In this document: piece by piece, positions 1-64,000 of the stretch | How positions within the stretch are numbered: the stretch's first letter is position 1 | How the letters are laid out: every line of letters starts with the position of its first letter | NCBI GenBank assembly: GCA_017620015.1 | Contig: JAFZRE010000025.1 | Span: forward strand, 1 to 64,000 | Direction of reading: 5' to 3' | Source: Bacteroidales bacterium | Lineage (GTDB): Bacteria > Bacteroidota > Bacteroidia > Bacteroidales > ML635J-15 | Length of the DNA stretch: 64,000 bases | Program-made: the position numbers and the translations under genes | Notes under the pieces: model-generated | The model's input: the letters and a program-made list of their open reading frames with translations, nothing else | Databases searched by the model: none | Told to the model about the DNA's origin: nothing

Positions 1-1
1 T

Positions 2-3000
2 GTCCGTACTCTCGGCGAGGAGAAGCAGCGCTTCTATGCCGAACTTGACAGGTCAAAGCACGACGAGATAGCAAAGAATGGTGCATCGACAGAGTACACG
101 AACCGCTACGCCGACTACCGCCAGGCACTCTATAGCCTGACGAATGCCGGCCCGTCCGACGATGTTACGGAAAAGCTTGCCGAAGCCGAGAAGTCTGAGT
201 ACGCACTTCTGCAGACAATCATACCTAACGTAGATACAGAAACGGCAACCGTTCTGGTGCAGATATATAGTGAACTTGATGCAAAATACGGCAACAACCC
301 GCCCGCTGAGCTTGTCGATAATTCCCGCCCACTGAGCAATACTAACCCGCCCGCTGAGCCTGTCGACTCATCCCGCCCCCTGCGTCGTACTGAGCTTGCC
401 GAAGTAAGCGTAGTCGAAGTGAAGGGTGTCGAAACTTCAACAAATAATACCAATCACAATGTCGTAGTGTCAAACACTCAAAATGTCGCTGTGTCAAATA
501 ATAATACCTACCAGCCGCAGAATGATACAAACCCGCCCGCTGATATTGTCAACTCATCCCGCCCACTGAGCAATACCAATCCGCCCACTGATCTTGTTGA
601 AGTGAAAGGAACCGAAACTTCTCCTCAAAATGCCCAGCAGAATGGCCTTGTAGAAGGATCTGGCGATGAGAATCCTAGCGCTTATTCTTTAAATTCACAG
701 CAACTGAAATCTTCTGTAACTCGTCAAAGTGACATTTCAAACCGCATCATAATAAATGCTAGCGAAATTAGTGCAATAGAAGGTGTTCTTGCAACATCTG
801 CCGGCAGCGATAAGAAGCGTCTGCAAACCGAACTGGGAGAAATTACCGCTGAGCGCAATAGCAATGTACGTTCATTGAGCGAAGAAAAACAGCATTTCTA
901 TGCAGAGATTGACAAGTCTGCTCATGTTGCAATTGAACAAAGCGATGTTTCAACGGAATACACAAGCCGTTATGCTACATATCGTCAGGCACTCTACAAT
1001 TTGACAAATGCAGAACAGTCTGGTGCAGATATGTCACAGAAATTTGCGGAAGCGGAAATGGCGGAATATGAACTATTGCAAACCATAATACCTAATGTTG
1101 ATTCGGAAACTAGGTCGATATTGCAGCCTATATATAGTGGTCTTGATGCAAAATACCGTCATCAGGGTGGTGTCGAAGTGGCTGATATAATCCCAGAGTC
1201 ATATTCGCAGTCGATGAATCTTCAGGAGCAGATGGTACGTAATATTGATATTTCAACACGTGAAATTGAGCGGCTTGAGCAGCGAGTAAATGTCGCTAAA
1301 AAGTCGGAGCAACGACGTCTTGCCGATGATATTGCACGCGAAGAAAGTCAGAAAGTTGATGATATACAGAAACTTGCTGTTGAAAAGTCGAAATTCTATT
1401 CAGACTTGAATTCATCGTTGGAAAATATTTTGCCAAGCTTGTCCGATTCGGCGCGTCAGGAGTACAAGTTAGCTTACGATTCGTATGATGAATCTTTGAA
1501 AACCATGAAGATTGGACTAGGTTTCTACGATTCTAAGAAGGCTGACCAGATTTACAATGAAGCAGAAGTCCTTGAATATAAATTGTTGCAGCAGATGAAG
1601 CAGGTTGCTACTGGCGAAAACAAGGCAGTTGTTGACAATATGATTTCGAGGATGGAAGAACATAATTCTGTGTTAAGAAGATACAAGGTTGTTGTTGTTT
1701 ATGCGCTTGTAGATAGTCCAGCAAGCAGTTCTTCTGCAATTGGCAAGGTCACAGAAAAGGCAGATAGTGTTGTAATTGATATTCCTTCATCAGCAACTGT
1801 GCTTGCTTCTGCTGATTCGACGAATATTTCTATAACACCCAAGAAGAAATCGATGTCTGGTTATACCGTTGATTCGTATGGAATTTTCGAGAAACCAGAA
1901 ATTAACATGGGCTTGTACTACCGTATTCAGATAGTTGCTGCAAATGTAAAATACAGGATGCCGTATTTCAAGGGCTTGTCGCTGATATTTACCGAGATGA
2001 TTCCAAATACAAGTATTATCCGTTACATGACTGGCGAGTATTACAAGTATGTTTCTGCCCGTGAGGAATTGCCGAAGGTTAGGGGGCTCGGTTTCAGCGA
2101 TGCGTTCATTGTTGCTTATTACAATGGAAAGCGAATTTCTATTGCCGAGGCTCGTCGTCTCGAAGCTTTGCAGAATGCTGAGGAAAACGAAGAAATTCCA
2201 GTGGTAATCCGTCACGAAGCACCAGCAGATTATGTTGAGCCACAAGATATTTTTGCTAATACACAATCCAAGACAAAGACGGAGAGCGTGACAGAAGCAG
2301 ATTCTAGAATTGATGGTGGAGAACTTGTTGTAAATAATGTAACTGATGGACGAAATGCATCGGAATCGAATGTTTCTATAACGTCAGAAAATAATATCTT
2401 GGATAATGGAACTATCTCTATATCGAATGCTTCTGGATATGGCACAGCAGATGGTTCTGGTGTCAAAACTCACGAAATTCCATCGAAGGGAGTTTATTAC
2501 ACCGTTCAGATTGGTGTTTATAAGGATAGACGTCAACCTTCGCAATTAAAGGGTGTATCCCCAGTCGATTATGAGCAGATGCCTAACGGATTTATCCGCC
2601 ATACTTCAGGACGCTTCGATAATTACGACCAGGCAAGGGCTTCGCAGACGAATATTCGCCGTCAGGGAATTACCGATGCATTTGTCATTGCATATATAGA
2701 TGGTCGCAAGGTAAGTTTCTCAGAAGCTGTCGAATATCAGAAATCGATGGCTAGTAAAGTTGTAGTTGAAGCAAATGCCGAAAATAATGCACCTAAGTCG
2801 CAGGTGGCAACTTCGAGCGAAGAAAACCTGTCGAATGTTGAATATGCACCGTTGAACTTGAACACTGGCACTGAGGAGAACAACAAGGATGGCATTTCGT
2901 ATTATGTTCAGATCGGTGCATTCTCTAAGTCGCCAGACCCAGAAATATTGTCGGTATTCTCGAAGGTTGCAGGCGACAAGATACATGTGAAGTTCCCACG

Positions 3001-3577
3001 CGAAGGCTTGCAAGTTTACCGTATTGGCGTGTTCAGTTCGTACGAAGAGGCTCAGAATACATTGGCTGAAGCTCGTTCATTTGGTATTGTGGATGCGTTC
3101 ATAGTGGCGTTCAAGGGAGAAGAACAGATTTCGAGTTCTGAGGCTATCCGCCTGCAGAATGCAGTTAGACAGATTGAGAACAACTCGGGTAGTATCATAA
3201 ATAATAATGCCGAACCAAAATCAACGCAGAGTGTGCAGCCAACGTCTAGTGCAGAACCTAAGCCTGTTGTTCCTTCCGAAACATTGCAGCAGGCAGCAGG
3301 TGGTGTTGAATATTTTGTTCAGCTAGGTGCATTTGTCAATACGCCGGATGCACGAAGCATGGCAACATTCCGTTCTATTGCTTCAAATAGAGGCGCAAGG
3401 CTTTCGACTGTTCATAATGGACGATTCACAAATTATAGGGTAGGGGTGTTCAAGAAATTTGACGATGTGAAGGCCGCCGTTGATGCTGCACGTTCTATGG
3501 GTGTAACCGATGCCTTTGTTGTTGCATTCTACAATGGGGAGAGAATACCTGTAGCAGAGGCAAAAGAGAAGGAATAG
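2..3577 (+). CDS. Partial coiled-coil and SPOR-repeat protein (5' end outside window)
   Basis: The frame is open from the first base, so the ATG at 257 is internal and the true start lies upstream; 1191 residues are visible. Three homologous helical, charged segments (visible residues ~1-100, ~240-380, ~405-545) share motifs such as EKQxFYAE, YRxALYxLTNA and LQTIIPNVD. Four SPOR-like domains follow at about 636-720, 830-913, 966-1053 and 1102-1187, each opening with a YxVQIGxF-like strand and ending GxTDAFVVAxxxGxRI. SPOR domains bind denuded glycan strands of peptidoglycan, so an envelope or wall-associated role is likely. The linker between coil units 1 and 2 is built from CTGAGC-GTCGA DNA repeats encoding Pro-rich peptide (NPPAELVDNSRPL-like). 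No partner is visible because the upstream side is cut. The family name is uncertain; the SPOR call is fairly sure. Confidence 0.85.
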   Translation, partial: VRTLGEEKQRFYAELDRSKHDEIAKNGASTEYTNRYADYRQALYSLTNAGPSDDVTEKLAEAEKSEYALLQTIIPNVDTETATVLVQIYSELDAKYGNNPPAELVDNSRPLSNTNPPAEPVDSSRPLRRTELAEVSVVEVKGVETSTNNTNHNVVVSNTQNVAVSNNNTYQPQNDTNPPADIVNSSRPLSNTNPPTDLVEVKGTETSPQNAQQNGLVEGSGDENPSAYSLNSQQLKSSVTRQSDISNRIIINASEISAIEGVLATSAGSDKKRLQTELGEITAERNSNVRSLSEEKQHFYAEIDKSAHVAIEQSDVSTEYTSRYATYRQALYNLTNAEQSGADMSQKFAEAEMAEYELLQTIIPNVDSETRSILQPIYSGLDAKYRHQGGVEVADIIPESYSQSMNLQEQMVRNIDISTREIERLEQRVNVAKKSEQRRLADDIAREESQKVDDIQKLAVEKSKFYSDLNSSLENILPSLSDSARQEYKLAYDSYDESLKTMKIGLGFYDSKKADQIYNEAEVLEYKLLQQMKQVATGENKAVVDNMISRMEEHNSVLRRYKVVVVYALVDSPASSSSAIGKVTEKADSVVIDIPSSATVLASADSTNISITPKKKSMSGYTVDSYGIFEKPEINMGLYYRIQIVAANVKYRMPYFKGLSLIFTEMIPNTSIIRYMTGEYYKYVSAREELPKVRGLGFSDAFIVAYYNGKRISIAEARRLEALQNAEENEEIPVVIRHEAPADYVEPQDIFANTQSKTKTESVTEADSRIDGGELVVNNVTDGRNASESNVSITSENNILDNGTISISNASGYGTADGSGVKTHEIPSKGVYYTVQIGVYKDRRQPSQLKGVSPVDYEQMPNGFIRHTSGRFDNYDQARASQTNIRRQGITDAFVIAYIDGRKVSFSEAVEYQKSMASKVVVEANAENNAPKSQVATSSEENLSNVEYAPLNLNTGTEENNKDGISYYVQIGAFSKSPDPEILSVFSKVAGDKIHVKFPREGLQVYRIGVFSSYEEAQNTLAEARSFGIVDAFIVAFKGEEQISSSEAIRLQNAVRQIENNSGSIINNNAEPKSTQSVQPTSSAEPKPVVPSETLQQAAGGVEYFVQLGAFVNTPDARSMATFRSIASNRGARLSTVHNGRFTNYRVGVFKKFDDVKAAVDAARSMGVTDAFVVAFYNGERIPVAEAKEKE
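297..438 (+). repeat. CTGAGC..GTCGA repeat cluster inside a coding region
   Basis: Successive copies read cccgctgagcttgtcga, cccactgagcaat, cccgctgagcctgtcgact and gcgtagtcgaagtg. They are translated in frame as a Pro/Ser-rich linker of the SPOR protein. The same core appears in four other genes of this window, in either orientation. Confidence 0.8.
531..621 (+). repeat. Second CTGAGC..GTCGA repeat cluster in the same gene
   Basis: The stretch repeats the order of the first cluster (acccgcccgctga, gtcaactcatcccgcccactgagcaat, ccgcccactgatcttgttgaagtg) with more mismatches, and stays in frame. It looks like a diverged duplicate of the 297-438 cluster. Confidence 0.75.
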
Positions 3578-3583
3578 GAGTCC

Positions 3584-4516
3584 TTACGATTTCATCCACA
3601 CAAATACACCGTGGCTTATCTTCCCACCAAATTGTGATACGCCTTTTATTTCTTCACACATTTCAATATTGTGATGTGGGAAGCTCTTGTGCAAGAGTTC
3701 TCGTACTTCCATGCCATATACTGAATGCGAGTACAAGTTCATTATTATGAACGATTTTTCTTTTGCAATGAGATTTACGTTAGTGAGAAGATTTTCAATC
3801 ATCTCGTCGAAAATCCACTTTTCGTTTTTTGCTCCGCTGCCAATGGCTGGCGGGTCGAGGATAATGCCGTCGTAGGTGTTTCCACGCTTGATTTCGCGTT
3901 CCACAAACTTTTGCGCATCTTCGGTTATGAGGCGGATATTGCTTCTGCCTGAGTTTTCAGCGTTGCGGCGAGTCCATTCCACAACCTTACGAATAGAATC
4001 GATGTGGGTTGCCTTGTCGAAGAAGTTTGAAGCAAAAACAGTAGATAATCCAGTGTAGCCGAACAGGTTAAGGAAACTTTCGTGTCCGAAGCTGGCACTT
4101 TCGCGTTCGATGAACTGCCAGTTGATGACTTGTTCGGGGAATATGCCGATGTGTTTGGAGGTGGTGAGGGAAAGTTCGGCTGTAATATGAGGAACTTCCC
4201 TTTGATTTGCTGTTGACATTCCATCTGCTTCCCTTCGACTGACGCTCAGGGTGCGCTTAGAGGAGCGGGAAATGTATTCCATCCTCCACGTTTCAGGAAT
4301 TGGCTTGAAAATATCCCATCTGCCCGAATTTTTTGATGTCTCAACAAATTCAGCATTCGCCATTTCTTTCCATTGTGCTTCGGATAGGTGCGGTTTGCCC
4401 GTGGCGGTTATTTCGGGACGGATGAGTGTAATTTCACCGAAACGCTCAAGTTTGCGACCGTTGCCGCAGTCTATGAGTTCGTATTCTTTCCAGAGGTTGT
4501 GGAGGCAGACTTCCAT
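3584..4516 (-). CDS. COG1092-type SAM-dependent rRNA methyltransferase
   Basis: A Rossmann-fold class I methyltransferase resembling the catalytic part of the RlmI/RlmL (23S rRNA methyltransferase) group. Visible motifs are GIFPEQ before the SAM domain, motif I NLFGYTGLSTVFAS, an acidic HIDSIRKVVEW and the catalytic ILDPPAIG. At 310 residues it lacks the N-terminal PUA domain of RlmI, which fits the shorter Bacteroidota form. The start is the ATG at 4516, which overlaps the stop of the upstream U32 gene as TAATG; a TTG at 4525 is less likely. Residues ~83-98 (SSKRTLSVSRREADG) come from an inserted CTGAGC repeat. It is the third gene of the lon operon. The exact target base is unknown. Confidence 0.85.
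   Translation of the reverse strand: MEVCLHNLWKEYELIDCGNGRKLERFGEITLIRPEITATGKPHLSEAQWKEMANAEFVETSKNSGRWDIFKPIPETWRMEYISRSSKRTLSVSRREADGMSTANQREVPHITAELSLTTSKHIGIFPEQVINWQFIERESASFGHESFLNLFGYTGLSTVFASNFFDKATHIDSIRKVVEWTRRNAENSGRSNIRLITEDAQKFVEREIKRGNTYDGIILDPPAIGSGAKNEKWIFDEMIENLLTNVNLIAKEKSFIIMNLYSHSVYGMEVRELLHKSFPHHNIEMCEEIKGVSQFGGKISHGVFVWMKS
4229..4270 (-). repeat. CTGAGC..GTCGA repeat inside the methyltransferase gene
   Basis: On the plus strand it reads cccttcgactgacgctcagg followed by gtgcgcttagaggagcgg, the reverse complement of the core seen in cinA (ccctgagcgtagtcgaaggg) with one altered triplet. It is translated as part of a loop before the GIFPEQ motif. Confidence 0.75.
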
Positions 4517-5781
4517 TACTCGCAACTTGCAAATTGGGTGTCAACAATCTTGTACAGCTTATCGCCACGGCGGACGACTTCGCTCGTCTTTATAGAGAAC
4601 AACGAGCCTTGCACGACCTTTGGAACAGGTTTCAAGTCTTCGCGGATTTCGTCAGCAATCTGCTGGACAGCACCAGTAGTTGTACCTGTAATTAGGATTT
4701 CGTCGCCAACAGAAAGTTCCTCGGCAGTTTCTAGTTTTATTTCTGCAACATTTATTTTCGAGAAGAAATTGAGCACCTTGCCAAGATATACTTTGGTCTT
4801 TGTTGCGCGGGAACCATAGACTTCCGACCATTCGCCAAGTCGTTGTCCCATATAGTAGCCGTCCCAGAATCCACGGTTGAATACCGTTTCCAAACGTTTC
4901 TTCCAACCATCAATCTTTTCGCGGTCGTAAGTTCCATCGAAACAGGAATTTAAGGCTTCGTTGTAGCATTCAACAACGGTCTTCACGTATTCGCAAGAGC
5001 GGGCGCGACCTTCGATTTTTAGAACGCTTACATCGGCATCAATGATTTTGTTTACAAAACCTATTGTACACAAGTCTTTTGGCGACATTATGTACTTGTT
5101 GTCGATTTCGAGTTCGTCGCCACTTTCGATGTCTGTTACGCGGTATGCCCTGCGGCAGGCCTGCAGGCATGCACCGCGGTTTGCCGAGTGATTGTATTCG
5201 TGAAGGCTGAGGTAACATTTGCCAGATACGGCCATACACAAGGCTCCGTGGCAGAAGATTTCAATCTTAACAAGTTCGCCCTTTGGTCCACGGATGTCAC
5301 GCTGGCGGATTTGCTCGGTTATGTACTTCACTTGTTCGAGCGAAAGTTCGCGGGCTGTTACCATCACATCACAGAATTGAGCAAAAAATGTAACCGCCTC
5401 GATGTTGGAAATGTTCAGCTGCGTAGATGCATGAACCTCAACACCTTTGCTATGGGCGTACTGCATCACAGAAATATCCGAAGCAATTATAGCAGTAACG
5501 TGATTTTCTGCGGCAGCATCCACAACCTTGTGCATCTTTTCCATTTCCTCGTCGTAGATAATGGTGTTTACGGTGAGGTAGGTCTTTACGTTGTGCTCTT
5601 CGCAAATAGAGACTATGTTGCGCAGGTCTTCGAATGTGAAGTTGTTCGACGAGCGGGCACGCATGTTAAGTTGTTCAATGCCAAAGTATATTGAATTGCT
5701 TCCTGCCTGAATTGCAGCCATCAGCGACTCGTATGAGCCAACTGGTGCCATCAGGTCTATGTCGGTACGTTTGCGTTGCAT
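4516..5781 (-). CDS. Peptidase U32 family protein (tRNA ho5U-type modification protein)
   Basis: This 421-residue protein matches the COG0826 family. It starts with the family's LMAPVGSYESLMAAIQAGS, carries the signature EIFCHGALCMAVSGKCYLS and further cysteines (RGACLQACRR) that bind a 4Fe-4S cluster in characterised members. TrhP/YegQ and RlhA of this family use prephenate-derived chemistry to hydroxylate tRNA U34 or 23S rRNA; the old peptidase label is probably misleading. Its start overlaps the lon stop (TAATG) and its stop overlaps the methyltransferase start (TAATG), so all three are translationally coupled. Pairing with an RNA methyltransferase supports an RNA-modification role. Which RNA is modified cannot be told here. 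Confidence 0.88.
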   Translation of the reverse strand: MQRKRTDIDLMAPVGSYESLMAAIQAGSNSIYFGIEQLNMRARSSNNFTFEDLRNIVSICEEHNVKTYLTVNTIIYDEEMEKMHKVVDAAAENHVTAIIASDISVMQYAHSKGVEVHASTQLNISNIEAVTFFAQFCDVMVTARELSLEQVKYITEQIRQRDIRGPKGELVKIEIFCHGALCMAVSGKCYLSLHEYNHSANRGACLQACRRAYRVTDIESGDELEIDNKYIMSPKDLCTIGFVNKIIDADVSVLKIEGRARSCEYVKTVVECYNEALNSCFDGTYDREKIDGWKKRLETVFNRGFWDGYYMGQRLGEWSEVYGSRATKTKVYLGKVLNFFSKINVAEIKLETAEELSVGDEILITGTTTGAVQQIADEIREDLKPVPKVVQGSLFSIKTSEVVRRGDKLYKIVDTQFASCE

Positions 5782-8228
5782 TATTTGTCTGTAAGTTTTT
5801 TAGCGTTCTTGACCTTTTTGTCGGTAATGGCGAGTTCAAATACGTCTGAAACAGTGTCAACGTAGTGGAACTGAACACCTTCAAGGTACATTGGCTTTAT
5901 GTCGTTGATGTCCTTTTCGTTTTCGCGCGAAAGTATGATTTCGGTGATTCCAGCGCGTTTTGCAGCAAGAATCTTCTCCTTGATTCCGCCTACCGGCAGA
6001 ACTTTTCCGCGCAGTGTTATTTCGCCTGTCATTGCAATGTGCGACTTTACTTTACGCTGCGTAAAGGCCGAAGCAATAGCTGTTGCCATTGTGATACCAG
6101 CCGATGGACCGTCCTTCGGTATTGCGCCTTCGGGAACGTGCAGGTGAATATTCCACTTTTCGAATGCTTCGGGCTTTATGCCAAGTTTGTCGGCATGTGC
6201 CTTTACGTATTCCATAGCCAGTTTCGCCGATTCCTTCATCACGTCGCCGAGATTTCCGGTGAGCGTCATCTTGCCGTCGCCTGCCGAAAGGCTGGTCTCG
6301 ATGTAGAGAATTTCACCGCCGACAGCTGTCCAAGCCAATCCTGTGACAACACCAGCAAATTCCTGTTCCTCGTACATGTCGCGGTGGAATAGGGGCTTTC
6401 CAATGAATGTTTCAAGGTTCTCGGCAGTAATGACTTTCGGATATTTTTCGTTCATACCGATTGCCTTTGCAAGACGGCGAGCCAATTTTGCAATCTGCTT
6501 GTCGAGTGCACGGACGCCTGATTCGCGAGTGTAGTCTTCGATAATCTTCAAAATTGCCGAATCGTCAACCTTGATTTTGTACTTCTTGATTCCGTGGTTG
6601 TCGAATTCCTTCGGGATGAGGTGTCGCTTTGCAATTTCCAACTTTTCTTCGGTGACATAACCGCTAATTTCTATCATTTCCATTCTGTCGCGAAGGGCTG
6701 GATTTATCGTGGAAATGTTGTTGGCAGTGGCAATAAACATCACTTTCGACAAGTCGTATTCCTGGTCAATGAAATTATCGTGGAATTCGGTATTTTGTTC
6801 TGGGTCAAGCACTTCGAGCAATGCCGATGATGGGTCGCCACGGTAGTCGTTTCCAACCTTGTCGATTTCGTCGAGTATAAACACTGGGTTAGATGATTTT
6901 GCCTTGTTGATGTTCTGCAAAATTCTGCCAGGCATTGCACCTATATATGTACGACGGTGTCCGCGAATTTCCGATTCGTCGTGCAGACCGCCAAGTGACA
7001 TTCTGACATATTTTCTGCCAAGTGCATCGGCAATGCTCTTTCCAAGCGATGTCTTGCCGACACCTGGAGGGCCGTAAAGACAAAGTATCGGAGATTTCAA
7101 GTCGCCCTTAAGTTTCAGGACAGCAAGGTGTTCAAGAATTCTATCCTTTACGTCGTCGAGTCCGAAATGGTCGCGGTCGAGGACTTTTTGTGCGTGTTTC
7201 AGATTGAAATTATCCTTGGTGTACTCATTCCACGGCAAATCGACGAATACGTGCATATAGTTCATCTGCACCGAGAATTCGGCAGACATTGGGTTCAGTT
7301 GCTCGAGCTTTTTTATCTCAGCCTCATACACTTCGGCAATTTCCTTGCTCCATTTTTTCTTCTTTCCTTTTTCGCGGAGTTCGTCAATTTCCTTTTCGTA
7401 AGGAGATCCGCCGAGTTCCTCCTGGATGGTCTTAATCTGCTGGTTAAGAAAGTATTCGCGCTGTTGCTTGTCCATGTCTTTCTTAACCTTGCCCTGGATT
7501 TCGTTTTTCAAGTCGATGAACTGCTTCTGTTCGTTGAGGTATCGCAGAAGTCCTATGGCACGTTGTTTCAACTCGTTGGCTTCCAGAAGTGTCTGCTTTT
7601 CATCGTTGGTGCAGTTGCAGTTGGTTGCAATGTAGTTGACTAGGAAAGTAGGATTGTCGATGTTTTTCAGTGCAAACGACAATTCTCCGGGAGCGTTCTG
7701 GCTCATTTTCACGATTTTAATTGCAATGTCCTTGATAGAGGACAAGATTGCATCCATATCGTGGTCGTTTTTCGGTTCAACGGGTTCGCGGAGATAGCGC
7801 ACACGAGCCATAAAATATGGGTCGCTGCCTGTGTATTCCAGTATTTCAAACCTTGATTTGCCTTGTATTATGACCGAAATGGTATTGTCGGGCATTTCGA
7901 TGACCTTGAGGATTTCGGCTACCGTTCCAATTTTGTGCATATCGGAAAACTGCGGGTCTTCGACCTCGGCATCAATCTGCGAAAGAGCACCGAAAATGCG
8001 TGTAGTTCGCTGTATTTCACGTATCAGCTTGAACGATTTCTGTCGTCCTATATTTATTGGGAATACTACACCTGGGAACAAAACAGAGTTTCGTAGCGGC
8101 AGTATTGGTAGAAATTCGGGATACTCCTTGATTTCGTCTGTCTTCTTTATTACGTCTGTGAAGATAGGGATTATGTTTTCACCTTCTTCAATGTCAGACA
8201 TCATCTTATAGTCGTCAAATAAATCCAT
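5781..8228 (-). CDS. lon: ATP-dependent protease Lon
   Basis: Full-length LonA, 815 residues. The N-terminal substrate domain begins near [16 protein letters not shown]; the AAA+ module has Walker A GPPGVGKT at ~386-393 and Walker [11 protein letters not shown]; the C-terminal protease domain has the catalytic Ser in PKDGPSAG (~Ser708) and Lys ~751. It degrades misfolded and regulatory proteins in the cytoplasm. It has its own TACCTTTG promoter 82 bases upstream and heads a three-gene operon with the U32 protein and the methyltransferase. No HrcA/CIRCE-like site was seen in the leader. Confidence 0.97.
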
Positions 8229-8309
8229 AAATAATATGTCAAAATGGCACTAATTCTTTAATATTTTATCGAGGCACATATATGGGCAATCTGCGTGCCA
8301 ATCGTGATG

Positions 8310-8317
8310 CAAAGGTA
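8310..8317 (-). promoter_or_regulatory. Promoter -7 element of the lon operon
   Basis: TACCTTTG on the minus strand, an exact match to the Bacteroidota TAnnTTTG box, about 80 bases before the lon ATG. Confidence 0.7.
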
Positions 8318-8352
8318 ATGAAAATTGGGGAAAATGTTGTGGTGTTTTTAAA

Positions 8353-8380
8353 ACAAAAAAGGCTGTCGGATGACAGCCTT
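8353..8380 (-). terminator. Intrinsic terminator after the PorP/SprF gene
   Basis: AAGGCTGTC and GACAGCCTT form a 9-bp stem around a 4-base loop, followed on the minus strand by a T run. It lies 24 bases beyond the stop codon of the gene above it. Confidence 0.85.
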
Positions 8381-8403
8381 CAAATATTTGTAATAAAAAT
8401 ATT

Positions 8404-9348
8404 CTAGAAGAAGCTACGGTGCTTACGAGCATTTTCACCGATGTTAACACCAAAGATAAATTCCTGAGAACCCCATGTGTAGTTCGAAAGGTCGCTGAAT
8501 GTAACATCGTAAGCGTATCCGAAGTAGTATTGTTTGTACTTGACACCTACATTAGCAATGAATGAGTCGCCTGGACGTACAGAAATTCCGAACCAGTAGT
8601 CCTGCTTGATGAAGAACTTGAGGTTAATGTCGAACTGCGGTAATGTGAGTTCGGTGGTCTTTATCATAATTGACGGTTCAAGTTCGAAGTCGGGAGCTTT
8701 TTTACCCTTCTTTCCTTCGAAAATGAAGCGGTAGCCTCCAAATAGGAAGTAGTGTCTTACCATTTTGTTTTCCTTGATGTTCTGGTTTACTTTCATTTTC
8801 GACTGGAAGAGGTTTGCAGCAGTCAAGCTGGCATAGTAGTGCTTGCCGTATGCGTAAACACCGAACGATGCATCAGGGATTATTGTCTTTTCGATAAGGT
8901 ATGTCAGCGATGGGTCATCGTACCAAGTCGGGTCGAAGTTACGTTGGTCAAGTTTGTACTGGTAGCATTCTGCCGACAGACCTAGCGAAATATTGTCGTG
9001 TCTTGTTATTCTGAATATGTACGAATATATTGCCTTGAAGCCTATTTCGCTTGATGGTCCATATTTGTCGTGAAATAGGATACCTCCAAGTCCCATTGTT
9101 CCGTGGTATAATGATGTATGTCCCGATAATGTTTGCGTTGATGGAGCTTCCTTCATACCTACCCATTGCTTGTGTACGCCGATTACAATCGGAGCATAAT
9201 CTTTTGTGCCGGCTATTGCTGGGTTTATATAGAAATCGTTCATCATGTACTGGCTGAACAATGGTAGCTGTTGCGCATGTAACGCACTGTTGCATAAGAA
9301 AATCGCTACTGCAACTACTATTAATTCCTTTACTAAACTCTTACTCAT
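8404..9348 (-). CDS. PorP/SprF family type IX secretion membrane protein
   Basis: A 314-residue protein with a signal peptide (hydrophobic stretch ending ALHAQ) followed by the family hallmark FSQYMMNDFYINPAIAGT and GLGGILFHDKYGPSSE. These are outer-membrane beta-barrels; SprF/PorP members assist secretion or anchoring of particular T9SS cargoes, and PorP itself is needed for T9SS function. The start is the ATG at 9348; the codon at 9357 is TTG. A TATATTTG promoter lies 34 bases upstream and a hairpin terminator follows, so it is probably transcribed alone. No large adhesin partner lies beside it, which is common for extra PorP/SprF paralogues. Its specific cargo is unknown. Confidence 0.9.
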   Translation of the reverse strand: MSKSLVKELIVVAVAIFLCNSALHAQQLPLFSQYMMNDFYINPAIAGTKDYAPIVIGVHKQWVGMKEAPSTQTLSGHTSLYHGTMGLGGILFHDKYGPSSEIGFKAIYSYIFRITRHDNISLGLSAECYQYKLDQRNFDPTWYDDPSLTYLIEKTIIPDASFGVYAYGKHYYASLTAANLFQSKMKVNQNIKENKMVRHYFLFGGYRFIFEGKKGKKAPDFELEPSIMIKTTELTLPQFDINLKFFIKQDYWFGISVRPGDSFIANVGVKYKQYYFGYAYDVTFSDLSNYTWGSQEFIFGVNIGENARKHRSFF

Positions 9349-9381
9349 AGTCTTCAATATTTAGAGTTTGACTCATAGGTG

Positions 9382-9389
9382 CAAATATA
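9382..9389 (-). promoter_or_regulatory. Promoter -7 element of the PorP/SprF gene
   Basis: TATATTTG on the minus strand, about 34 bases before the ATG at 9348. Confidence 0.65.
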
Positions 9390-9472
9390 ACGATTATTTC
9401 AATACTAGCAAGAGATTTATAAAAAAATGTTAAATTTTTTTTGCGTTTTGCGGTAACTGTTTGGGTATCTTG

Positions 9473-9976
9473 CTATTGTTCCGCTTGGATTGTCTTTATG
9501 CTGTTGGTTATTGGGGCTTCTATTTGTTTAGCTATGCATTCGGGGAAATCGGCTGTAACCCATATCGTGTTTTCTTTCCCGGTAAATAGCATCAGTCTGA
9601 TGAAGTCCATTTCGTTGCCGTTGGCATCGTGTGATTTGAACCTGCTTCTGTATATGATTGCTTCGTTGCCGTCTTGCATTTTGGTTTCCTGCTTGTCAAG
9701 TAGGTCAAGTCCTTGTGTTCTCATGTATTTGTCCGTGATTGCAGACGTTATGCGCTTGAAGTTGCGGTTTGTGACAATATGAGTCTGTATGTAAGTCATT
9801 GTGCCTTGGTGAGTAATCCTGTTGGTGATGGTGTCTTGCTCGAAATGTGCTGGCGGTATTATTGAGATGCCGTGCAGTTTGACTCGTTGGCTGATAGTGT
9901 CGTTTTGTGCGTTTGCTGGCGATGCCACAACGAGCGCGAATGCTATTGCGAATAATATGAGGAGTATCTGTTTCAT
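9473..9976 (-). CDS. Small exported protein of unknown function
   Basis: I do not recognise this 167-residue protein. The ATG at 9976 is chosen because it is preceded by AAAGAG and opens a clean signal peptide (MKQILLILFAIAFAL, cleavage near ANAQ), whereas an upstream in-frame start at 10042 would put 22 extra residues before it. The mature part is mixed alpha/beta with no repeats, no lipobox and no obvious catalytic motif; it contains TGKENTIWVTADFPE near the C-terminus. A TACCTTTG promoter lies 73 bases upstream. It points away from the S9 peptidase gene and is probably monocistronic. Confidence 0.7.
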   Translation of the reverse strand: MKQILLILFAIAFALVVASPANAQNDTISQRVKLHGISIIPPAHFEQDTITNRITHQGTMTYIQTHIVTNRNFKRITSAITDKYMRTQGLDLLDKQETKMQDGNEAIIYRSRFKSHDANGNEMDFIRLMLFTGKENTIWVTADFPECIAKQIEAPITNSIKTIQAEQ

Positions 9977-10048
9977 CTCTTTTGCAAAAAAAAATATGGG
10001 CATCAAGCAATACCCATACACAAAACTCTTACTCAAAAACAATCACCG

Positions 10049-10056
10049 CAAAGGTA
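10049..10056 (-). promoter_or_regulatory. Promoter -7 element of the small exported protein
   Basis: TACCTTTG on the minus strand, 73 bases before the ATG at 9976. Confidence 0.65.
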
Positions 10057-10248
10057 AGCGTTTTGTTTTAATTAACAATGGAATGTTGAAAAGATTTTTT
10101 GCGTTTTTTGCGATTGCTATTAGTTGTGTGCGCTATATTCTTTGGAAATCAGTAAGTTAGTTCTTTGTGAAAAATGCTTTTCCGATGACAAAAGAATGGC
10201 GTCCTTTAAAATAATTAATAGGTATTGCCGAAATTTGTTATAATTGTT

Positions 10249-10256
10249 TACCTTTG
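10249..10256 (+). promoter_or_regulatory. Promoter -7 element of the S9 peptidase gene
   Basis: TACCTTTG, with a TTG 21 bases upstream (10225) in the position of the Bacteroidota -33 box; 15 bases before the ATG at 10272. Confidence 0.75.
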
Positions 10257-10271
10257 CGTAATAAAAAATAA

Positions 10272-12431
10272 ATGGAAATGGTAAGAAAAATTGTATTTGT
10301 AATCTCTTTGTTGGCATGCCTCCTTCCTTTTTATTCGGGTGCGCAGACCAAAACTTTGACTATTGACGATGCCGTAGTCGGCGTATGGCGAGAATTTTAT
10401 CCGGAAATGATTTATGGCCTGCAGATTCGTCCCGATACCAAGACTTGTACTAAGTGGGATGGTCGCGACTTAGTGGAATTTTCCTTCGACAAGAAGAAGT
10501 CATCTACGTTGTTTACTCTCAGCGATTTAGTTTCAGAGCTGAAAGCCAATGGTATCGAACCGTCGAGGTCGTATCCTGGATACAAGTGGTTGAACAAGAA
10601 TGAGATTGAAGTTAATGTGGGCAACTCGGTTTGCGTGTTTGACGTGACTAAGAAAAAAATCAAGTCCGCTGCAAAATGCGACGATGATGCCGAGAATGCA
10701 ACATATTGTGCAGCAAATTCTAGTTTTGCATATACGGTAGATAATAATCTTCTTGTTCGTACTGGCGACAAGGTTGTGAAAGTTAGCGACGAAAAGGATA
10801 GCAATATAGTTTATGGTCAGACCGTTCATCGCAACGAGTTCGGTATCGACGGTGGAATTTTCTGGTCGCCAAAAGGTAGCTATCTGGCTTTCTATCGCAA
10901 GGACAACAGCAAGGTTTCAGATTACCCGATTGTCGATGTCAACGAGCGTGTTGCAAAGATGGTTCCCGAAAAATACTGTATGGCTGGTATGGACAGCGAG
11001 GAGGTGACTGTTGGCGTGTTCGATATGAAAACGCAGAAGATTGTTTATCTTGATGTTGAAGGTCCCAAGGACCAGTTCCTTACTATGGTAACTTGGAGTC
11101 CCGACGAGAAGTCTATCTATGTCGGTGTGCTAAACCGCGAGCAGAACCATTTGCAGATGCGTCGCTACAATGCTACAACTGGAAAGTTTGAAAAACTTTT
11201 GTTCGAGGAGAAGAACGACCGCTATGTTGAGCCGCAGCATCCGCTAACTTTCTTGCCAAACGACCCGGAAAAGTTTATCTACTGGTCGCGCAAGGATGGC
11301 TACTGGCACTTATACCTATATAATATAGAAGGCAAGCAGATTTCACAGATTACCAAAGGCGAGTTCGAGGTACAGGAAATTTGTGGCTTCGCAAATAAAA
11401 ATCAGGACTTGATTATCAAGGCAAACAAGGAAACTCCGATTGACTTTACAATATACAAGGTAAATATCGTTTCGGGAAACATGACGCTTATTTCTGGCAA
11501 TAGCGGTTCGCATGATGCAATACTTTCCAATGATGGAGAATATATGGTTGATTCTTACGAATCGACTACCGTTTCGCGTGAATATGCCCTTTATCAGACT
11601 TCTACGGGAAAGAAGATTTCAACCTTGCTGACGGCAGAAAATCCTCTTGCCGATTTCAAGATGCCGACTTTGAAGATTGGAACGCTCAAGGCCGACGATG
11701 GCAAGACCGACCTTTACTATCGTCTTATCACTCCACCCGACTTCGACCCGAACAAGAAGTATCCTGCTATAGTTTATGTCTATGGCGGTCCTCACGCGCA
11801 GATGATTACAAATTCGCGTTTCGGTGGCGCAGCAGGTTGGGATATGTATATGGCACAGAACGGTTATGTGATGTTCACTCTTGACAACCGTGGTTCTGCA
11901 AACCGTGGCTTCGAGTTTGAGAGTTGCATACATAGGCAGCTTGGTACAGTTGAGACTCGCGATCAGCTGACTGGCGTTGAGTTCTTGCGTTCGCTCGGCT
12001 ATGTCGATATGGACAGACTTGGCGTACACGGATGGAGCTTCGGTGGATTTATGACCACTACGCTTATGACCGACTGCGCCGACATTTTCAATGTCGGTGT
12101 TGCTGGCGGACCAGTTATCGACTGGAAATACTATGAGGTAATGTACGGAGAACGCTATATGGACACTCCACAGGAGAATCCCGAAGGCTACGAGAAGGCA
12201 AGTCTGCTCAACAAGACCGACAAGCTGAAAGGTCGCCTGATGATTATACATGGATGCATCGACCCTGTGGTGGTTTGGCAGCATAGTTTGCAGTTCCTAA
12301 ATAAGTGCATCGAGAACAAGGTGTTGGTTGACTATTTCGTTTACCCCAACCACGAGCATAATGTACGTGGACTTGACAGGGTACATTTGATGAGAACAGT
12401 AACACGATACTTCGACGACCATTTGAAATAG
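10272..12431 (+). CDS. Dipeptidyl peptidase IV-like S9 family peptidase
   Basis: A 719-residue exported serine peptidase. A signal peptide (ending near GAQ) precedes a DPP IV-type beta-propeller (residues ~60-470) and an alpha/beta-hydrolase domain. The nucleophile is Ser589 in GWSFGGFM; the acid is about Asp664 in IDPVVVWQHS; the histidine is in NHEHNV (~694-696). Family members cleave X-Pro or other dipeptides from peptide N-termini in the periplasm, feeding peptide uptake. A propeller Glu/acid cluster is likely in YVEPQHP, but the dipeptide specificity cannot be fixed. The T9SS gene starts two bases after its stop, so the two are probably cotranscribed. Confidence 0.93.
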   Translation: MEMVRKIVFVISLLACLLPFYSGAQTKTLTIDDAVVGVWREFYPEMIYGLQIRPDTKTCTKWDGRDLVEFSFDKKKSSTLFTLSDLVSELKANGIEPSRSYPGYKWLNKNEIEVNVGNSVCVFDVTKKKIKSAAKCDDDAENATYCAANSSFAYTVDNNLLVRTGDKVVKVSDEKDSNIVYGQTVHRNEFGIDGGIFWSPKGSYLAFYRKDNSKVSDYPIVDVNERVAKMVPEKYCMAGMDSEEVTVGVFDMKTQKIVYLDVEGPKDQFLTMVTWSPDEKSIYVGVLNREQNHLQMRRYNATTGKFEKLLFEEKNDRYVEPQHPLTFLPNDPEKFIYWSRKDGYWHLYLYNIEGKQISQITKGEFEVQEICGFANKNQDLIIKANKETPIDFTIYKVNIVSGNMTLISGNSGSHDAILSNDGEYMVDSYESTTVSREYALYQTSTGKKISTLLTAENPLADFKMPTLKIGTLKADDGKTDLYYRLITPPDFDPNKKYPAIVYVYGGPHAQMITNSRFGGAAGWDMYMAQNGYVMFTLDNRGSANRGFEFESCIHRQLGTVETRDQLTGVEFLRSLGYVDMDRLGVHGWSFGGFMTTTLMTDCADIFNVGVAGGPVIDWKYYEVMYGERYMDTPQENPEGYEKASLLNKTDKLKGRLMIIHGCIDPVVVWQHSLQFLNKCIENKVLVDYFVYPNHEHNVRGLDRVHLMRTVTRYFDDHLK

Positions 12432-12433
12432 AT

Positions 12434-14449
12434 ATGTTTTTAAGATTCTTCAGACGGATTGTTCTTGCTGCTGCTTGTCTAACGGTTGCTATTGCTTCTT
12501 ATTCCCAGAGCGATATTGCTTGCGGACGTCCTACAATTAAGTTTTATAATTTGCAGGATGAGATTTTTGCAGGCGAAGCATCTTCTTTTATCGCAAGAGT
12601 TCTGTCGTTTGGGTATGTTGATACTCTTTGCGCGCTTGATTATGTGATCTATTGTGATGAGCAGAAGATTGAGCGTGTAAACGACTATGGTACCGTTAGT
12701 TTTTCTGTTAGGAAAAGCGGAAATACGTTCGAAAATGTAAACGTTACAGAGGGTTCTGGTCGTCTCGGCTTCCGATATCTGCTGTTTGATGTGTATGCGG
12801 CTACGCTTGGCGTCTTCGACGGGTATTGCCCTGGAGCGTACGATGCAAATAATCCCAATGGTGGCAGGAATAGACCGTTTACATTCAATTATAGGATTGA
12901 CAACTATGGTTTGTATCGGATTAATCTTACAATATCTAGGTGCAGCAATACGGGGAACGACATCCTTCAAAGTTTTTCAAGTGTTCCAGATGCCGCCGGT
13001 TGTTGTGATGACGCGACTCATCACGACAGGACTTCGGGGCAGTGCGATAATCCTGTCTCGATATATGAGTGCGATATAGTTTTTAATGTGGTGTCAACCA
13101 AGATATTGACCCAACCGCAAGGGGCATTGGTGTGTGCAGGAGAAAGCGTGCCTATGTCGGTGGTTGCCCAGACAAATTTGGAAACGGAACTTCAATATCA
13201 GTGGTATAAGGACGGAGAACCATTATCGGGTGAAACTTCCACAGACTTTGTGGCTAACGATGAGGGCGTTTATTATTGTGCCATAGACGATGGTCGGGAA
13301 GTTCGTTTTAGCGATGAGGCTGTGGTGGCATATCGCACGGTAGATGTCGATACGGTCAGGTATATTTGCAACGGCATGGATAGTCTTGAAATTGTTTTGC
13401 CTGAATGCGATTCATATTTGTGGCAGGATGGAACGACAGATGCTTCGATTGTAGTGGAAGATGCTGGTACATATCACGTTACATTGACAGATTATGGCTG
13501 CGTATTTGAAAGGGATATTGTCGTTTCTGTTTCTCCTGATTATGATTTGATAGTGGATGATTCTGTCGCTTTTTGCTACAATGATAGTTTGCAGATTGAG
13601 CTTGCCGCTAGTAATCTGTACGATGTTGTGTGGAATGAAAATCCTGAATACAACCAGAATCCATTTGTAATTCGGGAAAGCGGGACATATACAGTCGTGG
13701 CTTATGAGGGTGGTTGTCCGTTTGCGGATACTCTGCTGGCTGTTCGTGGCGAAAATGTAAACCTTGTGGCTGAAGATACGATTAGACATTGCTACCCAGG
13801 ACTTTTGGTCGGTCTTTCTGTTGATAACGCAACAAATATTGTATGGTGCGGAGGATTGGTTGAAGGCGATTCGATTTACATTGGTTCGGGGTTGGAGTAT
13901 TATGATGTTACTGCCGATATTGCCGGTTGTACATATTATGATAGTTTTGTCAACTTAGGCGATGCCTATCCTAATACGAGGTTGGAGAATAATACATATT
14001 TGTATGAGATACAGGATGTTGATACTGTGATTACTATTGTTGCTAATGACGATTATGACTACTTGTGGGGTAACGGCAGTACGGAAAATTATTTTGCCAT
14101 ATCATGCGATACCATTGAGTTGCCGTATTCGGAAGAGGTGAATTATACTGTTACCTCGGAGATGGGATGTGAATATGAAGGGAGTTTTGTCCTGACTATC
14201 GTCCGGCCTGTTGTTGTGCCCGATTTTGAATGTCAGGCATGGAGTGTCGCCCCGAATCCAAGCGACGGTAGGTTCAGAATCGTTGGCAAGGAGTTCGACA
14301 GTGCGGAATTGTATGCTGCCGACGGACGGATGATTTGTACTGTTGATGACGCAAGTTGCGACTTCGGATATTTGTCTGCTGGCTTATATTATATAAAGGT
14401 ATATTCAGGCGAGAAATTCGAACTCATTAGAATTTCTTTTGTGAAGTAA
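12434..14449 (+). CDS. T9SS type A sorting-domain protein with Ig-like domains
   Basis: A 671-residue secreted protein starting two bases after the S9 peptidase. After a signal peptide (ending SYSQS), residues ~30-190 form a domain also present twice in the next gene (CALDYV, YGTVSFSVR, ATLGVFDG, GRNRPFTFNYRID). An Ig-like segment follows (LVCAGESVPMSVV, YQWYKDGEPLSG), then several short beta domains with paired cysteines. The C-terminus (APNPSDGRFRIVGKEF to SAGLYYIKVYSGEKFELIRI) is a type A T9SS sorting domain, predicting export across the outer membrane and attachment or release. Ligand and function are unknown. Start context is weak; coupling to the upstream gene supports it. Confidence 0.88.
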   Translation: MFLRFFRRIVLAAACLTVAIASYSQSDIACGRPTIKFYNLQDEIFAGEASSFIARVLSFGYVDTLCALDYVIYCDEQKIERVNDYGTVSFSVRKSGNTFENVNVTEGSGRLGFRYLLFDVYAATLGVFDGYCPGAYDANNPNGGRNRPFTFNYRIDNYGLYRINLTISRCSNTGNDILQSFSSVPDAAGCCDDATHHDRTSGQCDNPVSIYECDIVFNVVSTKILTQPQGALVCAGESVPMSVVAQTNLETELQYQWYKDGEPLSGETSTDFVANDEGVYYCAIDDGREVRFSDEAVVAYRTVDVDTVRYICNGMDSLEIVLPECDSYLWQDGTTDASIVVEDAGTYHVTLTDYGCVFERDIVVSVSPDYDLIVDDSVAFCYNDSLQIELAASNLYDVVWNENPEYNQNPFVIRESGTYTVVAYEGGCPFADTLLAVRGENVNLVAEDTIRHCYPGLLVGLSVDNATNIVWCGGLVEGDSIYIGSGLEYYDVTADIAGCTYYDSFVNLGDAYPNTRLENNTYLYEIQDVDTVITIVANDDYDYLWGNGSTENYFAISCDTIELPYSEEVNYTVTSEMGCEYEGSFVLTIVRPVVVPDFECQAWSVAPNPSDGRFRIVGKEFDSAELYAADGRMICTVDDASCDFGYLSAGLYYIKVYSGEKFELIRISFVK

Positions 14450-14725
14450 ACATTGCAAAGCCCTTGTTGTTAATATAATAGGGTAATACGGTTAATAATT
14501 TTTTTGCATTGATTGAATAAGATTTTTTTATTTCAATAAAAAGTATTTTCTTTGTCTGGTTTTTTGTAATTGTGGTAATTGTACCCATATTGCAGAAGAT
14601 TGTGGTTATAAATTTATGTATAACAGGATTTTAGAACATAATTGTAAATTAAGTACGAGCGTGCATTTAACCGAGGACGATGCGCGTTTTCAAGGAATTT
14701 ATGTCTTCGATTTTTCAGAATTGTT
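14450..14725. other. Intergenic spacer between two T9SS genes
   Basis: A 276-base AT-rich spacer with T runs. No good intrinsic terminator, TAnnTTTG promoter or RNA gene was recognised, so cotranscription of the flanking genes cannot be decided. Confidence 0.4.
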
Positions 14726-17104
14726 ATGAGAAGAAGTTTTATTTTGATTTGCGTGGCATTGTTCTTGTCAATGTTTGCCAATGCCCAGTCTCCTACGATT
14801 ACGTTTAGTAACCTAGCAGACAAGTATGCGCCAGGATTCCCTGCTGATGTAATTATGCAGTTGAACTCCAACGGTACAAGTGTTGACCAGTTGTGTATGA
14901 TCAGCTACGAGGTTAAGAGGAACGGAGTTGCTGTTGAGAACATTGCTGATTTCGGTTCTGTGCGCTATGGTGTGCGTCTTGCTGGCGACAGCATTATCTA
15001 CCGTGACGTTACAAGTGGTCATGGATTCGTATCAATTTCTGTTGCATACGATGGTGAGGATTACAATGTTAATGCTTTCACCCTTGGTATATTTGACAGC
15101 AATCAGTGCGTAAATAGAAACCGTCCGGTTGAAGTATGGACTAAGTTCGACAGCATAGGCACTTATACAATTGACTTTGAGTTGCATAAGGCTACTGTAG
15201 AAAATGATGTTTTTGTTTTGGCAACAGGTACTTCGTTTGTAGACTGCAATGGTGATTCTCACGACGATGCAATTGCAGCTCCAGATCATGTAACTATGGG
15301 CGACTTGCTTGTATCGGGTACTGAAACCGTAAATGTTGTTCCATCGTATGCAATAACCTTTGTCGGCCTTGACGAAAATGATGAGGTTGCTGCTTTGCCT
15401 CCTGCAAGAGTCGATTCAATCATGCAGGGCGACGACTATGTGTTCAGCATTACACCGTCACAATGCAAGACTGTTGCTTCTGTTAGTGTTGGCGAGGAAA
15501 CTTTGACTGCAGCAGAAGGTTTGTACACGATTGCAAATGTTCAGTCTGACACAACAATCATAGTGACTTTTGATATTATAAAGCACACCTTGACAATGAC
15601 TGCTGGAGAAAACGGTAGTGTTGCCCTAGATGAGGCTGAGGTTGATTGCGGTACTGATTACACTGTAACCTTTGTTCCAAATTCTGGTTATAAACTCGGT
15701 ACTGTTACACTTGATGGAGAACCTGTTACTGAAGGTGTAAGTGGAAATAGCTATACAATAAGCAACGTGCTCGCAAATCATACTATACATGGTGAATTCG
15801 TTGAGTTCAGAGGCCCTTATGCAGAGTATGTAAATCTTGAAAACGAATACGAAGTCGGCGATACGATTGACTTCTCGGTTAAGATGCATGCAAACTGTAT
15901 GTATGAAAACCTTTGCGCTGTAGGTTATGAACTTATATATTGGAACACAGATACAACTAGTATTGTTGTTGCAGATGCAACTAGATATGGCGTATTTTCA
16001 TATAATGTAAATGTTACCGATGATTCTTTCGTAAGCAATTCGATTACCAATGGTTCTGGTAATGTAACCTACACAGCAGAATATGAAAATGCAACTTACA
16101 ATGTCGGTGCTTTTACATTGGGTCTTTTTGATGCAGATGCTGGCAGAGACAGAACAGTTGACTACAATATGATTTTCACAACTAGCGGTCATTATCAGTT
16201 CAAGACCACTTTGTTCACTTGTGCAAATGGTGGCGATGTAATCGGTTCTTCTTTCGAAGTTGCTAATTGCGATGACCTCACTCATTATGACAGGGTTGCC
16301 GAAACTTGTTCGAATCCTCGTGAAGCAAACGTAATTACAAAGGACATAAATATTACTGGTGCAACAATTCACACTATCACAGCTACTGTATTGGGCGGTC
16401 ACGGAACTGTTGATCCCAATGGAACAATAATACTTGAAGCTGGTGAAAATTATGATGTAGTTTTCACTCCAGACGAGTACTATGCTTTGGATACAGTTAT
16501 GGTCAATGGATTTATGAGATATCCTTCATCAGGAACTCAATATGTAGTAGATAGTATTTATCACATTACTAATATTTCAGAAAACTATAATATTACTGTT
16601 AAGTACAAAGATGTTAGACCTTACTATACTGTACACGTAGATGTTACAACTGCTGGCGGTTCTGTAACACCAAAGGATACTTCCGTAGTTGTTGGCTCGG
16701 ATGTTACACTCAGAGTGTCTCCAAATGCAGGTTACCATATCTCGCAGTTGAGTATAGATGGAAACCTTGTTGCAAATTATGCTTCTAACGAAATTACCTT
16801 CCGCGACATCCACGAAAACCATGAAGTTTCAATTTCATTCTTCCCGAATTCAGTTGAAGAAAATATGTTCGCAAACTTGAGCATCTACCCGAATCCAAAC
16901 AATGGTCAGTTCACTGTTAGCTCGGATGATTTCGACGGAGATGTTACCTTCCAGATATTTAGCGTAAGCGGTGCAATGATGGACGAAAAACTTGTTAACG
17001 GAGAAAGAACTGTAAACTTCGACAAGTCGTTGCCTGCTGGTACTTACTTCTTGAGGATCATCGCTGGAGACAAGGTTGCTACAAGAAAGGTTGTAGTCGA
17101 ATAA
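14726..17104 (+). CDS. T9SS type A protein with duplicated unnamed domain and InlB-type repeats
   Basis: A 792-residue secreted protein with a signal peptide (ending NAQS). Two copies of the domain shared with the preceding gene lie at ~22-185 and ~352-545 (paired features DQLCMISYEV / ENLCAVGYEL, GSVRYGVR / YGVFSYNV, NAFTLGIFD / GAFTLGLFD, NRPVEVW / DRTVDYN). Between and after them are divergent InlB B-repeat-like units (GENGSVALDEAEVDCG, GGSVTPKDTSVVVGS). The C-terminal sorting domain runs from IYPNPNNGQFTVSSDD to GTYFLRIIAGDKVATRK. A strong terminator follows. It is probably a surface or released adhesin-like protein; no enzymatic motif was seen. Confidence 0.9.
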   Translation: MRRSFILICVALFLSMFANAQSPTITFSNLADKYAPGFPADVIMQLNSNGTSVDQLCMISYEVKRNGVAVENIADFGSVRYGVRLAGDSIIYRDVTSGHGFVSISVAYDGEDYNVNAFTLGIFDSNQCVNRNRPVEVWTKFDSIGTYTIDFELHKATVENDVFVLATGTSFVDCNGDSHDDAIAAPDHVTMGDLLVSGTETVNVVPSYAITFVGLDENDEVAALPPARVDSIMQGDDYVFSITPSQCKTVASVSVGEETLTAAEGLYTIANVQSDTTIIVTFDIIKHTLTMTAGENGSVALDEAEVDCGTDYTVTFVPNSGYKLGTVTLDGEPVTEGVSGNSYTISNVLANHTIHGEFVEFRGPYAEYVNLENEYEVGDTIDFSVKMHANCMYENLCAVGYELIYWNTDTTSIVVADATRYGVFSYNVNVTDDSFVSNSITNGSGNVTYTAEYENATYNVGAFTLGLFDADAGRDRTVDYNMIFTTSGHYQFKTTLFTCANGGDVIGSSFEVANCDDLTHYDRVAETCSNPREANVITKDINITGATIHTITATVLGGHGTVDPNGTIILEAGENYDVVFTPDEYYALDTVMVNGFMRYPSSGTQYVVDSIYHITNISENYNITVKYKDVRPYYTVHVDVTTAGGSVTPKDTSVVVGSDVTLRVSPNAGYHISQLSIDGNLVANYASNEITFRDIHENHEVSISFFPNSVEENMFANLSIYPNPNNGQFTVSSDDFDGDVTFQIFSVSGAMMDEKLVNGERTVNFDKSLPAGTYFLRIIAGDKVATRKVVVE

Positions 17105-17125
17105 ATACTTATTTCATAACATGGG

Positions 17126-17153
17126 AAAGGAGTTCGAAAGAACTCCTTTTTTT
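17126..17153 (+). terminator. Intrinsic terminator after the T9SS gene
   Basis: AAAGGAGTTC and GAACTCCTTT pair perfectly around a GAAA tetraloop, followed by a T run. Confidence 0.92.
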
Positions 17154-17226
17154 GTTAAATAATCCTATTAAATTTTTGCTGTTAATAAAAAACAACTTTT
17201 TATTTGTCTCTGAGAAAAAACATTTC

Positions 17227-17234
17227 TATTTTTG
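17227..17234 (+). promoter_or_regulatory. Promoter -7 element of the 44-residue lipoprotein
   Basis: TATTTTTG, 20 bases before the ATG at 17255. Confidence 0.65.
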
Positions 17235-17254
17235 TGTCATAAAAAATCGTAACC

Positions 17255-17389
17255 ATGAAGAGATTAGGCGCAATATTATTATTGATTATTTTCGCTTCGG
17301 CTGTTTTGGTTTCTTGCAAGACGGCAGAAAATTGTCCTGCATATAGCGATGCTTCTCAATTGGAAGTGGAAGTAGAAGAAGTCGCATAA
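17255..17389 (+). CDS. Small lipoprotein, 44 residues
   Basis: A short ORF with its own promoter. The product starts MKRLGAILLLIIFASAVLV and has a lipobox (VLVSC, Cys21), leaving a mature lipopeptide of about 24 residues, acidic at the end (EVEVEEVA), with a second Cys in NCPAYS. It is probably anchored in the inner or outer membrane. Function is unknown. Support comes from the promoter, lipobox and placement between two genes in the same direction; it is too short for homology judgement by eye. Confidence 0.65.
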   Translation: MKRLGAILLLIIFASAVLVSCKTAENCPAYSDASQLEVEVEEVA

Positions 17390-17413
17390 TTTTTGTGCGA
17401 ATAAGTTTTTTAT

Positions 17414-17421
17414 TATTTTTG
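17414..17421 (+). promoter_or_regulatory. Promoter -7 element very close to a start codon
   Basis: TATTTTTG ends only 7 bases before the ATG at 17429, so the transcript of the following gene would have almost no leader. Confidence 0.65.
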
Positions 17422-17428
17422 CGGTATT

Positions 17429-18253
17429 ATGACTTTGATTAGAAAAATCATAGTGCTGCTTTTTTTTGCCCTATGCATATCGTTATCGGTGTGCGCACAA
17501 GGGGAATTTGCCGACGACAGGGAGGCTTCGAAGTATAATGTCAACCAGTTCGGAGCAAAAGTTAATACTAATGGCTTTGGTTTAATGTACACTTTTGCGC
17601 AGAGGGTTAACTACAAGTTGCGCCGAAATTACGAAGTGGAGTACGATTATGTTAAGAGTTTGAAAGAGGTAAAGGTAATAAATACTTATTTCTCATCCTA
17701 CATGACCAATGTGAAGAGATTTGTTTTCGGGAAAGACAATTCAGTTCATAACATTAGGCTTGGATACGGATACAACTGGATGATTTTTGACAAGCGTGAC
17801 AAGAACAGCGTATCGATTCATCTTCAGGCAAATGCTGGGTTTTCTTTCGCTTTCGAAAAGCCATTGTACTATGAGATGGTTGATAGTGTTACCGTGGTTG
17901 AGAATACCGCAAGCTATTATTATAGCCCACATAAGTTTAGTGATTATTATTCGGGAAATGTATATGATATTATAACAAAGTCGCCATTTTCTAAGGGACT
18001 GGATGAGATAAAGGTTCGTCCTGGCAATTATATAAAGCTTGACTTTTCGTTTGACTTCGCTCAGAATGCAATGCTGGTTAGTGCCATTGAGGTCGGGGCT
18101 ATTTTCGATTTCTACTATTGGCCGGTTACAATAATGTACGATCAGCCACATAACTTTATGTGGTCAATGTATTTGGCATACCAGTTTGGACGGAAATACA
18201 ATCCAAATATTAATCGCGACTATAGGCGTGAACAACGTAAAGCCCGCGATTAA
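17429..18253 (+). CDS. Exported outer-membrane-type protein, unknown function
   Basis: A 274-residue protein with a signal peptide (FFALCISLSVCAQ) and a body of alternating polar/aromatic beta strands (FGLMYTFAQRVNYKLRRNYEVEY split over two strands, IRLGYGYNWMIFDKRD, SIHLQANAGFSFAFEK, MWSMYLAYQFGRKYNPN), typical of a small outer-membrane beta-barrel. I do not recognise a named family. The C-terminus is basic and unstructured (RDYRREQRKARD). The promoter sits directly upstream, suggesting a leaderless or nearly leaderless mRNA. It lies just before the helicase gene, which has its own promoter. Confidence 0.75.
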   Translation: MTLIRKIIVLLFFALCISLSVCAQGEFADDREASKYNVNQFGAKVNTNGFGLMYTFAQRVNYKLRRNYEVEYDYVKSLKEVKVINTYFSSYMTNVKRFVFGKDNSVHNIRLGYGYNWMIFDKRDKNSVSIHLQANAGFSFAFEKPLYYEMVDSVTVVENTASYYYSPHKFSDYYSGNVYDIITKSPFSKGLDEIKVRPGNYIKLDFSFDFAQNAMLVSAIEVGAIFDFYYWPVTIMYDQPHNFMWSMYLAYQFGRKYNPNINRDYRREQRKARD

Positions 18254-18305
18254 ATTTGTTGATAAGTTTATACTTCATTTTACCATTGCTATGCTGTTTC
18301 GTTAG

Positions 18306-18313
18306 TATTTTTG
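18306..18313 (+). promoter_or_regulatory. Promoter -7 element of the helicase gene
   Basis: TATTTTTG, 19 bases before the ATG at 18333. Confidence 0.7.
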
Positions 18314-18332
18314 TCGTCGAGAAAAATTGACG

Positions 18333-20663
18333 ATGGAAACAGAAAACACATTTGTAAACGGATTGAATAAGCCACAGAAAGAGGCTGTTATATATTGCGA
18401 TGGCCCTAGCCTTGTGATTGCTGGCGCCGGTTCGGGGAAGACGAGGGTGCTTACACATAAGATTGCTTACCTAATATCAAAGGGTATGGACCCGCATAGG
18501 ATAATGGCACTTACATTTACCAACAAGGCCGCCGCCGAAATGAAGGAACGTATCGACACCTTGCTTGGTTACAATGCTTCGCAGGCTCTGTGGATGGGGA
18601 CTTTTCACTCTATTTTTGGCAAGATACTTAGGATTGAAGCCGAAAAGATTGGCTTTACGAGCAGCTATACTATAAGCGATGCCACCGACTCGCAAAATCT
18701 TGTGAAGGACATAATCAAGGAGATGAAACTTGATGAGGACAACTACAAGTACAAGAGTATTGCAAACCGTATTTCGGCATGCAAGAATAGGCTTGTCCTG
18801 CCCGATGCATATTTGGCTAATCCAGGCTATGCTACCGAAGACCGTGGTGCAAAACGTCCCGAATTCGGAAATATCTACAAGCTGTATTACACAAGGTGTA
18901 GGCGTTCCAATGTGATGGATTTCGACGACTTGTTGCTTTATACAAATATTCTTTTTAAGATTGACCCAGGGACTTTGGCTAAGTATCAGGAACGCTTCGA
19001 CTATTTTTTGGTTGACGAGTATCAGGATACTAACTTTGCCCAGTACTTGATTGTCAAGAGGTTGTCGGAAAAGAACCGTCGGCTTTTTGTCGTGGGTGAC
19101 GATGCGCAAAGCATTTATTCGTTCCGTGGTGCCGAAATCCAGAACATATTGAATTTCAAGAACGACTACCCCGACTACAAGTTGTTTAAGCTCGAACAGA
19201 ACTACCGTAGCACACAGAATATTGTCGATGCTGCCAATTCGTTGATAAAGAAGAATAAAGACCAGATAAAGAAGAATGTGTTCTCCGAGAACGAAGTGGG
19301 CGACAAGGTGCAGATTAACAAGGCTGTCTCTGACAATATGGAAGGCGTGATGGTTGCCAAGAAAATTATTGAATTGCACGAGGCCGGAGCTAAATATTCC
19401 GATTTTGCAGTGCTTTACAGGACTAATGCCCAGTCGAGAATTTTGGAGGAATCGATGCGTAATCTTGGCATTCCATACAAGGTTTTCGGAGGAATGTCGT
19501 TCTACCAGCGTAAGGAAATAAAGGATGCGCTAGCATACGTCAGATATACTGTGAATCACAACGATGTGCAGTCGTTCAAGCGAATTGTGAACTATCCGTC
19601 TCGAAAAATTGGGCAGACAACCATTGATAAGGTGGTGGCTGCTTCAGAAAGTATGCAGGTTTCGGTGTGGGACATTATTTTTTCTCCTGGAAAGTATCCG
19701 CTTGATGTGAATATGCCTACTCGTATGCGACTGAAGGAGTTTGCTACTATGATAAACGGCTTTGCAGAAAAGATAGATTCCTACGATGCATATTCGTTTG
19801 TGGATGAGATGCTGAAGGAGTCGGGGATTATCAGCGACTTGCAGACCGACAAGACTCCGGAAGGAGAGGGACGTCGCGAAAACGTGCAGGAACTTCTCAA
19901 CGGCGTAAAGATGTTCTGCGATACTCGCCGTGAAACTGGTGAGCCATTTGGAATCCTGAACTACCTTGAAAACGTATCGGTACTTACCGACCTTGAAGAA
20001 CCTGACGATGGCGATCTTAACCGCGTGTCGCTGATGACGATACATTCGTCGAAGGGACTTGAGTTCGACAATGTTTTCGTGACTGGTATTGAGGAAAACT
20101 TGTTCCCTGGCGCACTTACGGTTATGGACCCGCGCGACTTGGAGGAGGAGCGTCGTCTGTTTTATGTGGCAGTCACAAGGGCGAAGAAGAGGATAATGCT
20201 GTATTATGCCGAAAACCGTTTCCGTTTCGGAAAACTTACGCCAATGGTACCGAGCCGTTTCCTAAAGGATATTGATGTTTCATATGTTGACTGGCACGGA
20301 CTTTCGGCCAGCCCGTTCTTGGCTACGTTCGACGATGAGTTTGAAGGTTATACCAAGTTCCAGCGTAAGCCGTCATTCTCGACGACGTCATCGTCACCAC
20401 AAAGTGTTAGTTTTAAGTCTGTTGAACAGCAGCAACCGAGGAATCTCGTGCCGTTGAAAAAGATGTCATCGCGTCCATCGGATGAAATCGCCGACTCAAG
20501 CCAGTTGCTCGAAGGCGTTAGGATAAAGCACAAAATGTTTGGCGAAGGTCGGATTGTGAGCAGAATCGGTGAAGGCGAGAATACCAAGCTGGTGGTTGAA
20601 TTCGACAGCGGTGATACTAAAACATTATTATTAAAGTTTGCTAAATTGCAAATCTTGGACTAA
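18333..20663 (+). CDS. UvrD/PcrA-family DNA helicase
   Basis: A 776-residue superfamily 1A 3'-5' helicase. Motif Q/I are seen as LNKPQKEAV and GAGSGKTRVLTHK (~residues 28-40), Ia as ALTFTNKAA, II as LVDEYQDTN, III as VVGDDAQSIYSFRGA, IV as NYRSTQNI, V/VI as MTIHSSKGLEF and VAVTRAKKR. The C-terminal ~50 residues form a Tudor-like tail (GVRIKHKMFGEGRIVSRIGE) as in PcrA. It unwinds DNA in excision repair and displaces recombination or replication intermediates. The ATG at 18333 is preferred to a TTG at 18327. Distinguishing PcrA from UvrD by name is arbitrary outside their reference groups. Confidence 0.95.
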   Translation: METENTFVNGLNKPQKEAVIYCDGPSLVIAGAGSGKTRVLTHKIAYLISKGMDPHRIMALTFTNKAAAEMKERIDTLLGYNASQALWMGTFHSIFGKILRIEAEKIGFTSSYTISDATDSQNLVKDIIKEMKLDEDNYKYKSIANRISACKNRLVLPDAYLANPGYATEDRGAKRPEFGNIYKLYYTRCRRSNVMDFDDLLLYTNILFKIDPGTLAKYQERFDYFLVDEYQDTNFAQYLIVKRLSEKNRRLFVVGDDAQSIYSFRGAEIQNILNFKNDYPDYKLFKLEQNYRSTQNIVDAANSLIKKNKDQIKKNVFSENEVGDKVQINKAVSDNMEGVMVAKKIIELHEAGAKYSDFAVLYRTNAQSRILEESMRNLGIPYKVFGGMSFYQRKEIKDALAYVRYTVNHNDVQSFKRIVNYPSRKIGQTTIDKVVAASESMQVSVWDIIFSPGKYPLDVNMPTRMRLKEFATMINGFAEKIDSYDAYSFVDEMLKESGIISDLQTDKTPEGEGRRENVQELLNGVKMFCDTRRETGEPFGILNYLENVSVLTDLEEPDDGDLNRVSLMTIHSSKGLEFDNVFVTGIEENLFPGALTVMDPRDLEEERRLFYVAVTRAKKRIMLYYAENRFRFGKLTPMVPSRFLKDIDVSYVDWHGLSASPFLATFDDEFEGYTKFQRKPSFSTTSSSPQSVSFKSVEQQQPRNLVPLKKMSSRPSDEIADSSQLLEGVRIKHKMFGEGRIVSRIGEGENTKLVVEFDSGDTKTLLLKFAKLQILD

Positions 20664-20668
20664 CTTTG
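20661..20668 (+). promoter_or_regulatory. Promoter -7 element of the DUF4290-murA operon
   Basis: TAACTTTG overlaps the helicase stop codon region and lies 15 bases before the ATG at 20684. Confidence 0.65.
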
Positions 20669-20683
20669 CAAAAAAAATAAAAC

Positions 20684-21346
20684 ATGGACTATAATACACA
20701 AAGGCCACACTTGAGAATACCTGAATATGGGAGGATTACACAGCAGATGGTTGAACATTGCTGCCAAATCGAAGATAGGGACGAACGCAATAGGGCGGCT
20801 CGTACGCTTATAAAGATTATGGAAAATATGAATCCTGCCATAAGGGAGGAAGCTGATTATAGGAAGAAACTTTGGGACCAGCTTGCCGAATTGTCCGGTT
20901 TTAAACTAGATGTGGATTGGCCTTATCCAGTGATAACAGAGGAAGTTAAGTCGCAGAAACCCGAAAAACTTTCCTATTCCGACAATAAGATTGTGTTTAG
21001 GCATTATGGTAAGATTACCGAGGGAATGCTTAAGAGGTTGGAAGAAGAAACCGATCCCGACAGACAGCGTCAGTTCTTTTTGGAAGTCGCAAACTATATG
21101 AAGCGTTCGTACATACAATGGAAGAAGGAGTTAATTCCTGATGATGTTATATTTCGCGAGATTGTGTTTATGAGCGAAGGTCGTATTCAGGTTCCTGAAA
21201 ATATAAAACTTGGTGATTACAAGGATGTTCTTTTGCAAGCTCAGGCAGTTCCTGCGGCTGGTAAGAAGAAGAAAAAGGCTGCTCAGCCACAGCCTATGGG
21301 TAATCCGCAAAAGAAGAAAAAGAAACACAAAAACGTTCAGCAATAA
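20684..21346 (+). CDS. DUF4290 family protein
   Basis: A 220-residue cytoplasmic protein whose start (MDYNTQRPHLRIPEYGR, then EDRDERNRAARTLI) matches the Bacteroidota DUF4290 family, usually found directly before murA as here. It is mainly helical and ends in a Lys-rich tail (KKKKK-type segments and KKKKHKN). Its stop overlaps the murA start as TAATG, so it is translationally coupled to murA. The function is unknown; the constant linkage implies a role tied to cell-wall precursor synthesis or to MurA itself. Confidence 0.88.
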   Translation: MDYNTQRPHLRIPEYGRITQQMVEHCCQIEDRDERNRAARTLIKIMENMNPAIREEADYRKKLWDQLAELSGFKLDVDWPYPVITEEVKSQKPEKLSYSDNKIVFRHYGKITEGMLKRLEEETDPDRQRQFFLEVANYMKRSYIQWKKELIPDDVIFREIVFMSEGRIQVPENIKLGDYKDVLLQAQAVPAAGKKKKKAAQPQPMGNPQKKKKKHKNVQQ

Positions 21347-22656
21347 TGGGAACTTTCAAGATAGAAGGTGGGCATCAGTTAAGTGGTGAGATTGTACCGC
21401 AGGGCGCAAAGAATGAAGCCTTGCAGGTAATCTGCGCAACTTTGCTCACAAGCGAAAGCGTAAAAATTAGCAATGTGCCTAACATTTTGGATGTTAACAA
21501 GTTGATAGACTTGCTCATTGCAATGGGAGTGAAGGTTACCCGTCATGGTAATGGCATTTATACGTTCAAAGCCGACGATGTTAACCTTGAATATCTTGAG
21601 TCGGATGCCTTCCGTGCCGATGGCGCTGCTCTTAGAGGTTCGATTATGATACTCGGTCCGTTGCTGGCACGTTTCGGAAAGGTTTATATGCCAAAGCCAG
21701 GTGGCGATAAGATTGGTCGTCGTCGTTTGGATACGCATTTTATTGGTTTCCAAAAGCTTGGCGCAAAGTTTAACTATAGTTTCGAGGAAAATTTCTACAC
21801 GCTTGAAGCGGAAAAACTTGAAGGCACATATATTCATCTAGAGGAGGCATCGGTGACTGGTACTGCCAACATTATTATGGCGGCAGTGAAGGCAAAAGGC
21901 GAAACTACCATCTATAATGCCGCCTGCGAACCATATATACAGCAGTTGTGCAAACTGTTGAATAGGATGGGCGCAAAGATAACGGGAATAGGTTCCAACT
22001 TGCTTCATATAGAAGGAGTTGACGATTTCCACGGCGCAGAACATACCATTTTGCCCGATATGATTGAAATCGGAAGTTTCATCGGTATGGCGGCTATGAC
22101 GGGGTCGGAACTGACAATCAAGAATGTGCGCTACGATATGCTCGGTATTATTCCCGATTCGTTCCGCAGACTTGGAATCACGCTCGAACATATAAACGAC
22201 GACATCTATATTCCGCATCATGAGCACTACCAGATTGAAAGTTTCATTGATGGTTCCATAATGAACATTTCGGATGCCATCTGGCCGGGACTTACGCCCG
22301 ACTTGCTTAGTGTTTTCTTGGTTGTTGCTACTCAGGCTAAGGGTAGCGTGCTGATTCACCAGAAGATGTTCGAGAGCCGTCTGTTCTTCGTTGATAAGTT
22401 GATTGATATGGGCGCGCAGATTATACTTTGCGACCCGCACAGGGCTACTGTAATTGGTCTTGACAATCAGATAAGGCTTCGCGGTACTACGATGAACTCG
22501 CCTGATATTCGTGCTGGTATGGCTTTGCTTATTGCTGCAATGTCGGCTCAGGGTTCAAGCATAATAAGGAACATTGAGCAGATTGACCGTGGTTATGAAA
22601 ATATTGATGTGCGCCTGAACAAGTTGGGTGCAAAAATAGAACGAATAAATTACTGA
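21346..22656 (+). CDS. murA: UDP-N-acetylglucosamine 1-carboxyvinyltransferase MurA (Asp form)
   Basis: A 436-residue EPSP-synthase-fold enzyme that transfers enolpyruvate from PEP to UDP-GlcNAc, the first committed step of peptidoglycan synthesis. Family motifs seen are the N-terminal GAKNEALQV, PGGDKIGRRRLDTHF, the inner GADGAALRGS-like turn and ending LIAAMSAQGSS-type strands. The residue corresponding to Cys115 of E. coli MurA is Asp121 (GGDKIG), the variant known to make MurA insensitive to fosfomycin. It is coupled to DUF4290 upstream, and a thioredoxin-like gene starts four bases after its stop. Confidence 0.95.
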   Translation: MGTFKIEGGHQLSGEIVPQGAKNEALQVICATLLTSESVKISNVPNILDVNKLIDLLIAMGVKVTRHGNGIYTFKADDVNLEYLESDAFRADGAALRGSIMILGPLLARFGKVYMPKPGGDKIGRRRLDTHFIGFQKLGAKFNYSFEENFYTLEAEKLEGTYIHLEEASVTGTANIIMAAVKAKGETTIYNAACEPYIQQLCKLLNRMGAKITGIGSNLLHIEGVDDFHGAEHTILPDMIEIGSFIGMAAMTGSELTIKNVRYDMLGIIPDSFRRLGITLEHINDDIYIPHHEHYQIESFIDGSIMNISDAIWPGLTPDLLSVFLVVATQAKGSVLIHQKMFESRLFFVDKLIDMGAQIILCDPHRATVIGLDNQIRLRGTTMNSPDIRAGMALLIAAMSAQGSSIIRNIEQIDRGYENIDVRLNKLGAKIERINY

Positions 22657-22660
22657 TATT

Positions 22661-23335
22661 ATGAAGAAATTGGTATTTTTGGCTGTTGCCATAATGATTT
22701 CATTTGTTGCAAGTGCGCAGAAAGTTGGCATTAATGTAGGTGACATTGCTCCGGAGATTAGTTTGCCGACACCAAATGGCGATACTGTGAAATTGTCGTC
22801 GTTGCGCGGAAAAATGGTTCTCATAGATTTTTGGGCTTCGTGGTGCGGACCGTGCCGCAAGGAGAATCCTAATGTAGTAAAGGCTTACAATGCTTACAAA
22901 GATAAGTATTTTCAGGCTGGCGATGGCTTCACTGTGTATGGGGTGTCGCTTGACAAGTCGGCGGAGAACTGGACTAAGGCTATTGAGTCGGATAAACTTA
23001 CATGGACAAATGTGAGCGATTTGCAGTACTGGAACTCGGCGGCAGGCCGAATGTATCAGGTTAATAGCATTCCTTGCAACTTCCTTATTGACGGTAATGG
23101 AGTTATAGTAGCAAAGAACTTGCGTGGCGAAGCTTTGGAATCGGCTCTGGAAAAATATATTTTTCGTCCGGTAAAGTCTTTTGAGGAGGCGCTTACAGCG
23201 CTTAGGACTCAGTTGAATGCCTTGAAGGAGATCCAGCAGATGGATGAGTTCTCGAAGGAAATTTCGAAGATGGAAAAAGACATAAATGAAATTCAGTCCT
23301 TGCTTGATGGAATGAAAAAGAAACTTGAAAAGTGA
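22661..23335 (+). CDS. Exported TlpA-like thioredoxin-fold protein
   Basis: A 224-residue protein with a signal peptide (MKKLVFLAVAIMISFVASAQ), an AhpC/TSA-TlpA domain at ~25-165 and the redox motif WASWCGPCRKE (Cys62, Cys65). The cis-Pro loop is NSIPCNFLIDG. Such proteins reduce or exchange disulfides in the periplasm. An unusual C-terminal extension (~170-224, LRTQLNALKEIQQMDEF and EISKMEKDINEIQSLLD) is a predicted coiled coil that may mediate oligomerisation. It lies at the end of the DUF4290-murA operon and is followed by a terminator. Confidence 0.9.
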   Translation: MKKLVFLAVAIMISFVASAQKVGINVGDIAPEISLPTPNGDTVKLSSLRGKMVLIDFWASWCGPCRKENPNVVKAYNAYKDKYFQAGDGFTVYGVSLDKSAENWTKAIESDKLTWTNVSDLQYWNSAAGRMYQVNSIPCNFLIDGNGVIVAKNLRGEALESALEKYIFRPVKSFEEALTALRTQLNALKEIQQMDEFSKEISKMEKDINEIQSLLDGMKKKLEK

Positions 23336-23356
23336 TTCTTTTTATTGTGATACTTT

Positions 23357-23388
23357 AAGGAAAGTCCGTGTGGCTTTCCTTTTTTTTG
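23357..23388 (+). terminator. Intrinsic terminator of the murA operon
   Basis: AAGGAAAG and CTTTCCTT form an 8-bp stem with a 9-base loop, followed by eight T residues. Confidence 0.88.
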
Positions 23389-23392
23389 TATA

Positions 23393-23428
23393 TAAAAAAA
23401 GAAAACCGCCTGTTTGTCAAGCGGTTTT
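23393..23428 (-). terminator. Intrinsic terminator of the tRNA-Lys gene
   Basis: AAAACCGC and GCGGTTTT pair; on the minus strand the stem is followed by a T run. It lies six bases past the tRNA 3' end. Confidence 0.85.
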
Positions 23429-23433
23429 TCTTG

Positions 23434-23506
23434 TGACCAATTGGGGACTTGAACCCCAGACCCCCTGCTTAAAAGGCAGGTGCTCTACCTGCTGAGCTAA
23501 TTGGTC
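23434..23506 (-). tRNA. tRNA-Lys (anticodon TTT)
   Basis: The minus strand folds into a standard cloverleaf: acceptor GACCAAT pairs with ATTGGTC, D arm around AGCTCAGCAGGTAGAGC, anticodon stem CCTGC/GCAGG with loop CTTTTAA, and T arm GGGGTTCAAGTCCCC. The 3' CCA is not encoded. It has its own promoter and terminator, so it is a single-gene unit. Confidence 0.97.
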
Positions 23507-23529
23507 AGTCCTCCCAATATTTGGGACTG

Positions 23530-23537
23530 CAAAAGTA
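23530..23537 (-). promoter_or_regulatory. Promoter -7 element of tRNA-Lys
   Basis: TACTTTTG on the minus strand, 23 bases before the tRNA 5' end. Confidence 0.75.
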
Positions 23538-23756
23538 CAGTAAAAAATTGTAATGGCAAATTTTTTCGCTAAAAAAATGCGTTAAAATGAAAATTTTGAC
23601 AAAGGGCTAGGAAAATTATATTGATGTTAATTATTTTTCCAACAATTACAGGCAACCTTTTGTGAAAAAAAACGTTGAAAAAATTGGCAAGTATGATTTA
23701 GTTTGAAAACTTTTTCTTAAATTGCACCGTTTTTACTAACATAAAAAATTATTAAA

Positions 23757-26700
23757 ATGAAGAAGGTATTAATATTCGTTTTAAGTTTTGCAGCGTTGCT
23801 GCTCGCTAATGCGGTTTATTCTCAGAATCAACCATTTAGCTTTAAGCATTCTGAACTTTTGTCGGAAATAGACAATGTAAATGTTGCCGCTCCCGATATG
23901 GCTTTGGTAATGAATGAGGATGCTTCTGATGAGAAAAATGGCGAAATGTACAAGGTCGCACGAATCCTCGATGTCAATATGAACATGGATAATTGCGGTA
24001 CTACCGACATACTTGCCGATGGAACAAAAGTATGGCGTGTGCGTATAGCGTGCGAAGGTGCAAAGGCTTTGAAGGTCATGTGCTCGGAATTTTATATTCC
24101 TAATGGCGCAGAATTGTTCCTGTACAACGAGAACAGACAACAGCTTGTAAGTGTTAATTCAAAGGATAATCCGAAGTATGGAACATATTATTCGCCGAAG
24201 ATGATTCAGGGCAGTGCATTGTATATGGAATATGTTCAACCTGCATCTGTGATGGAAAGTCCTGTTTTAAATATTGATGGGCTTTGCTATTTCTATCGTG
24301 GTGTAGATGCATTTGTCGGATATTATGCTCAAAAGCGAGAAACAGGATTTGGCGAATCAGATGCTTGTGAAATAAATATAAATTGTCCTCTTGGCAATGA
24401 TTGGCAGGTTCAGAAAAAGGGCGTGGCTGAAATTTTTGTTATTGTTGGCTGGTCTGGCGGATTCTGCTCTGGTACGCTTGTGAACAATACTGCTAACGAT
24501 GGAACACCGTATTTCCTAACGGCCGACCATTGTGGCGGCGTTGACGGAGCAAATTCGTTTAATAGGTGGGAGTTCTATTTCAACTTCGAATCTCCGAATT
24601 GTAATAATCCAACTTCCGAGCCTAATTATGATGCTGTAACTGGTTGCACACTTAAGGCTAGGCCATCTGGAGCAGAAGCTTCTGGTACTGATTTTTTGCT
24701 TTTGCTGTTGAATACTACAGAAGATAATCTGGAAACTATTGGCGCTTATTATAATGGATGGGACAGAAGTACCGAAACAACATCGAGTGCAATAGGAATT
24801 CATCATCCTGCTGGCGATATTAAAAAAATATCTTCGATTACTAGCGAATTGACTTTTAGTACTTTCCAGCAAGCAAATACGCCCAATGGACATTGGAGGG
24901 CAACATGGGCAACGCAGACAGGATTTACTGAGGGTGGTTCTTCTGGTTCTCCATTGTTTAGAGGGTCTAACAAACTTGTAATGGGAACATTGTCTGGCGG
25001 TCCAGATTATAATTGTTCCTCTCCTGCAAGTATGCTGTATGATGTATATGGTCGTTTCGATTTGCACTGGGAAAATGGTGGAACATCAAGTGCAAACCAA
25101 CTGAAACCTTGGCTCGACCCACAGAATACTGGAGCAGAAACATGTCCCGGCCGTTATCCGAATTCAGGAACAGACCCGAATCCGCCAGACCCAAATACTT
25201 TGACTGCCGATTTTACTGCAAATCCAACAACTGTTGATGTTGGCGGAACTGTTGCTTTCCGTGATGCTTCTACTGGCAACCCAACTTCGTGGTCGTGGAT
25301 ATTCCAAGGCGGTAATCCTTCTACTTCCACATCGCAGAATCCAAGCGTTGTATATTCGACACCAGGAACTTACAATGTTTCACTTACTATATCGGATGGA
25401 AACAACGAGGATACCAAAACCAAGAATGCATACATAACCGTATCGGAGAATGGTAATATTCCTGATCCCAATGGCGAACTTTCGGCAGCATTTGTTGCTT
25501 CTTCATACAACATTACTATTGGCGACTGCATTAATTTTACAGATAGGTCGTCTGGTTCACCAACATCGTGGACTTGGACTTTCCAAGGGGCGGAAACTGT
25601 AACTTCTAACCAGCAGAATCCTACAAATATCTGCTACAACACTCCTGGTGCCTACAATGTTACGCTTTATGTGCAGAATGCCGATGGCGACTACGATTCT
25701 GAAGTTTGCGAAGGTTGCATTATTGTCGAGAACAACCCGACATTGCCAATAGCTGATTTTGAGGCTAACATAACAGTAATTCCTGTCGGTGGCGTGGTTC
25801 GTTTCACAAACCTTTCGCAGAATGGTCCGTTTGATCAGTGGGCTTGGCATTTTTATGGTGGAACACCCGAGATGGTTTCCGACTCAGTGCCACCTGTAAT
25901 TGCTTATAACGAAATAGGTACATACGATGTTGAACTTAGGTGCCGTAAGACCAATGGCGTTCAGGATATAGAGCTGAAACATAATTATATAAGGGTTGTG
26001 CCGCAGTCAGATTCTCGTCCGGAAGCAAACTTTACATCAAACAAGACCTTGATAAGACCTGGTGAAACCGTTAACTTTATCGACCTAAGCCGTGCAAATC
26101 CGTATAGATGGACATGGGAGTTCCAAGGTGGTACGCCGGCAACTAGCAATCAGCCGAATCCTTCGGTTGTGTACACAACAGAAGGTACCTACAATGTCAA
26201 GTTGACTGTCGCTAATAATATAGGTACTGACGAAATCACAAAGGAAATGTATATAGTCGTATCAAATACTGATCCTTGCACCGAACCGCCAGTTGCTGAC
26301 TTTAATGCTGTAAATAGAAATATAGCATACGGAACAGAGGTCTTCTTCGAAAACCTTTCGACTAATGGCGTTGCTTATTCATCATGGACATTTGAAGGCG
26401 GTTCTCCGCGAACTTCAACTGAATTCTCGCCAACAAGTGGTGTTCTTTATTCAACACCTGGAATTTATGATGTAACATTGTTGGTTTCAAATTCATGCGG
26501 TTCGTCAACAATCACAAAGGAACGCTATGTATATGTATTTAATAGTGGAGTTTCATCTTACTGTGATACATTGAGCAATGTTTCGACTGGCGATGTGATT
26601 GGCGGGAAGTCGGTTTCTGGAACATGGGGATACTATGCTGGTCATAACGGAAAGAAGATAAAGGGCTATGCTGAATATTTCTATACTTATACATTTACAC

Positions 26701-27371
26701 AGGTGGAAGCATTGCTTGTTCCTGTAACCCAGTCGGTTTATGGTTCGAATGATGCGTCTGTAAGGTTCTATGTATGGGCTGATGATAATGGTAAGCCAGG
26801 AGAAGAACTTGGCAACAAGAAGGTATATATTAGGAATTTGTCTGCAAATCAGACCAATGTGGTAAGATTCAATGAGCCTGTCCTTGTAAACGGTCCGTTC
26901 CATGTAGGATTCAAGGTTAATTATAACGATAGCAACAACGATGATGTAAGCGATGACTTGTTTGTCGTTCCTGTCGTGACTAACAGACCTGCTAACGGCG
27001 TGAATACAATGTCGGTATTGAAGAACAATGTTTGGTATTCGACTCCTGAATTCTTGTCGTTCAACACTTCGCTGCCAATTGAACCAGTATCGTGCTTGAC
27101 AGGCATTGAGGAAATGGAAGCTGAAGAAAATAATATAGATGTCTTCCCGAACCCGACTACAGGTTTGCTGAATATTTCGTTCGGCGAGGCAGAATTGGGT
27201 ATTTGCAATGTTGAAGTGTACGATGCTCTCGGTAGATTGGTATCAACAGAAACTGTAAATGCATCAGGAAATCACTCAATGGACATTTCTGTTTATCCCG
27301 AAGGATTGTACATCGTAAGGATTAGCACTCCTGCATTTGTTGCAAACAAGAAGATTATGTTGACAAAATAA
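23757..27371 (+). CDS. T9SS-secreted trypsin-like serine protease with PKD domains
   Basis: A 1204-residue secreted protease. After the signal peptide (AVYSQ), a prodomain-like region leads to a chymotrypsin-fold domain at ~195-460 resembling lysyl endopeptidases: GGFCSGTLVNN, catalytic His in FLTADHCGG, Asp in GTDFLLLLLN, Ser in EGGSSGSPLF. Four or five PKD domains follow (~480-925) with the repeated signature PTSWSWIFQGG / SPTSWTWTFQGA / YRWTWEFQGG, then a beta domain and a type A sorting domain (VFPNPTTGLLNISFG to EGLYIVRIST). It is predicted to be secreted by T9SS and to digest protein outside the cell. Lys specificity is a guess from the fold. Confidence 0.93.
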   Translation: MKKVLIFVLSFAALLLANAVYSQNQPFSFKHSELLSEIDNVNVAAPDMALVMNEDASDEKNGEMYKVARILDVNMNMDNCGTTDILADGTKVWRVRIACEGAKALKVMCSEFYIPNGAELFLYNENRQQLVSVNSKDNPKYGTYYSPKMIQGSALYMEYVQPASVMESPVLNIDGLCYFYRGVDAFVGYYAQKRETGFGESDACEININCPLGNDWQVQKKGVAEIFVIVGWSGGFCSGTLVNNTANDGTPYFLTADHCGGVDGANSFNRWEFYFNFESPNCNNPTSEPNYDAVTGCTLKARPSGAEASGTDFLLLLLNTTEDNLETIGAYYNGWDRSTETTSSAIGIHHPAGDIKKISSITSELTFSTFQQANTPNGHWRATWATQTGFTEGGSSGSPLFRGSNKLVMGTLSGGPDYNCSSPASMLYDVYGRFDLHWENGGTSSANQLKPWLDPQNTGAETCPGRYPNSGTDPNPPDPNTLTADFTANPTTVDVGGTVAFRDASTGNPTSWSWIFQGGNPSTSTSQNPSVVYSTPGTYNVSLTISDGNNEDTKTKNAYITVSENGNIPDPNGELSAAFVASSYNITIGDCINFTDRSSGSPTSWTWTFQGAETVTSNQQNPTNICYNTPGAYNVTLYVQNADGDYDSEVCEGCIIVENNPTLPIADFEANITVIPVGGVVRFTNLSQNGPFDQWAWHFYGGTPEMVSDSVPPVIAYNEIGTYDVELRCRKTNGVQDIELKHNYIRVVPQSDSRPEANFTSNKTLIRPGETVNFIDLSRANPYRWTWEFQGGTPATSNQPNPSVVYTTEGTYNVKLTVANNIGTDEITKEMYIVVSNTDPCTEPPVADFNAVNRNIAYGTEVFFENLSTNGVAYSSWTFEGGSPRTSTEFSPTSGVLYSTPGIYDVTLLVSNSCGSSTITKERYVYVFNSGVSSYCDTLSNVSTGDVIGGKSVSGTWGYYAGHNGKKIKGYAEYFYTYTFTQVEALLVPVTQSVYGSNDASVRFYVWADDNGKPGEELGNKKVYIRNLSANQTNVVRFNEPVLVNGPFHVGFKVNYNDSNNDDVSDDLFVVPVVTNRPANGVNTMSVLKNNVWYSTPEFLSFNTSLPIEPVSCLTGIEEMEAEENNIDVFPNPTTGLLNISFGEAELGICNVEVYDALGRLVSTETVNASGNHSMDISVYPEGLYIVRISTPAFVANKKIMLTK

Positions 27372-27393
27372 CATAAAACATTAAGCAAAATTG

Positions 27394-27432
27394 GAAACTT
27401 CCGACTATCTTTGTGGTCGGAAGTTTCTTTTT
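27394..27432 (+). terminator. Perfect 12-bp hairpin: terminator that encloses a promoter
   Basis: GAAACTTCCGAC (27394-27405) and GTCGGAAGTTTC (27416-27427) are exact inverted repeats, followed by TTTTT, which suits a terminator for the protease gene. The 10-base loop contains the TAnnTTTG box of the next gene, so the same bases could also form an operator. Confidence 0.75.
27406..27413 (+). promoter_or_regulatory. Promoter -7 element of the ABC importer operon, inside a hairpin loop
   Basis: TATCTTTG exactly fills the loop between two 12-bp inverted arms and lies 19 bases before the ATG at 27433. Confidence 0.7.
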
Positions 27433-28494
27433 ATGAAAAGGTTGGTATTCATATTGTTGGCGTTTTCTCTGCTGTATTCCTGCAAGGATTACAGACAGGA
27501 AAAATGCGTGGTTGAGGGAAACCGCTACTCGCAGAACTTTGGAATTGTGGCTACCGACGATGGCTACGACGTTACACTAACGCGCAATAACCGCGTTTTG
27601 CATCTCTCGCGCGAGAAGTCCGATTCGGCAATACAAATTCCAATACACAGTGCCGTTTGCTTCTCGACAACACATACGGCTTTCATCTCGCAACTTGGCG
27701 AGGCTTCGTCGATAACTGGATTGAGCGGAACGGAATACGTTTGCGACCCTGTTGTTGTGCAAATGATTCGCGATGGCAAGATTAAGGAAATCGGCTACGA
27801 CAAGCAACTGGATATGGAACGCATAATCTCGTTGAAGCCCGACGTTGTCTTTGCATACGGTATTGACAATGAGTCTATCTCCGGTTTCCAGAAGCTTGAA
27901 AGGATAGGTATTCCGATTGTCATTGTTGACGACTATCTGGAGCCACGTCCGTTGGGCAGAACCGAATGGATGAAATTCTTCGGCTGCTTCTACGACAAGT
28001 TGGAAATGGCAGAACACTATTTCGACAGTGTCGAAAACCGCTACAATGAAATCAAGGCTATGCCGACCGACAAAAGCCCGAAGGTGCTTGTAAGTTTGCC
28101 GTGGAAAGGGACTTGGTGGGTTCCGGGTGGCAACAGTTTCTTCGCCAATTTTGTAAAAGAGGCTGGCGGTCAGTATGTCTTCGACAACGAATCGACAGAG
28201 AGCCTTCCGTATTCCATTGAACAGGTTTTCCTAATGGCAAGCGACGCCGAGGTGTGGCTCAATACCAACGAGAAGACCAAGCGTTCGCAAATCCTTGATG
28301 TGGATTCCCGCCTCGAAAATCTGGCACCATACAAGAACGCACGCATTTACAATAACAATAAGATTACCAGTGAATATGGCGGTAGTGACTTCTGGGAGTC
28401 GGGCATTGTGCATCCCGATATAATCCTGCAGGATTTACGCAAGATTTTCTCCGAGGACGACGACAGCCTTCATTATTACATGCGACTTGAATAG
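27433..28494 (+). CDS. ABC transporter substrate-binding lipoprotein (cobalamin/iron-chelate type)
   Basis: A 353-residue lipoprotein: signal peptide MKRLVFILLAFSLL with lipobox LLYSC. The body matches the BtuF/FecB class III binding-protein fold (TSITGLSGTEYV-like first lobe, IISLKPDVVFAYG, IPIVIVDDYLE, a linking helix and a second lobe with GGNSFFANFVKEAGGQYVF). It would capture a corrinoid, heme or siderophore and hand it to the permease. The start at 27433 is preferred over a TTG at 27391 because it opens the lipoprotein signal and follows the promoter. No cobalamin riboswitch is present in the short leader, so the ligand stays open. Confidence 0.88.
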   Translation: MKRLVFILLAFSLLYSCKDYRQEKCVVEGNRYSQNFGIVATDDGYDVTLTRNNRVLHLSREKSDSAIQIPIHSAVCFSTTHTAFISQLGEASSITGLSGTEYVCDPVVVQMIRDGKIKEIGYDKQLDMERIISLKPDVVFAYGIDNESISGFQKLERIGIPIVIVDDYLEPRPLGRTEWMKFFGCFYDKLEMAEHYFDSVENRYNEIKAMPTDKSPKVLVSLPWKGTWWVPGGNSFFANFVKEAGGQYVFDNESTESLPYSIEQVFLMASDAEVWLNTNEKTKRSQILDVDSRLENLAPYKNARIYNNNKITSEYGGSDFWESGIVHPDIILQDLRKIFSEDDDSLHYYMRLE

Positions 28495-29509
28495 GACAGT
28501 TGTAAATATTATAAAGTTTGTGGTAATTGCGCTTGTGCTTCTGGCACTGGCAATTATCGACGTGTGCACTGGTTCCAATCCTATCCCGCTGTCGGATATT
28601 ATGGACTACATTTTCGGTAGTTCGGATATGTCTGTCGATTACCAGTTTACTATCCGTGAATTCCGCTTGGCACGACTTATCACGGCTATGATTGCAGGAG
28701 CTGCGCTGTCGGTGTCGGGCTTGCTGATGCAGACAATCTTCCGAAATCCGCTGGCTGGTCCGTATGTGCTTGGCATAAGCAACGGTGCGAGTTTGGGCGT
28801 GGCTGTTATTGTACTCGGAAGCGGTATGTTTTTGCCGTCGGCAGATGTGTCGAACTTTGCAATACTTATTGCCGCTGGTCTTGGTGCTGCCGCCGTGCTG
28901 ATGCTTATTCTCGCCGTGAGCCTTCGCGTGAGGGACATTCTGAGCATACTTATCGTTGGTATTCTTGTGTCGGGAGTGGTGGCTTCGGTGGTGAATGTAA
29001 TGCAGTTTTTCTCAAACGAGGTCAATGTAAAGTCGTATGTTGTGTGGACAATGGGCAGCCTCGATTCGGTGTCGTTCAACGATTCGGTTGTGCTGATACC
29101 CGTGTGCTTGATAATGTGTGCCGTGCTCTATATGTTTTCCAAGAAACTCAACATTCTGCTCCTTGGCGAGCAGTTTGCCGTGAGTATGGGACTTAACATA
29201 AAGTGGTTGCGCGTTATTATATTTATAGGTGTAAGCGTACTTACGGGTGCCGTTACCGCTTTCTGCGGACCGTTAGGTTTCATCGGACTTGCCGTGCCGC
29301 ACATTTCGAGGTGGATTTTCAACACTTCCGACCATTTTGTGCTTGTGCCGGCTTCGATGATACTTGGCGCAGCTTTCCTGCTGTGTGGCGATATTCTTTC
29401 GCATGCGCTTTATTCTCAGGGCGTTCTGCCGATAAATGCTGTAATTTCGATTCTCGGTGCGCCTTTCATTATTTGGATTGTGTTTAAAAATCAGCGGACA
29501 GTGATATGA
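28487..29509 (+). CDS. FecCD/BtuC-family ABC permease
   Basis: A 340-residue inner-membrane protein with about ten hydrophobic helices and the family motifs RLARLITAMIAGAALSVSG, NPLAGPYVLGISNGASLG and GFIGLAVPHISR. It forms the channel that imports the chelate delivered by the upstream lipoprotein. No ATG fits the start; a TTG at 28487, overlapping the last codons of the preceding gene, places the first helix correctly. Its stop overlaps the next start as ATGA. Confidence 0.92.
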   Translation: MNRTVVNIIKFVVIALVLLALAIIDVCTGSNPIPLSDIMDYIFGSSDMSVDYQFTIREFRLARLITAMIAGAALSVSGLLMQTIFRNPLAGPYVLGISNGASLGVAVIVLGSGMFLPSADVSNFAILIAAGLGAAAVLMLILAVSLRVRDILSILIVGILVSGVVASVVNVMQFFSNEVNVKSYVVWTMGSLDSVSFNDSVVLIPVCLIMCAVLYMFSKKLNILLLGEQFAVSMGLNIKWLRVIIFIGVSVLTGAVTAFCGPLGFIGLAVPHISRWIFNTSDHFVLVPASMILGAAFLLCGDILSHALYSQGVLPINAVISILGAPFIIWIVFKNQRTVI

Positions 29510-30225
29510 CGGGAGAGGTGGTACTGAATATAGAAGGACTCGTTTTCGGACATAAGGCTCCGTTGGTGTCGCAAGCGGTTGATATTTCGGCGAGTGCGGG
29601 CGATTTTATCTGCCTTGTGGGACGAAATGGCACGGGAAAGACGACAATGCTGAGTACGCTCATCGGAGTAAAGAAGCCTTTGGCAGGACATATAAGCATC
29701 TGCGGTGTGCCACTCGACCGAATTTCGGCAAGGGAGAAGTCGCGCTATATCAGTTTTGTGCCGTCGAAGGTGGAGGCGGTGCTGAATATGCGTATCCGCG
29801 ACCTGATTGCTGTCGGCAGAAGTCCTTATACAAACATTTTCGACCGCCGTACGAAGGCCGACGAGGCTATAATTGAGGATTTTATACAGAAATTCGGTTT
29901 GTCGGACATTGCCGCTTCGATGATTACCGAAGTGAGCGATGGCGAAAGGCAGAAGGCAATGATTTGCCGAGCGATGGTTCAGCAGACGCCTGTGATTCTG
30001 CTCGATGAGCCGACCGCTTTCCTTGATTTCTTTGCAAAGCGCAAACTTTTGTCCGACCTGAAGAAAATTGCCTCGGAGGAAAACAGATGCATAATTTTCT
30101 CGTGCCACGATTTGGAAATTGCAGCAAAATATTGCTCCCATATCTGGCTTCTCGACGATAGAAAACTCGAATCGGTAACCGTTGATGAATTCCTTAATGG
30201 CGGTTATTTCTCAAAATATCAGTAA
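29506..30225 (+). CDS. ABC transporter ATP-binding protein (BtuD/FecE type)
   Basis: A 239-residue nucleotide-binding subunit with Walker A GRNGTGKTT, Q-loop region around YISFVPSK, signature VSDGERQK (a variant of LSGGQ seen in this class), Walker B VILLDEPTAFLD and switch His in IIFSCHDLE. It powers the permease encoded just upstream and is translationally coupled to it by ATGA. It completes a three-gene importer; the outer-membrane TonB receptor that normally feeds such a system is not adjacent. Confidence 0.93.
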   Translation: MTGEVVLNIEGLVFGHKAPLVSQAVDISASAGDFICLVGRNGTGKTTMLSTLIGVKKPLAGHISICGVPLDRISAREKSRYISFVPSKVEAVLNMRIRDLIAVGRSPYTNIFDRRTKADEAIIEDFIQKFGLSDIAASMITEVSDGERQKAMICRAMVQQTPVILLDEPTAFLDFFAKRKLLSDLKKIASEENRCIIFSCHDLEIAAKYCSHIWLLDDRKLESVTVDEFLNGGYFSKYQ

Positions 30226-30298
30226 AGGCGAGAATACAAGGATATTTTATCCGCTAAACATAAAACATTGCATTTTTTTGCACAATAGAAAATATGCT

Positions 30299-30306
30299 TA
30301 TATTTG
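30299..30306 (+). promoter_or_regulatory. Promoter -7 element of the 30.3-kb lipoprotein
   Basis: TATATTTG, 31 bases before the ATG at 30338. Confidence 0.65.
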
Positions 30307-30337
30307 TAACAATATATTTTAAACGGATTGTAAGATT

Positions 30338-31090
30338 ATGAAAACGAAACTTTTAATATCATTACTCGTTGCAGCAATGGTTGGGATGTTTATAAGTTGC
30401 GATCAAGGAATTTTTGCCAAGTTCAAACCCAACGAAGAACTTTTTGAATATACTTGCTATGACAAAGGAAGTTACTGGGTTTATGAGGATTCGGCAACTC
30501 ATAAAACTGATAGTCTTGTTGTTATAACAAAACCCATTAAGACGGTAACAACTGCCGATTATGGATCCGATGTCACTACAAAAACATTCCGTTTTCATTA
30601 TGTTTATGCAAGCGAAATTGTAAATATTAAGGATACTTTTATTTTTGAGCCGACAGTTCATGGATATCTGCTTCGTACTGATTTAGGTTGGAATCCTGAA
30701 TGGTATTACACATATCCTTTCCCGTATAACAATAATGGAAAAAATTTTCGCGGTACATATATGCTCGGTTATATGAATATGCCAACCCCTATTGATGATT
30801 CAGAAGGGAAAAATTACTGCATAACAAATGCAATGCCTTGGTGTGACAAATATTATCAATCTTATGTTGTGGAAACTAACAAATATTATGATGTAAAAAG
30901 AATTGTAACAATAAGCAATGCTCGAGATGAACTATATACTGGCAGATCTCATTTTGATTCAATTGTTTCATACTGGGCAAGAAATATTGGTGTTGTGCGC
31001 TGGGAATGTTACGATTCTACATCATCGGTCATAATGAACTTGGTAAGATATGATGTTAAAAATTTAAAGAAGAAAGACTTAAAAAAATGA
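30338..31090 (+). CDS. Lipoprotein of unknown function
   Basis: A 250-residue protein with a lipoprotein signal (MKTKLLISLLVAAMVGMF, lipobox FISC). The mature part is rich in Tyr, Trp and Thr with beta-strand character (YDKGSYWVYEDSATHKTDS, KYYDVKRIVTISNA) and ends Lys-rich. I do not recognise the family; the YxxGSYWVYxD opening is common in uncharacterised Bacteroidota lipoproteins. Codon use is more AT-rich than in the neighbouring importer genes. It has its own promoter and appears monocistronic. Confidence 0.75.
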   Translation: MKTKLLISLLVAAMVGMFISCDQGIFAKFKPNEELFEYTCYDKGSYWVYEDSATHKTDSLVVITKPIKTVTTADYGSDVTTKTFRFHYVYASEIVNIKDTFIFEPTVHGYLLRTDLGWNPEWYYTYPFPYNNNGKNFRGTYMLGYMNMPTPIDDSEGKNYCITNAMPWCDKYYQSYVVETNKYYDVKRIVTISNARDELYTGRSHFDSIVSYWARNIGVVRWECYDSTSSVIMNLVRYDVKNLKKKDLKK

Positions 31091-31358
31091 TGCGTTTTCC
31101 GTGTCTGCCGTCTTTTGAAAATTTAAACAACATAAAACACAGAAACAATTAGAAACGGCGAAGCCATAGAAACAACCTATCCTGTCCTGTCGGATTTACT
31201 GTCTTCGGGCAGTGAGCTAAAGGTTGCATTCCGACACGCTTGAATATTAGCATTTGTAATGCGTAAAATCCTGTGGCGTTTTTTTGAAAAAAAGAACTTG
31301 AAAAAATGGTCGTGTCAAAAATTAATAGTAATATTGCAATTTGAAAAGTTTTTTTGAA
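31091..31358. repeat. Intergenic repeat remnants upstream of the PIN module
   Basis: This stretch contains gaaacggcgaagccatagaaac (the same unit as the 57.3-kb array), and gcatttgtaatgcg, resembling the ggatttgtaat element at 31.9 kb. No gene or promoter was recognised. Confidence 0.5.
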
Positions 31359-31493
31359 ATGAAGACAACATCAACGAAAGCAAGGAAATCGAGTAAAATT
31401 GACAAGAGGTTCTTTAAGCCTGTGCCAAGAAAACTGGTGAAACTTACCAAGTACAAAGAACTTGTTCCAGATCCGTTTGGCTTGGAGTTATGA
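31359..31493 (+). CDS. 44-residue basic protein, probable antitoxin of the PIN gene
   Basis: A short ORF whose stop overlaps the start of the PIN-domain gene by ATGA. The product (MKTTSTKARKSSKIDKRFF..., ending LVPDPFGLEL) is strongly basic at the N-terminus and hydrophobic/acidic at the C-terminus, which would suit DNA binding plus toxin-binding segments. It is shorter than most antitoxins and has no recognised ribbon-helix-helix or AbrB pattern. The call rests on overlap and context only. Confidence 0.5.
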   Translation: MKTTSTKARKSSKIDKRFFKPVPRKLVKLTKYKELVPDPFGLEL

Positions 31494-31906
31494 GATACCT
31501 TCTTGATACCCATGCCCTTGTATGGCTTATATCGCACGAGGAAGCTCGGCTTCCCGAATCGTTGCGCAATAGTATCAAGTATTACGAGGACGAGTTTGCC
31601 ATATCGGAAATTTCGCTTGTTGAAATAATCCAGTTGCAGCAGATTGGACGCCTCGAAGCCAATCGTCCCGACAAGATTCGTTCGGTTGTGGAGGCAAATG
31701 GTATCGCCATACTGCATATAGCCCCAGATATTATGGAGACATTCTACGACTTACCTATGCCGGATATTGCTGGACGAACTCATTCCGACCCTTTCGACCG
31801 AATTATTATTGCTACCGCATTGCGACGAGGATATACTTTGGTAAGCCATGACACTAAGTTTCCATGGTATAAAGAACATTGTCGGCTGTCAATGTTTGAA
31901 GTCTGA
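31490..31906 (+). CDS. PIN-domain protein, probable VapC-like toxin
   Basis: A 138-residue PIN-fold ribonuclease candidate. The acidic active-site set is visible: Asp in MRYLLDTHALVWL (Asp6), Glu in SEISLVEI (~Glu45), Asp in HSDPFDRIIIATAL (~Asp98-101) and Asp in LVSHDTKF. The DTHxLxW start and DPFDRxIIATA motif are typical of the COG3744 subgroup of type II toxin-antitoxin PIN proteins that cleave RNA. It overlaps the 44-residue upstream ORF. Repeats border the module on both sides, hinting at mobility. Confidence 0.85.
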   Translation: MRYLLDTHALVWLISHEEARLPESLRNSIKYYEDEFAISEISLVEIIQLQQIGRLEANRPDKIRSVVEANGIAILHIAPDIMETFYDLPMPDIAGRTHSDPFDRIIIATALRRGYTLVSHDTKFPWYKEHCRLSMFEV

Positions 31907-31927
31907 TTGTCTGTTTTTGCTGATTTT

Positions 31928-31990
31928 ATGATGCATGTCCTCCGTCCTTCGGATTTGTACCCCGTTTGTTCGGATTTGTAATCTGCAATT
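31928..31990. repeat. GGATTTGTAA-type intergenic repeat
   Basis: Two copies of cggatttgta with spacers (ccttcggatttgtacccc, gttcggatttgtaatctgc) downstream of the PIN gene. A weaker relative lies upstream of the module (gcatttgtaatgcg). Confidence 0.5.
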
Positions 31991-32021
31991 AAATTTAAGC
32001 ATCCATCACCGCATTTTTGAT

Positions 32022-32029
32022 TATTTTTG
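32022..32029 (+). promoter_or_regulatory. Promoter -7 element of cinA
   Basis: TATTTTTG, 21 bases before the ATG at 32051. Confidence 0.65.
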
Positions 32030-32050
32030 CATAAAATATATATCACTAAT

Positions 32051-33412
32051 ATGAATGCAGGAATCATAATTATAGGTGACGAAATCCTTATAGGTCAGGT
32101 TGTTGACATAAACTCATCGTGGATTTCGCGTGAGATGAACAAGATAGGTTTCCGTACCGAGACCGTGATTACCGTTGGCGACGATGGAAAGTCGATTTCG
32201 GATGCCATTGACAGGTGTCTGGAAGTTGCTGATGTGGTGTTTATGACTGGCGGACTTGGTCCTACCAAGGATGACATTACCAAGAAGGTAATCTGCGAAA
32301 AGTTTGGTACCGAGTTGGTTCTGAACGAAGCGGTTCTTGCCAATGTTGCCGAAATGCTTGGTCGCCGTGGTATTGCTCTTACCGAGAACAATCGTGGTCA
32401 GGCTCTTGTTCCTGCAACCGCAACGGTGGTTAACAATGCAGTCGGTACTGCTCCTGGAATTATGATGGAAATTTCCAATATTTCGCATTCCGTTCCCTTC
32501 GTTTCGACAAGCTCAACGGGCGGAATAAATTCGCTCCCTGAGACGCTCCCTGAGCGTAGTCGAAGGGCAAGTCGAAGGGTCGAATTGGTTGGGAGAAACA
32601 AACTCCTCTTCTCCATGCCTGGCGTTCCCTTCGAGATGCGCTACTTGATGGAGCACGAGATAATTCCACTAATAAAGAAGCATTACAATTTGAAACCAGT
32701 ATTTCACAAGACTTTGTTGCTCACAGGTATTGCCGAGTCGATTCTTGCCGAAAAGATTTCCGACTGGGAGGATTCGCTTGCCGAAAATGTGAAACTGGCA
32801 TATCTGCCTGCATATTCGAGCATTCGTCTGCGTTTGAGTGTGTACCAGCCAGACGATACCACCGAAAGCTACATAAATGCAAAGGTCGAGGAACTGAAAA
32901 GGATTGTTCCCGAAAACATTATTGCCTACGAGGACATAAAGTTGGAAGAACTTGTCGGTAAGTTGCTCAAGGACAAGCATTTTACGGTTGCAACAGCCGA
33001 AAGTTGCACAGGTGGCAAGGTTGCTTCGCTGATAACTTCGGTGTCGGGAAGTTCGGAGTACTACAAAGGTTCTGTGGTGTCGTATTGCAATGAGGTAAAG
33101 GCCGATGTCTTGGGCGTAAGCCGTGCCGACTTGGAAAAGTATGGCGCTGTAAGCAGTACCGTTGCCGAGCAGATGGCTTCGGGAGTGCGCCGTTTGCTTA
33201 AGACTGATTACGCAGTTGCTACAACTGGCATAGCAGGACCAACCGGCGGTAGCGACGAAAAACCTGTCGGCACAGTGTGGATTGCTGTTGCTACGCCAAC
33301 TAAAGTTGTAAGTCGTAAGTATGTTTTTGGTAAGGATAGAGCAATAAATATCGAGAGATTTGCCGCTTCGGCTTTGTCGATGCTGATAGTGGAGATGGAG
33401 AAAGAATGTTAA
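32051..33412 (+). CDS. cinA: CinA family protein with an internal repeat-encoded insert
   Basis: A 453-residue two-domain CinA. The N-terminal MoCF-like domain (MNAGIIIIGDEILIGQVVD, FMTGGLGPTKDD) is linked to ADP-ribose/NAD-derivative pyrophosphatase activity in characterised homologues; the C-terminal domain (ATAESCTGGKVASLI, GIAGPTGGSDEKPVGTVW) is the nicotinamide-nucleotide amidase type. Together they recycle pyridine nucleotides. Between GTAPGIMME and LLFSMPGVPFEM, normally a short stretch, there are about 40 extra residues (~140-183) encoded largely by CTGAGC-GTCGA repeats at 32494-32586. The frame stays open. The ATG at 32051 is preferred to a TTG at 32027. Confidence 0.93.
   Translation: MNAGIIIIGDEILIGQVVDINSSWISREMNKIGFRTETVITVGDDGKSISDAIDRCLEVADVVFMTGGLGPTKDDITKKVICEKFGTELVLNEAVLANVAEMLGRRGIALTENNRGQALVPATATVVNNAVGTAPGIMMEISNISHSVPFVSTSSTGGINSLPETLPERSRRASRRVELVGRNKLLFSMPGVPFEMRYLMEHEIIPLIKKHYNLKPVFHKTLLLTGIAESILAEKISDWEDSLAENVKLAYLPAYSSIRLRLSVYQPDDTTESYINAKVEELKRIVPENIIAYEDIKLEELVGKLLKDKHFTVATAESCTGGKVASLITSVSGSSEYYKGSVVSYCNEVKADVLGVSRADLEKYGAVSSTVAEQMASGVRRLLKTDYAVATTGIAGPTGGSDEKPVGTVWIAVATPTKVVSRKYVFGKDRAINIERFAASALSMLIVEMEKEC
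32494..32586 (+). repeat. CTGAGC..GTCGA repeat insertion inside cinA
   Basis: The stretch contains ttcgacaagctcaacgggcg and ccctgagcgtagtcgaaggg in opposite orientations. It coincides with the residues absent from the CinA pattern and keeps the frame. Confidence 0.85.
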
Positions 33413-33483
33413 AAAGCATAAATGATTTAGGCAACCATTTAGGCATATTTTACGTTTAGCTATTTGAACAAAGAATTAAATGT

Positions 33484-35040
33484 ATGAATAGCAAGAAGAT
33501 ATTTGTGATGCTTGTTTCTGTTTTGTTGGGAACAGCAGTTTTTTCGCAAGAAACGCTTTGGGATGAAAATGAAATGCCGTGTCAAGAATATTCGCTTGGC
33601 ATTACAACAGATGCACAATACAGTGAATCGGAAAATGCCTATCTTGGTTGTTATGGTACTACGGTTTCTGCTCAGATTAATTTTTCGCACAATAATGAAA
33701 ATTATGAGCAGACAATCGACAATACTAATTTTTCATGGAAAGTGTTGGGCAGTAATGGCACGCAGATTTTTTCAGGACTTGGCATGGATGAGTTGTCGGA
33801 ACCATTTGAGCATGGTGCATATTTTGTAACGCTTGCTACGACTGATGCAAATGGATGTCAAGTGTTGTCGGATACTTTAGTTCTTTACATATCAGTACCA
33901 CCGACATTTATAGGAACGATAGTTACGCCTTCTATATATCTTGGTGATACGGTTGAGTTGAATGGCATTGTTGTTCCTACGGATGAATGGCAGATTGATA
34001 TGTCCACTGTATCAGTCAATAACGAGCGTTTTTGTTTTAATAATGGCGAGAATGCAAATGTAGAACAATCCAGTTGTTTCAATTTTGTTGGTTTTGCTCC
34101 AAATTTGACGATTACATCTGCCGAAGACATACGATCGGTAGGCGTGAATATGAACCATTCATACATGAGCGACCTTGATGTGTATTTGCAATGTCCTGAT
34201 GGTCGGCGAGTTTCATTGTTTTCTCAATCTTGTGGTGGCGCTTATTTCGGTGAACCGACTGACTTAGATGAACCATATCCTTGCGACGACGGATGGGTTG
34301 GCATTGGATACGATTATTATTGGGCTGAAGGAGAAAACAATGGGCTGATGTCGGAAAATTGTACGGCTAATGCACTTCCGTTGCCTTCTGGTAGTTATCA
34401 GCCAGTTGGAAATTTCAGCGAATTGATTGGTTGTCCGATTAATGGCGAGTGGTGTATAGTTTTTGTCAACCATCATTTTGCTAGTTATGGTACAGTATTC
34501 AGAACGGAGTTGAATTTAGCCGACAATATCAGACCAACAATAAGTTTCCAGAACAATTACGGCAATGAAATGTGGTGGGAAGGCGAAAGCATATTGAATG
34601 AAGGTTATGCGGCTAACAATTTTGCAGTACCGACAACTGTTGGTCAGGTAGAATATACATTCTCGGCAACCGACAATTTTGGTTGTACCTACGATACGAC
34701 CTTGTATGTGAATGTATTGCCCGCAACTGGTATTGATGAGATTTCGGACGATGATATTCTTGTATTTCCTAATCCAGTAAACGATATGCTGACGATTTCT
34801 TCGTCGGAAGCAATTTCAGAAATCGAAATTGTAAATGATAGGGGACAGGTTGTAAGAAGAATGGAGGTAAATGGAAACACTGCGTCTTGCAATGTGAACG
34901 AGCTGGCTAGCGGAGTATATGTGGTAAGAATATACACAATTCGTCCTTTCACTTCGACACTTCGACAGGCTCAGTGCGCTGCAGGGGGCGAAACTCAGGG
35001 TGTGAATAGCGTTATAGAACGGAAGTTTGTAAAGGAATAG
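33484..35040 (+). CDS. T9SS type A protein with proprotein-convertase P-like domain
   Basis: A 518-residue secreted protein with a signal peptide (GTAVFSQ). Residues ~175-345 resemble a P-domain jelly roll (SVGVNMNHSYMSDLDVYLQC, then NGEWCIVFVNHHFASYGTV), a module often attached to secreted proteases, but no protease domain is present. The C-terminal sorting domain (VFPNPVNDMLTISSSE to ASGVYVVRIYT) is interrupted near its end by ~25 residues from a CTGAGC repeat before the final IERKFVKE. The closest internal match for this sorting domain is the giant protein at 51 kb. It converges on the amidase gene with only five bases between stops. Confidence 0.88.
   Translation: MNSKKIFVMLVSVLLGTAVFSQETLWDENEMPCQEYSLGITTDAQYSESENAYLGCYGTTVSAQINFSHNNENYEQTIDNTNFSWKVLGSNGTQIFSGLGMDELSEPFEHGAYFVTLATTDANGCQVLSDTLVLYISVPPTFIGTIVTPSIYLGDTVELNGIVVPTDEWQIDMSTVSVNNERFCFNNGENANVEQSSCFNFVGFAPNLTITSAEDIRSVGVNMNHSYMSDLDVYLQCPDGRRVSLFSQSCGGAYFGEPTDLDEPYPCDDGWVGIGYDYYWAEGENNGLMSENCTANALPLPSGSYQPVGNFSELIGCPINGEWCIVFVNHHFASYGTVFRTELNLADNIRPTISFQNNYGNEMWWEGESILNEGYAANNFAVPTTVGQVEYTFSATDNFGCTYDTTLYVNVLPATGIDEISDDDILVFPNPVNDMLTISSSEAISEIEIVNDRGQVVRRMEVNGNTASCNVNELASGVYVVRIYTIRPFTSTLRQAQCAAGGETQGVNSVIERKFVKE
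34945..35000 (+). repeat. CTGAGC..GTCGA repeat inside a sorting domain
   Basis: Contains cacttcgacaggctcagtgcg-like sequence, the reverse complement of cgcactgagcctgtcgaag. It separates VYVVRIYT from the terminal RKFVKE of the sorting domain without breaking the frame. Confidence 0.8.
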
Positions 35041-35045
35041 ATGTA

Positions 35046-38000
35046 TTATTCCACCACAAACTTCAACTTATTTTCACCTATTCTTGCAAAGTAAATTCCT
35101 GCTGCAATTTTACCGAGGGATATTTCGGTAGTTTCCGCTTCAATCTTACGGATAAGAATTGTTCTGCCGTTGAGGTCGGTTATTGCAATTTGTTCGCCCA
35201 CAAGGTCGGGAGTAATACTTATTGTGAAACTTCCGTTGTTGGGTGAAGGGTAGATGGTAATGTCGCAAAATTCTTCATCGGAGATGCTTACAGTAGTCGT
35301 ATCATTTGCTACCGAGTAGTTGTACCAGCCAATGTTTTGCGCCGAGTCGATTGCTATAGAACTTATGATGGCAAAATCTTGGTTCTCTTCGATATTTGCA
35401 GGAGCTTGAATGTCTCCGTTTTCGCCAGCAGTTATGCTTTCGGAATTGCCACGCGAACGGTAAATCCTAAAATTGTCGATGTTGGCAGTAGCACCGCCGT
35501 TGCGCAGGGCTACGATATTTCCTTCGGTGAAGAAGTTGGCATCGGTGTACGAACCATAGTAGCGGTTGTCGTAGTAGATGGAACTCTTTCCGTTTGTGCG
35601 GTCGTAAATCAGTTTTACGTTGTGCCAGTTTGTGTTGAGTGGCAGGTCTATGCACTTGTCCTGCGAATAGGTATCGTTTTCGACACGGTAGAATTCAACC
35701 CTTGACGAGCTTGTTGACAGACGGAAGTAGATGAAATATCCGTTGCCGTGGTTTTCGGTTTCGCCGTTGGTGCTCATGTAGTGCAGTCCAATGCGCTGGT
35801 TTGTGGCATCTGGCGACATTTTGAAGTTGAATTCGTACATATATTTGTCGGCTAAGGTCTGATTTACAGTTGTATATAGGTTTGATGTCGCAGTTTCGGT
35901 TTGGATCAGATGTCTGTTGATGATGCTCCACGAACCTGCTACACTTGTCCATTCGTCGCCAATTTCGGTGTCGAAGTCGCTGTTGGCAAAGCCGTTCGAG
36001 TTATTAGCAATCCATTCGTCACCGTCTAGATATTTTACTTGGTAAAAGCGTTCGGTTATGAAATTGTTTTCGGAGTCGTCGAATGTGGCTTCAAAGTCGG
36101 TTCCGTCCCAAGGATGGTCGGTGCTGATTTCGGTTACGGGTGCTGTCCAGTCAACCTTTACGTCCTTTTCAAAGTAGTCCGACCACATTCCGTTGTTGCC
36201 TAGAAGTATGGTTCTGATTCTTCCTGCAAAGCTTCCATTTTCACTTTCGTTGCGGATGTCTCCGTCTTCACCTATTGTAGCGGTAAGATTTGCATTATTG
36301 TTGCGCAAACGTGAAACGTAAATGTCCTTGTATTCGGTCTGGCAGCCTGCTGTACGCAGCGAGAAGCATTCTCCCGATGCGAAAGGATTGGAATCGGTAA
36401 GCGTAACGGCTACAATGTCATCCACATAGCAGGTTATCTTGCCTGTGTTGGTGTCGAAAGTAATCTTGATGTCGTACCACTGACCAGCATTTATGGTGTA
36501 TGAAAGCGAGGTGTAGGTTCCGCCGTTTTCGGAGTAAGAACCGTCAACGTACTTGTAAAGTTGTGCGGTGTTATGGTCGGGACGGATGAACATCATATAT
36601 CCGTTCTGACGTTCAGCATTGTCGGTGAAGAAATAGAACCCAGCACGGCGGTTGGAGCCTTCGCCTGTGATTTTCACCTTGGCGTGGTACAGGTAGATAT
36701 ATCCGCTTTCCTGATGCAGGTTGCAGTGCAGATTTGTGCTTGTCAGTTCTTCATCGGTTTGTATTATTGAACCAGAATTCATAGCCCAGGTTCCATTAGC
36801 ATTTGTCCAATTTCCAGGAATAGTCTGCTCATTAAAAGGTTCGTAAAGTGTTCCGCGCGACGTGTTGGTTGTCCATTTGCCATCTTCTTTGTCAAGAATT
36901 TGGAAGAAAGCCTTGCTGGTGTTGCTTCTGTCGCAGAACGACACATTGAAGTTGTCGTTGTTCCATTCGTTGGCTGTTATTTCGGTTGATGGCGGAACTG
37001 TGTCTGCTTCGGGTGTTATAATGTTCCATCCGCAGTCGTTCATTCTGTTTGCGACTTGAATGCGGAAGTTGGGCAGCATTGCGTAAAGAGTTTCGCCAGG
37101 GCAGGTAGTGCCGAGTGCACCTGTTGAAGTCTGGTTTACATCGCGGTGTCCAGAAATACGGTATCTACTGAATGTGAATTGACCTGCTTGATTTATAATG
37201 TCTGCCGATGAAGTCGGGTCGAGTTGCTTATGGTCGTACCACCATGCAAGCATGTTCCAGCACTTTTCGAGTTGAACTTCGGTTGGCGCTGTTGCAGGGG
37301 AGTCGGAATTGCCGATAAAGTTAAGACCTATTGATTTGCCGTTGCAATTTCCTGCGTGTGCACCCTTAACATCCGATGTCGGTAGGTTGGGATTGTGTCG
37401 ACCTTGGTACATGTTTCCATTTTTGTCGAAAAGGTAGTTGTAGCCAATGTCTTCCCATCCGTTGCTGTTTACATGGTAGTTCCAGTACGAGCGCACAACG
37501 GCGGCACCATCAGTGTAGGTGTCGGGACTTGCTCCGTGGTGTATAATCGTATGTGTTGGCGTTATGGTGGTTGGTGTGTATGTCGGGTTTATGCACTCTG
37601 TATAGTTTCCGCACCACGATGAGCGAGGAACGTATTCGGGAAATTCGAGGCAGTCGCCGTCGCGGGTAGCGTTGACGTGAGTGGTTTGGTTGGATGCCTT
37701 TTCGTTTTCAGGACTAATGTCCTGGAATACAAGCTCTATTTGGGTAAGTTGTACGTTTACAGGAGGGAAGATTAGAAAATCAATCGAGTCGTGCGGATTG
37801 AAGTCGAAGCCGAAAAGCAAATCGGTGTAGAAAATGTTTGGTTCTATGTCTTCGGGACGGAAATAACCATGGTCGTCCTGCCAGTTTGTCCATTTCTCGC
37901 CCTGTGAAGTGCGATAGTAAACAATGAAATGTCCTTCTGGGGCGGTTCGGTCGGTAGCATCGAAACCTATTGCAAACGAGGTAAACGGAATCGGGGCCTT

Positions 38001-38171
38001 CATGCGGAAACCATACGCACCGTCAGCATTTTGTATTAATGGTTCGTTGATGCGTATTCTTGTCAGTGTGCTGCCGTTTTCGGTATGAGTTTTTACTGTC
38101 TTGTAGTTTACCTGGGCAAACGTTGCCAACGATATGGCGATTACTATTATTAATGCAAATAATCGTTTCAT
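35046..38171 (-). CDS. T9SS-secreted peptidoglycan amidase (PGRP/amidase_2 type)
   Basis: A 1041-residue secreted protein. After the signal peptide (SLATFAQ), residues ~175-390 form an amidase_2/PGRP domain: PTHTIIHHGASPD with the first zinc His, a conserved GWEDIGYNYLFDKNG core, and ISGHRDVNQTS...TTCPGETLY with the second His and Cys ligands. It should cut the MurNAc-L-Ala bond. Two laminin-G-like beta domains follow (~440-630 and ~730-950; shared pattern KITFDTNTGKITCYVDD / KLIYDRTNGKSSIYYDN). The C-terminus (IYPSPNNGSFTISITPD to AAGIYFARIGENKLKF) is a sorting domain. Export outside the cell suggests action on foreign peptidoglycan rather than self wall. Confidence 0.92.
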   Translation of the reverse strand: MKRLFALIIVIAISLATFAQVNYKTVKTHTENGSTLTRIRINEPLIQNADGAYGFRMKAPIPFTSFAIGFDATDRTAPEGHFIVYYRTSQGEKWTNWQDDHGYFRPEDIEPNIFYTDLLFGFDFNPHDSIDFLIFPPVNVQLTQIELVFQDISPENEKASNQTTHVNATRDGDCLEFPEYVPRSSWCGNYTECINPTYTPTTITPTHTIIHHGASPDTYTDGAAVVRSYWNYHVNSNGWEDIGYNYLFDKNGNMYQGRHNPNLPTSDVKGAHAGNCNGKSIGLNFIGNSDSPATAPTEVQLEKCWNMLAWWYDHKQLDPTSSADIINQAGQFTFSRYRISGHRDVNQTSTGALGTTCPGETLYAMLPNFRIQVANRMNDCGWNIITPEADTVPPSTEITANEWNNDNFNVSFCDRSNTSKAFFQILDKEDGKWTTNTSRGTLYEPFNEQTIPGNWTNANGTWAMNSGSIIQTDEELTSTNLHCNLHQESGYIYLYHAKVKITGEGSNRRAGFYFFTDNAERQNGYMMFIRPDHNTAQLYKYVDGSYSENGGTYTSLSYTINAGQWYDIKITFDTNTGKITCYVDDIVAVTLTDSNPFASGECFSLRTAGCQTEYKDIYVSRLRNNNANLTATIGEDGDIRNESENGSFAGRIRTILLGNNGMWSDYFEKDVKVDWTAPVTEISTDHPWDGTDFEATFDDSENNFITERFYQVKYLDGDEWIANNSNGFANSDFDTEIGDEWTSVAGSWSIINRHLIQTETATSNLYTTVNQTLADKYMYEFNFKMSPDATNQRIGLHYMSTNGETENHGNGYFIYFRLSTSSSRVEFYRVENDTYSQDKCIDLPLNTNWHNVKLIYDRTNGKSSIYYDNRYYGSYTDANFFTEGNIVALRNGGATANIDNFRIYRSRGNSESITAGENGDIQAPANIEENQDFAIISSIAIDSAQNIGWYNYSVANDTTTVSISDEEFCDITIYPSPNNGSFTISITPDLVGEQIAITDLNGRTILIRKIEAETTEISLGKIAAGIYFARIGENKLKFVVE

Positions 38172-38191
38172 TTCAATGAGTGTTTAACTTA

Positions 38192-38199
38192 CAAAGATA
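38192..38199 (-). promoter_or_regulatory. Promoter -7 element of the secreted amidase
   Basis: TATCTTTG on the minus strand, 20 bases before the ATG at 38171. Confidence 0.7.
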
Positions 38200-38283
38200 A
38201 GTAATTTCGCTGGAAAAATGAGTTTTTTTGAAAATTGTTAATAACTAAAACCCGAATTATTTGTTAAGTAGCGGATTTTTACT

Positions 38284-38291
38284 TATATTTG
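38284..38291 (+). promoter_or_regulatory. Promoter -7 element of rmuC
   Basis: TATATTTG, 44 bases before the ATG at 38336; divergent to the amidase promoter. Confidence 0.7.
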
Positions 38292-38335
38292 CAACCAGTT
38301 AAGATGATTTATAAACCAGTTAAAAATGTAAAATT

Positions 38336-39760
38336 ATGGCAAACATTTTATTGATTATTATCGTTGCCGTTTGTGGCATTATTTTGGGTGCAGTAATTGC
38401 TGCTCTTGTTTTTAAGGCAAAAAACAGTGCAATACAAGCAAATCTTGAAACTGCTAAAGGTCAGTTGGAAGAGGAGAAAAAGCGTTCGCAAGTCGATTTG
38501 CAGAAGGCGGAGGACAATTTCAGTAAGCGTTTGGCTGAGGTTAAGTTGGACGAGCAGAAGCATTGCGAAGCCACAGTTGCAGCCAAGGACAAGGCCAACG
38601 ATGAGGCTATGCAGACACTCAAGTCGCACTATGAGCAGTCGATGAAGGAGCAGCAGGAAAGGTTTGACAAGACGGTTAATGACATTCTTGTCCAAAACAA
38701 GGCTGCAACAGAGGATTTGCTGAAGGCTCGTCAGGAGGAGTTCGCAAAAAGCAGTACAACCAGCATAGGACAATTGGTTAATCCGCTCAAGGAAACCATT
38801 GCAAAGATGGAAGAGTCGATGCAAAAGTCGTCGAAGGATGCCATTGACATCAATAGTGCTATGCGCGAGAATCTAAGGATGATGATGGATCAAAGCAAGG
38901 CTGCGCAAGCGATAACAGAAGATCTTATAAATTCGTTGAAGTACAAAAGCAAGACTCAAGGCGACTGGGGCGAAGCCGTGCTTTCGGAACTTTTGCAGTC
39001 ACAAGGTCTGACGGAAGGCGTACATTATGATACTCAGGCTACTATACGCGATAGCAAAGGTATGGTAGTGAAAACTGAAGACAATAAAATTATGCGTCCA
39101 GATGTCATTCTGCATTTGGATAGTACGCGCGAAGTTATAATCGACTCAAAGGTATCGCTGACAGCTTTCTTTGACTATGTCAATGCCGAAAACGAGGAAG
39201 ACCGCAAGCGGAGTCTGCAAAAGCACCTTGATAGCATAAACGGACACGTAAAGGAACTGTCGAAGAAGGATTACTCGTCGTACATCCAGCCGCCGAAGGT
39301 AAGAATGAACTATGTCATTATGTTTGTCCCACATACTGGAGCATTGTGGACTGCACTCAATGCTCAGCCTGACCTTTGGCGCAAGGCTATGGAACAGAAT
39401 GTTTATATAGCCGACGAACAGTCGCTATACGCAGCGTTAAAGATAGTAAGTATGACTTGGACGCAAATCAAACAGGCTCAAAACCATGAGGAAGTTTTCA
39501 AGTTGGCAAGTGAAGTCGTCGAGCGTATCGGTATGTTTGCTAAGAAATACAGCGAGGTTGGTGAGGCAATTGCTAAGGCGCAGAATGCCTTCGATGATGG
39601 TAAGAAAAAATTGGAGGACAAGGGGCCGAGCATAATACAATCTGCCAACAAACTGATAAAAATCGGTGCCAAGCAAAGCCTGAAACATCCGGTGCCGATG
39701 CTCGATGATATAGAAGACGTGAAGGCTATTGAAGTCGGAGATGCGGAAGAAGTAAACTAG
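38336..39760 (+). CDS. rmuC: DNA recombination protein RmuC
   Basis: A 474-residue protein with an N-terminal membrane helix (LLIIIVAVCGIILGAVIAAL), a long coiled coil (~25-190) and a C-terminal restriction-endonuclease-fold domain carrying the RmuC signature TQGDWGEAVLSELLQ, MRPDVILHL and VIIDSKVSLTAF. RmuC limits rearrangements at inverted repeats in E. coli, which is worth noting in a genome so rich in short palindromes. Its stop is one base from the convergent mtgA stop. Confidence 0.95.
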   Translation: MANILLIIIVAVCGIILGAVIAALVFKAKNSAIQANLETAKGQLEEEKKRSQVDLQKAEDNFSKRLAEVKLDEQKHCEATVAAKDKANDEAMQTLKSHYEQSMKEQQERFDKTVNDILVQNKAATEDLLKARQEEFAKSSTTSIGQLVNPLKETIAKMEESMQKSSKDAIDINSAMRENLRMMMDQSKAAQAITEDLINSLKYKSKTQGDWGEAVLSELLQSQGLTEGVHYDTQATIRDSKGMVVKTEDNKIMRPDVILHLDSTREVIIDSKVSLTAFFDYVNAENEEDRKRSLQKHLDSINGHVKELSKKDYSSYIQPPKVRMNYVIMFVPHTGALWTALNAQPDLWRKAMEQNVYIADEQSLYAALKIVSMTWTQIKQAQNHEEVFKLASEVVERIGMFAKKYSEVGEAIAKAQNAFDDGKKKLEDKGPSIIQSANKLIKIGAKQSLKHPVPMLDDIEDVKAIEVGDAEEVN

Positions 39761-39761
39761 A

Positions 39762-40568
39762 TTATTTCTTTTTCTCCTTCTGTTCGAAATATTTGTCCTT
39801 GTATTTCTCGTAGCGCTCTTCCCATTGCTCTATGCTTTCGTCGTCGAACTTTATTGAACCGATGAGGTTCATGAGGTTTCGGATTTGTGCGGCGCGGGCA
39901 GAGGCTTTCTTGGGACTGCGCTTCGGGTCTCGGGGATTGGGGTAGGCGGCTACAATCTGCGAGGCTTCGGCTTTTGTAAGATTTTTTGCACTCTTGTGGA
40001 AATATTCCTGTGCAGCGGCTTCTGCTCCATAGATGCCAGGTCCCATCTCTATGACGTTGAGATACACTTCCATAATGCGTTCTTTCGGCCAGAATAGTTC
40101 AATTAGAAAAGTCTGATAGACTTCCAGTCCCTTGCGTATCCACGAACGATCTTGCCACAGAAATACATTCTTAGCCGTCTGTTGCGATATTCCACTTCCG
40201 CCACGGTTGCTTTTGCCCGACTTGTGCTCCTCGATGGCAATGTCGATGGCTACGCGGTCGAAGCCGTTGTGCCCCAAGAACATATTGTCTTCGCTGGCAA
40301 CCGATGCATCGACAAGGTAGGGCGAAATTTCGTTCAACGACTTCCAGTCCTTCTTCAGCGATTCTCCTTCGAATACAGAGCGTGAAATCATCGTGAGTGT
40401 AATGGGCGGATTTACCCATCGGTATAGTATGGTTGTGAGTAGGTTAAGTCCGAATATGCAAAGAATAGTAATGAAGATTACCTTCATAATCTTGCGGAAT
40501 ACGGACTTGCCGCCTTTCTTTGTCTTAGGTGCTTTTTGTGAGGCTTTGCCAGCCTTGTTTTTTGCCAT
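39762..40568 (-). CDS. mtgA: Monofunctional biosynthetic peptidoglycan transglycosylase
   Basis: A 268-residue single-pass membrane glycosyltransferase (GT51). A basic cytoplasmic start and helix (IFITILCIFGLNLLTTILY) lead into the catalytic domain with the first Glu in ASEDNMFLGHNGFD, SGISQQTAKNVFLW, KERIMEVYLNVIEMGPGIYG and AEASQIVAAYPNPR. It polymerises lipid II into glycan strands at the periplasmic face. The C-terminus is Lys/Glu-rich. Convergent with rmuC. Confidence 0.95.
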   Translation of the reverse strand: MAKNKAGKASQKAPKTKKGGKSVFRKIMKVIFITILCIFGLNLLTTILYRWVNPPITLTMISRSVFEGESLKKDWKSLNEISPYLVDASVASEDNMFLGHNGFDRVAIDIAIEEHKSGKSNRGGSGISQQTAKNVFLWQDRSWIRKGLEVYQTFLIELFWPKERIMEVYLNVIEMGPGIYGAEAAAQEYFHKSAKNLTKAEASQIVAAYPNPRDPKRSPKKASARAAQIRNLMNLIGSIKFDDESIEQWEERYEKYKDKYFEQKEKKK

Positions 40569-40591
40569 CGGTTGTTATATTATTCGGGGTG

Positions 40592-40599
40592 CAAAGGTA
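40592..40599 (-). promoter_or_regulatory. Promoter -7 element of mtgA
   Basis: TACCTTTG on the minus strand, 23 bases before the ATG at 40568. Confidence 0.7.
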
Positions 40600-40639
40600 T
40601 GACAATATTTTTTCCGTTGTTCGGAAAAATTAAATCATT

Positions 40640-40885
40640 CTATTGTACGCTGCAACTGTCCTTGCTCGTAATGCAGATGTGTGCCAGGGCGAATATTATT
40701 GCAAAACTTACCATCAGAAAATGTCTCAGCAGCATGCCGTCGACTAAAAACAGACAGGATGGAATTATTGCCAATGCCATGCTTTTCCAGTTCGTTTGTT
40801 GTTTGAAATACAGAGCATACACAATAAAATATGCCAGTAGCAGAGTTGCGTTGGCAATAAGGTATGCAACAAAATGCTGTGCCAA
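40640..40885 (-). pseudogene. Truncated duplicate of the 41.4-kb membrane-protein gene
   Basis: The minus strand encodes about 80 residues (HFVAYLIANATLLLAYFIV, then WKSMALAIIPSCLF) that match the C-terminal half of the protein at 41446-41922 almost residue for residue; the DNA is also close to identical across ~235 bases. The N-terminal half, with its cysteine motifs, is absent and the match ends abruptly near 40875. There is no promoter in place, so it is most likely a recent gene fragment. Confidence 0.8.
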
Positions 40886-40930
40886 GGCTACTTTTTTTGT
40901 AAAAGTATTGTTTGGTTATTTGTATTTTGG

Positions 40931-40938
40931 TAAATTTG
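40931..40938 (+). promoter_or_regulatory. Promoter -7 element of the AT-rich membrane-protein gene
   Basis: TAAATTTG, 44 bases before the ATG at 40983 (an in-frame ATG also exists at 40941, probably too close). Confidence 0.6.
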
Positions 40939-40982
40939 CAATGTTAAAAAACGTTGATTATTATTGTTCAAGTAATTCAGTT

Positions 40983-41426
40983 ATGAAAAAAGAAATTAAT
41001 TCGTATGCGACAAAGGCATCAATCTTTGGAATTTTATCGATTGCTTTACCTATTCCTGCATTTATAATTGTGTCATTTTTATTAATATTTCTAATAACTG
41101 CAGAAGGTGTATATATGACTACTTTAGTTGGTATGTTAATTGCGGGATTTATAGGCCTTGTATTTGGAATTTTGAGCCGATTAAATGTCAATAAAGGTGT
41201 TGGTGTCTATGATGACTTACTTAATGAAAGCAATGGAGATGCAATCGATGAGAAGGAACTTTACAAAAAATTTGCTGATAAATATTTTAACGGTGATTTG
41301 AGCCTACCAGAAAAATATTTAAAAAAAATTAGAAGGGGGTATGTATTGTCTCGTTTTGGAATAGTACTCGGGATAGTATTCTTATTTATGTCAACCATAT
41401 CTCTTGTTGTGATATTATCAGTGTAG
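40983..41426 (+). CDS. Small membrane protein in an AT-rich insert
   Basis: A 147-residue protein with two N-terminal hydrophobic helices (ASIFGILSIALPIPAFIIVS and VGMLIAGFIGLVFGILSRL region), a soluble helical middle (KELYKKFADKYF, PEKYLKKIRRG) and a final helix (GIVLGIVFLFMSTISLVVIL). The layout recalls DUF4190-like small membrane proteins, but I do not assign a family. The start at 40983 gives a proper leader after the promoter; an upstream frame extending to 40572 is spurious because it overlaps the antisense pseudogene. The DNA is clearly more AT-rich than its neighbours and lies between the two copies of a duplicated segment, which suggests it arrived with the duplication. Confidence 0.65.
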   Translation: MKKEINSYATKASIFGILSIALPIPAFIIVSFLLIFLITAEGVYMTTLVGMLIAGFIGLVFGILSRLNVNKGVGVYDDLLNESNGDAIDEKELYKKFADKYFNGDLSLPEKYLKKIRRGYVLSRFGIVLGIVFLFMSTISLVVILSV

Positions 41427-41445
41427 CAAGTTATAATTGCAATAG

Positions 41446-41922
41446 TTATTCCATAGGACAACTGTCCTTTCTCGCAATGCAGATATGTGCCAGAGCGAAT
41501 ATTATTGCAAAACTTACCAGCAGATAATGCCTAAGCAGTATGCCGTCGATAAAAAATAGGCAGGATGGGATTATTGCCAATGCCATGCTCTTCCAGTTCG
41601 CTTGTTGTTTGAAATACAGTGCGTACACAATAAAATATGCCAGTAGCAGAGTTGCGTTGGCAATAAGATAGGCAACAAAATGCACTTCCGAGGCAAAACC
41701 GAATTCTGCAATTCCAATGTTGAACACCATCAGGAACATAGAACCGTATCTGCCAATCTGCTCAAGAATGTACATTGAGCGGCAGCAGTTGCATTTTATC
41801 TCTTTGCCTCGGAACTTTATGGCGTATATGATGTTGGGGACTAATATCAGCACAGTAGTAATAAGTCCGAATAAATTTATCCAGTTCCAGCACTCGGGGC
41901 AAATTATTTCGTTTGCTTCCAT
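41446..41922 (-). CDS. Four-helix membrane protein with CPEC/CNCC cysteines
   Basis: A 158-residue protein beginning MEANEIICPECWNWINLF, then a helix, then EIKCNCCRSMYI, then three further hydrophobic helices (FVAYLIANATLLLAYFIVYA, SMALAIIPSCLFFIDGIL, SFAIIFALAHICIA). The two Cys pairs could bind one zinc ion at the membrane surface. No named family is recognised. It starts three bases after the YfcC stop, so it is probably cotranscribed with the transporter. A truncated copy lies 560 bases downstream. Confidence 0.75.
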   Translation of the reverse strand: MEANEIICPECWNWINLFGLITTVLILVPNIIYAIKFRGKEIKCNCCRSMYILEQIGRYGSMFLMVFNIGIAEFGFASEVHFVAYLIANATLLLAYFIVYALYFKQQANWKSMALAIIPSCLFFIDGILLRHYLLVSFAIIFALAHICIARKDSCPME

Positions 41923-41925
41923 TGC

Positions 41926-43524
41926 CTAGAATCCGTTTAAGGTCATGTATAATGTCGGCAGGCAGAGCAGAAAACCGAGTGCAATCAGAACCAGCATAAA
42001 TTTCCAGATGAACTTGAACCACAGGTTGTACGGAATCTTGGCCATACCCAATGCTCCGATAAGTACACCCGATGTCGGGGTAATCATATTGGTGAAGCCG
42101 TCGCCGAACTGGAATGCGAGGACTGTTGTTTGCCGTGAAATCTCGACAAGGTCTGAAAACGGTGCCATAATTGGCATCGTGAGTGCTGCCTTTGCCGAAC
42201 CCGACGGAATTATAATGTTCAAGAATGTCTGTATTCCGTACATTATCGACAGCGAGGCTTCCTTGCCAGTGTCCTGCATTCCGTTCGAAAGACTGTTCAT
42301 TATGGTGTCGATGATGTTGCCGTTGGTAAGGATTGCTATGATGCCACCTGCCAGACCGACTACGAATGCAGCTGAGAAAATGTCCTTTGCGCCGTCAAGG
42401 AACATTTTTACTATGTCGTTTGCCGACCTGTCCATCGCAATTCCTGCAGCTATGCCCATTGCTAGGAACAATCCGCCGATTTCTTCTACATACCACCCAT
42501 AGCCCATAACTCCTACAATCAAGTACAATACGGTGAACAGCAGCAGGTTGATTATGTAGAAGTGAACCGACTTGCGCAACATAAAGAAGGATGTGATTAT
42601 AAAAAGTCCCGAAACAATCGGTATTGCAGCAAACTCAAATTCGGCATTTCCGACCTTAAGGCTCGAAATGGGGTAGAAGACAGAGAAAAGTATTACTGCA
42701 ATGGATACGATAATGTAGCTTGCCCAAGCCGATTTTGGAGTGTAGTATTCGATGTCGTCGGCATGGCTGCTGTTGTTTTTGCGCCAGTATTCGTCAATGG
42801 AGTAGGTGAGGCTCTTCTGCGGATTCTTCTTTATGCGCGAGGCATACCATAATATAAATGCAAAACCTACGGCATTTATCACCAGCCAGCAAACGAACCT
42901 GTATTCCCATCCGCTAAACAACGGCAAGTCCGACATGCCTTGTGCAATTCCTATGGTGAACGGATTGAATATTGCTCCGGCAAAACCAAGGTGCGCCGCC
43001 ACATATACCATGCAAAGTCCTGTAATCGAGTCGTAACCCATCGATATTGCAAGTGGTACGAATATTATTACGAAGGCTATTGTTTCCTCGCTCATGCCAA
43101 AAATGGCACCAAATGCGCTGAATAATGTCATTATCAGTACCATGATGATGTTGTTTACGCCGATTTTCTGGAGAAATTTGCGTTTCTCTAGCTTTCGGCT
43201 GAAGCGTAGGAATGAATTTATTCCGGCAGCCAGTGCACGGCTTTCGTTCAGAATCCAGAAACTGCCTCCAACGAGCAGGATAAAAGCTATAATTCCAGCT
43301 TGCTTCTTGAATCCGTCGAAGATTGACGTAAAAATCTGCCAGGTCTGTGGACTTGCATCGACTTCGTGGTAGGAGTTTTCGACGATTACCGTTGTGGAAC
43401 TGCCGTCGGCCAATGCTTTAGTCGTGCGCTCGAATTGCCCTGCTGGAACAATCCACGTGAGTATGGCGGCGATGATTATTATCGAGAATACAATTACGTA
43501 TGTATGCGGTACTTTCTTGAACAT
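41926..43524 (-). CDS. YfcC family transporter
   Basis: A 532-residue integral membrane protein with about 12-13 helices. The start MFKKVPHTYVIVFSIIIIAA and ILTWIVPAGQFER, plus GAIFGMSEETIAFVIIFVPL and SGSAKAALTMPIMAPFSDL with two re-entrant-type hairpins, match the YfcC (COG1288) group of the ion-transporter superfamily. Related proteins carry dicarboxylates or amino acids such as arginine; substrate is not determinable here. The cysteine-bearing membrane protein follows in the same operon. Confidence 0.9.
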   Translation of the reverse strand: MFKKVPHTYVIVFSIIIIAAILTWIVPAGQFERTTKALADGSSTTVIVENSYHEVDASPQTWQIFTSIFDGFKKQAGIIAFILLVGGSFWILNESRALAAGINSFLRFSRKLEKRKFLQKIGVNNIIMVLIMTLFSAFGAIFGMSEETIAFVIIFVPLAISMGYDSITGLCMVYVAAHLGFAGAIFNPFTIGIAQGMSDLPLFSGWEYRFVCWLVINAVGFAFILWYASRIKKNPQKSLTYSIDEYWRKNNSSHADDIEYYTPKSAWASYIIVSIAVILFSVFYPISSLKVGNAEFEFAAIPIVSGLFIITSFFMLRKSVHFYIINLLLFTVLYLIVGVMGYGWYVEEIGGLFLAMGIAAGIAMDRSANDIVKMFLDGAKDIFSAAFVVGLAGGIIAILTNGNIIDTIMNSLSNGMQDTGKEASLSIMYGIQTFLNIIIPSGSAKAALTMPIMAPFSDLVEISRQTTVLAFQFGDGFTNMITPTSGVLIGALGMAKIPYNLWFKFIWKFMLVLIALGFLLCLPTLYMTLNGF

Positions 43525-43764
43525 AATGTGAAATTTGCATGCAAAGATAAATTTAATTTACGATTTACGAAGTACGATTTACGATTTCTCTGACAAGATG
43601 CAAATGATAGTTTCTAAGTTTCTAGGTTTCTAAGTTTCATGTTGCTGACAAGATGCAATATTATTTACAATATTGAATTGAACCTTGAACTTGAAACCAG
43701 AAACGTACGTCAGCACAAGAAACGTGAAACACAGAAACGGCGAAGCCATTCAAACATAGAAACT
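43525..43764. repeat. Intergenic region of mixed short repeats
   Basis: It holds tttacgatttacgaagtacg-type units, two copies of ctgacaagatgcaa, stuttered gtttctaagtttctaggtttc and the unit gaaacggcgaagccattcaaac also found at 31.1 and 57.3 kb. Apart from the YfcC promoter at its left edge, no gene was recognised. Confidence 0.6.
43542..43549 (-). promoter_or_regulatory. Promoter -7 element of the YfcC gene
   Basis: TATCTTTG on the minus strand, 17 bases before the ATG at 43524. Confidence 0.65.
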
Positions 43765-45783
43765 TTAAAACTGGCATCCGCCCTTGACAATCTTCTGGCA
43801 TATCGTTTCTCCGTCGGATGTTATCCTTAGGATGTAGATTCCTGATGGAATGTTGTGTGTGCTTATAGTTATCGAATTGTCAGTGCTTTCGCCCGACAAA
43901 ACTTCTATTCCGACTGCATTAATTATGCTGTATGTCGTTTGTTGCGAATTGGTTTCAATCTGGATAAAGTCAGAAAATGGATTCGGGAATATTGAAATTA
44001 TGTCCTTGTTTCTGCTTCCGGCAGAAAGTATTTGCGATGCTCTCCAGTTTTCGGGAAGGCCATTGTCTGAGTTTAGGTCGATGAGTTCAAGGAAACTGCC
44101 GCGTCCGTTGGCTTCTTGTGGCCATGGAGGTCGGCTGCTGTAAGCTACTTCGTCGATGAGGTTGCCCCATGCGTCGTACAGGGCTAGTCGTTGCGACTGG
44201 TTTGAAAGATGTCGTGCGTATTGCCCGAATGGATTTTTTGCGTAATTCTGCTTGAATGCTATGCTGTCGGAACAAATTATTACCGATTTATGTGGCAATA
44301 GACTGGAATTTATCGGGAAAACGTAGCTTAGGCCTAATCCACCGAAGTATATTCCCGTTAGGTTGACCTGTTCATCGCTATTGTTTGTTATTTCAATGAA
44401 TTCCAGTCTGTCTGGACTTGTCATTTCTGTTTGTTTCGGGTTATAGTTTATGCGCGAAATAACTAGTTTCGGTACGCTTTCGTTTTCGCATTGCTCGTAC
44501 GAATCTAATTTCGTGTTAATCCAGTTAATGCGGTTTGTTATCCATGTTTTCATCGAGTCGATGTTGCTTTCGTGATGGTCTATTTTCCCCCATCTTTGGC
44601 AGTCTCGCGTTATGGCATCGGTTATGGGAACAATCGCTTCATCGATAAAAGCAAAAACGCTTTCGCTGTTAAGTGGCTGATCGTCGTCGGTAAGTTCGTG
44701 CCAGCGTCTTGACAGATGACATTTGAAATTTGGATTGTTGAATAGTTCTGTCCAGAATTTTGCGCCTTCGTTGTTGTAGTTTGAGAATTGCCACACGTTG
44801 TATCTGCTACGGTTGTACTGAATGTCGTTGCCAAATGTAAGATTGAAGTCCCATACAGGTCCGGCACGAAGTTTCCCCTGTGTGTCCTTGTGGAAATATG
44901 TGCTTAGCTGGTATATGTCAACGTTTGACGAAAATTCTCCAACCAGCATGAAGTCGATGAACGATGGGATGTCGATAAGTGCAGGAAAACCGACGTCAGT
45001 AGCTTCGTTCTGTATGCTAACCTGGTTGGTAAAATTGTGGTAGTAGTTCTGTACGAACTCAATTTGGTTTTCCGTTATCATTTCTGCTTTCGGATATGTT
45101 ATCGAATATACTACCGAATCAGAATGGGAAGTATGGTTTGGGTAATCAATCCATGTCGTCGCATCTATATCCCTGTCGGCCTTGAATATGTATGCTCTGT
45201 CATCGTTGCGGTTGTCTTCGGTTTGGTGCTGTACGTTGATTCTGTCCTTGCCAGCTTTCATTTTCTCTGTGAAGATATAAAGACCTTTGTAGTCGTTGTC
45301 GATTACGACTTCGCAGAAGCGGCATCGGGGTGCATAGTTGCCAAGCCTTTCCGAAAGTCCATACGAAATGAAGTCGCGAAGGTACGACGGGTCGAAGGCT
45401 ATGTTGTTCAGTATCCAGTCGTTCTCGGGCGGAAGTCCGAGCAGACTGACATTGTTGTTTTCGTCGAATGCGTGAAATGTATGTATCTTGTATGGCTTTT
45501 TTGGTGAATACTGCGAACTGTTGCCACGAATCTTTATGTCGATGTCGCCGTTGTAGTTCAGAGTGCGGAAATCGCTAGTGTCCGACAAATGGTTTGTTTG
45601 CCCGTTTTCGTGGTATATTATCTTCATTTTTGCACGGACGGGAATTTCGTTGTTAATGCTGTCGATGTATGTGTTTATCACGACGATAGGCAGATTGCTG
45701 CTCGTGAAATTTTGTGCGCTTGCGTTTGCCAATGCCAGCATGACAAAAAACGAGATGATAATATGTCGGACAAAAACTTTCAT
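43765..45783 (-). CDS. Secreted CotH-family protein with lamin-tail domain and T9SS signal
   Basis: A 672-residue protein with a signal peptide (LALANASAQ). Residues ~30-400 match the CotH kinase-like domain ([47 protein letters not shown]); some CotH proteins phosphorylate spore-coat proteins, whether secreted bacterial ones do is unclear. A lamin-tail domain (~450-570, [17 protein letters not shown]) and a sorting domain ([16 protein letters not shown] to [15 protein letters not shown]) follow. The ATG at 45783 is preferred over a TTG at 45801 because it opens the signal peptide, although the promoter box ends only seven bases before it. Divergent from folE. Confidence 0.9.
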
Positions 45784-45790
45784 CAATTTG

Positions 45791-45798
45791 CAAAGATA
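45791..45798 (-). promoter_or_regulatory. Promoter -7 element of the CotH gene
   Basis: TATCTTTG on the minus strand, seven bases before the ATG at 45783; predicts a leaderless or near-leaderless mRNA. Confidence 0.6.
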
Positions 45799-45853
45799 CA
45801 AAAATGATGCAAATTTTACTTGGAAACATTCTTAAAAATCCCAATATTTTGTG

Positions 45854-45861
45854 TAAGTTTG
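45854..45861 (+). promoter_or_regulatory. Promoter -7 element of the folE-fabD operon
   Basis: TAAGTTTG, 17 bases before the ATG at 45879. Its position decides the folE start. Confidence 0.7.
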
Positions 45862-45878
45862 CACCAAATTTAGAACTA

Positions 45879-46508
45879 ATGAATTATACGATATTAGACC
45901 CTGACGAGCAGGGATTTGCAAAAATTGAAAAGTTTAACAAGGAGAAAACGGAAAGGCTTGCAAGCCTTTATAGCGAGATTCTTGGCATTCTGGGTGAGGA
46001 TGTGAATCGTGAAGGTTTGCTCAAGACTCCGGAGCGTGTTGCTAAGGCTATGCAGTTCCTTACTCAGGGCTACGACATGGACGCCGAGGAAATAATCCGT
46101 TCGGCAATGTTCCGCGAGGATTACCGACAGATGGTGATTGTGAAGGATATTGAGTTGTACAGCATGTGTGAGCATCACATGTTGCCGTTCTACGGAAAGG
46201 CGCATGTGGCGTACATTCCAAACCATTATATTACAGGATTGAGCAAGATTGCACGCGTTGTGGATGTTTTCTCACGTCGTTTGCAGGTGCAGGAACGTCT
46301 TACTACGCAAATTAAGGACTGCATACAGAATACACTCGACCCGCTTGGTGTGGCGGTTGTCATCGAGGCCCACCACATGTGCATGCAGATGCGCGGAGTA
46401 CAGAAGCAGAACTCTATCACTACGACATCAGATTTTACGGGCGTATTCTTGAAGCAGGCAAAGACGCGTCAGGAATTTTTAGCATTAATTGACAGAAACA
46501 GATTATAA
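45879..46508 (+). CDS. folE: GTP cyclohydrolase I
   Basis: A 209-residue type IA GTP cyclohydrolase, converting GTP to dihydroneopterin triphosphate for tetrahydrofolate. Visible features are [13 protein letters not shown], the zinc site [38 protein letters not shown] and the final [13 protein letters not shown] with the third zinc ligand. The ATG at 45879 fits the promoter; upstream in-frame ATGs at 45804/45807 lie before the promoter box. The stop overlaps the fabD start as TAATG. Confidence 0.96.
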
Positions 46509-47362
46509 TGAAAGCGTTGGTTTTTCCGGGACAGGGTTCCCAGTTTTCGGGAATGGGCAAGGACTTGTATGATGCAAGTTCAAGTGCAAAAAAGATGTTT
46601 CAGCGTGCCGATGAGGTGCTTGGTTTCGGCTTGTCTGATATAATGTTCAGTGGGTCTGATGAGGATTTGAAGCAGACGAAAGTTACGCAGCCTGCTGTTT
46701 TCTTGCATTCGGTTGTTATGTTCTACGAGAAGTTTGCCACAGAAAACTTCGGTATGGTTGCTGGTCATTCGCTTGGCGAGTTTTCGGCTTTGGTTGCTGC
46801 TGGTGTGCTGAGTTTTGAGGATGCTTTGGTTTTGGTGTCGAAGCGTGCGATGGCAATGCAGAAGGCTTGTGAAATGCAGAAATCGACTATGGCGGCTGTT
46901 ATTCGTCTCGACCGAGAGGTTGTTGAGCGTATTTGTGCCGAAATCGAAGGAATTGTAGTTCCGGCAAATTATAATAGTTCCGAGCAGATTGTAATTTCTG
47001 GAAGCGAAGATGCAATCGATGTCGCCTGTGAGAAGATGAAGGAGGCTGGGGCTAGGCGTGCATTGAAACTTCAGGTCGGCGGAGCTTTTCATTCTCCATT
47101 GATGGAGCCTGCCCGCGAGGAACTTGCCGAGGCTATCATGTCAACACATTTCAACGATGCGAAGGTGCCGATTTACCAGAATGTTGACGCATTGCCGCAC
47201 CGTGGGGCGAATGAAATTCGTAATAACCTTGTCAGTCAGCTTACTAGTGCAGTTCGCTGGAGCGATTCTGTGGTGAAAATGCACGAGGATGGGGCGAATG
47301 AATTCATCGAAGTCGGTCCGGGACAGGTGCTGACAGGCCTTGTGGCAAAAATTTTGAAGTAG
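46508..47362 (+). CDS. fabD: Malonyl-CoA:ACP transacylase
   Basis: A 284-residue enzyme that loads malonate onto acyl carrier protein for fatty-acid synthesis. It shows FPGQGSQFSGMGKDLY at the start, the nucleophile Ser in AGHSLGEFSALVAAG, the QKSTMAAVIRL region and the catalytic His in VGGAFHSPLMEPA. It is translationally coupled to folE, an unusual functional pairing that probably reflects shared housekeeping expression. Confidence 0.96.
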   Translation: MKALVFPGQGSQFSGMGKDLYDASSSAKKMFQRADEVLGFGLSDIMFSGSDEDLKQTKVTQPAVFLHSVVMFYEKFATENFGMVAGHSLGEFSALVAAGVLSFEDALVLVSKRAMAMQKACEMQKSTMAAVIRLDREVVERICAEIEGIVVPANYNSSEQIVISGSEDAIDVACEKMKEAGARRALKLQVGGAFHSPLMEPAREELAEAIMSTHFNDAKVPIYQNVDALPHRGANEIRNNLVSQLTSAVRWSDSVVKMHEDGANEFIEVGPGQVLTGLVAKILK

Positions 47363-47413
47363 TAATCTTTTTGCGGATTTTAGAAAGGAACTAATTATTA
47401 AAATATTACAGCA

Positions 47414-48574
47414 ATGGCAAAAATTCTTGTTATTGATGACGAGCGTAGCATACGCAACACGTTGAGCGACATATTGAGCCTCGAAGGTCACAAGGTTGAT
47501 GTGGCTGAAGATGGCGAACAGGGCTTCAAGAAGGCTTCGGAGTCGAAGTTTGATGCAGTGTTCTGCGATATAAAGATGCCGAAGATGGACGGTTTGGAGG
47601 TGCTGGCAAAGTTGCACGACAGTTTTCCTGAACTTCCTATTGTGATGATTTCTGGTCACGGTGACATCGATACGGCTGTGGAGTCGATTAAGAACGGAGC
47701 GTTCGATTACATACAGAAGCCTTTGGACTTGAACAGGTTGCTTGTTACATTGCGCAATGCTCTCGACCGTTCCACATTGGTAACCGAAACCAAGACCTTG
47801 AAAAAGAAAGTGAACTCAAAGTACAAGATGATTGGCGAAACGCCTGCAATGCTCAAGGTTAAGGAGATGATTGACCGTGTTGCTCCAACCGATGCCCGCG
47901 TGCTGATAACTGGTAGCAACGGTACGGGCAAGGAGGCTGTGGCTCATTGGATTCACGAGAAGAGCAATCGTGCATCGGCTCCGTTTGTCGAAGTTAACTG
48001 CGCTGCTATTCCGTCGGAACTTATTGAGAGCGAGTTGTTTGGACACGTTAAGGGTTCGTTTACTGGTGCCGTGAAGGACAAGGCAGGCAAGTTCGAGCAG
48101 GCCGACGGCGGTACGCTTTTCCTCGATGAGATTGGCGATATGAGCCTTGCTGCTCAGGCAAAGGTGCTTCGTGCTTTGCAGGAAAATAGGATTACCCGAA
48201 TCGGAAGCGACAAGGATGTGACTGTAAATGTGCGCGTTGTGGCTGCTACGAACAAGAATCTGCGCGAGGAAATCGAAAAGAACAATTTCCGCGAGGACTT
48301 GTATCACCGTCTGAGCGTGATTTTGATTCACGTGCCAACACTGAACGAGCGTATCGATGATATTCCACTGCTGGTTGATGATTTTATCAAAACTTGCTGC
48401 GAAGAGCAGAATTTCCCAGTGAAGAAAATTACTGATGATGCTATTGCGGAACTGAAGAAGATAAACTGGCGAGGAAATATCCGTGAACTTCGCAATGTGA
48501 TTGAAAGGCTTGTGATTTTGTGCGGAAACGAAATTACAGCCGATGATGTAAAGAATTATGCAAATGTGTTTTAA
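47414..48574 (+). CDS. NtrC-type sigma-54 response regulator lacking a C-terminal HTH
   Basis: A 386-residue regulator. The receiver domain (1-120) has phosphorylatable Asp52 in [12 protein letters not shown]. The AAA+ domain has Walker [10 protein letters not shown], the sigma-54-contacting loop as GSFTGA (usual GAFTGA), Walker [14 protein letters not shown] and the arginine-finger region [13 protein letters not shown]. The protein ends shortly after [19 protein letters not shown], so the Fis-type DNA-binding helix-turn-helix of most NtrC proteins is missing; it may activate sigma-54 from solution or through a partner. No sensor kinase gene is adjacent. Confidence 0.92.
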
Positions 48575-48584
48575 GGGCTAACAG

Positions 48585-48719
48585 AAGACCAGTCGAGCAG
48601 AAGACCTGTCAAAGTTGAAGACTAGTCGGAAGTAAGGTCGGCTGGACAGACTGCAAGACTACAAGCCTGTGAGACTGCAAGACCGTTAGACTGTTAGACA
48701 TTAAGACCGTAAGACAAAA
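48585..48719 (+). repeat. AGAC-rich intergenic repeat
   Basis: A run of short degenerate units such as agactgcaagactacaag, gagactgcaagaccg, ttagactgttagacatt and aagaccgtaagac at roughly 7-10 base spacing between the regulator gene and rpe. No promoter or ORF was recognised in it. Confidence 0.65.
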
Positions 48720-48727
48720 ATTGAACT

Positions 48728-49381
48728 ATGAAGAAAATAATCGTATCCCCATCATTGCTTTCGGCAGATTTCAATCATCTTGCCGACGATATAGAAATGA
48801 TAAATTCCAGCGATGCCGACTGGTTTCACCTCGACATTATGGACGGCGTGTTTGTACCGAATATTTCATTCGGATTGCCAATTGTGAAAAGTGTGAAAAA
48901 ACTTGCTCAGAAACCTTTGGATGTACATCTGATGATTGTGCAGCCGGAACGCTACATCGAGGCGTTTGCGAAGGCTGGTGCCGATGTGCTGACCGTTCAT
49001 TATGAGGCTTGTACTCACTTGCATCGCACGGTGCAGGAAATCAAGGCTCACGGAATGAAGGCTGGTGTTTCGGTGAATCCGCATACTTCCGTCAAGTTGC
49101 TAGAGGATATTCTGCCCGAAATAGACTTGGTGCTGATAATGTCGGTAAATCCTGGATTTGGCGGTCAGTCGTTTATCAAGAATAGCCTAAAGAAAATCAC
49201 GGAGTTGCGCAATATTGCCAATGTGGTTAATCCAGAGGTCATAATTGAGGTTGACGGAGGCGTTGACACGCAGAACCATCGCGAAATAATCAAGGCAGGT
49301 GCAAATGCGCTTGTTGCAGGAAGTGCTGTCTTTGGTGCTGAAAATCCGGCAGAAGCCATTTCGAAACTAAAGACTATATGA
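48728..49381 (+). CDS. rpe: Ribulose-phosphate 3-epimerase
   Basis: A 217-residue TIM-barrel enzyme interconverting ribulose-5-P and xylulose-5-P in the pentose phosphate pathway. Metal and catalytic motifs are visible: IIVSPSLLSADF, WFHLDIMDGVFVPN, DVHLMI, LIMSVNPGFGGQ and EVDGGV with GANALVAGSAVF. It heads a tight operon: its stop overlaps the acyltransferase start by ATGA. Confidence 0.97.
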   Translation: MKKIIVSPSLLSADFNHLADDIEMINSSDADWFHLDIMDGVFVPNISFGLPIVKSVKKLAQKPLDVHLMIVQPERYIEAFAKAGADVLTVHYEACTHLHRTVQEIKAHGMKAGVSVNPHTSVKLLEDILPEIDLVLIMSVNPGFGGQSFIKNSLKKITELRNIANVVNPEVIIEVDGGVDTQNHREIIKAGANALVAGSAVFGAENPAEAISKLKTI

Positions 49382-50274
49382 CGAAGTGGCTCGAATATAT
49401 TTCGTTTCGCTTTCTGGTGCTGTGTTCGCGCATAACGCCGTTTTTCCTGCTGTATTTCTGGGCTGATGTGTTCTATTTTGTGATTTACTACATTGCTGGT
49501 TACAGGAAAAAGGTAGTATTTGGAAACCTAAAATCTTCATTCCCAGAGAAGTCAGAAAAGGAAATAAAGTTGTTGGCAAAGAAATTTTATCGACATCTGG
49601 CGGATGTTACGCTTGAGGCAATCAAGGGGATGACAATTTCGGAGAAGCAGATAAAAAAGCGTTATGTCATTGAAAATTCGGATATTCCAAACGAATACTT
49701 TGACCGTGGTCAGTCGGTTTTGCTTATAACTAGTCATTATGGAAACTGGGAATACGGAATGTTGGGAACCGATATGGCTATCAAGCATCAGACGGTAGCG
49801 TTGTATCTTCCTCTAACAAATAAGTATTCAGAACATTATGGCGTTATTCGACGTGGTAGGTTTGGAATGAAGATGGTGCCTGTGCAGCAGACTAAGTTGG
49901 TATTTGCAACTCCGCCCGAAAAGCCTATTGGCGTGATTATGGCTGCCGACCAAAGTCCGTCGAACCTTGAGCGGGCAATCTGGCTCGATTTCTTGAATCA
50001 CGATACAGCTTGTATTCACGGACCTGAGGCGTATGCAAAGAAAATGAACCTTCCGGCACTTTACATGAAGATTTCGAAGCCACGGCGCGGACATTATACC
50101 TTGACTTTTGAAAAACTGGTTGACAATCCGCAGCAGTACGCTCAAGGCGAGATTACCATGTTGTATTTCAGTCGTTTGGAGAAGGATATAAGGGAGTGTC
50201 CCGAATATTGGCTGTGGTCGCATAGGCGGTGGAAGCATACTCGCGAAAAAGTTGCTAATTCAGAACAGAAATAA
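49378..50274 (+). CDS. LpxL/HtrB-type lysophospholipid (lipid A) acyltransferase
   Basis: A 298-residue membrane-anchored acyltransferase. A hydrophobic N-terminal helix (FFLLYFWADVFYFVIYYIAG) is followed by the HX4E-type catalytic motif in SHYGNWEYG, and by GVIMAADQSP and FLNHDTACIHGPEAYAK, which match the LpxL/HtrB family that adds secondary acyl chains to lipid A. It overlaps rpe by four bases and is followed one base later by a hydrolase gene. Confidence 0.93.
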   Translation: MTKWLEYISFRFLVLCSRITPFFLLYFWADVFYFVIYYIAGYRKKVVFGNLKSSFPEKSEKEIKLLAKKFYRHLADVTLEAIKGMTISEKQIKKRYVIENSDIPNEYFDRGQSVLLITSHYGNWEYGMLGTDMAIKHQTVALYLPLTNKYSEHYGVIRRGRFGMKMVPVQQTKLVFATPPEKPIGVIMAADQSPSNLERAIWLDFLNHDTACIHGPEAYAKKMNLPALYMKISKPRRGHYTLTFEKLVDNPQQYAQGEITMLYFSRLEKDIRECPEYWLWSHRRWKHTREKVANSEQK

Positions 50275-50275
50275 T

Positions 50276-50911
50276 ATGATAGAATTTAATTCGTTTGTTT
50301 TCAATGCGTTTGGAGTAAATGCCTACATAGTTTCAGACGAAACTGGCGAGGCTGTAATTATTGATGGTGCGGTAAATTCCGACCGAGAAATGCTTGCATT
50401 GAAGCAATTTGTTGATAATAACCACTTGAAAATAAAATACATAATCAATACTCACGGACATCTTGACCATATTTGTGGCAACGACAGGCTCAAGGCAGAG
50501 TACAATGTTCCCGTGCTGGCGAATTTCAAGGATAACGACCTGATAGAGAATGTAGGTAGGGAAGCTGCTATGTTCGGTTTTCGTATGAATCAGCAGTCGT
50601 TGCCCGACCAGAATATAGTCGATGGTGATGAAATCCATTTTGGAAATTCGGTACTGAAAGTGCTTGAAGTTCCTGGGCATTCGCGCGGTAGTGTGGCTTT
50701 GTATTCCGAAAGCGGAAATTTTGTTATGTGTGGCGATGCTTTGTTCTGCGGAAGCATTGGTCGTACCGATTTGCCAGGTGGAAATCATTCACAGTTGCTT
50801 GAAAGCATAAGAAAAAAACTGTTTGTGCTTGACCGTAATTGCAAGGTTTTGCCAGGACACGGAGAATCTACTACTATAGGTTTTGAAATTGACAACAATC
50901 CGTTTTTCTAG
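50276..50911 (+). CDS. MBL-fold metallo-hydrolase (glyoxalase II-like)
   Basis: A 211-residue metallo-beta-lactamase-fold hydrolase. The dinuclear metal site is seen as NTHGHLDHICGN, GHSRGSVALY, GDALFCGSIGRTDLPGG and LPGHGEST. Such proteins hydrolyse thioesters such as S-lactoylglutathione or related metabolites; the true substrate is unknown. The ATG at 50276 is chosen because it follows the acyltransferase stop. A terminator follows. Confidence 0.93.
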   Translation: MIEFNSFVFNAFGVNAYIVSDETGEAVIIDGAVNSDREMLALKQFVDNNHLKIKYIINTHGHLDHICGNDRLKAEYNVPVLANFKDNDLIENVGREAAMFGFRMNQQSLPDQNIVDGDEIHFGNSVLKVLEVPGHSRGSVALYSESGNFVMCGDALFCGSIGRTDLPGGNHSQLLESIRKKLFVLDRNCKVLPGHGESTTIGFEIDNNPFF

Positions 50912-50921
50912 AGCAATAAAA

Positions 50922-50957
50922 AAGGACGGCGTTGAACCGTCCTTGATTTTTATTTTT
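50922..50957 (+). terminator. Intrinsic terminator of the rpe operon
   Basis: AAGGACGG and CCGTCCTT pair around a 7-base loop, followed by a T-rich tract. Confidence 0.88.
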
Positions 50958-51060
50958 CAGTCTCCTGCGGAGAGAAATCTTACAAATCTAATCAAATTTT
51001 ACAAATCCTATTTGTTTGATTTGGAACAAATTTGTTTAATTTCTGCCCTTTAGGACACTC

Positions 51061-54000
51061 CTATTCTTTTACAAACCTCCGCACACTGAGCGTAGTCGAA
51101 GTGTCGGATTTCGCAGCGTGAATGCGTACCACATACACCCCTGCCTTCAATCCTTCCACATCACAAATCACATTGTCGCTGTTTGCCTCAATGCGCTTCA
51201 CAACCTGACCGAGCGTATTTACAATCTCGATTTCGGAAATTGTTTCGGAAGATGTGATGTTGAGGATGTCGGTAGCGGGATTCGGGAAGAGGGCGATTTC
51301 AAGAGCGACGTTTTCCTCGATGTTAGTAGCAGGAATGAATGTTGCAATGTAGGTTGCATCGCCAGTAACGGTAATTGTACGTAAGGTATCTGTATTGCCG
51401 TCGTTCCACGATAAAAATTCGTAACCATCGTTGGCGGTTGCTGAAATTTGTATCTCTGTGTTGGCTTCATATACGCCTGTTCCTGTAGTTGTGCCGTATG
51501 CATTGTTGTTGCTTATCACAAAGATATTGTAGTGCTGCACACTATTAACCGTAAGATGCAATGTCACAACACTGTCGCAACCATTGGCAGCAGTGAATGT
51601 CTGAACATAGTTGCCACTTTCGGTATAGGTCTGACCGTTCCAAACAAATTCGCCATCAGTAGTTTCTGTTATAGCATTGGTTACAGAATAACCAGCAACC
51701 ACGCTTGCCGATGCCATTGCCGTACAACCATTTGCATTGGTAGCAATAACGCTATAAGTGCCGCCATTGCTTACATCTATCGAATTTGCGGTTGAACCGT
51801 TTGACCACATATAGGTTTCGCCACCATTTGCGGTTAACGTTGTCGGTTCTCCATCACAAATATGAAGGTTACCATTGATGACCGGATTTGGCGTTGGTGC
51901 AACAAATACGGTGACATTGGCTGTTGATGAGCATCCACCGTTGCTCGTTGCGGTTACCGAATAGATTCCAAATGCATTTACACTGATTGCAGATGAAGTT
52001 TCGCCAGTTGACCATACATACGAAACACCACCACTTGCTGTCAAGGTTTCGTTGCTGCCTTCGCATACGGTTGTGTTGCCACTAATTGTAACTTCTGGTG
52101 CGGAATACTGTACAACCGCCATTGATGCGCTTGATGTACAGCCATTTGTGCCAGTTGCTATTACCGAATATGTTCCTGCTTCGGAAACATTGATGCTCGA
52201 ACCTTGGAATCCATTGCTCCAAACATACGAAACACCGCCTTCGGCAGTCAGATATGTTGCGCCACCTACGCACATTGAAGGTTCTCCGCTTATTGTAACT
52301 GTCGGATTTTCCATAACATTCACAGTCGCTGATGCACTAGCCGTACATCCATTGCTGTTTGATGCAATTACGGAATAATTTCCAGAACTTGTTACGTTGA
52401 TATTTGCACTTATGCTTCCGTTGCTCCAAACAAACGAATCGCCGCCAGTTACCGAAAGGGTTGTGCTTTCGCCTTCGCAAATAGAAAGAGTTCCGTTAAT
52501 TTGTGGCGAAGGGCTTTCGTTCACGGTAACCATTGTGCTTGCTGTCGCTGTACAACCTGCGCCGTTGGTTACGACAACCGTATATGTGCCGCCAGTTGTT
52601 ACCGATATGCTTGCATCGGTTGAGCCGTCGCTCCACTGATACGAAGTTCCGCCGTTTGCAAGAAGTGTTGCCGATGAACCGCTGCATATCGATTGCTGAC
52701 CGCTAATGGATGCCACTGGATTTTCTGCTGCGGAAACAGTTGTAGTTGCATAGCCTGTGCAGCCGTTTACATCGGTAACGATTACCGAATATGTTCCGCT
52801 AGCAGAAACAGAAACAGATGCCGTATTAGCACCATTTGACCATGCGTATGTGCTGACATTAGACGGTGATATTCCGCTTACTGTAAGTGTTGCAGATTCG
52901 TTTCCGCAGATGCTTGTGTTGCCTGCCAATGAGAGCGAAAGTTGTTCGGCAACTGCCACGCTCGTTGACGCCTGAGCCGTACAACCATTGCTGTTTGTTA
53001 CGGTTACGGTGTAGTTTGTTGTTGCTGTTGGCGAAACAGAAATTGATGTTCCGCTTCCGCCGTTGCTCCATACGCAACTTGTAAGCGTAGTGCCCAAATT
53101 GTCGGAAACCGACAGTATTGTACTGCCGTTGTTGCATATTGTCTGCGGAGCGGTGATGTTGAGTTGAGGATTAGGCGAAATTACCACATCGGCACTTGCT
53201 GTTGCCTCACAACCAAGAACATTGTATGCAGTAACAATATAAGTTCCAGATTGTGTTGGATTTATGCTTGCTGTGTTTGCCGAATTTGACCAGTTGTAAG
53301 ATGTTCCACCGCTTGCAGTAAGCGTAACAGATTCGCCTTGACAAGCAGTGAGGTTGCCGCTAATCTGAACCGATGGATTCGGTGCGGAAACAACGCTTGT
53401 TACTGCCGATGCAGTACAACCAGTTGCATTTGTAACGGTTACCGTATATGCACCAGCCGACGATGCTTCGATGCTCTGCGTGTTTGCCCCGTTGTTCCAA
53501 GCGTAACTTGTACCGCCGTTTGCAGTAAGGGTTGTGCTTGCTCCACCGCAAATTGCCGTAGTGCCGCTTATTGTAGCGGTTGGCAAGGCGTTTACTGCCA
53601 CATATACAGATGTATGTGCCTCGCAGGTTGAGTTGGTTGCTGTTACCGAGTACAGTCCCTCGTCGGTTACTTGGATAGATTGTGTTGTTGCGCCTGTACT
53701 CCACAGATAACTAGTTGCCTCCGAAACCGACAATGTTGTGCTTTCGCCTTGGCAGATTGATGTATTTCCTGAGATAACTACTTCTGCAAAATTTGCAACA
53801 TTTATGTATGCAGTATCTTTACAGTCGTTTGATGCACGGGCAATTACATAGTATTCGCCGGTTTCCGATACATTTATTGACGGAGTGGTTGCGCCTGTGC
53901 TCCATACATAGCCGACTCCGCCCGATGCCGTAAGTGTAGTGCTGTTGCCAGTACATATATAGGTATTTCCGCTTATGCCCGCTGTGGGTGCGGGGATAGT

Positions 54001-56109
54001 TGAAATATCGATGCTTGCCGATGCCGTGCAGTTGAAGACATCGGTAACGGTTACGGCGTATGTGCCAGCAGTGTTTGCTGTAATTGCTGCACCGCTTTCG
54101 CCAGTTGACCACGAGTATGAACTTATGCTTCCCGATGACCACGGACGCCCGGCATGGATTGTAGTATTGGTGTTATTACAAATAGTTGTATTATCGGCAG
54201 TAAGCACTACAGCAGCATTGCAGGCACGGGTAGTGAAATCCACAGTATTGCCATATATTGTCATGTCGCCAATTTTTACAAACATTCTATAATTATAGGT
54301 AGTACCGATTGTAAGTCCCGTAAGATTGTACGAAGCAGGAGATTCCACATTGGTATATACAGTTATCCATTCCGATGCCGATGCTTCTTTCCACTCGAAG
54401 CCCTGCATATCAACTGTTCCATTCCAAAATTCTCCATTATTATATGAGCCATTCATAGTAGCCGTAGTAAAATCTATATTTGTAACAGGTTCGGTTATGA
54501 CATTACATACCGACGAACCAAATATTGGATAGCCATCATTTACATTTGGTGACAAGTCCATTACAAACGCCTCTGGATTTAGCAATATTGGAAACGATTC
54601 AGACTTCATTGCCTCCTCTGTTTTCGATGTACCATTACCACCATTGCTACCGCAGGTTTCCAAGTAATAACTATTTGTAGTTGTACTATTCCCGATACCA
54701 TATTTATATATATGGCTACAATATGTAGTAGGAGTAGTAAGTGTACCTGTATTGTAGCAATTGGTGCTTATACCATTATACCCTATTCCAGAAGCATATC
54801 CGTATGCGTATTGATAATACGAACTTCCCGCAGTCTTTTGGGCTGTTGCTGTAACAGTACCCCTATTGTAACTGTTATTTATTGTATTGTATGACGGTTC
54901 AACACCATAGCCTAACAATCCGCCAGAATATGAATATACTTTTGAGTAATTTGTTGCTGCGCTATTGCTTGCCGTTGATGATACTGCGCCATTATTGTAG
55001 CATAGCAATATTGTAGAATTCTTTGAGGAGGAGTTAGCATTCGAATACCCCACTATACCTCCGGAATATGAATATGTATTCAATAAAATGGAAGAAGAAT
55101 ATCCTTTGCCAGCAGTAGATGCCGACGAAGATATGTTTCCTGTGTTGACACATTGGGTAATTGTTGCTTTTGTTTCTATATTTCCAACAATACCACCAGA
55201 ATATGAACTATAAGAACGTGTTAGTTCTGACCCAGTCATAGTTGATGTGGATGTACTGCTCAATGTTGCAGAAACATTTCCAGAATTACTGCAATTGCTA
55301 ATAGAAACAGTAGAGTTTGCATATCCTATCAGCCCGCCTGAATATGGATGATAAATAGCAGATGTTGCCGTAGATGATACATTCCCAGAATTACTGCAAT
55401 TGCTAATAGAAATAGTGCCGTATGCACATCCTATCAGCCCGCCTGAATATGATGATTTAGAACCAGAATTAACTGATAATACATTACCAGAATTACTGCA
55501 ATTGCTAATAGTAACAGCAGAGTATGCATATCCTATCAGTCCACCTGAACATGATGGATTAGAAGATGTTGCCGTAGATGATACATTTCCAGAATTACTG
55601 CAATTTTCAATTGTTACAGTAGAGTATGCATATCCAGCAATACTGCCAAAATAGCAAATATTACTTGCTGAACTCCTTGTAATTCTTCCTCCAATATTAA
55701 CATTTTGGAATATGCTACCATCTACATACCCGAACAAACCTCCGTATTGCAATGTGGTACTATTAATTTTCAGTTTGTCAATAGTATGATTGTCGCCATC
55801 AAAGTTGCCTTTGAATATCGCACTTGAAGTATTGTAATTTCCAATAGGTGACCATTCTAGACTATCCAAGTCAATATCAACTGTCAGTTTAAAGTACTTG
55901 CCTGAGTATTGGTTTACGCCACCATTTACCATTTCTGCAATGTAGGCAAGGTTCTGGGCACTTTCAATAAGGTAGGGGTCGGCTTGGGTGCCTGTGCCGT
56001 GTGTCCACGATACTGCAGTACCATCCCATGTGCTGGTCTGGGAAAAGGCATTGGGGAGAGCCAATGCAAGCAACATGAGGGTTGCTAAGAAAAATCTAAA
56101 ACTTCTCAT
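51061..56109 (-). CDS. Giant T9SS surface protein with GLUG and Ig-like repeats
   Basis: A 1682-residue secreted protein. The ATG at 56109, one base after the upstream gene's stop, opens the signal peptide (RFFLATLMLLALALPNAFSQ); an in-frame ATG at 56136 is less likely. Residues ~80-480 carry many GLUG-type units (YSGGLIGYA, VTISNCSNSGNV). From ~630 to ~1470 there are about twelve Ig-like units of ~70 residues with the pattern ISGNTTICxGESTTLTASGG then SYxWSNG and GTYSVTVTNxxGCTA. An InlB-type repeat (VYEANTEIQISATANDGYEF) and a sorting domain (LFPNPATDILNITSSE to AGVYVVRIHA) end it. A CTGAGC repeat overlaps the last residues. It is probably a surface adhesin. Confidence 0.93.
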   Translation of the reverse strand: MRSFRFFLATLMLLALALPNAFSQTSTWDGTAVSWTHGTGTQADPYLIESAQNLAYIAEMVNGGVNQYSGKYFKLTVDIDLDSLEWSPIGNYNTSSAIFKGNFDGDNHTIDKLKINSTTLQYGGLFGYVDGSIFQNVNIGGRITRSSASNICYFGSIAGYAYSTVTIENCSNSGNVSSTATSSNPSCSGGLIGYAYSAVTISNCSNSGNVLSVNSGSKSSYSGGLIGCAYGTISISNCSNSGNVSSTATSAIYHPYSGGLIGYANSTVSISNCSNSGNVSATLSSTSTSTMTGSELTRSYSSYSGGIVGNIETKATITQCVNTGNISSSASTAGKGYSSSILLNTYSYSGGIVGYSNANSSSKNSTILLCYNNGAVSSTASNSAATNYSKVYSYSGGLLGYGVEPSYNTINNSYNRGTVTATAQKTAGSSYYQYAYGYASGIGYNGISTNCYNTGTLTTPTTYCSHIYKYGIGNSTTTNSYYLETCGSNGGNGTSKTEEAMKSESFPILLNPEAFVMDLSPNVNDGYPIFGSSVCNVITEPVTNIDFTTATMNGSYNNGEFWNGTVDMQGFEWKEASASEWITVYTNVESPASYNLTGLTIGTTYNYRMFVKIGDMTIYGNTVDFTTRACNAAVVLTADNTTICNNTNTTIHAGRPWSSGSISSYSWSTGESGAAITANTAGTYAVTVTDVFNCTASASIDISTIPAPTAGISGNTYICTGNSTTLTASGGVGYVWSTGATTPSINVSETGEYYVIARASNDCKDTAYINVANFAEVVISGNTSICQGESTTLSVSEATSYLWSTGATTQSIQVTDEGLYSVTATNSTCEAHTSVYVAVNALPTATISGTTAICGGASTTLTANGGTSYAWNNGANTQSIEASSAGAYTVTVTNATGCTASAVTSVVSAPNPSVQISGNLTACQGESVTLTASGGTSYNWSNSANTASINPTQSGTYIVTAYNVLGCEATASADVVISPNPQLNITAPQTICNNGSTILSVSDNLGTTLTSCVWSNGGSGTSISVSPTATTNYTVTVTNSNGCTAQASTSVAVAEQLSLSLAGNTSICGNESATLTVSGISPSNVSTYAWSNGANTASVSVSASGTYSVIVTDVNGCTGYATTTVSAAENPVASISGQQSICSGSSATLLANGGTSYQWSDGSTDASISVTTGGTYTVVVTNGAGCTATASTMVTVNESPSPQINGTLSICEGESTTLSVTGGDSFVWSNGSISANINVTSSGNYSVIASNSNGCTASASATVNVMENPTVTISGEPSMCVGGATYLTAEGGVSYVWSNGFQGSSINVSEAGTYSVIATGTNGCTSSASMAVVQYSAPEVTISGNTTVCEGSNETLTASGGVSYVWSTGETSSAISVNAFGIYSVTATSNGGCSSTANVTVFVAPTPNPVINGNLHICDGEPTTLTANGGETYMWSNGSTANSIDVSNGGTYSVIATNANGCTAMASASVVAGYSVTNAITETTDGEFVWNGQTYTESGNYVQTFTAANGCDSVVTLHLTVNSVQHYNIFVISNNNAYGTTTGTGVYEANTEIQISATANDGYEFLSWNDGNTDTLRTITVTGDATYIATFIPATNIEENVALEIALFPNPATDILNITSSETISEIEIVNTLGQVVKRIEANSDNVICDVEGLKAGVYVVRIHAAKSDTSTTLSVRRFVKE
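51082..51106 (-). repeat. CTGAGC..GTCGA repeat at the end of the giant gene
   Basis: cactgagcgtagtcgaagtg lies eight codons before the stop, encoding STTLSV just before the terminal RRFVKE. Confidence 0.8.
51690..54230 (-). repeat. Tandem Ig-like repeat region of the giant gene
   Basis: About twelve diverged units of roughly 210 bases each, encoding the CxGxSxTLTAxGGxSYxWSNG pattern. Variation between units is high, so recent expansion is not obvious. Confidence 0.75.
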
Positions 56110-56110
56110 A

Positions 56111-56788
56111 TCAATTTTCTTTTTTATTATTTTCATTGTTTGCTTTTAATTTATTAATAAATTTCGGCAGATAATCTTTTATAATTTCCGTTATCTTACC
56201 AGTTAATGGTCCTCCAATCTGGGAAATACCTGTTACCAAAACTCCACTGATTGTTTCATATATTTTAGAAGTTGTACTTATGCCGTTGTCATTTAAAAGA
56301 GCAACGAGGTTATTGTAATGAACATTTGCATAGTCTTTACAAATAGCCAAATATGCAGGAACTGACAACTTAACTATTTCTGGGGAGAATGAACCATCTG
56401 TTATATACTTATTCTCTTTTAGTTTCGCTCTCAGAAAATCCATTAGCATAGGATTCTCAATTTCAAGACAAATTTTATTGTCTGCAACTAATATCGATTC
56501 CGACTCCAATAGTTTTGTCAATTCTTGCTTTAAATCTTCATCACTACTTCTGCGTAAACTCGATTCGGCAATAAGGGTTCTCGCCTTTGCTCTGGTAACT
56601 TTTAACTTTGACATTACATCATAAACATCTGGATAATTGCCAATCAATCCAAGGTCTTGCAATGCCCTGAATATCATTATATCCGTTTCTTTCTTGGTAA
56701 GGGAGCCAAATGTAGGTTCCGTGTACCTTTCTATGATGGCTTCTAAGATATCATGTTCATTTGATTTTTTTGTTGAACTAAGTTTCAT
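56111..56788 (-). CDS. Unknown helical protein upstream of the giant surface gene
   Basis: I do not recognise this 225-residue protein. It has no signal peptide, is rich in Lys, Glu and Ile, and is predicted mostly helical. A possible helix-turn-helix lies at ~50-75 (DVMSKLKVTRAKARTLIAES). Near the C-terminus ISGVLVTGISQIGGPLTGK is a Gly-rich hydrophobic stretch that could insert in or lie on a membrane. It ends KANNENNKKEN. Its stop is separated by one base from the giant gene's start, so they are almost surely cotranscribed; regulation or assembly of that protein is possible. The DNA is AT-rich. Confidence 0.7.
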   Translation of the reverse strand: MKLSSTKKSNEHDILEAIIERYTEPTFGSLTKKETDIMIFRALQDLGLIGNYPDVYDVMSKLKVTRAKARTLIAESSLRRSSDEDLKQELTKLLESESILVADNKICLEIENPMLMDFLRAKLKENKYITDGSFSPEIVKLSVPAYLAICKDYANVHYNNLVALLNDNGISTTSKIYETISGVLVTGISQIGGPLTGKITEIIKDYLPKFINKLKANNENNKKEN

Positions 56789-56837
56789 ATACTTTTATTT
56801 TTTTCTGCCTACTCTTCTCGGGATTTTCGGCAACCAA

Positions 56838-56884
56838 CTCCCATAATTTTATTTACGAATTACGATTTTTGATTTACGATTTTG
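56838..56884. repeat. TTTACGA-type short repeat
   Basis: tttacgaattacgatttttg then atttacgattttgag; the same unit appears at 43557-43590 and in weaker form at 57254-57285. Confidence 0.55.
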
Positions 56885-56984
56885 AGAATCAAAAGTTGTA
56901 TTTATTTTCGAGGACAAATGTCCGCTATTTATTTCAATACCAAAAAGTCCTTTTTTGGTTCTTTTTTCATAAAAGCTCTTTTGC

Positions 56985-57150
56985 AAATTTGGAGTTCAAC
57001 ACATAAAAAAATCGTGAACTTCAATTCGCATCTGAGGTTCTGGACTACCCGTTACTACAAATAAGAAAGCTCACGATTACTCGCGAGCATTTCCGCTTTT
57101 TTCTGTAGTAACGCTGAAATTGTCCAGATTTCAGATGCCGTCAAAAGCAA
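56985..57150. ncRNA. Candidate structured RNA with a long segmented hairpin
   Basis: Three exact stems are nested: GCATCTGA (57028-57035) with TCAGATGC (57131-57138); TCTGGAC (57039-57045) with GTCCAGA (57122-57128); CGTTACTACA (57050-57059) with TGTAGTAACG (57104-57113). An inner GAAAGC/GCTTTTTTC stem closes an apical loop. The loop segment TCACGATT (57071-57078) is complementary to AATCGTGA (57010-57017) upstream, allowing a pseudoknot or alternative fold. The strand is undecided: a TATCTTTG box at 57243-57250 would transcribe it on the minus strand, either as its own RNA or as a leader of the 56.8-kb operon. A 6S-like RNA is one possibility; an extended palindromic DNA element is another. 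Confidence 0.5.
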
Positions 57151-57242
57151 AAACGCCTTTATATTTTAATTATCAATCAAATATCTGTTTTATTTCATTG
57201 GCAAATGTTTTTAAGTTCTACATTCGGTTAAAATTTACGGGA

Positions 57243-57250
57243 CAAAGATA
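57243..57250 (-). promoter_or_regulatory. Possible promoter facing the structured RNA and 56.8-kb operon
   Basis: TATCTTTG on the minus strand, ~105 bases before the hairpin and ~455 bases before the ATG at 56788. No clear -33 TTG was seen. Confidence 0.4.
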
Positions 57251-57294
57251 AAAAATATTTACGATTTTAGAATTACGATTGAAGAATTTATTTT

Positions 57295-57606
57295 GCCTTC
57301 GGCGTTTCTGTGGCTTCGCCGTTTCTATGCTTGCGGCGTTTCAATGGCTTCGCCGTTTCTCGCTTCGCTGTTTGAATGGCTAAAGCCGTTTCTGTGCTTC
57401 GCGTTTCTCGCTACGCTGTTTCTATGCCTTCGGCGTTTCTGAGGCTTCGCCGTTTAACTTCGTTGAGGGCTTCGCCGTTTCTCGCTACGCTGTTCGAATG
57501 GCTGACGCCGTTTAACTTCGTTGAGGGCTTCGCCGTTCTCGCTTCGCTGTTTAACTTCGTTGAGGGCTTCGCAGTTCAATGGCTGAAGCCGTTTCTGGGT
57601 TTCTCC
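57295..57606. repeat. Array of ~17-base mini-palindrome units
   Basis: About 17 units follow each other, each a small palindrome (ggcttcgcc, gccttcggc, ggctgacgcc, ggctaaagcc or gcttcgc) followed by gtttctat, gtttctc, gtttgaat or gtttaacttcgttgag. Single units of the same type occur at 31.15 kb and 43.74 kb, and several lie beyond the ATPase gene at 59.33 kb. Confidence 0.8.
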
Positions 57607-57709
57607 CCCCCGAGCTTGTTGAGTCGTGGCGAGTCGCGACCGTATTAATGATCAATGCCTGTTTAATATTGTTGTATAATTTACTATGTGTAAACTATTT
57701 GTGAGTTAT

Positions 57710-57774
57710 CTTGGCGCAATCTAATGCATTTGGTAAGATTGCGCCAAAAACTAAAATTATATTTGGCGTAATCT
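57710..57774 (+). repeat. Left ~64-bp flanking repeat of the ATPase gene
   Basis: It consists of the perfect palindrome TTGGCGCAATCT (57711-57722) / AGATTGCGCCAA (57736-57747), then aaactaaaattata, then TTGGCGTAATCT (57763-57774). A near-identical block in the same order lies at 59237-59300. Confidence 0.85.
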
Positions 57775-57801
57775 AAATGTTTTTGTAGCTTTGCGCCAAA
57801 A
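57763..57801 (+). promoter_or_regulatory. Inverted repeat overlapping the ATPase promoter
   Basis: TTGGCGTAATCT (57763-57774) and the half-matching TTTGCGCCAA (57790-57799) bracket the promoter; the right arm overlaps the TAnnTTTG box. This layout suits an operator for autoregulation. Confidence 0.6.
57786..57793 (+). promoter_or_regulatory. Promoter -7 element of the ATPase gene
   Basis: TAGCTTTG, 12 bases before the ATG at 57806. Confidence 0.7.
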
Positions 57802-57805
57802 TACG

Positions 57806-59233
57806 ATGGCAATGAAAGAGATATTAATTGGTAGAGAAGCAGAGAAAAAGCGTCTGTTACAATATGTTGCGACAGAAAAATCCGAATTCATAGCGTTATA
57901 TGGCAGACGCAGGGTTGGAAAAACTTTCCTTGTAAAACAGGTGCTCGGCAATGATTTTTCATTCTCAGTTACTGGAATGGCAAATGTTTCAAATAGCGAA
58001 CAGCTCAAGAACTTCCAGCTGGCAATGCAGAAATATACACGCTGTCCCGATGTTCCAACCGACTGGCTGACAGCTTTCACTATGCTTGAAAAATATCTTG
58101 GGAAACTGAAGGTTGACAAGAAAATAATCTTTATCGACGAAATGCCGTGGATGGATGGAAAAGGCAGCGGATTCATTAGCGCACTTGAACATTTCTGGAA
58201 CAGCTGGGCTGCCTATCGGAACGACATAAAGCTTATCGTCTGCGGTTCGGCAACCTCGTGGATACTTAACAAGATTATTAAAAACAGAGGCGGACTGCAC
58301 AACAGGGTTACTCACCAGATGCTTGTCTCACCGTTCACTCTGCGCGAATGTGCAAGCTATTTCAAGGAAAACGGCTTCGGATATGCGCAGGAAGAAATTG
58401 CCGAATGTTATATGGCTCTCGGAGGAATCCCATATTACTTGTCGCTGTTCGAGCAGGACAAAAGTGTTGCGCAGAACATTGACAACCTATGCTTTATGCG
58501 AGGTGCAGAATTGAGTATGGAGTTCAACAACCTGTATTCGTCGTTGTTCAAGAAAGCTACAAAGCATATTGCCATTGTCAGTGCATTGGCAACCAAAGGA
58601 ATGGGAATGACCAGACTGCAACTGCTTAAAGCGACAAAAAGCGTAAACAACGGCAACTTCACTGCCACACTAAGGGAACTTGAACAATGCGAATTCATAA
58701 GAAGCTATACGCCATTCGGGAAAAACAAGAAAGATACGATGTACCAGCTTATCGACCCGTTTACACTGTTCCATTTCCGATATTTGAAGAAAAGGGAATC
58801 TATAAAGCAGGCATACTGGTCGAAAATCCAAGAAACTCCAGCTTTTTACAACTGGTGCGGCTATGCATTCGAAATACTTTGCCTGCACCATATAGAGCAG
58901 ATATTGAAGGCTTTAAGCATTGCCGGCATAAACAATACGCCTTGTTCATGGAGCATATCTGGCAATGACCATCGCAACGGTGCACAGATAGACTTGCTGA
59001 TAGATAGGGCAGACAAGACCATCAACATCTGCGAAATGAAATACACAAGGCACGAATTTGAAATTACCAAGGAATACGACAGTGCCCTGCACAGGAAAAT
59101 GGACACCTTCAAGAAAGAAACTGGTACAAGGAAGTCGTTAATGGTCACGATGATATCATCGGCAGGACTAGTGGACAATATGTATTCGAGAAGATTGCAG
59201 AAAGTAGTCACTCTCGAAGATTTGTTCCAGTAG
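57806..59233 (+). CDS. AAA+ ATPase fused to a PD-(D/E)XK-like domain (archaeal ATPase/DUF234 type)
   Basis: A 475-residue protein. The ATPase domain has GREAEKKRLLQ, Walker A GRRRVGKTFLVKQ (~33-45), Walker B IIFIDEMPWMDG and sensor VCGSATSWI. A winged-helix-like middle follows (~265-320, MTRLQLLKATKSVNNGNFT). The C-terminal domain has the spaced acidic/basic set of a nuclease fold: FEILCLHHIEQ, GAQIDLLIDRADKTINICEMKYT (about Asp395, Glu410, Lys412). This family is abundant in archaea and Bacteroidota, often in mobile or repeat-rich places, and its role is unknown. The ATG at 57806 fits the promoter; a second ATG at 57812 is possible. Palindromic repeats flank the gene on both sides. Confidence 0.88.
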   Translation: MAMKEILIGREAEKKRLLQYVATEKSEFIALYGRRRVGKTFLVKQVLGNDFSFSVTGMANVSNSEQLKNFQLAMQKYTRCPDVPTDWLTAFTMLEKYLGKLKVDKKIIFIDEMPWMDGKGSGFISALEHFWNSWAAYRNDIKLIVCGSATSWILNKIIKNRGGLHNRVTHQMLVSPFTLRECASYFKENGFGYAQEEIAECYMALGGIPYYLSLFEQDKSVAQNIDNLCFMRGAELSMEFNNLYSSLFKKATKHIAIVSALATKGMGMTRLQLLKATKSVNNGNFTATLRELEQCEFIRSYTPFGKNKKDTMYQLIDPFTLFHFRYLKKRESIKQAYWSKIQETPAFYNWCGYAFEILCLHHIEQILKALSIAGINNTPCSWSISGNDHRNGAQIDLLIDRADKTINICEMKYTRHEFEITKEYDSALHRKMDTFKKETGTRKSLMVTMISSAGLVDNMYSRRLQKVVTLEDLFQ

Positions 59234-59236
59234 CAT

Positions 59237-59300
59237 CTTGGCGTAATCTAATGTATTTTGTAAGATTGCGCCAAAAACAAAATATATCTTGGCGCAATCT
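59237..59300 (+). repeat. Right ~64-bp flanking repeat of the ATPase gene
   Basis: TTGGCGTAATCT (59238-59249) / AGATTGCGCCAA (59263-59274), then aaacaaaatatatc, then TTGGCGCAATCT (59289-59300). It matches the left block in order and spacing with few differences. Confidence 0.85.
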
Positions 59301-59329
59301 TGTTGGTTGTAGGAAAGAAAACAATTGGC

Positions 59330-59395
59330 AAAAGCCGTTTCAATGGCTGACGCCGTTTCAATGCTTCGCGTTTCTCGCTGGCGAACAGAAGGTCA
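59330..59395. repeat. Mini-palindrome units beyond the ATPase gene
   Basis: aaagccgtttcaatggctgacgccgtttcaatgcttcgcgtttctcgctgg repeats the unit types of the 57.3-kb array. The array is therefore present on both sides of the ATPase cassette. Confidence 0.75.
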
Positions 59396-59479
59396 GTTGA
59401 GCATTTTGGCTGTTAGCCTGTTCGCCTTTTGGCCTTCAAGCCCCCCAAAATATTTTGCGGTCAGTGACAATATTTTAGT

Positions 59480-59487
59480 TAAATTTG
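59480..59487 (+). promoter_or_regulatory. Promoter -7 element of the M23 peptidase gene
   Basis: TAAATTTG, 13 bases before the ATG at 59501. Confidence 0.65.
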
Positions 59488-59500
59488 CGTTTGCTAACCA

Positions 59501-60748
59501 ATGAAACTGTCAAAGACAAATATTGTCCTGATTGTTGTGCTGTCGGTAATCGTGGTGGCGGGAGTTGCTGTCGCTGTGATTATGTTGTGCGGAAGGACAG
59601 AGGATAATAGGGAAGAAGTTGCTGTTCCTGAACCAGTTGTCGAGATGCGCTTCGGCTTTCCTGTTGATCAGTGGACAATAACCGACGATACGGTTCGGCA
59701 GGGCGATTATCTGGGCACTATACTTAATAGGTATGGCGTTCCGATGTCGCAGGTTGACAAGATTGCAAGGATTTCGGATTCCGTTGATTATACGCGCATT
59801 GCGGTTGGTCGTCCGTACAGCGTTTTTTCATCGCCAGATGATACCGCACGAGTGGCAAAGATTTTCGTTTACGAGAATAGTCCGCTGATGTTCACTGTGT
59901 TCGATTTTCGCGATTCGGTGGATGTGTTCCGCAAATACCACGATGTTGATACTGTGGTTTGTACGGCATCGGGACGGATAAGTTCGTCGTTGTGGAATGT
60001 GCTCGACTCGAAGGGCTACGACTGGGATTTGGCGGTCGGAATGTCGCAGGTGTGGGCGTGGACTGTCGATTTCTACGCCTTGCAGAAGGACGACTGGTTC
60101 AAGGTTATTTTTGAAGAGTATCGTGTTGACGGAGAAACGGTTAGAATCGGCAAGGTCTTGGCTGGCGTCTTTTCGCACAACGGAAAGGAAAGGTGGGCGA
60201 TTCCATTTGTCAACGATTCCGTTGTTGAATTTTTCGACACCTGCGGACAAAGCATCCGCAAGACTTTTATGAAGGCACCGCTGAAATTCACGCGCATAAG
60301 CTCACGATATACAAATTCGCGTATGCATCCCATCCATCACGTTCCAAAGGCGCATCTGGCGGTTGACTTTTCGGCACCTACGGGAACGCCTGTGTATGCT
60401 GCATCTGACGGACGCATAACTATTCGCCAGTATGGAAACGGTGCCGGAAATTATGTAAAAATTAGGCATAACAGCATTTACGAAACGGTGTATATGCATC
60501 TGTCGAAGTTTGGAAAATACAATGTCGGTGACTATGTGCATCAGGGCGATGTGATTGGTTATGTGGGCAGTACGGGCTGGTCAACAGGTCCGCATCTGCA
60601 CTACGAGGTACACGAAAACGGCAAGAAGATAAATCCGTTGAACTTTGATCCGCCGACAGCAGAACCTGTCGATTCGGCAAATATGGAGCGGTTCGATAGG
60701 GAAAAACGTCCGTGGATTGAAAAGATTGACAAGATAGTGGTTGAATAA
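59501..60748 (+). CDS. M23 family metallopeptidase (membrane-anchored)
   Basis: A 415-residue cell-wall endopeptidase. An N-terminal helix (IVLIVVLSVIVVAGVAVAVI) anchors it in the inner membrane. A LysM/OapA-like substrate-access region follows (~55-130, VRQGDYLGTILNRYGVP). The catalytic LytM domain near 290-385 has the zinc ligands in HPIHHVPKAHLAVDFSAP (first His and Asp) and GPHLHYEVHENG (HxH). It would cut peptide crosslinks of peptidoglycan during growth or division. It ends before a bidirectional terminator shared with the convergent lipoprotein gene. Confidence 0.93.
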   Translation: MKLSKTNIVLIVVLSVIVVAGVAVAVIMLCGRTEDNREEVAVPEPVVEMRFGFPVDQWTITDDTVRQGDYLGTILNRYGVPMSQVDKIARISDSVDYTRIAVGRPYSVFSSPDDTARVAKIFVYENSPLMFTVFDFRDSVDVFRKYHDVDTVVCTASGRISSSLWNVLDSKGYDWDLAVGMSQVWAWTVDFYALQKDDWFKVIFEEYRVDGETVRIGKVLAGVFSHNGKERWAIPFVNDSVVEFFDTCGQSIRKTFMKAPLKFTRISSRYTNSRMHPIHHVPKAHLAVDFSAPTGTPVYAASDGRITIRQYGNGAGNYVKIRHNSIYETVYMHLSKFGKYNVGDYVHQGDVIGYVGSTGWSTGPHLHYEVHENGKKINPLNFDPPTAEPVDSANMERFDREKRPWIEKIDKIVVE

Positions 60749-60751
60749 AAA

Positions 60752-60779
60752 AAGGAAGGCGAACCTTCCTTTTTTTTGA
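60752..60779. terminator. Bidirectional intrinsic terminator
   Basis: AAGGAAGG and CCTTCCTT around a CGAA loop, with A and T runs on the two sides, so it can stop transcription from both convergent genes. Confidence 0.9.
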
Positions 60780-60795
60780 CTTTTACAGATCTATT

Positions 60796-61050
60796 TTATT
60801 CTGCGTCTTTCATCATTTCGTTAAAGATTGCAGGGCAACCCAATGCTATTGATACGATGCGGTTTGCCTGTTCGTCAGATCCGCGCTTTTCCTTGATTTC
60901 GTTGTAAATTCTTACAGCTTCAGCGTCGTTTCCTTCTTCGCAAGCCTGTTCCATCTTGTTGATTTCTTCGTCAGTTACCTTTGCGCAGCTTGACATTGCA
61001 AAGCAAGTAGCGAATGCGATCATTCCGATAAATAATAATTTCTTCATCAT
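60796..61050 (-). CDS. Small lipoprotein of unknown function
   Basis: An 84-residue protein with a lipoprotein signal (KKLLFIGMIAFATCFAM, lipobox MSSC). The mature part is a charged helical hairpin (DEEINKMEQACEEGND, AEAVRIYNEIKEKRGSDEQ) ending near NEMMKDAE, resembling a single TPR-like unit. No family is recognised. It has its own promoter and shares the terminator with the M23 gene. The second ATG at 61047 is equally possible. Confidence 0.8.
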   Translation of the reverse strand: MMKKLLFIGMIAFATCFAMSSCAKVTDEEINKMEQACEEGNDAEAVRIYNEIKEKRGSDEQANRIVSIALGCPAIFNEMMKDAE

Positions 61051-61123
61051 TATAAATTTTAAAAATTACAAGGGCTAAAAATAATATTGAGGTAGATGCC
61101 CTATATTATCCACATCAACGCGG

Positions 61124-61131
61124 CAAAGGTA
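61124..61131 (-). promoter_or_regulatory. Promoter -7 element of the 84-residue lipoprotein
   Basis: TACCTTTG on the minus strand, 73 bases before the ATG at 61050. Confidence 0.65.
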
Positions 61132-61216
61132 ATAGATTTTTCCCAATATTTATGATGTTATTTTATTATTGGTGCAAATTCTTGATTTTTCAAAATCTCT
61201 AATCGTAAATATTTTT

Positions 61217-61224
61217 TATTTTTG
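61217..61224 (+). promoter_or_regulatory. Promoter -7 element of the TonB receptor gene
   Basis: TATTTTTG, 19 bases before the ATG at 61244. Confidence 0.7.
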
Positions 61225-61243
61225 CGCTCCAATTCATTAGGAG

Positions 61244-63655
61244 ATGAAACATAGTGTCGTATATTGTATCTTGTTGGTAATTATAATGTTGCCGCAGTTT
61301 GCCTTTGCGCAGAAATATACGATTAGCGGTTATGTGAAGGACAAGGCTACGGGCGAAGACCTAATAGGTGCCAACGTAATGGTTGTCGGACAGACAATCG
61401 GCACAAGTGCAAATGGATATGGGTTCTATTCGCTGACACTTCCAGATGGTTCTTACGACCTAATTTATTCATTCATAGGTTACAGCGATGATACTATACA
61501 TATAAACTTGCATTCCGACAAGACTCTTACCGTGCATCTTACGGCCGCTGCAATAATGACGCAGGAGGTCGTTGTGAGCGCCGAGCGCAAGGCCAATGTG
61601 CAGAGCAGCCAGATGAGCGTGGTGCGCTTGCCAGTGGAGACGGTGAAGACTTTGCCTGCCTTTATGGGTGAAGTCGATGTGTTGAAAACCATACAGTTGA
61701 TGCCTGGTGTGCAGTCGGCTGGCGATGGAAATGCTGGATTTTACGTCCGTGGCGGTGGTCCCGACCAGAACCTTATTTTGCTCGATGAGGCAACCGTTTA
61801 CAATGCATCGCATCTTTTCGGATTTTTCTCGGTGTTCAATGCCGATGCAGTGAAGGACATGGAGATGTTCAAGGGTGGAATGCCTGCCGAATATGGCGGA
61901 CGAATTAGCTCAGTATTAAACATTTCGATGAAAAACGGCAACATGAAGGAGTATCACATCGAAGGTGGCATCGGTTCGGTATCGTCGCGTTTTACGGTGC
62001 AGGGTCCTATTGTGAAGGACAAGGCTTCATTCATAGTTTCGGCTCGCCGTACATACATTGATGCGCTGATTCGTCCTTTTACAAAGAAAACTTCGCTGAT
62101 GAGGACTTCGGGATACTACTTCTTCGATGTAAATGCCAAGGCCAACTGGATTATCAACGACAACAACCGTCTCTACCTCAGCGGTTACTATGGCTACGAC
62201 AAGTTCCGTTTCGGAAGCAAGGAGATGGGACTCAACATGAATATGCCGTGGGGCAACGGATTTGTCACATTGCGATACAACCATGTGTTCAACAACAAGT
62301 TCTTTTCAAATACCAGCCTTATTTGGTCTAACTATAAGTTCAACACTTCTGTCGAGATGCTGACAATGGTTGACGAGAATGCTGAAAACAACGAAAATGC
62401 TTCCGGATTTGCCATTAAGCAGAAATCAGGAATCAACGATTGGAACTTGAAGCAGGACTTCACATGGTTGGCAGGTCCGAAAAATACGGTAAAGTTCGGC
62501 GTTCAGTACACACACCACAAGTTTACGCCCAACACGCTTGCCGCTGAAATTTCCGACACTACGCTCGGTTCCGACTTCTCGAACAACAACAATCAGTACG
62601 CACACGAGGTCGGAATCTACATCGGTGACGATTTCAAGATAAACGACCGATTTACCTTGTATTTGGGTGTGCGAAATTCGTATTTTGTCCAAGTGGGACC
62701 ATTTACACGCTACATAAAGGATGATTTGCACCAGAATACAATTGATGAAATCCGCTACAAGGACAATCAGCCTGTTGCATTCTACTGGGATATTGAGCCT
62801 CGCGCGTCGTTCAAGGTTTCGCTTACCGAAAATTCGTCAATCAAGGCTTCGTATATGCGCAATTCGCAGTACATACACTTGGCATCTATTTCTGCAACAA
62901 CCTTGCCGATTGACCTGTGGGTGGCTTGCAGCGATGTAGTGAAGCCGCAGAAGGGCAGTCAGTACGCACTTGGATATTTCCAGAACCTGTTCAACGATAA
63001 GTTTGAAGGTTCAATCGAGGTTTACTACAAGACGCTGAAAAACCAGATTGAATACATGGACGGTGCTTTGCCTGGCGACGACATTTCCGACAACGCCGAC
63101 AACTATTTCATTTTCGGCAAGGGCTATTCGTACGGCGTGGAATTTTTCTTCAAGAAACGCGTTGGTCTTTTCACGGGATGGATTGGCTACACTTGGTCGA
63201 AGACCAACAAGATTTTCGACGACATTGACAACGGCAATCCTTTCCCCGCAAAGTACGACCGACGCCACGACCTTTCGGTTACGGCAACTTATCAGATTAC
63301 CGAACGCTTGACGGCTTCGGCGGTATTCGTCTATGCTACAGGAAATACAACAACCTTGCCAATCGCTTCGTATGTGGTTGATGGCGACATCGTAAACGTG
63401 TATGGTACGCGCAATTCGTATAGAATGCCAGCATATCACCGTCTCGACCTTTCGGTTACTTACGATATTAAGACCAAGAAAAATTGGGAATCGTCATTCA
63501 ATTTCTCAATCTACAACGTTTATAATCACAAGAATCCGTATTTCATTTATGTATATCATACAGGAAATGTGAAAGATGGAACATATAAGACAGTTGCACA
63601 GCAGTTGTCGATTATTCCTATTTTGCCAGCAATAACGTGGAACTTTAAATTCTGA
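61244..63655 (+). CDS. TonB-dependent receptor with carboxypeptidase-like regulatory domain
   Basis: An 803-residue outer-membrane receptor. After the signal peptide (PQFAFAQ), residues ~22-105 form a carboxypeptidase-D regulatory-like domain (TISGYVKDKATGEDLIGANV, FIGYSDDTI). The plug domain (~120-230) includes VDVLKTIQLMPGVQSAGDG, FYVRGGGPDQNLILLDEA and GGMPAEYGGRISSVLNI. The remaining ~570 residues alternate aromatic beta strands of the 22-strand barrel, ending in ITWNFKF with a terminal Phe. It imports a substrate using TonB energy. The following gene overlaps it by TGATG and encodes a DUF4249-type lipoprotein, a common partner. It is not a SusC type, as no SusD follows. Confidence 0.93.
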   Translation: MKHSVVYCILLVIIMLPQFAFAQKYTISGYVKDKATGEDLIGANVMVVGQTIGTSANGYGFYSLTLPDGSYDLIYSFIGYSDDTIHINLHSDKTLTVHLTAAAIMTQEVVVSAERKANVQSSQMSVVRLPVETVKTLPAFMGEVDVLKTIQLMPGVQSAGDGNAGFYVRGGGPDQNLILLDEATVYNASHLFGFFSVFNADAVKDMEMFKGGMPAEYGGRISSVLNISMKNGNMKEYHIEGGIGSVSSRFTVQGPIVKDKASFIVSARRTYIDALIRPFTKKTSLMRTSGYYFFDVNAKANWIINDNNRLYLSGYYGYDKFRFGSKEMGLNMNMPWGNGFVTLRYNHVFNNKFFSNTSLIWSNYKFNTSVEMLTMVDENAENNENASGFAIKQKSGINDWNLKQDFTWLAGPKNTVKFGVQYTHHKFTPNTLAAEISDTTLGSDFSNNNNQYAHEVGIYIGDDFKINDRFTLYLGVRNSYFVQVGPFTRYIKDDLHQNTIDEIRYKDNQPVAFYWDIEPRASFKVSLTENSSIKASYMRNSQYIHLASISATTLPIDLWVACSDVVKPQKGSQYALGYFQNLFNDKFEGSIEVYYKTLKNQIEYMDGALPGDDISDNADNYFIFGKGYSYGVEFFFKKRVGLFTGWIGYTWSKTNKIFDDIDNGNPFPAKYDRRHDLSVTATYQITERLTASAVFVYATGNTTTLPIASYVVDGDIVNVYGTRNSYRMPAYHRLDLSVTYDIKTKKNWESSFNFSIYNVYNHKNPYFIYVYHTGNVKDGTYKTVAQQLSIIPILPAITWNFKF

Positions 63656-64000
63656 TGCCGATGAGAGAAAATTTGTTCAAGATTTCCATAATTGTCGTGT
63701 TGCTGTCGTTGGTGGCAATTTCATCGTGCATCAAGGACATCACGGTAGATTTGCCACAGGCGGAACCTTGTTTGGTGGTTGATGGCTATGTCGATTTCGA
63801 CGATTATCCGGTTGTTTTCCTTTCGAAAAGCATGGCGTATTTTCAAGAACTTGATACCAATGCGGTAAACGATTTGCAGATTAACGACACAAGGGCAACA
63901 GTAATCGTTTCCGATGGAAGTATTTCCGATACCTTACAATACCTTCCTATACAGCGCTGGCCTTACAAATGTTTTATGGGCACAAAGTTCAAAGGAGAAC
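63655..64000 (+). CDS. DUF4249-type lipoprotein (3' end outside window)
   Basis: An open frame of 115 codons running off the window. It starts at an ATG overlapping the receptor stop (TGATG); a second ATG at 63661 is also possible. A lipoprotein signal (KISIIVVLLSLVAI, lipobox ISSC) is followed by IKDITVDLPQAEPCLVVDGY and FDDYPVVFLSKSMAYF, matching the usual start of DUF4249 proteins found beside carboxypeptidase-domain TonB receptors. It is probably a surface lipoprotein that works with the receptor. Only the N-terminal part can be judged. Confidence 0.8.
   Translation, partial: MPMRENLFKISIIVVLLSLVAISSCIKDITVDLPQAEPCLVVDGYVDFDDYPVVFLSKSMAYFQELDTNAVNDLQINDTRATVIVSDGSISDTLQYLPIQRWPYKCFMGTKFKGE

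Follow-up and report, generated by a model that had tools for sequence, protein, structure and literature searches.

A leader RNA family across Bacteroidota, apparently undescribed, with a putative strand-exchange switch upstream of many surface-protein genes

Introduction

A long segmented hairpin lies in a spacer near 57 kb of the window, by which is meant the whole stretch of 64,000 nucleotides from a Bacteroidales genome that was analysed here. The initial annotation, made from the letters, had proposed a candidate new structured RNA with a possible pseudoknot and had offered two readings: an RNA gene, perhaps of the 6S type, or a leader structure of the 56.8-kb operon. The locus raises the questions of whether the hairpin is used as RNA, which strand carries it, and what it might do for the genes that lie beside it.

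Results

The hairpin and its strand

The three nested stems of 8, 7, and 10 bp were found exactly where they had been placed (Table 1), and the long-range complement is likewise exact (AATCGTGA at 57010-57017 and TCACGATT at 57071-57078), being part of a 12-nt pair that is 92% complementary. The judgment that such an arrangement is unlikely by chance was also borne out, given fold z-scores of -7.2 on the plus strand and -6.5 on the minus strand; none of 200 shuffles equalled the fold stability of the hairpin region. What had to be revised was the extent and the direction: the hairpin was positioned correctly, but the RNA is on the minus strand and reaches past the interval of 56985-57150 that had been assigned to it. 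A BLASTN search of the window's own genome gave three further copies (69-73% identity), which align to the minus strand of the window from 57260 to ~57033, that is, from the promoter box through the hairpin. Because the homologues align to the minus strand, the transcript is taken to run from 57250 to 56990 (-), with transcription expected to start near 57236. A plus-strand reading was considered and rejected, given the homologue alignment, the promoter position, and the asymmetry between G-U and A-C pairs described below.

The leader occupies ~230 nt behind the promoter box, with a core at 57168-56999 (-), and its parts are arranged from 5' to 3' as H1, P2 outer, P2 inner, P3, the apical hairpin A:B, a linker, strand C, a U-run, and strand D. 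On this strand, the "pseudoknot" is a pairing between the 3' arm of the apical hairpin and a strand located further downstream, which is followed by seven U residues. The putative switch role of A:B, the hairpin at 57160-57140 (H1, with the form AAAAAAGC-loop-GCUUUU), and strand D had been absent from the initial annotation. P2 consists of an outer stem (6 modelled bp) and an inner stem (7 bp) with a conserved loop, GAAA/ACCUC, between them, and a second conserved internal loop, AAUUU/GGGUA, separates P2 inner from P3; across classes, these two aptamer-like loops flank the P2 inner stem within covarying helices. The apical hairpin of the family can be written GCUCACGC/GCGUGGGC, strand C sits 50-80 nt downstream of B, and the fold predicted for the window contains an AGUUCA/UGAACU hairpin that corresponds to C:D.

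Table 1. Positions in the window of the hairpin stems, the parts of the leader RNA, and the genes downstream
Feature	Position	Strand	Sequence	Basis or remark
Stem 1, 8 bp	57028-57035 / 57131-57138		GCATCTGA / TCAGATGC	plus-strand letters
Stem 2, 7 bp	57039-57045 / 57122-57128		TCTGGAC / GTCCAGA	plus-strand letters
Stem 3, 10 bp	57050-57059 / 57104-57113		CGTTACTACA / TGTAGTAACG	plus-strand letters
Promoter -7 box	57243..57250	(-)	TATCTTTG	sequence; Bacteroidota sigma-A consensus TAnnTTTG
H1, small 5' hairpin	57140..57160	(-)	AAAGGCGUUUUUGCUUUUGAC	near-invariant in genus
P2 outer stem, 5' arm	57131..57138	(-)	minus GCATCTGA	compensatory changes at every modelled pair
P2 outer stem, 3' arm	57028..57035	(-)		exact pairing and compensatory changes
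P2 inner stem, 5' arm	57122..57128	(-)	minus TCTGGAC	flanks GAAA / AAUUU conserved
P2 inner stem, 3' arm	57039..57045	(-)	minus GTCCAGA	flanks GGGUA / ACCUC conserved
P3 stem, 5' arm	57104..57113	(-)	variable, 10 bp here	permutation test
P3 stem, 3' arm	57050..57059	(-)		exact pairing, permutation test
Strand A, apical hairpin 5' arm	57081..57088	(-)	minus GCUCGCGA	A:B permutation
Strand B, partner of A or C	57069..57076	(-)	minus UCGUGAGC	permutation
Strand C, second partner of B, partner of D	57012..57021	(-)	minus AAGUUCACGA	permutation
U-run, terminator-like	57005..57011	(-)	seven U	immediately 3' of C
Strand D, pairs with 5' half of C	56991..57000	(-)	minus UUGAACUCC	C:D permutation; fold
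First downstream gene, 225 aa	56111..56788	(-)		leader-gene distance 211 nt
Second operon gene, 1691-aa secreted protein	51061..56136	(-)		GLUG motif, Ig-like domain, T9SS sorting domain

Covariation of the helices

Compensatory changes in homologous loci had been named as a check and were found in both parts of the long stem. In the genus alignment (30 sequences, from 42 collected copies), both sides have changed in 12 of 26 pairs. A more distant set, alignment A7, consists of sequences that were not used in building the covariance model; there, 97.2% of the cells are paired, compared with 75.7% when shuffled and 34-39% when slid, and the covariation score is 0.605 versus 0.182. Alignment A5, which includes the model's own sequences, gives a similar picture, with one measure (further pair types) not above the shuffles; both alignments were fitted to the model, which somewhat favours it. 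Compensatory changes are seen at each pair of the P2 inner stem in the wide sets, and H1, helix 1 of A7, has 87% of its cells paired and both sides changed in three of four pairs. Because a first RNAalifold alignment left P3 unresolved, this stem was tested by permutation, and an alignment-light duplex test gave z-scores of -54.8 for P2 and -43.4 for P3 (175 copies for P3). Within the apical helix, A7 and A5 together contain 201 G-U pairs versus 3 A-C mismatches. Thus, selection acts on the minus strand as RNA. Taken together with the lack of an Rfam match in the copies tested, the covariation upholds the proposal of a candidate new structured RNA.

Mutually exclusive pairings beside a U-run

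Strand C can pair with either B or D, and the two complementary stretches have its central bases in common. A:B and B:C exclude each other, as do B:C and C:D. When own partners were compared with exchanged partners among 177 non-redundant copies, the z-scores were -18.4 for A:B, -16.7 for B:C, and -11.0 for C:D, values reached by none of 2000 permutations, while the control pairing A:D gave 0.1. Such permutations remove the relatedness between copies incompletely, and among 57 copies less than 72% alike the corresponding scores are -10.9, -9.2, and -4.7, with -0.1 for the control. As in an attenuator, the helices share strands, are mutually exclusive, and are each conserved. The exchange is seen most clearly in individual copies that preserve B:C with quite different letters: L030 has GCGUGGG/CCCACGC, and two copies from outside the class, each with a U-run after the pairing, have GGACGC/GCGUCC (L337) and GGGCAUUUCC/GGAAAUGCCC (L336). 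A U-run right after C, also a property of attenuators, is present in 182 of 192 copies (137 of 140 plus 45 of 52); ~5% of copies are without a clean U-run, and three scored copies gave a weak B:C under the automatic parse. A pairing of H1 with the tail of C and the U-run is weak (z -5.3 in 175 copies and -2.4 in the 57 dissimilar ones), and the region 5' of H1 showed no pairing with D or with the C tail by permutation (z -0.8, -0.2).

Promoter, downstream genes, and neighbouring elements

The TATCTTTG box, to which attention had been drawn from the sequence, is real: on the minus strand it occupies 57250-57243, a position suited to transcription of the leader RNA, which itself lies between promoter and gene on that strand. 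The reading as a leader structure of the 56.8-kb operon is supported. The form TAnnTTTG is given as the sigma-A consensus for Flavobacterium in PMC9723704. Of 176 copies, 140 have such a box on their own strand, no more than 110 nt upstream, where 14 would be expected; the opposite strand has 16. Of 110 copies, 85 have an open reading frame of at least 100 aa that starts no more than 250 nt downstream, compared with 23 of 110 in the upstream, divergent direction, and the median distance from leader to gene is ~54 nt in the wider set. The RNA therefore has the position of an attenuator, that is, of a 5' leader with a promoter upstream and a gene downstream on the same strand.

In ~30 copies, fewer than 10 nt separate the end of the promoter box from H1; transcription is therefore expected to begin at H1 or close to it in these copies, and no leader peptide is needed. 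A leader peptide or minigene had been considered, given an ATG-NNN-stop (e.g., ATGACATAA) that seemed conserved ~40 nt before H1 in many copies; it was rejected, since ACGAAACAG occupies that position in other copies.

Within the genus, the genes behind the leader encode BspA-like and T9SS-sorted surface proteins, and one variable small gene often comes first. These small genes are unrelated across the genus, like an exchangeable cassette (window 56111-56788 (-), L037:530-1336, L036:820-1557, L021:1835-2590), and they include products with no Pfam match, with EVE plus HNH, with a GIY-YIG-like domain (by eye), and others; the 225-aa protein of the window is one with no Pfam match. More widely, signal-peptide-like starts were seen in 81 of 151 first genes by a crude rule, and LRR_5, Por_Secre_tail, Fib_succ_major, DNA methylases, ResIII, and TonB plug domains lead the Pfam matches for 119 first genes. 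PADLOC matches are headed by restriction-modification methyltransferases, and restriction enzymes were confirmed individually. The Pfam content of the first genes gave no obvious common pathway.

Several further observations concern the surroundings of the element. One copy (L310, G109:C35) is upstream of two genes that resemble zorA/zorB of Zorya when the sequence is read by eye. In L075, L089, L004, L242, and L077, a short XRE-like gene starts ~0-20 nt past the U-run, followed in L075 and L089 by small peptides with GG-type leaders (RiPP-like). A DUF805b-like motif lies at 56837-56806 (-) in the window, downstream of the leader and ahead of the start codon of the 225-aa gene, with a score below threshold (14.6 bits; E 0.24, from a search of small size), and a full DUF805 RNA (L103:1710-1775, 75.9 bits) directly follows the leader RNA in another locus, giving two cis-elements in one leader. 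Upstream of the promoter in the window, a run of imperfect 15-17-nt repeats (GGCTTCGCCGTTTC...) occupies 57295-57600, of which one 49-nt segment is found again in L002 (545-593) at 92%, with shorter segments at other places. On either side of the element, at 56850-56883 and 57256-57289, there is a spacer repeat of (A)TCGTAAA/ATTCGTAAAT units, which is also present before several promoters of the genus.

Distribution of the family

Among 60 relatives, close copies are mainly in the genus, with about a dozen in one genome. Searches with covariance model R1, whose E-values are rough, gave matches in 18 of 26 genus genomes, in 142 of 393 genomes of the order Bacteroidales (E<=1e-3), in 76 of 396 genomes of the class (E<=1e-5), and in 26 of 296 genomes of the phylum (E<=1e-6); these tallies are probably low, because the stricter filters of the large searches lose weak matches. 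The window's own genome has 16 model matches at E<=0.01, of which at least 10 are firm. Weak matches were inspected by eye, down to ~46 bits in this genome, and nearly all carry the core; L332, at 37.5 bits, is doubtful. Outside this family but within the order, matches scoring 55-69 bits had been suspected of being false, since a strict regular expression missed them, but the suspicion was rejected: their alignments show the core, in some cases with a longer apical loop. Two copies in family f60 of the order, L300 and L301, have an insertion of ~40 nt between A and B in the apical hairpin.

When 84,980 species genomes were searched with an independent pattern for the apical hairpin, at least 80 loci were obtained. 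All 80 listed also match the covariance model, and the listed matches are titled as members of Bacteroidota or as uncultured bacteria, among them Bacteroidales, Flavobacterium, Mesonia, Rikenella, Millionella, Odoribacter, Tannerella, and Sunxiuqinia. Viral contigs gave no pattern matches, so a virus origin was rejected, and plasmids gave chance-level matches only. Many copies lie ~165-300 bp from a contig start (G109:C24, G109:C36, G046:C597, G100:C564, G025:C9, and others), as if the assemblies had been broken by a repeat just upstream. Many scattered copies with transposon-like ends had been named beforehand as the mark of a DNA element; many copies there are, but no mobile-element structure was seen. 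A mobile DNA element was rejected on this ground as well, since the orientation-independent insertion and the absence of strand preference that characterize a transposable or REP element were not found. The leader RNA is thus a large and apparently undescribed family across Bacteroidota, found upstream of many surface-protein genes and some phage-defence genes; the genes behind it are largely for secreted or surface proteins, joined in certain lineages by restriction-modification and other defence genes.

Discussion

A model for the switch

Given all of these findings, it is postulated that the RNA is a cis-acting 5' leader family that probably works as a transcription attenuator by means of a strand-exchange switch, a model drawn from comparative sequence analysis. 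A duplex just upstream of a U-run can release RNA polymerase, as in intrinsic termination. When A:B is closed, C would be free to pair with D, and the polymerase would continue into the operon; an exchange of B from A to C would instead create a duplex right at the U-run and stop transcription. Because the energies of A:B and B:C differ little (-12.8 and -12.2 kcal/mol in the window), a modest input could tip the switch, and this input would most likely be a ligand or a protein acting on the conserved P2 internal loops, which are a candidate sensor. The exchange would most likely take the form of a pseudoknot at the arm tip, because P2 plus P3 is too stable for B:C to undo; a nested B:C would destroy both helices, which is energetically implausible. 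With P2 and P3 intact, B:C is a pseudoknot whose linker of ~10-14 nt must reach the apical region, and part of P3 may have to open. The possible pseudoknot of the initial annotation finds its support in this pairing of C with the arm tip.

Other explanations

C:D forms after the U-run has been made, and because of this order it may act on translation rather than on termination. The same cis leader could then have translation or mRNA stability as its output, with C:D versus B:C gating the start region and with the U-run as a pause or an unpaired spacer. This explanation is unlikely, although it has points in its favour: many copies have D not far from the start codon, C:D covaries, type-1 copies of the genus have a conserved D hairpin just before the ATG, and the U-run is broken in some copies. 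However, a U-run after C in nearly all copies suits a terminator and has no obvious role in translation, and ~200 nt separate D from the ATG in the window.

It is rather improbable that the RNA is instead a protein-recruiting antitermination leader, like JUMPstart/ops-RfaH or EAR, whose arm loads a factor for long surface or defence operons. A multi-copy regulon that includes long surface-protein and restriction-modification genes would suit such a leader, and the conserved bases of the internal loops resemble a protein or ligand site. Loaders of this kind, however, need no conserved strand exchange beside a U-run; furthermore, many of the targets are short single genes, and no NusG-like neighbour gene was noted in the ORF lists.

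Highly improbable is a free-standing small RNA, either 6S-like or trans-acting, that ends at the U-run and is upstream of genes by location alone. The RNA has its own promoter and a terminator-like 3' end, but a gene on the same strand soon follows in most copies, C:D is conserved past the U-run, and many divergent copies per genome precede unrelated genes. The 6S idea with which the locus was first approached has to be given up, since neither the window nor the homologues tested have an Rfam match to 6S or another small RNA; moreover, the RNA occurs in multiple copies and lies shortly before a gene.

A palindromic DNA element (MITE, REP, or recombination site) can be dismissed almost entirely: the element is palindromic, dispersed, and multi-copy, several copies are ~200 bp from contig ends, and a RAYT-like (Y1 transposase) gene is directly upstream in one orthologous pair (L021:851-1441, L041:1794-2393), but orientation is fixed between promoter and gene, the apical helix keeps G-U and avoids A-C (201 vs 3), selecting one RNA strand, the pairings beyond the palindrome (B:C, C:D) covary, homology spans from the promoter to near the gene, and matches in viral contigs are lacking.

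A possible regulon

For the attenuating leader, a wider and distinctly more tentative hypothesis can be put forward, in which the RNA might be a phylum-wide riboswitch or protein-sensing switch for a global signal, present in up to tens of copies per genome and jointly controlling the cell surface (T9SS cargo, BspA-like proteins, SusC) and anti-phage systems (restriction-modification, Zorya-like) as an RNA-based regulon of outward-facing genes. If so, surface proteins, nutrient receptors, and defence genes would share a layer of RNA control in Bacteroidota of the gut, rumen, soil, and aquatic habitats, and the controlled genes would be those that shape host interaction and phage susceptibility. 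The explicit switch strands allow a direct test by single and compensatory mutants, and the many copies lend themselves to a search for the signal by reporter screening.

Comparison with known RNAs

Rfam 15 gave no match to the element at the gathering threshold, with chance-level matches only under permissive settings, and none to the element in 39 further loci. The main text of PMC9723704 reports 64 structured 5' regions in F. psychrophilum, that of PMC2864571 describes Flavo-1 and other motifs, and that of PMC8040213 presents thousands of unnamed microbiome RNA candidates; the leader RNA is not identifiable from these three main texts. Apparently it is without a described counterpart in Rfam 15 or in the openly readable literature searched, and an earlier mention may exist elsewhere. 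Flavo-1 (RF01705), a widespread Flavobacteriaceae RNA motif in sense and antisense whose function is described as unclear in PMC9723704 and PMC2864571, gave nothing, even at E<=1, when four Flavobacterium loci with the element were searched.

Among individual families, 6S-Flavo (RF01685) is likewise a long segmented hairpin from the same phylum. However, 6S RNA is free-standing and usually has one copy per genome, whereas the leader RNA has 16 covariance-model matches and is found in cis before genes; the window was negative for 6S-Flavo at both gathering and E-value thresholds, as was the rest of its own genome. The DUF805 and DUF805b RNAs (RF03081, RF02914) are also cis-regulatory, but each is a distinct motif, smaller than the leader RNA and adjacent to the start codon, that lies beside the element (window, L103) and does not overlap it; their covariance models matched next to the element and not over it.

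The JUMPstart/ops element, with RfaH, is a leader element of long surface-structure operons. Unlike the leader RNA, it is a short gamma-proteobacterial element, and JUMPstart (RF01707), which is listed in PMC2864571, has no match here.

The attenuators of the trp and riboswitch types share with the leader RNA their partner-sharing strands, a U-run after one alternative, and a position between promoter and first gene. The differences are that here the U-run follows the second competing helix (B:C), whose 5' strand is at the tip of a 100-nt arm, that ~30 copies have no room for a leader peptide (promoter box within 10 nt of H1), and that one RNA type stands before unrelated genes across a phylum. 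The c-di-GMP-I model gave no significant match (12.7 bits, E 9.6, outside the core). Nevertheless, GEMM (c-di-GMP-I) riboswitches are known to occur in many copies per genome upstream of diverse surface-type genes, and in this arrangement the leader RNA is like them.
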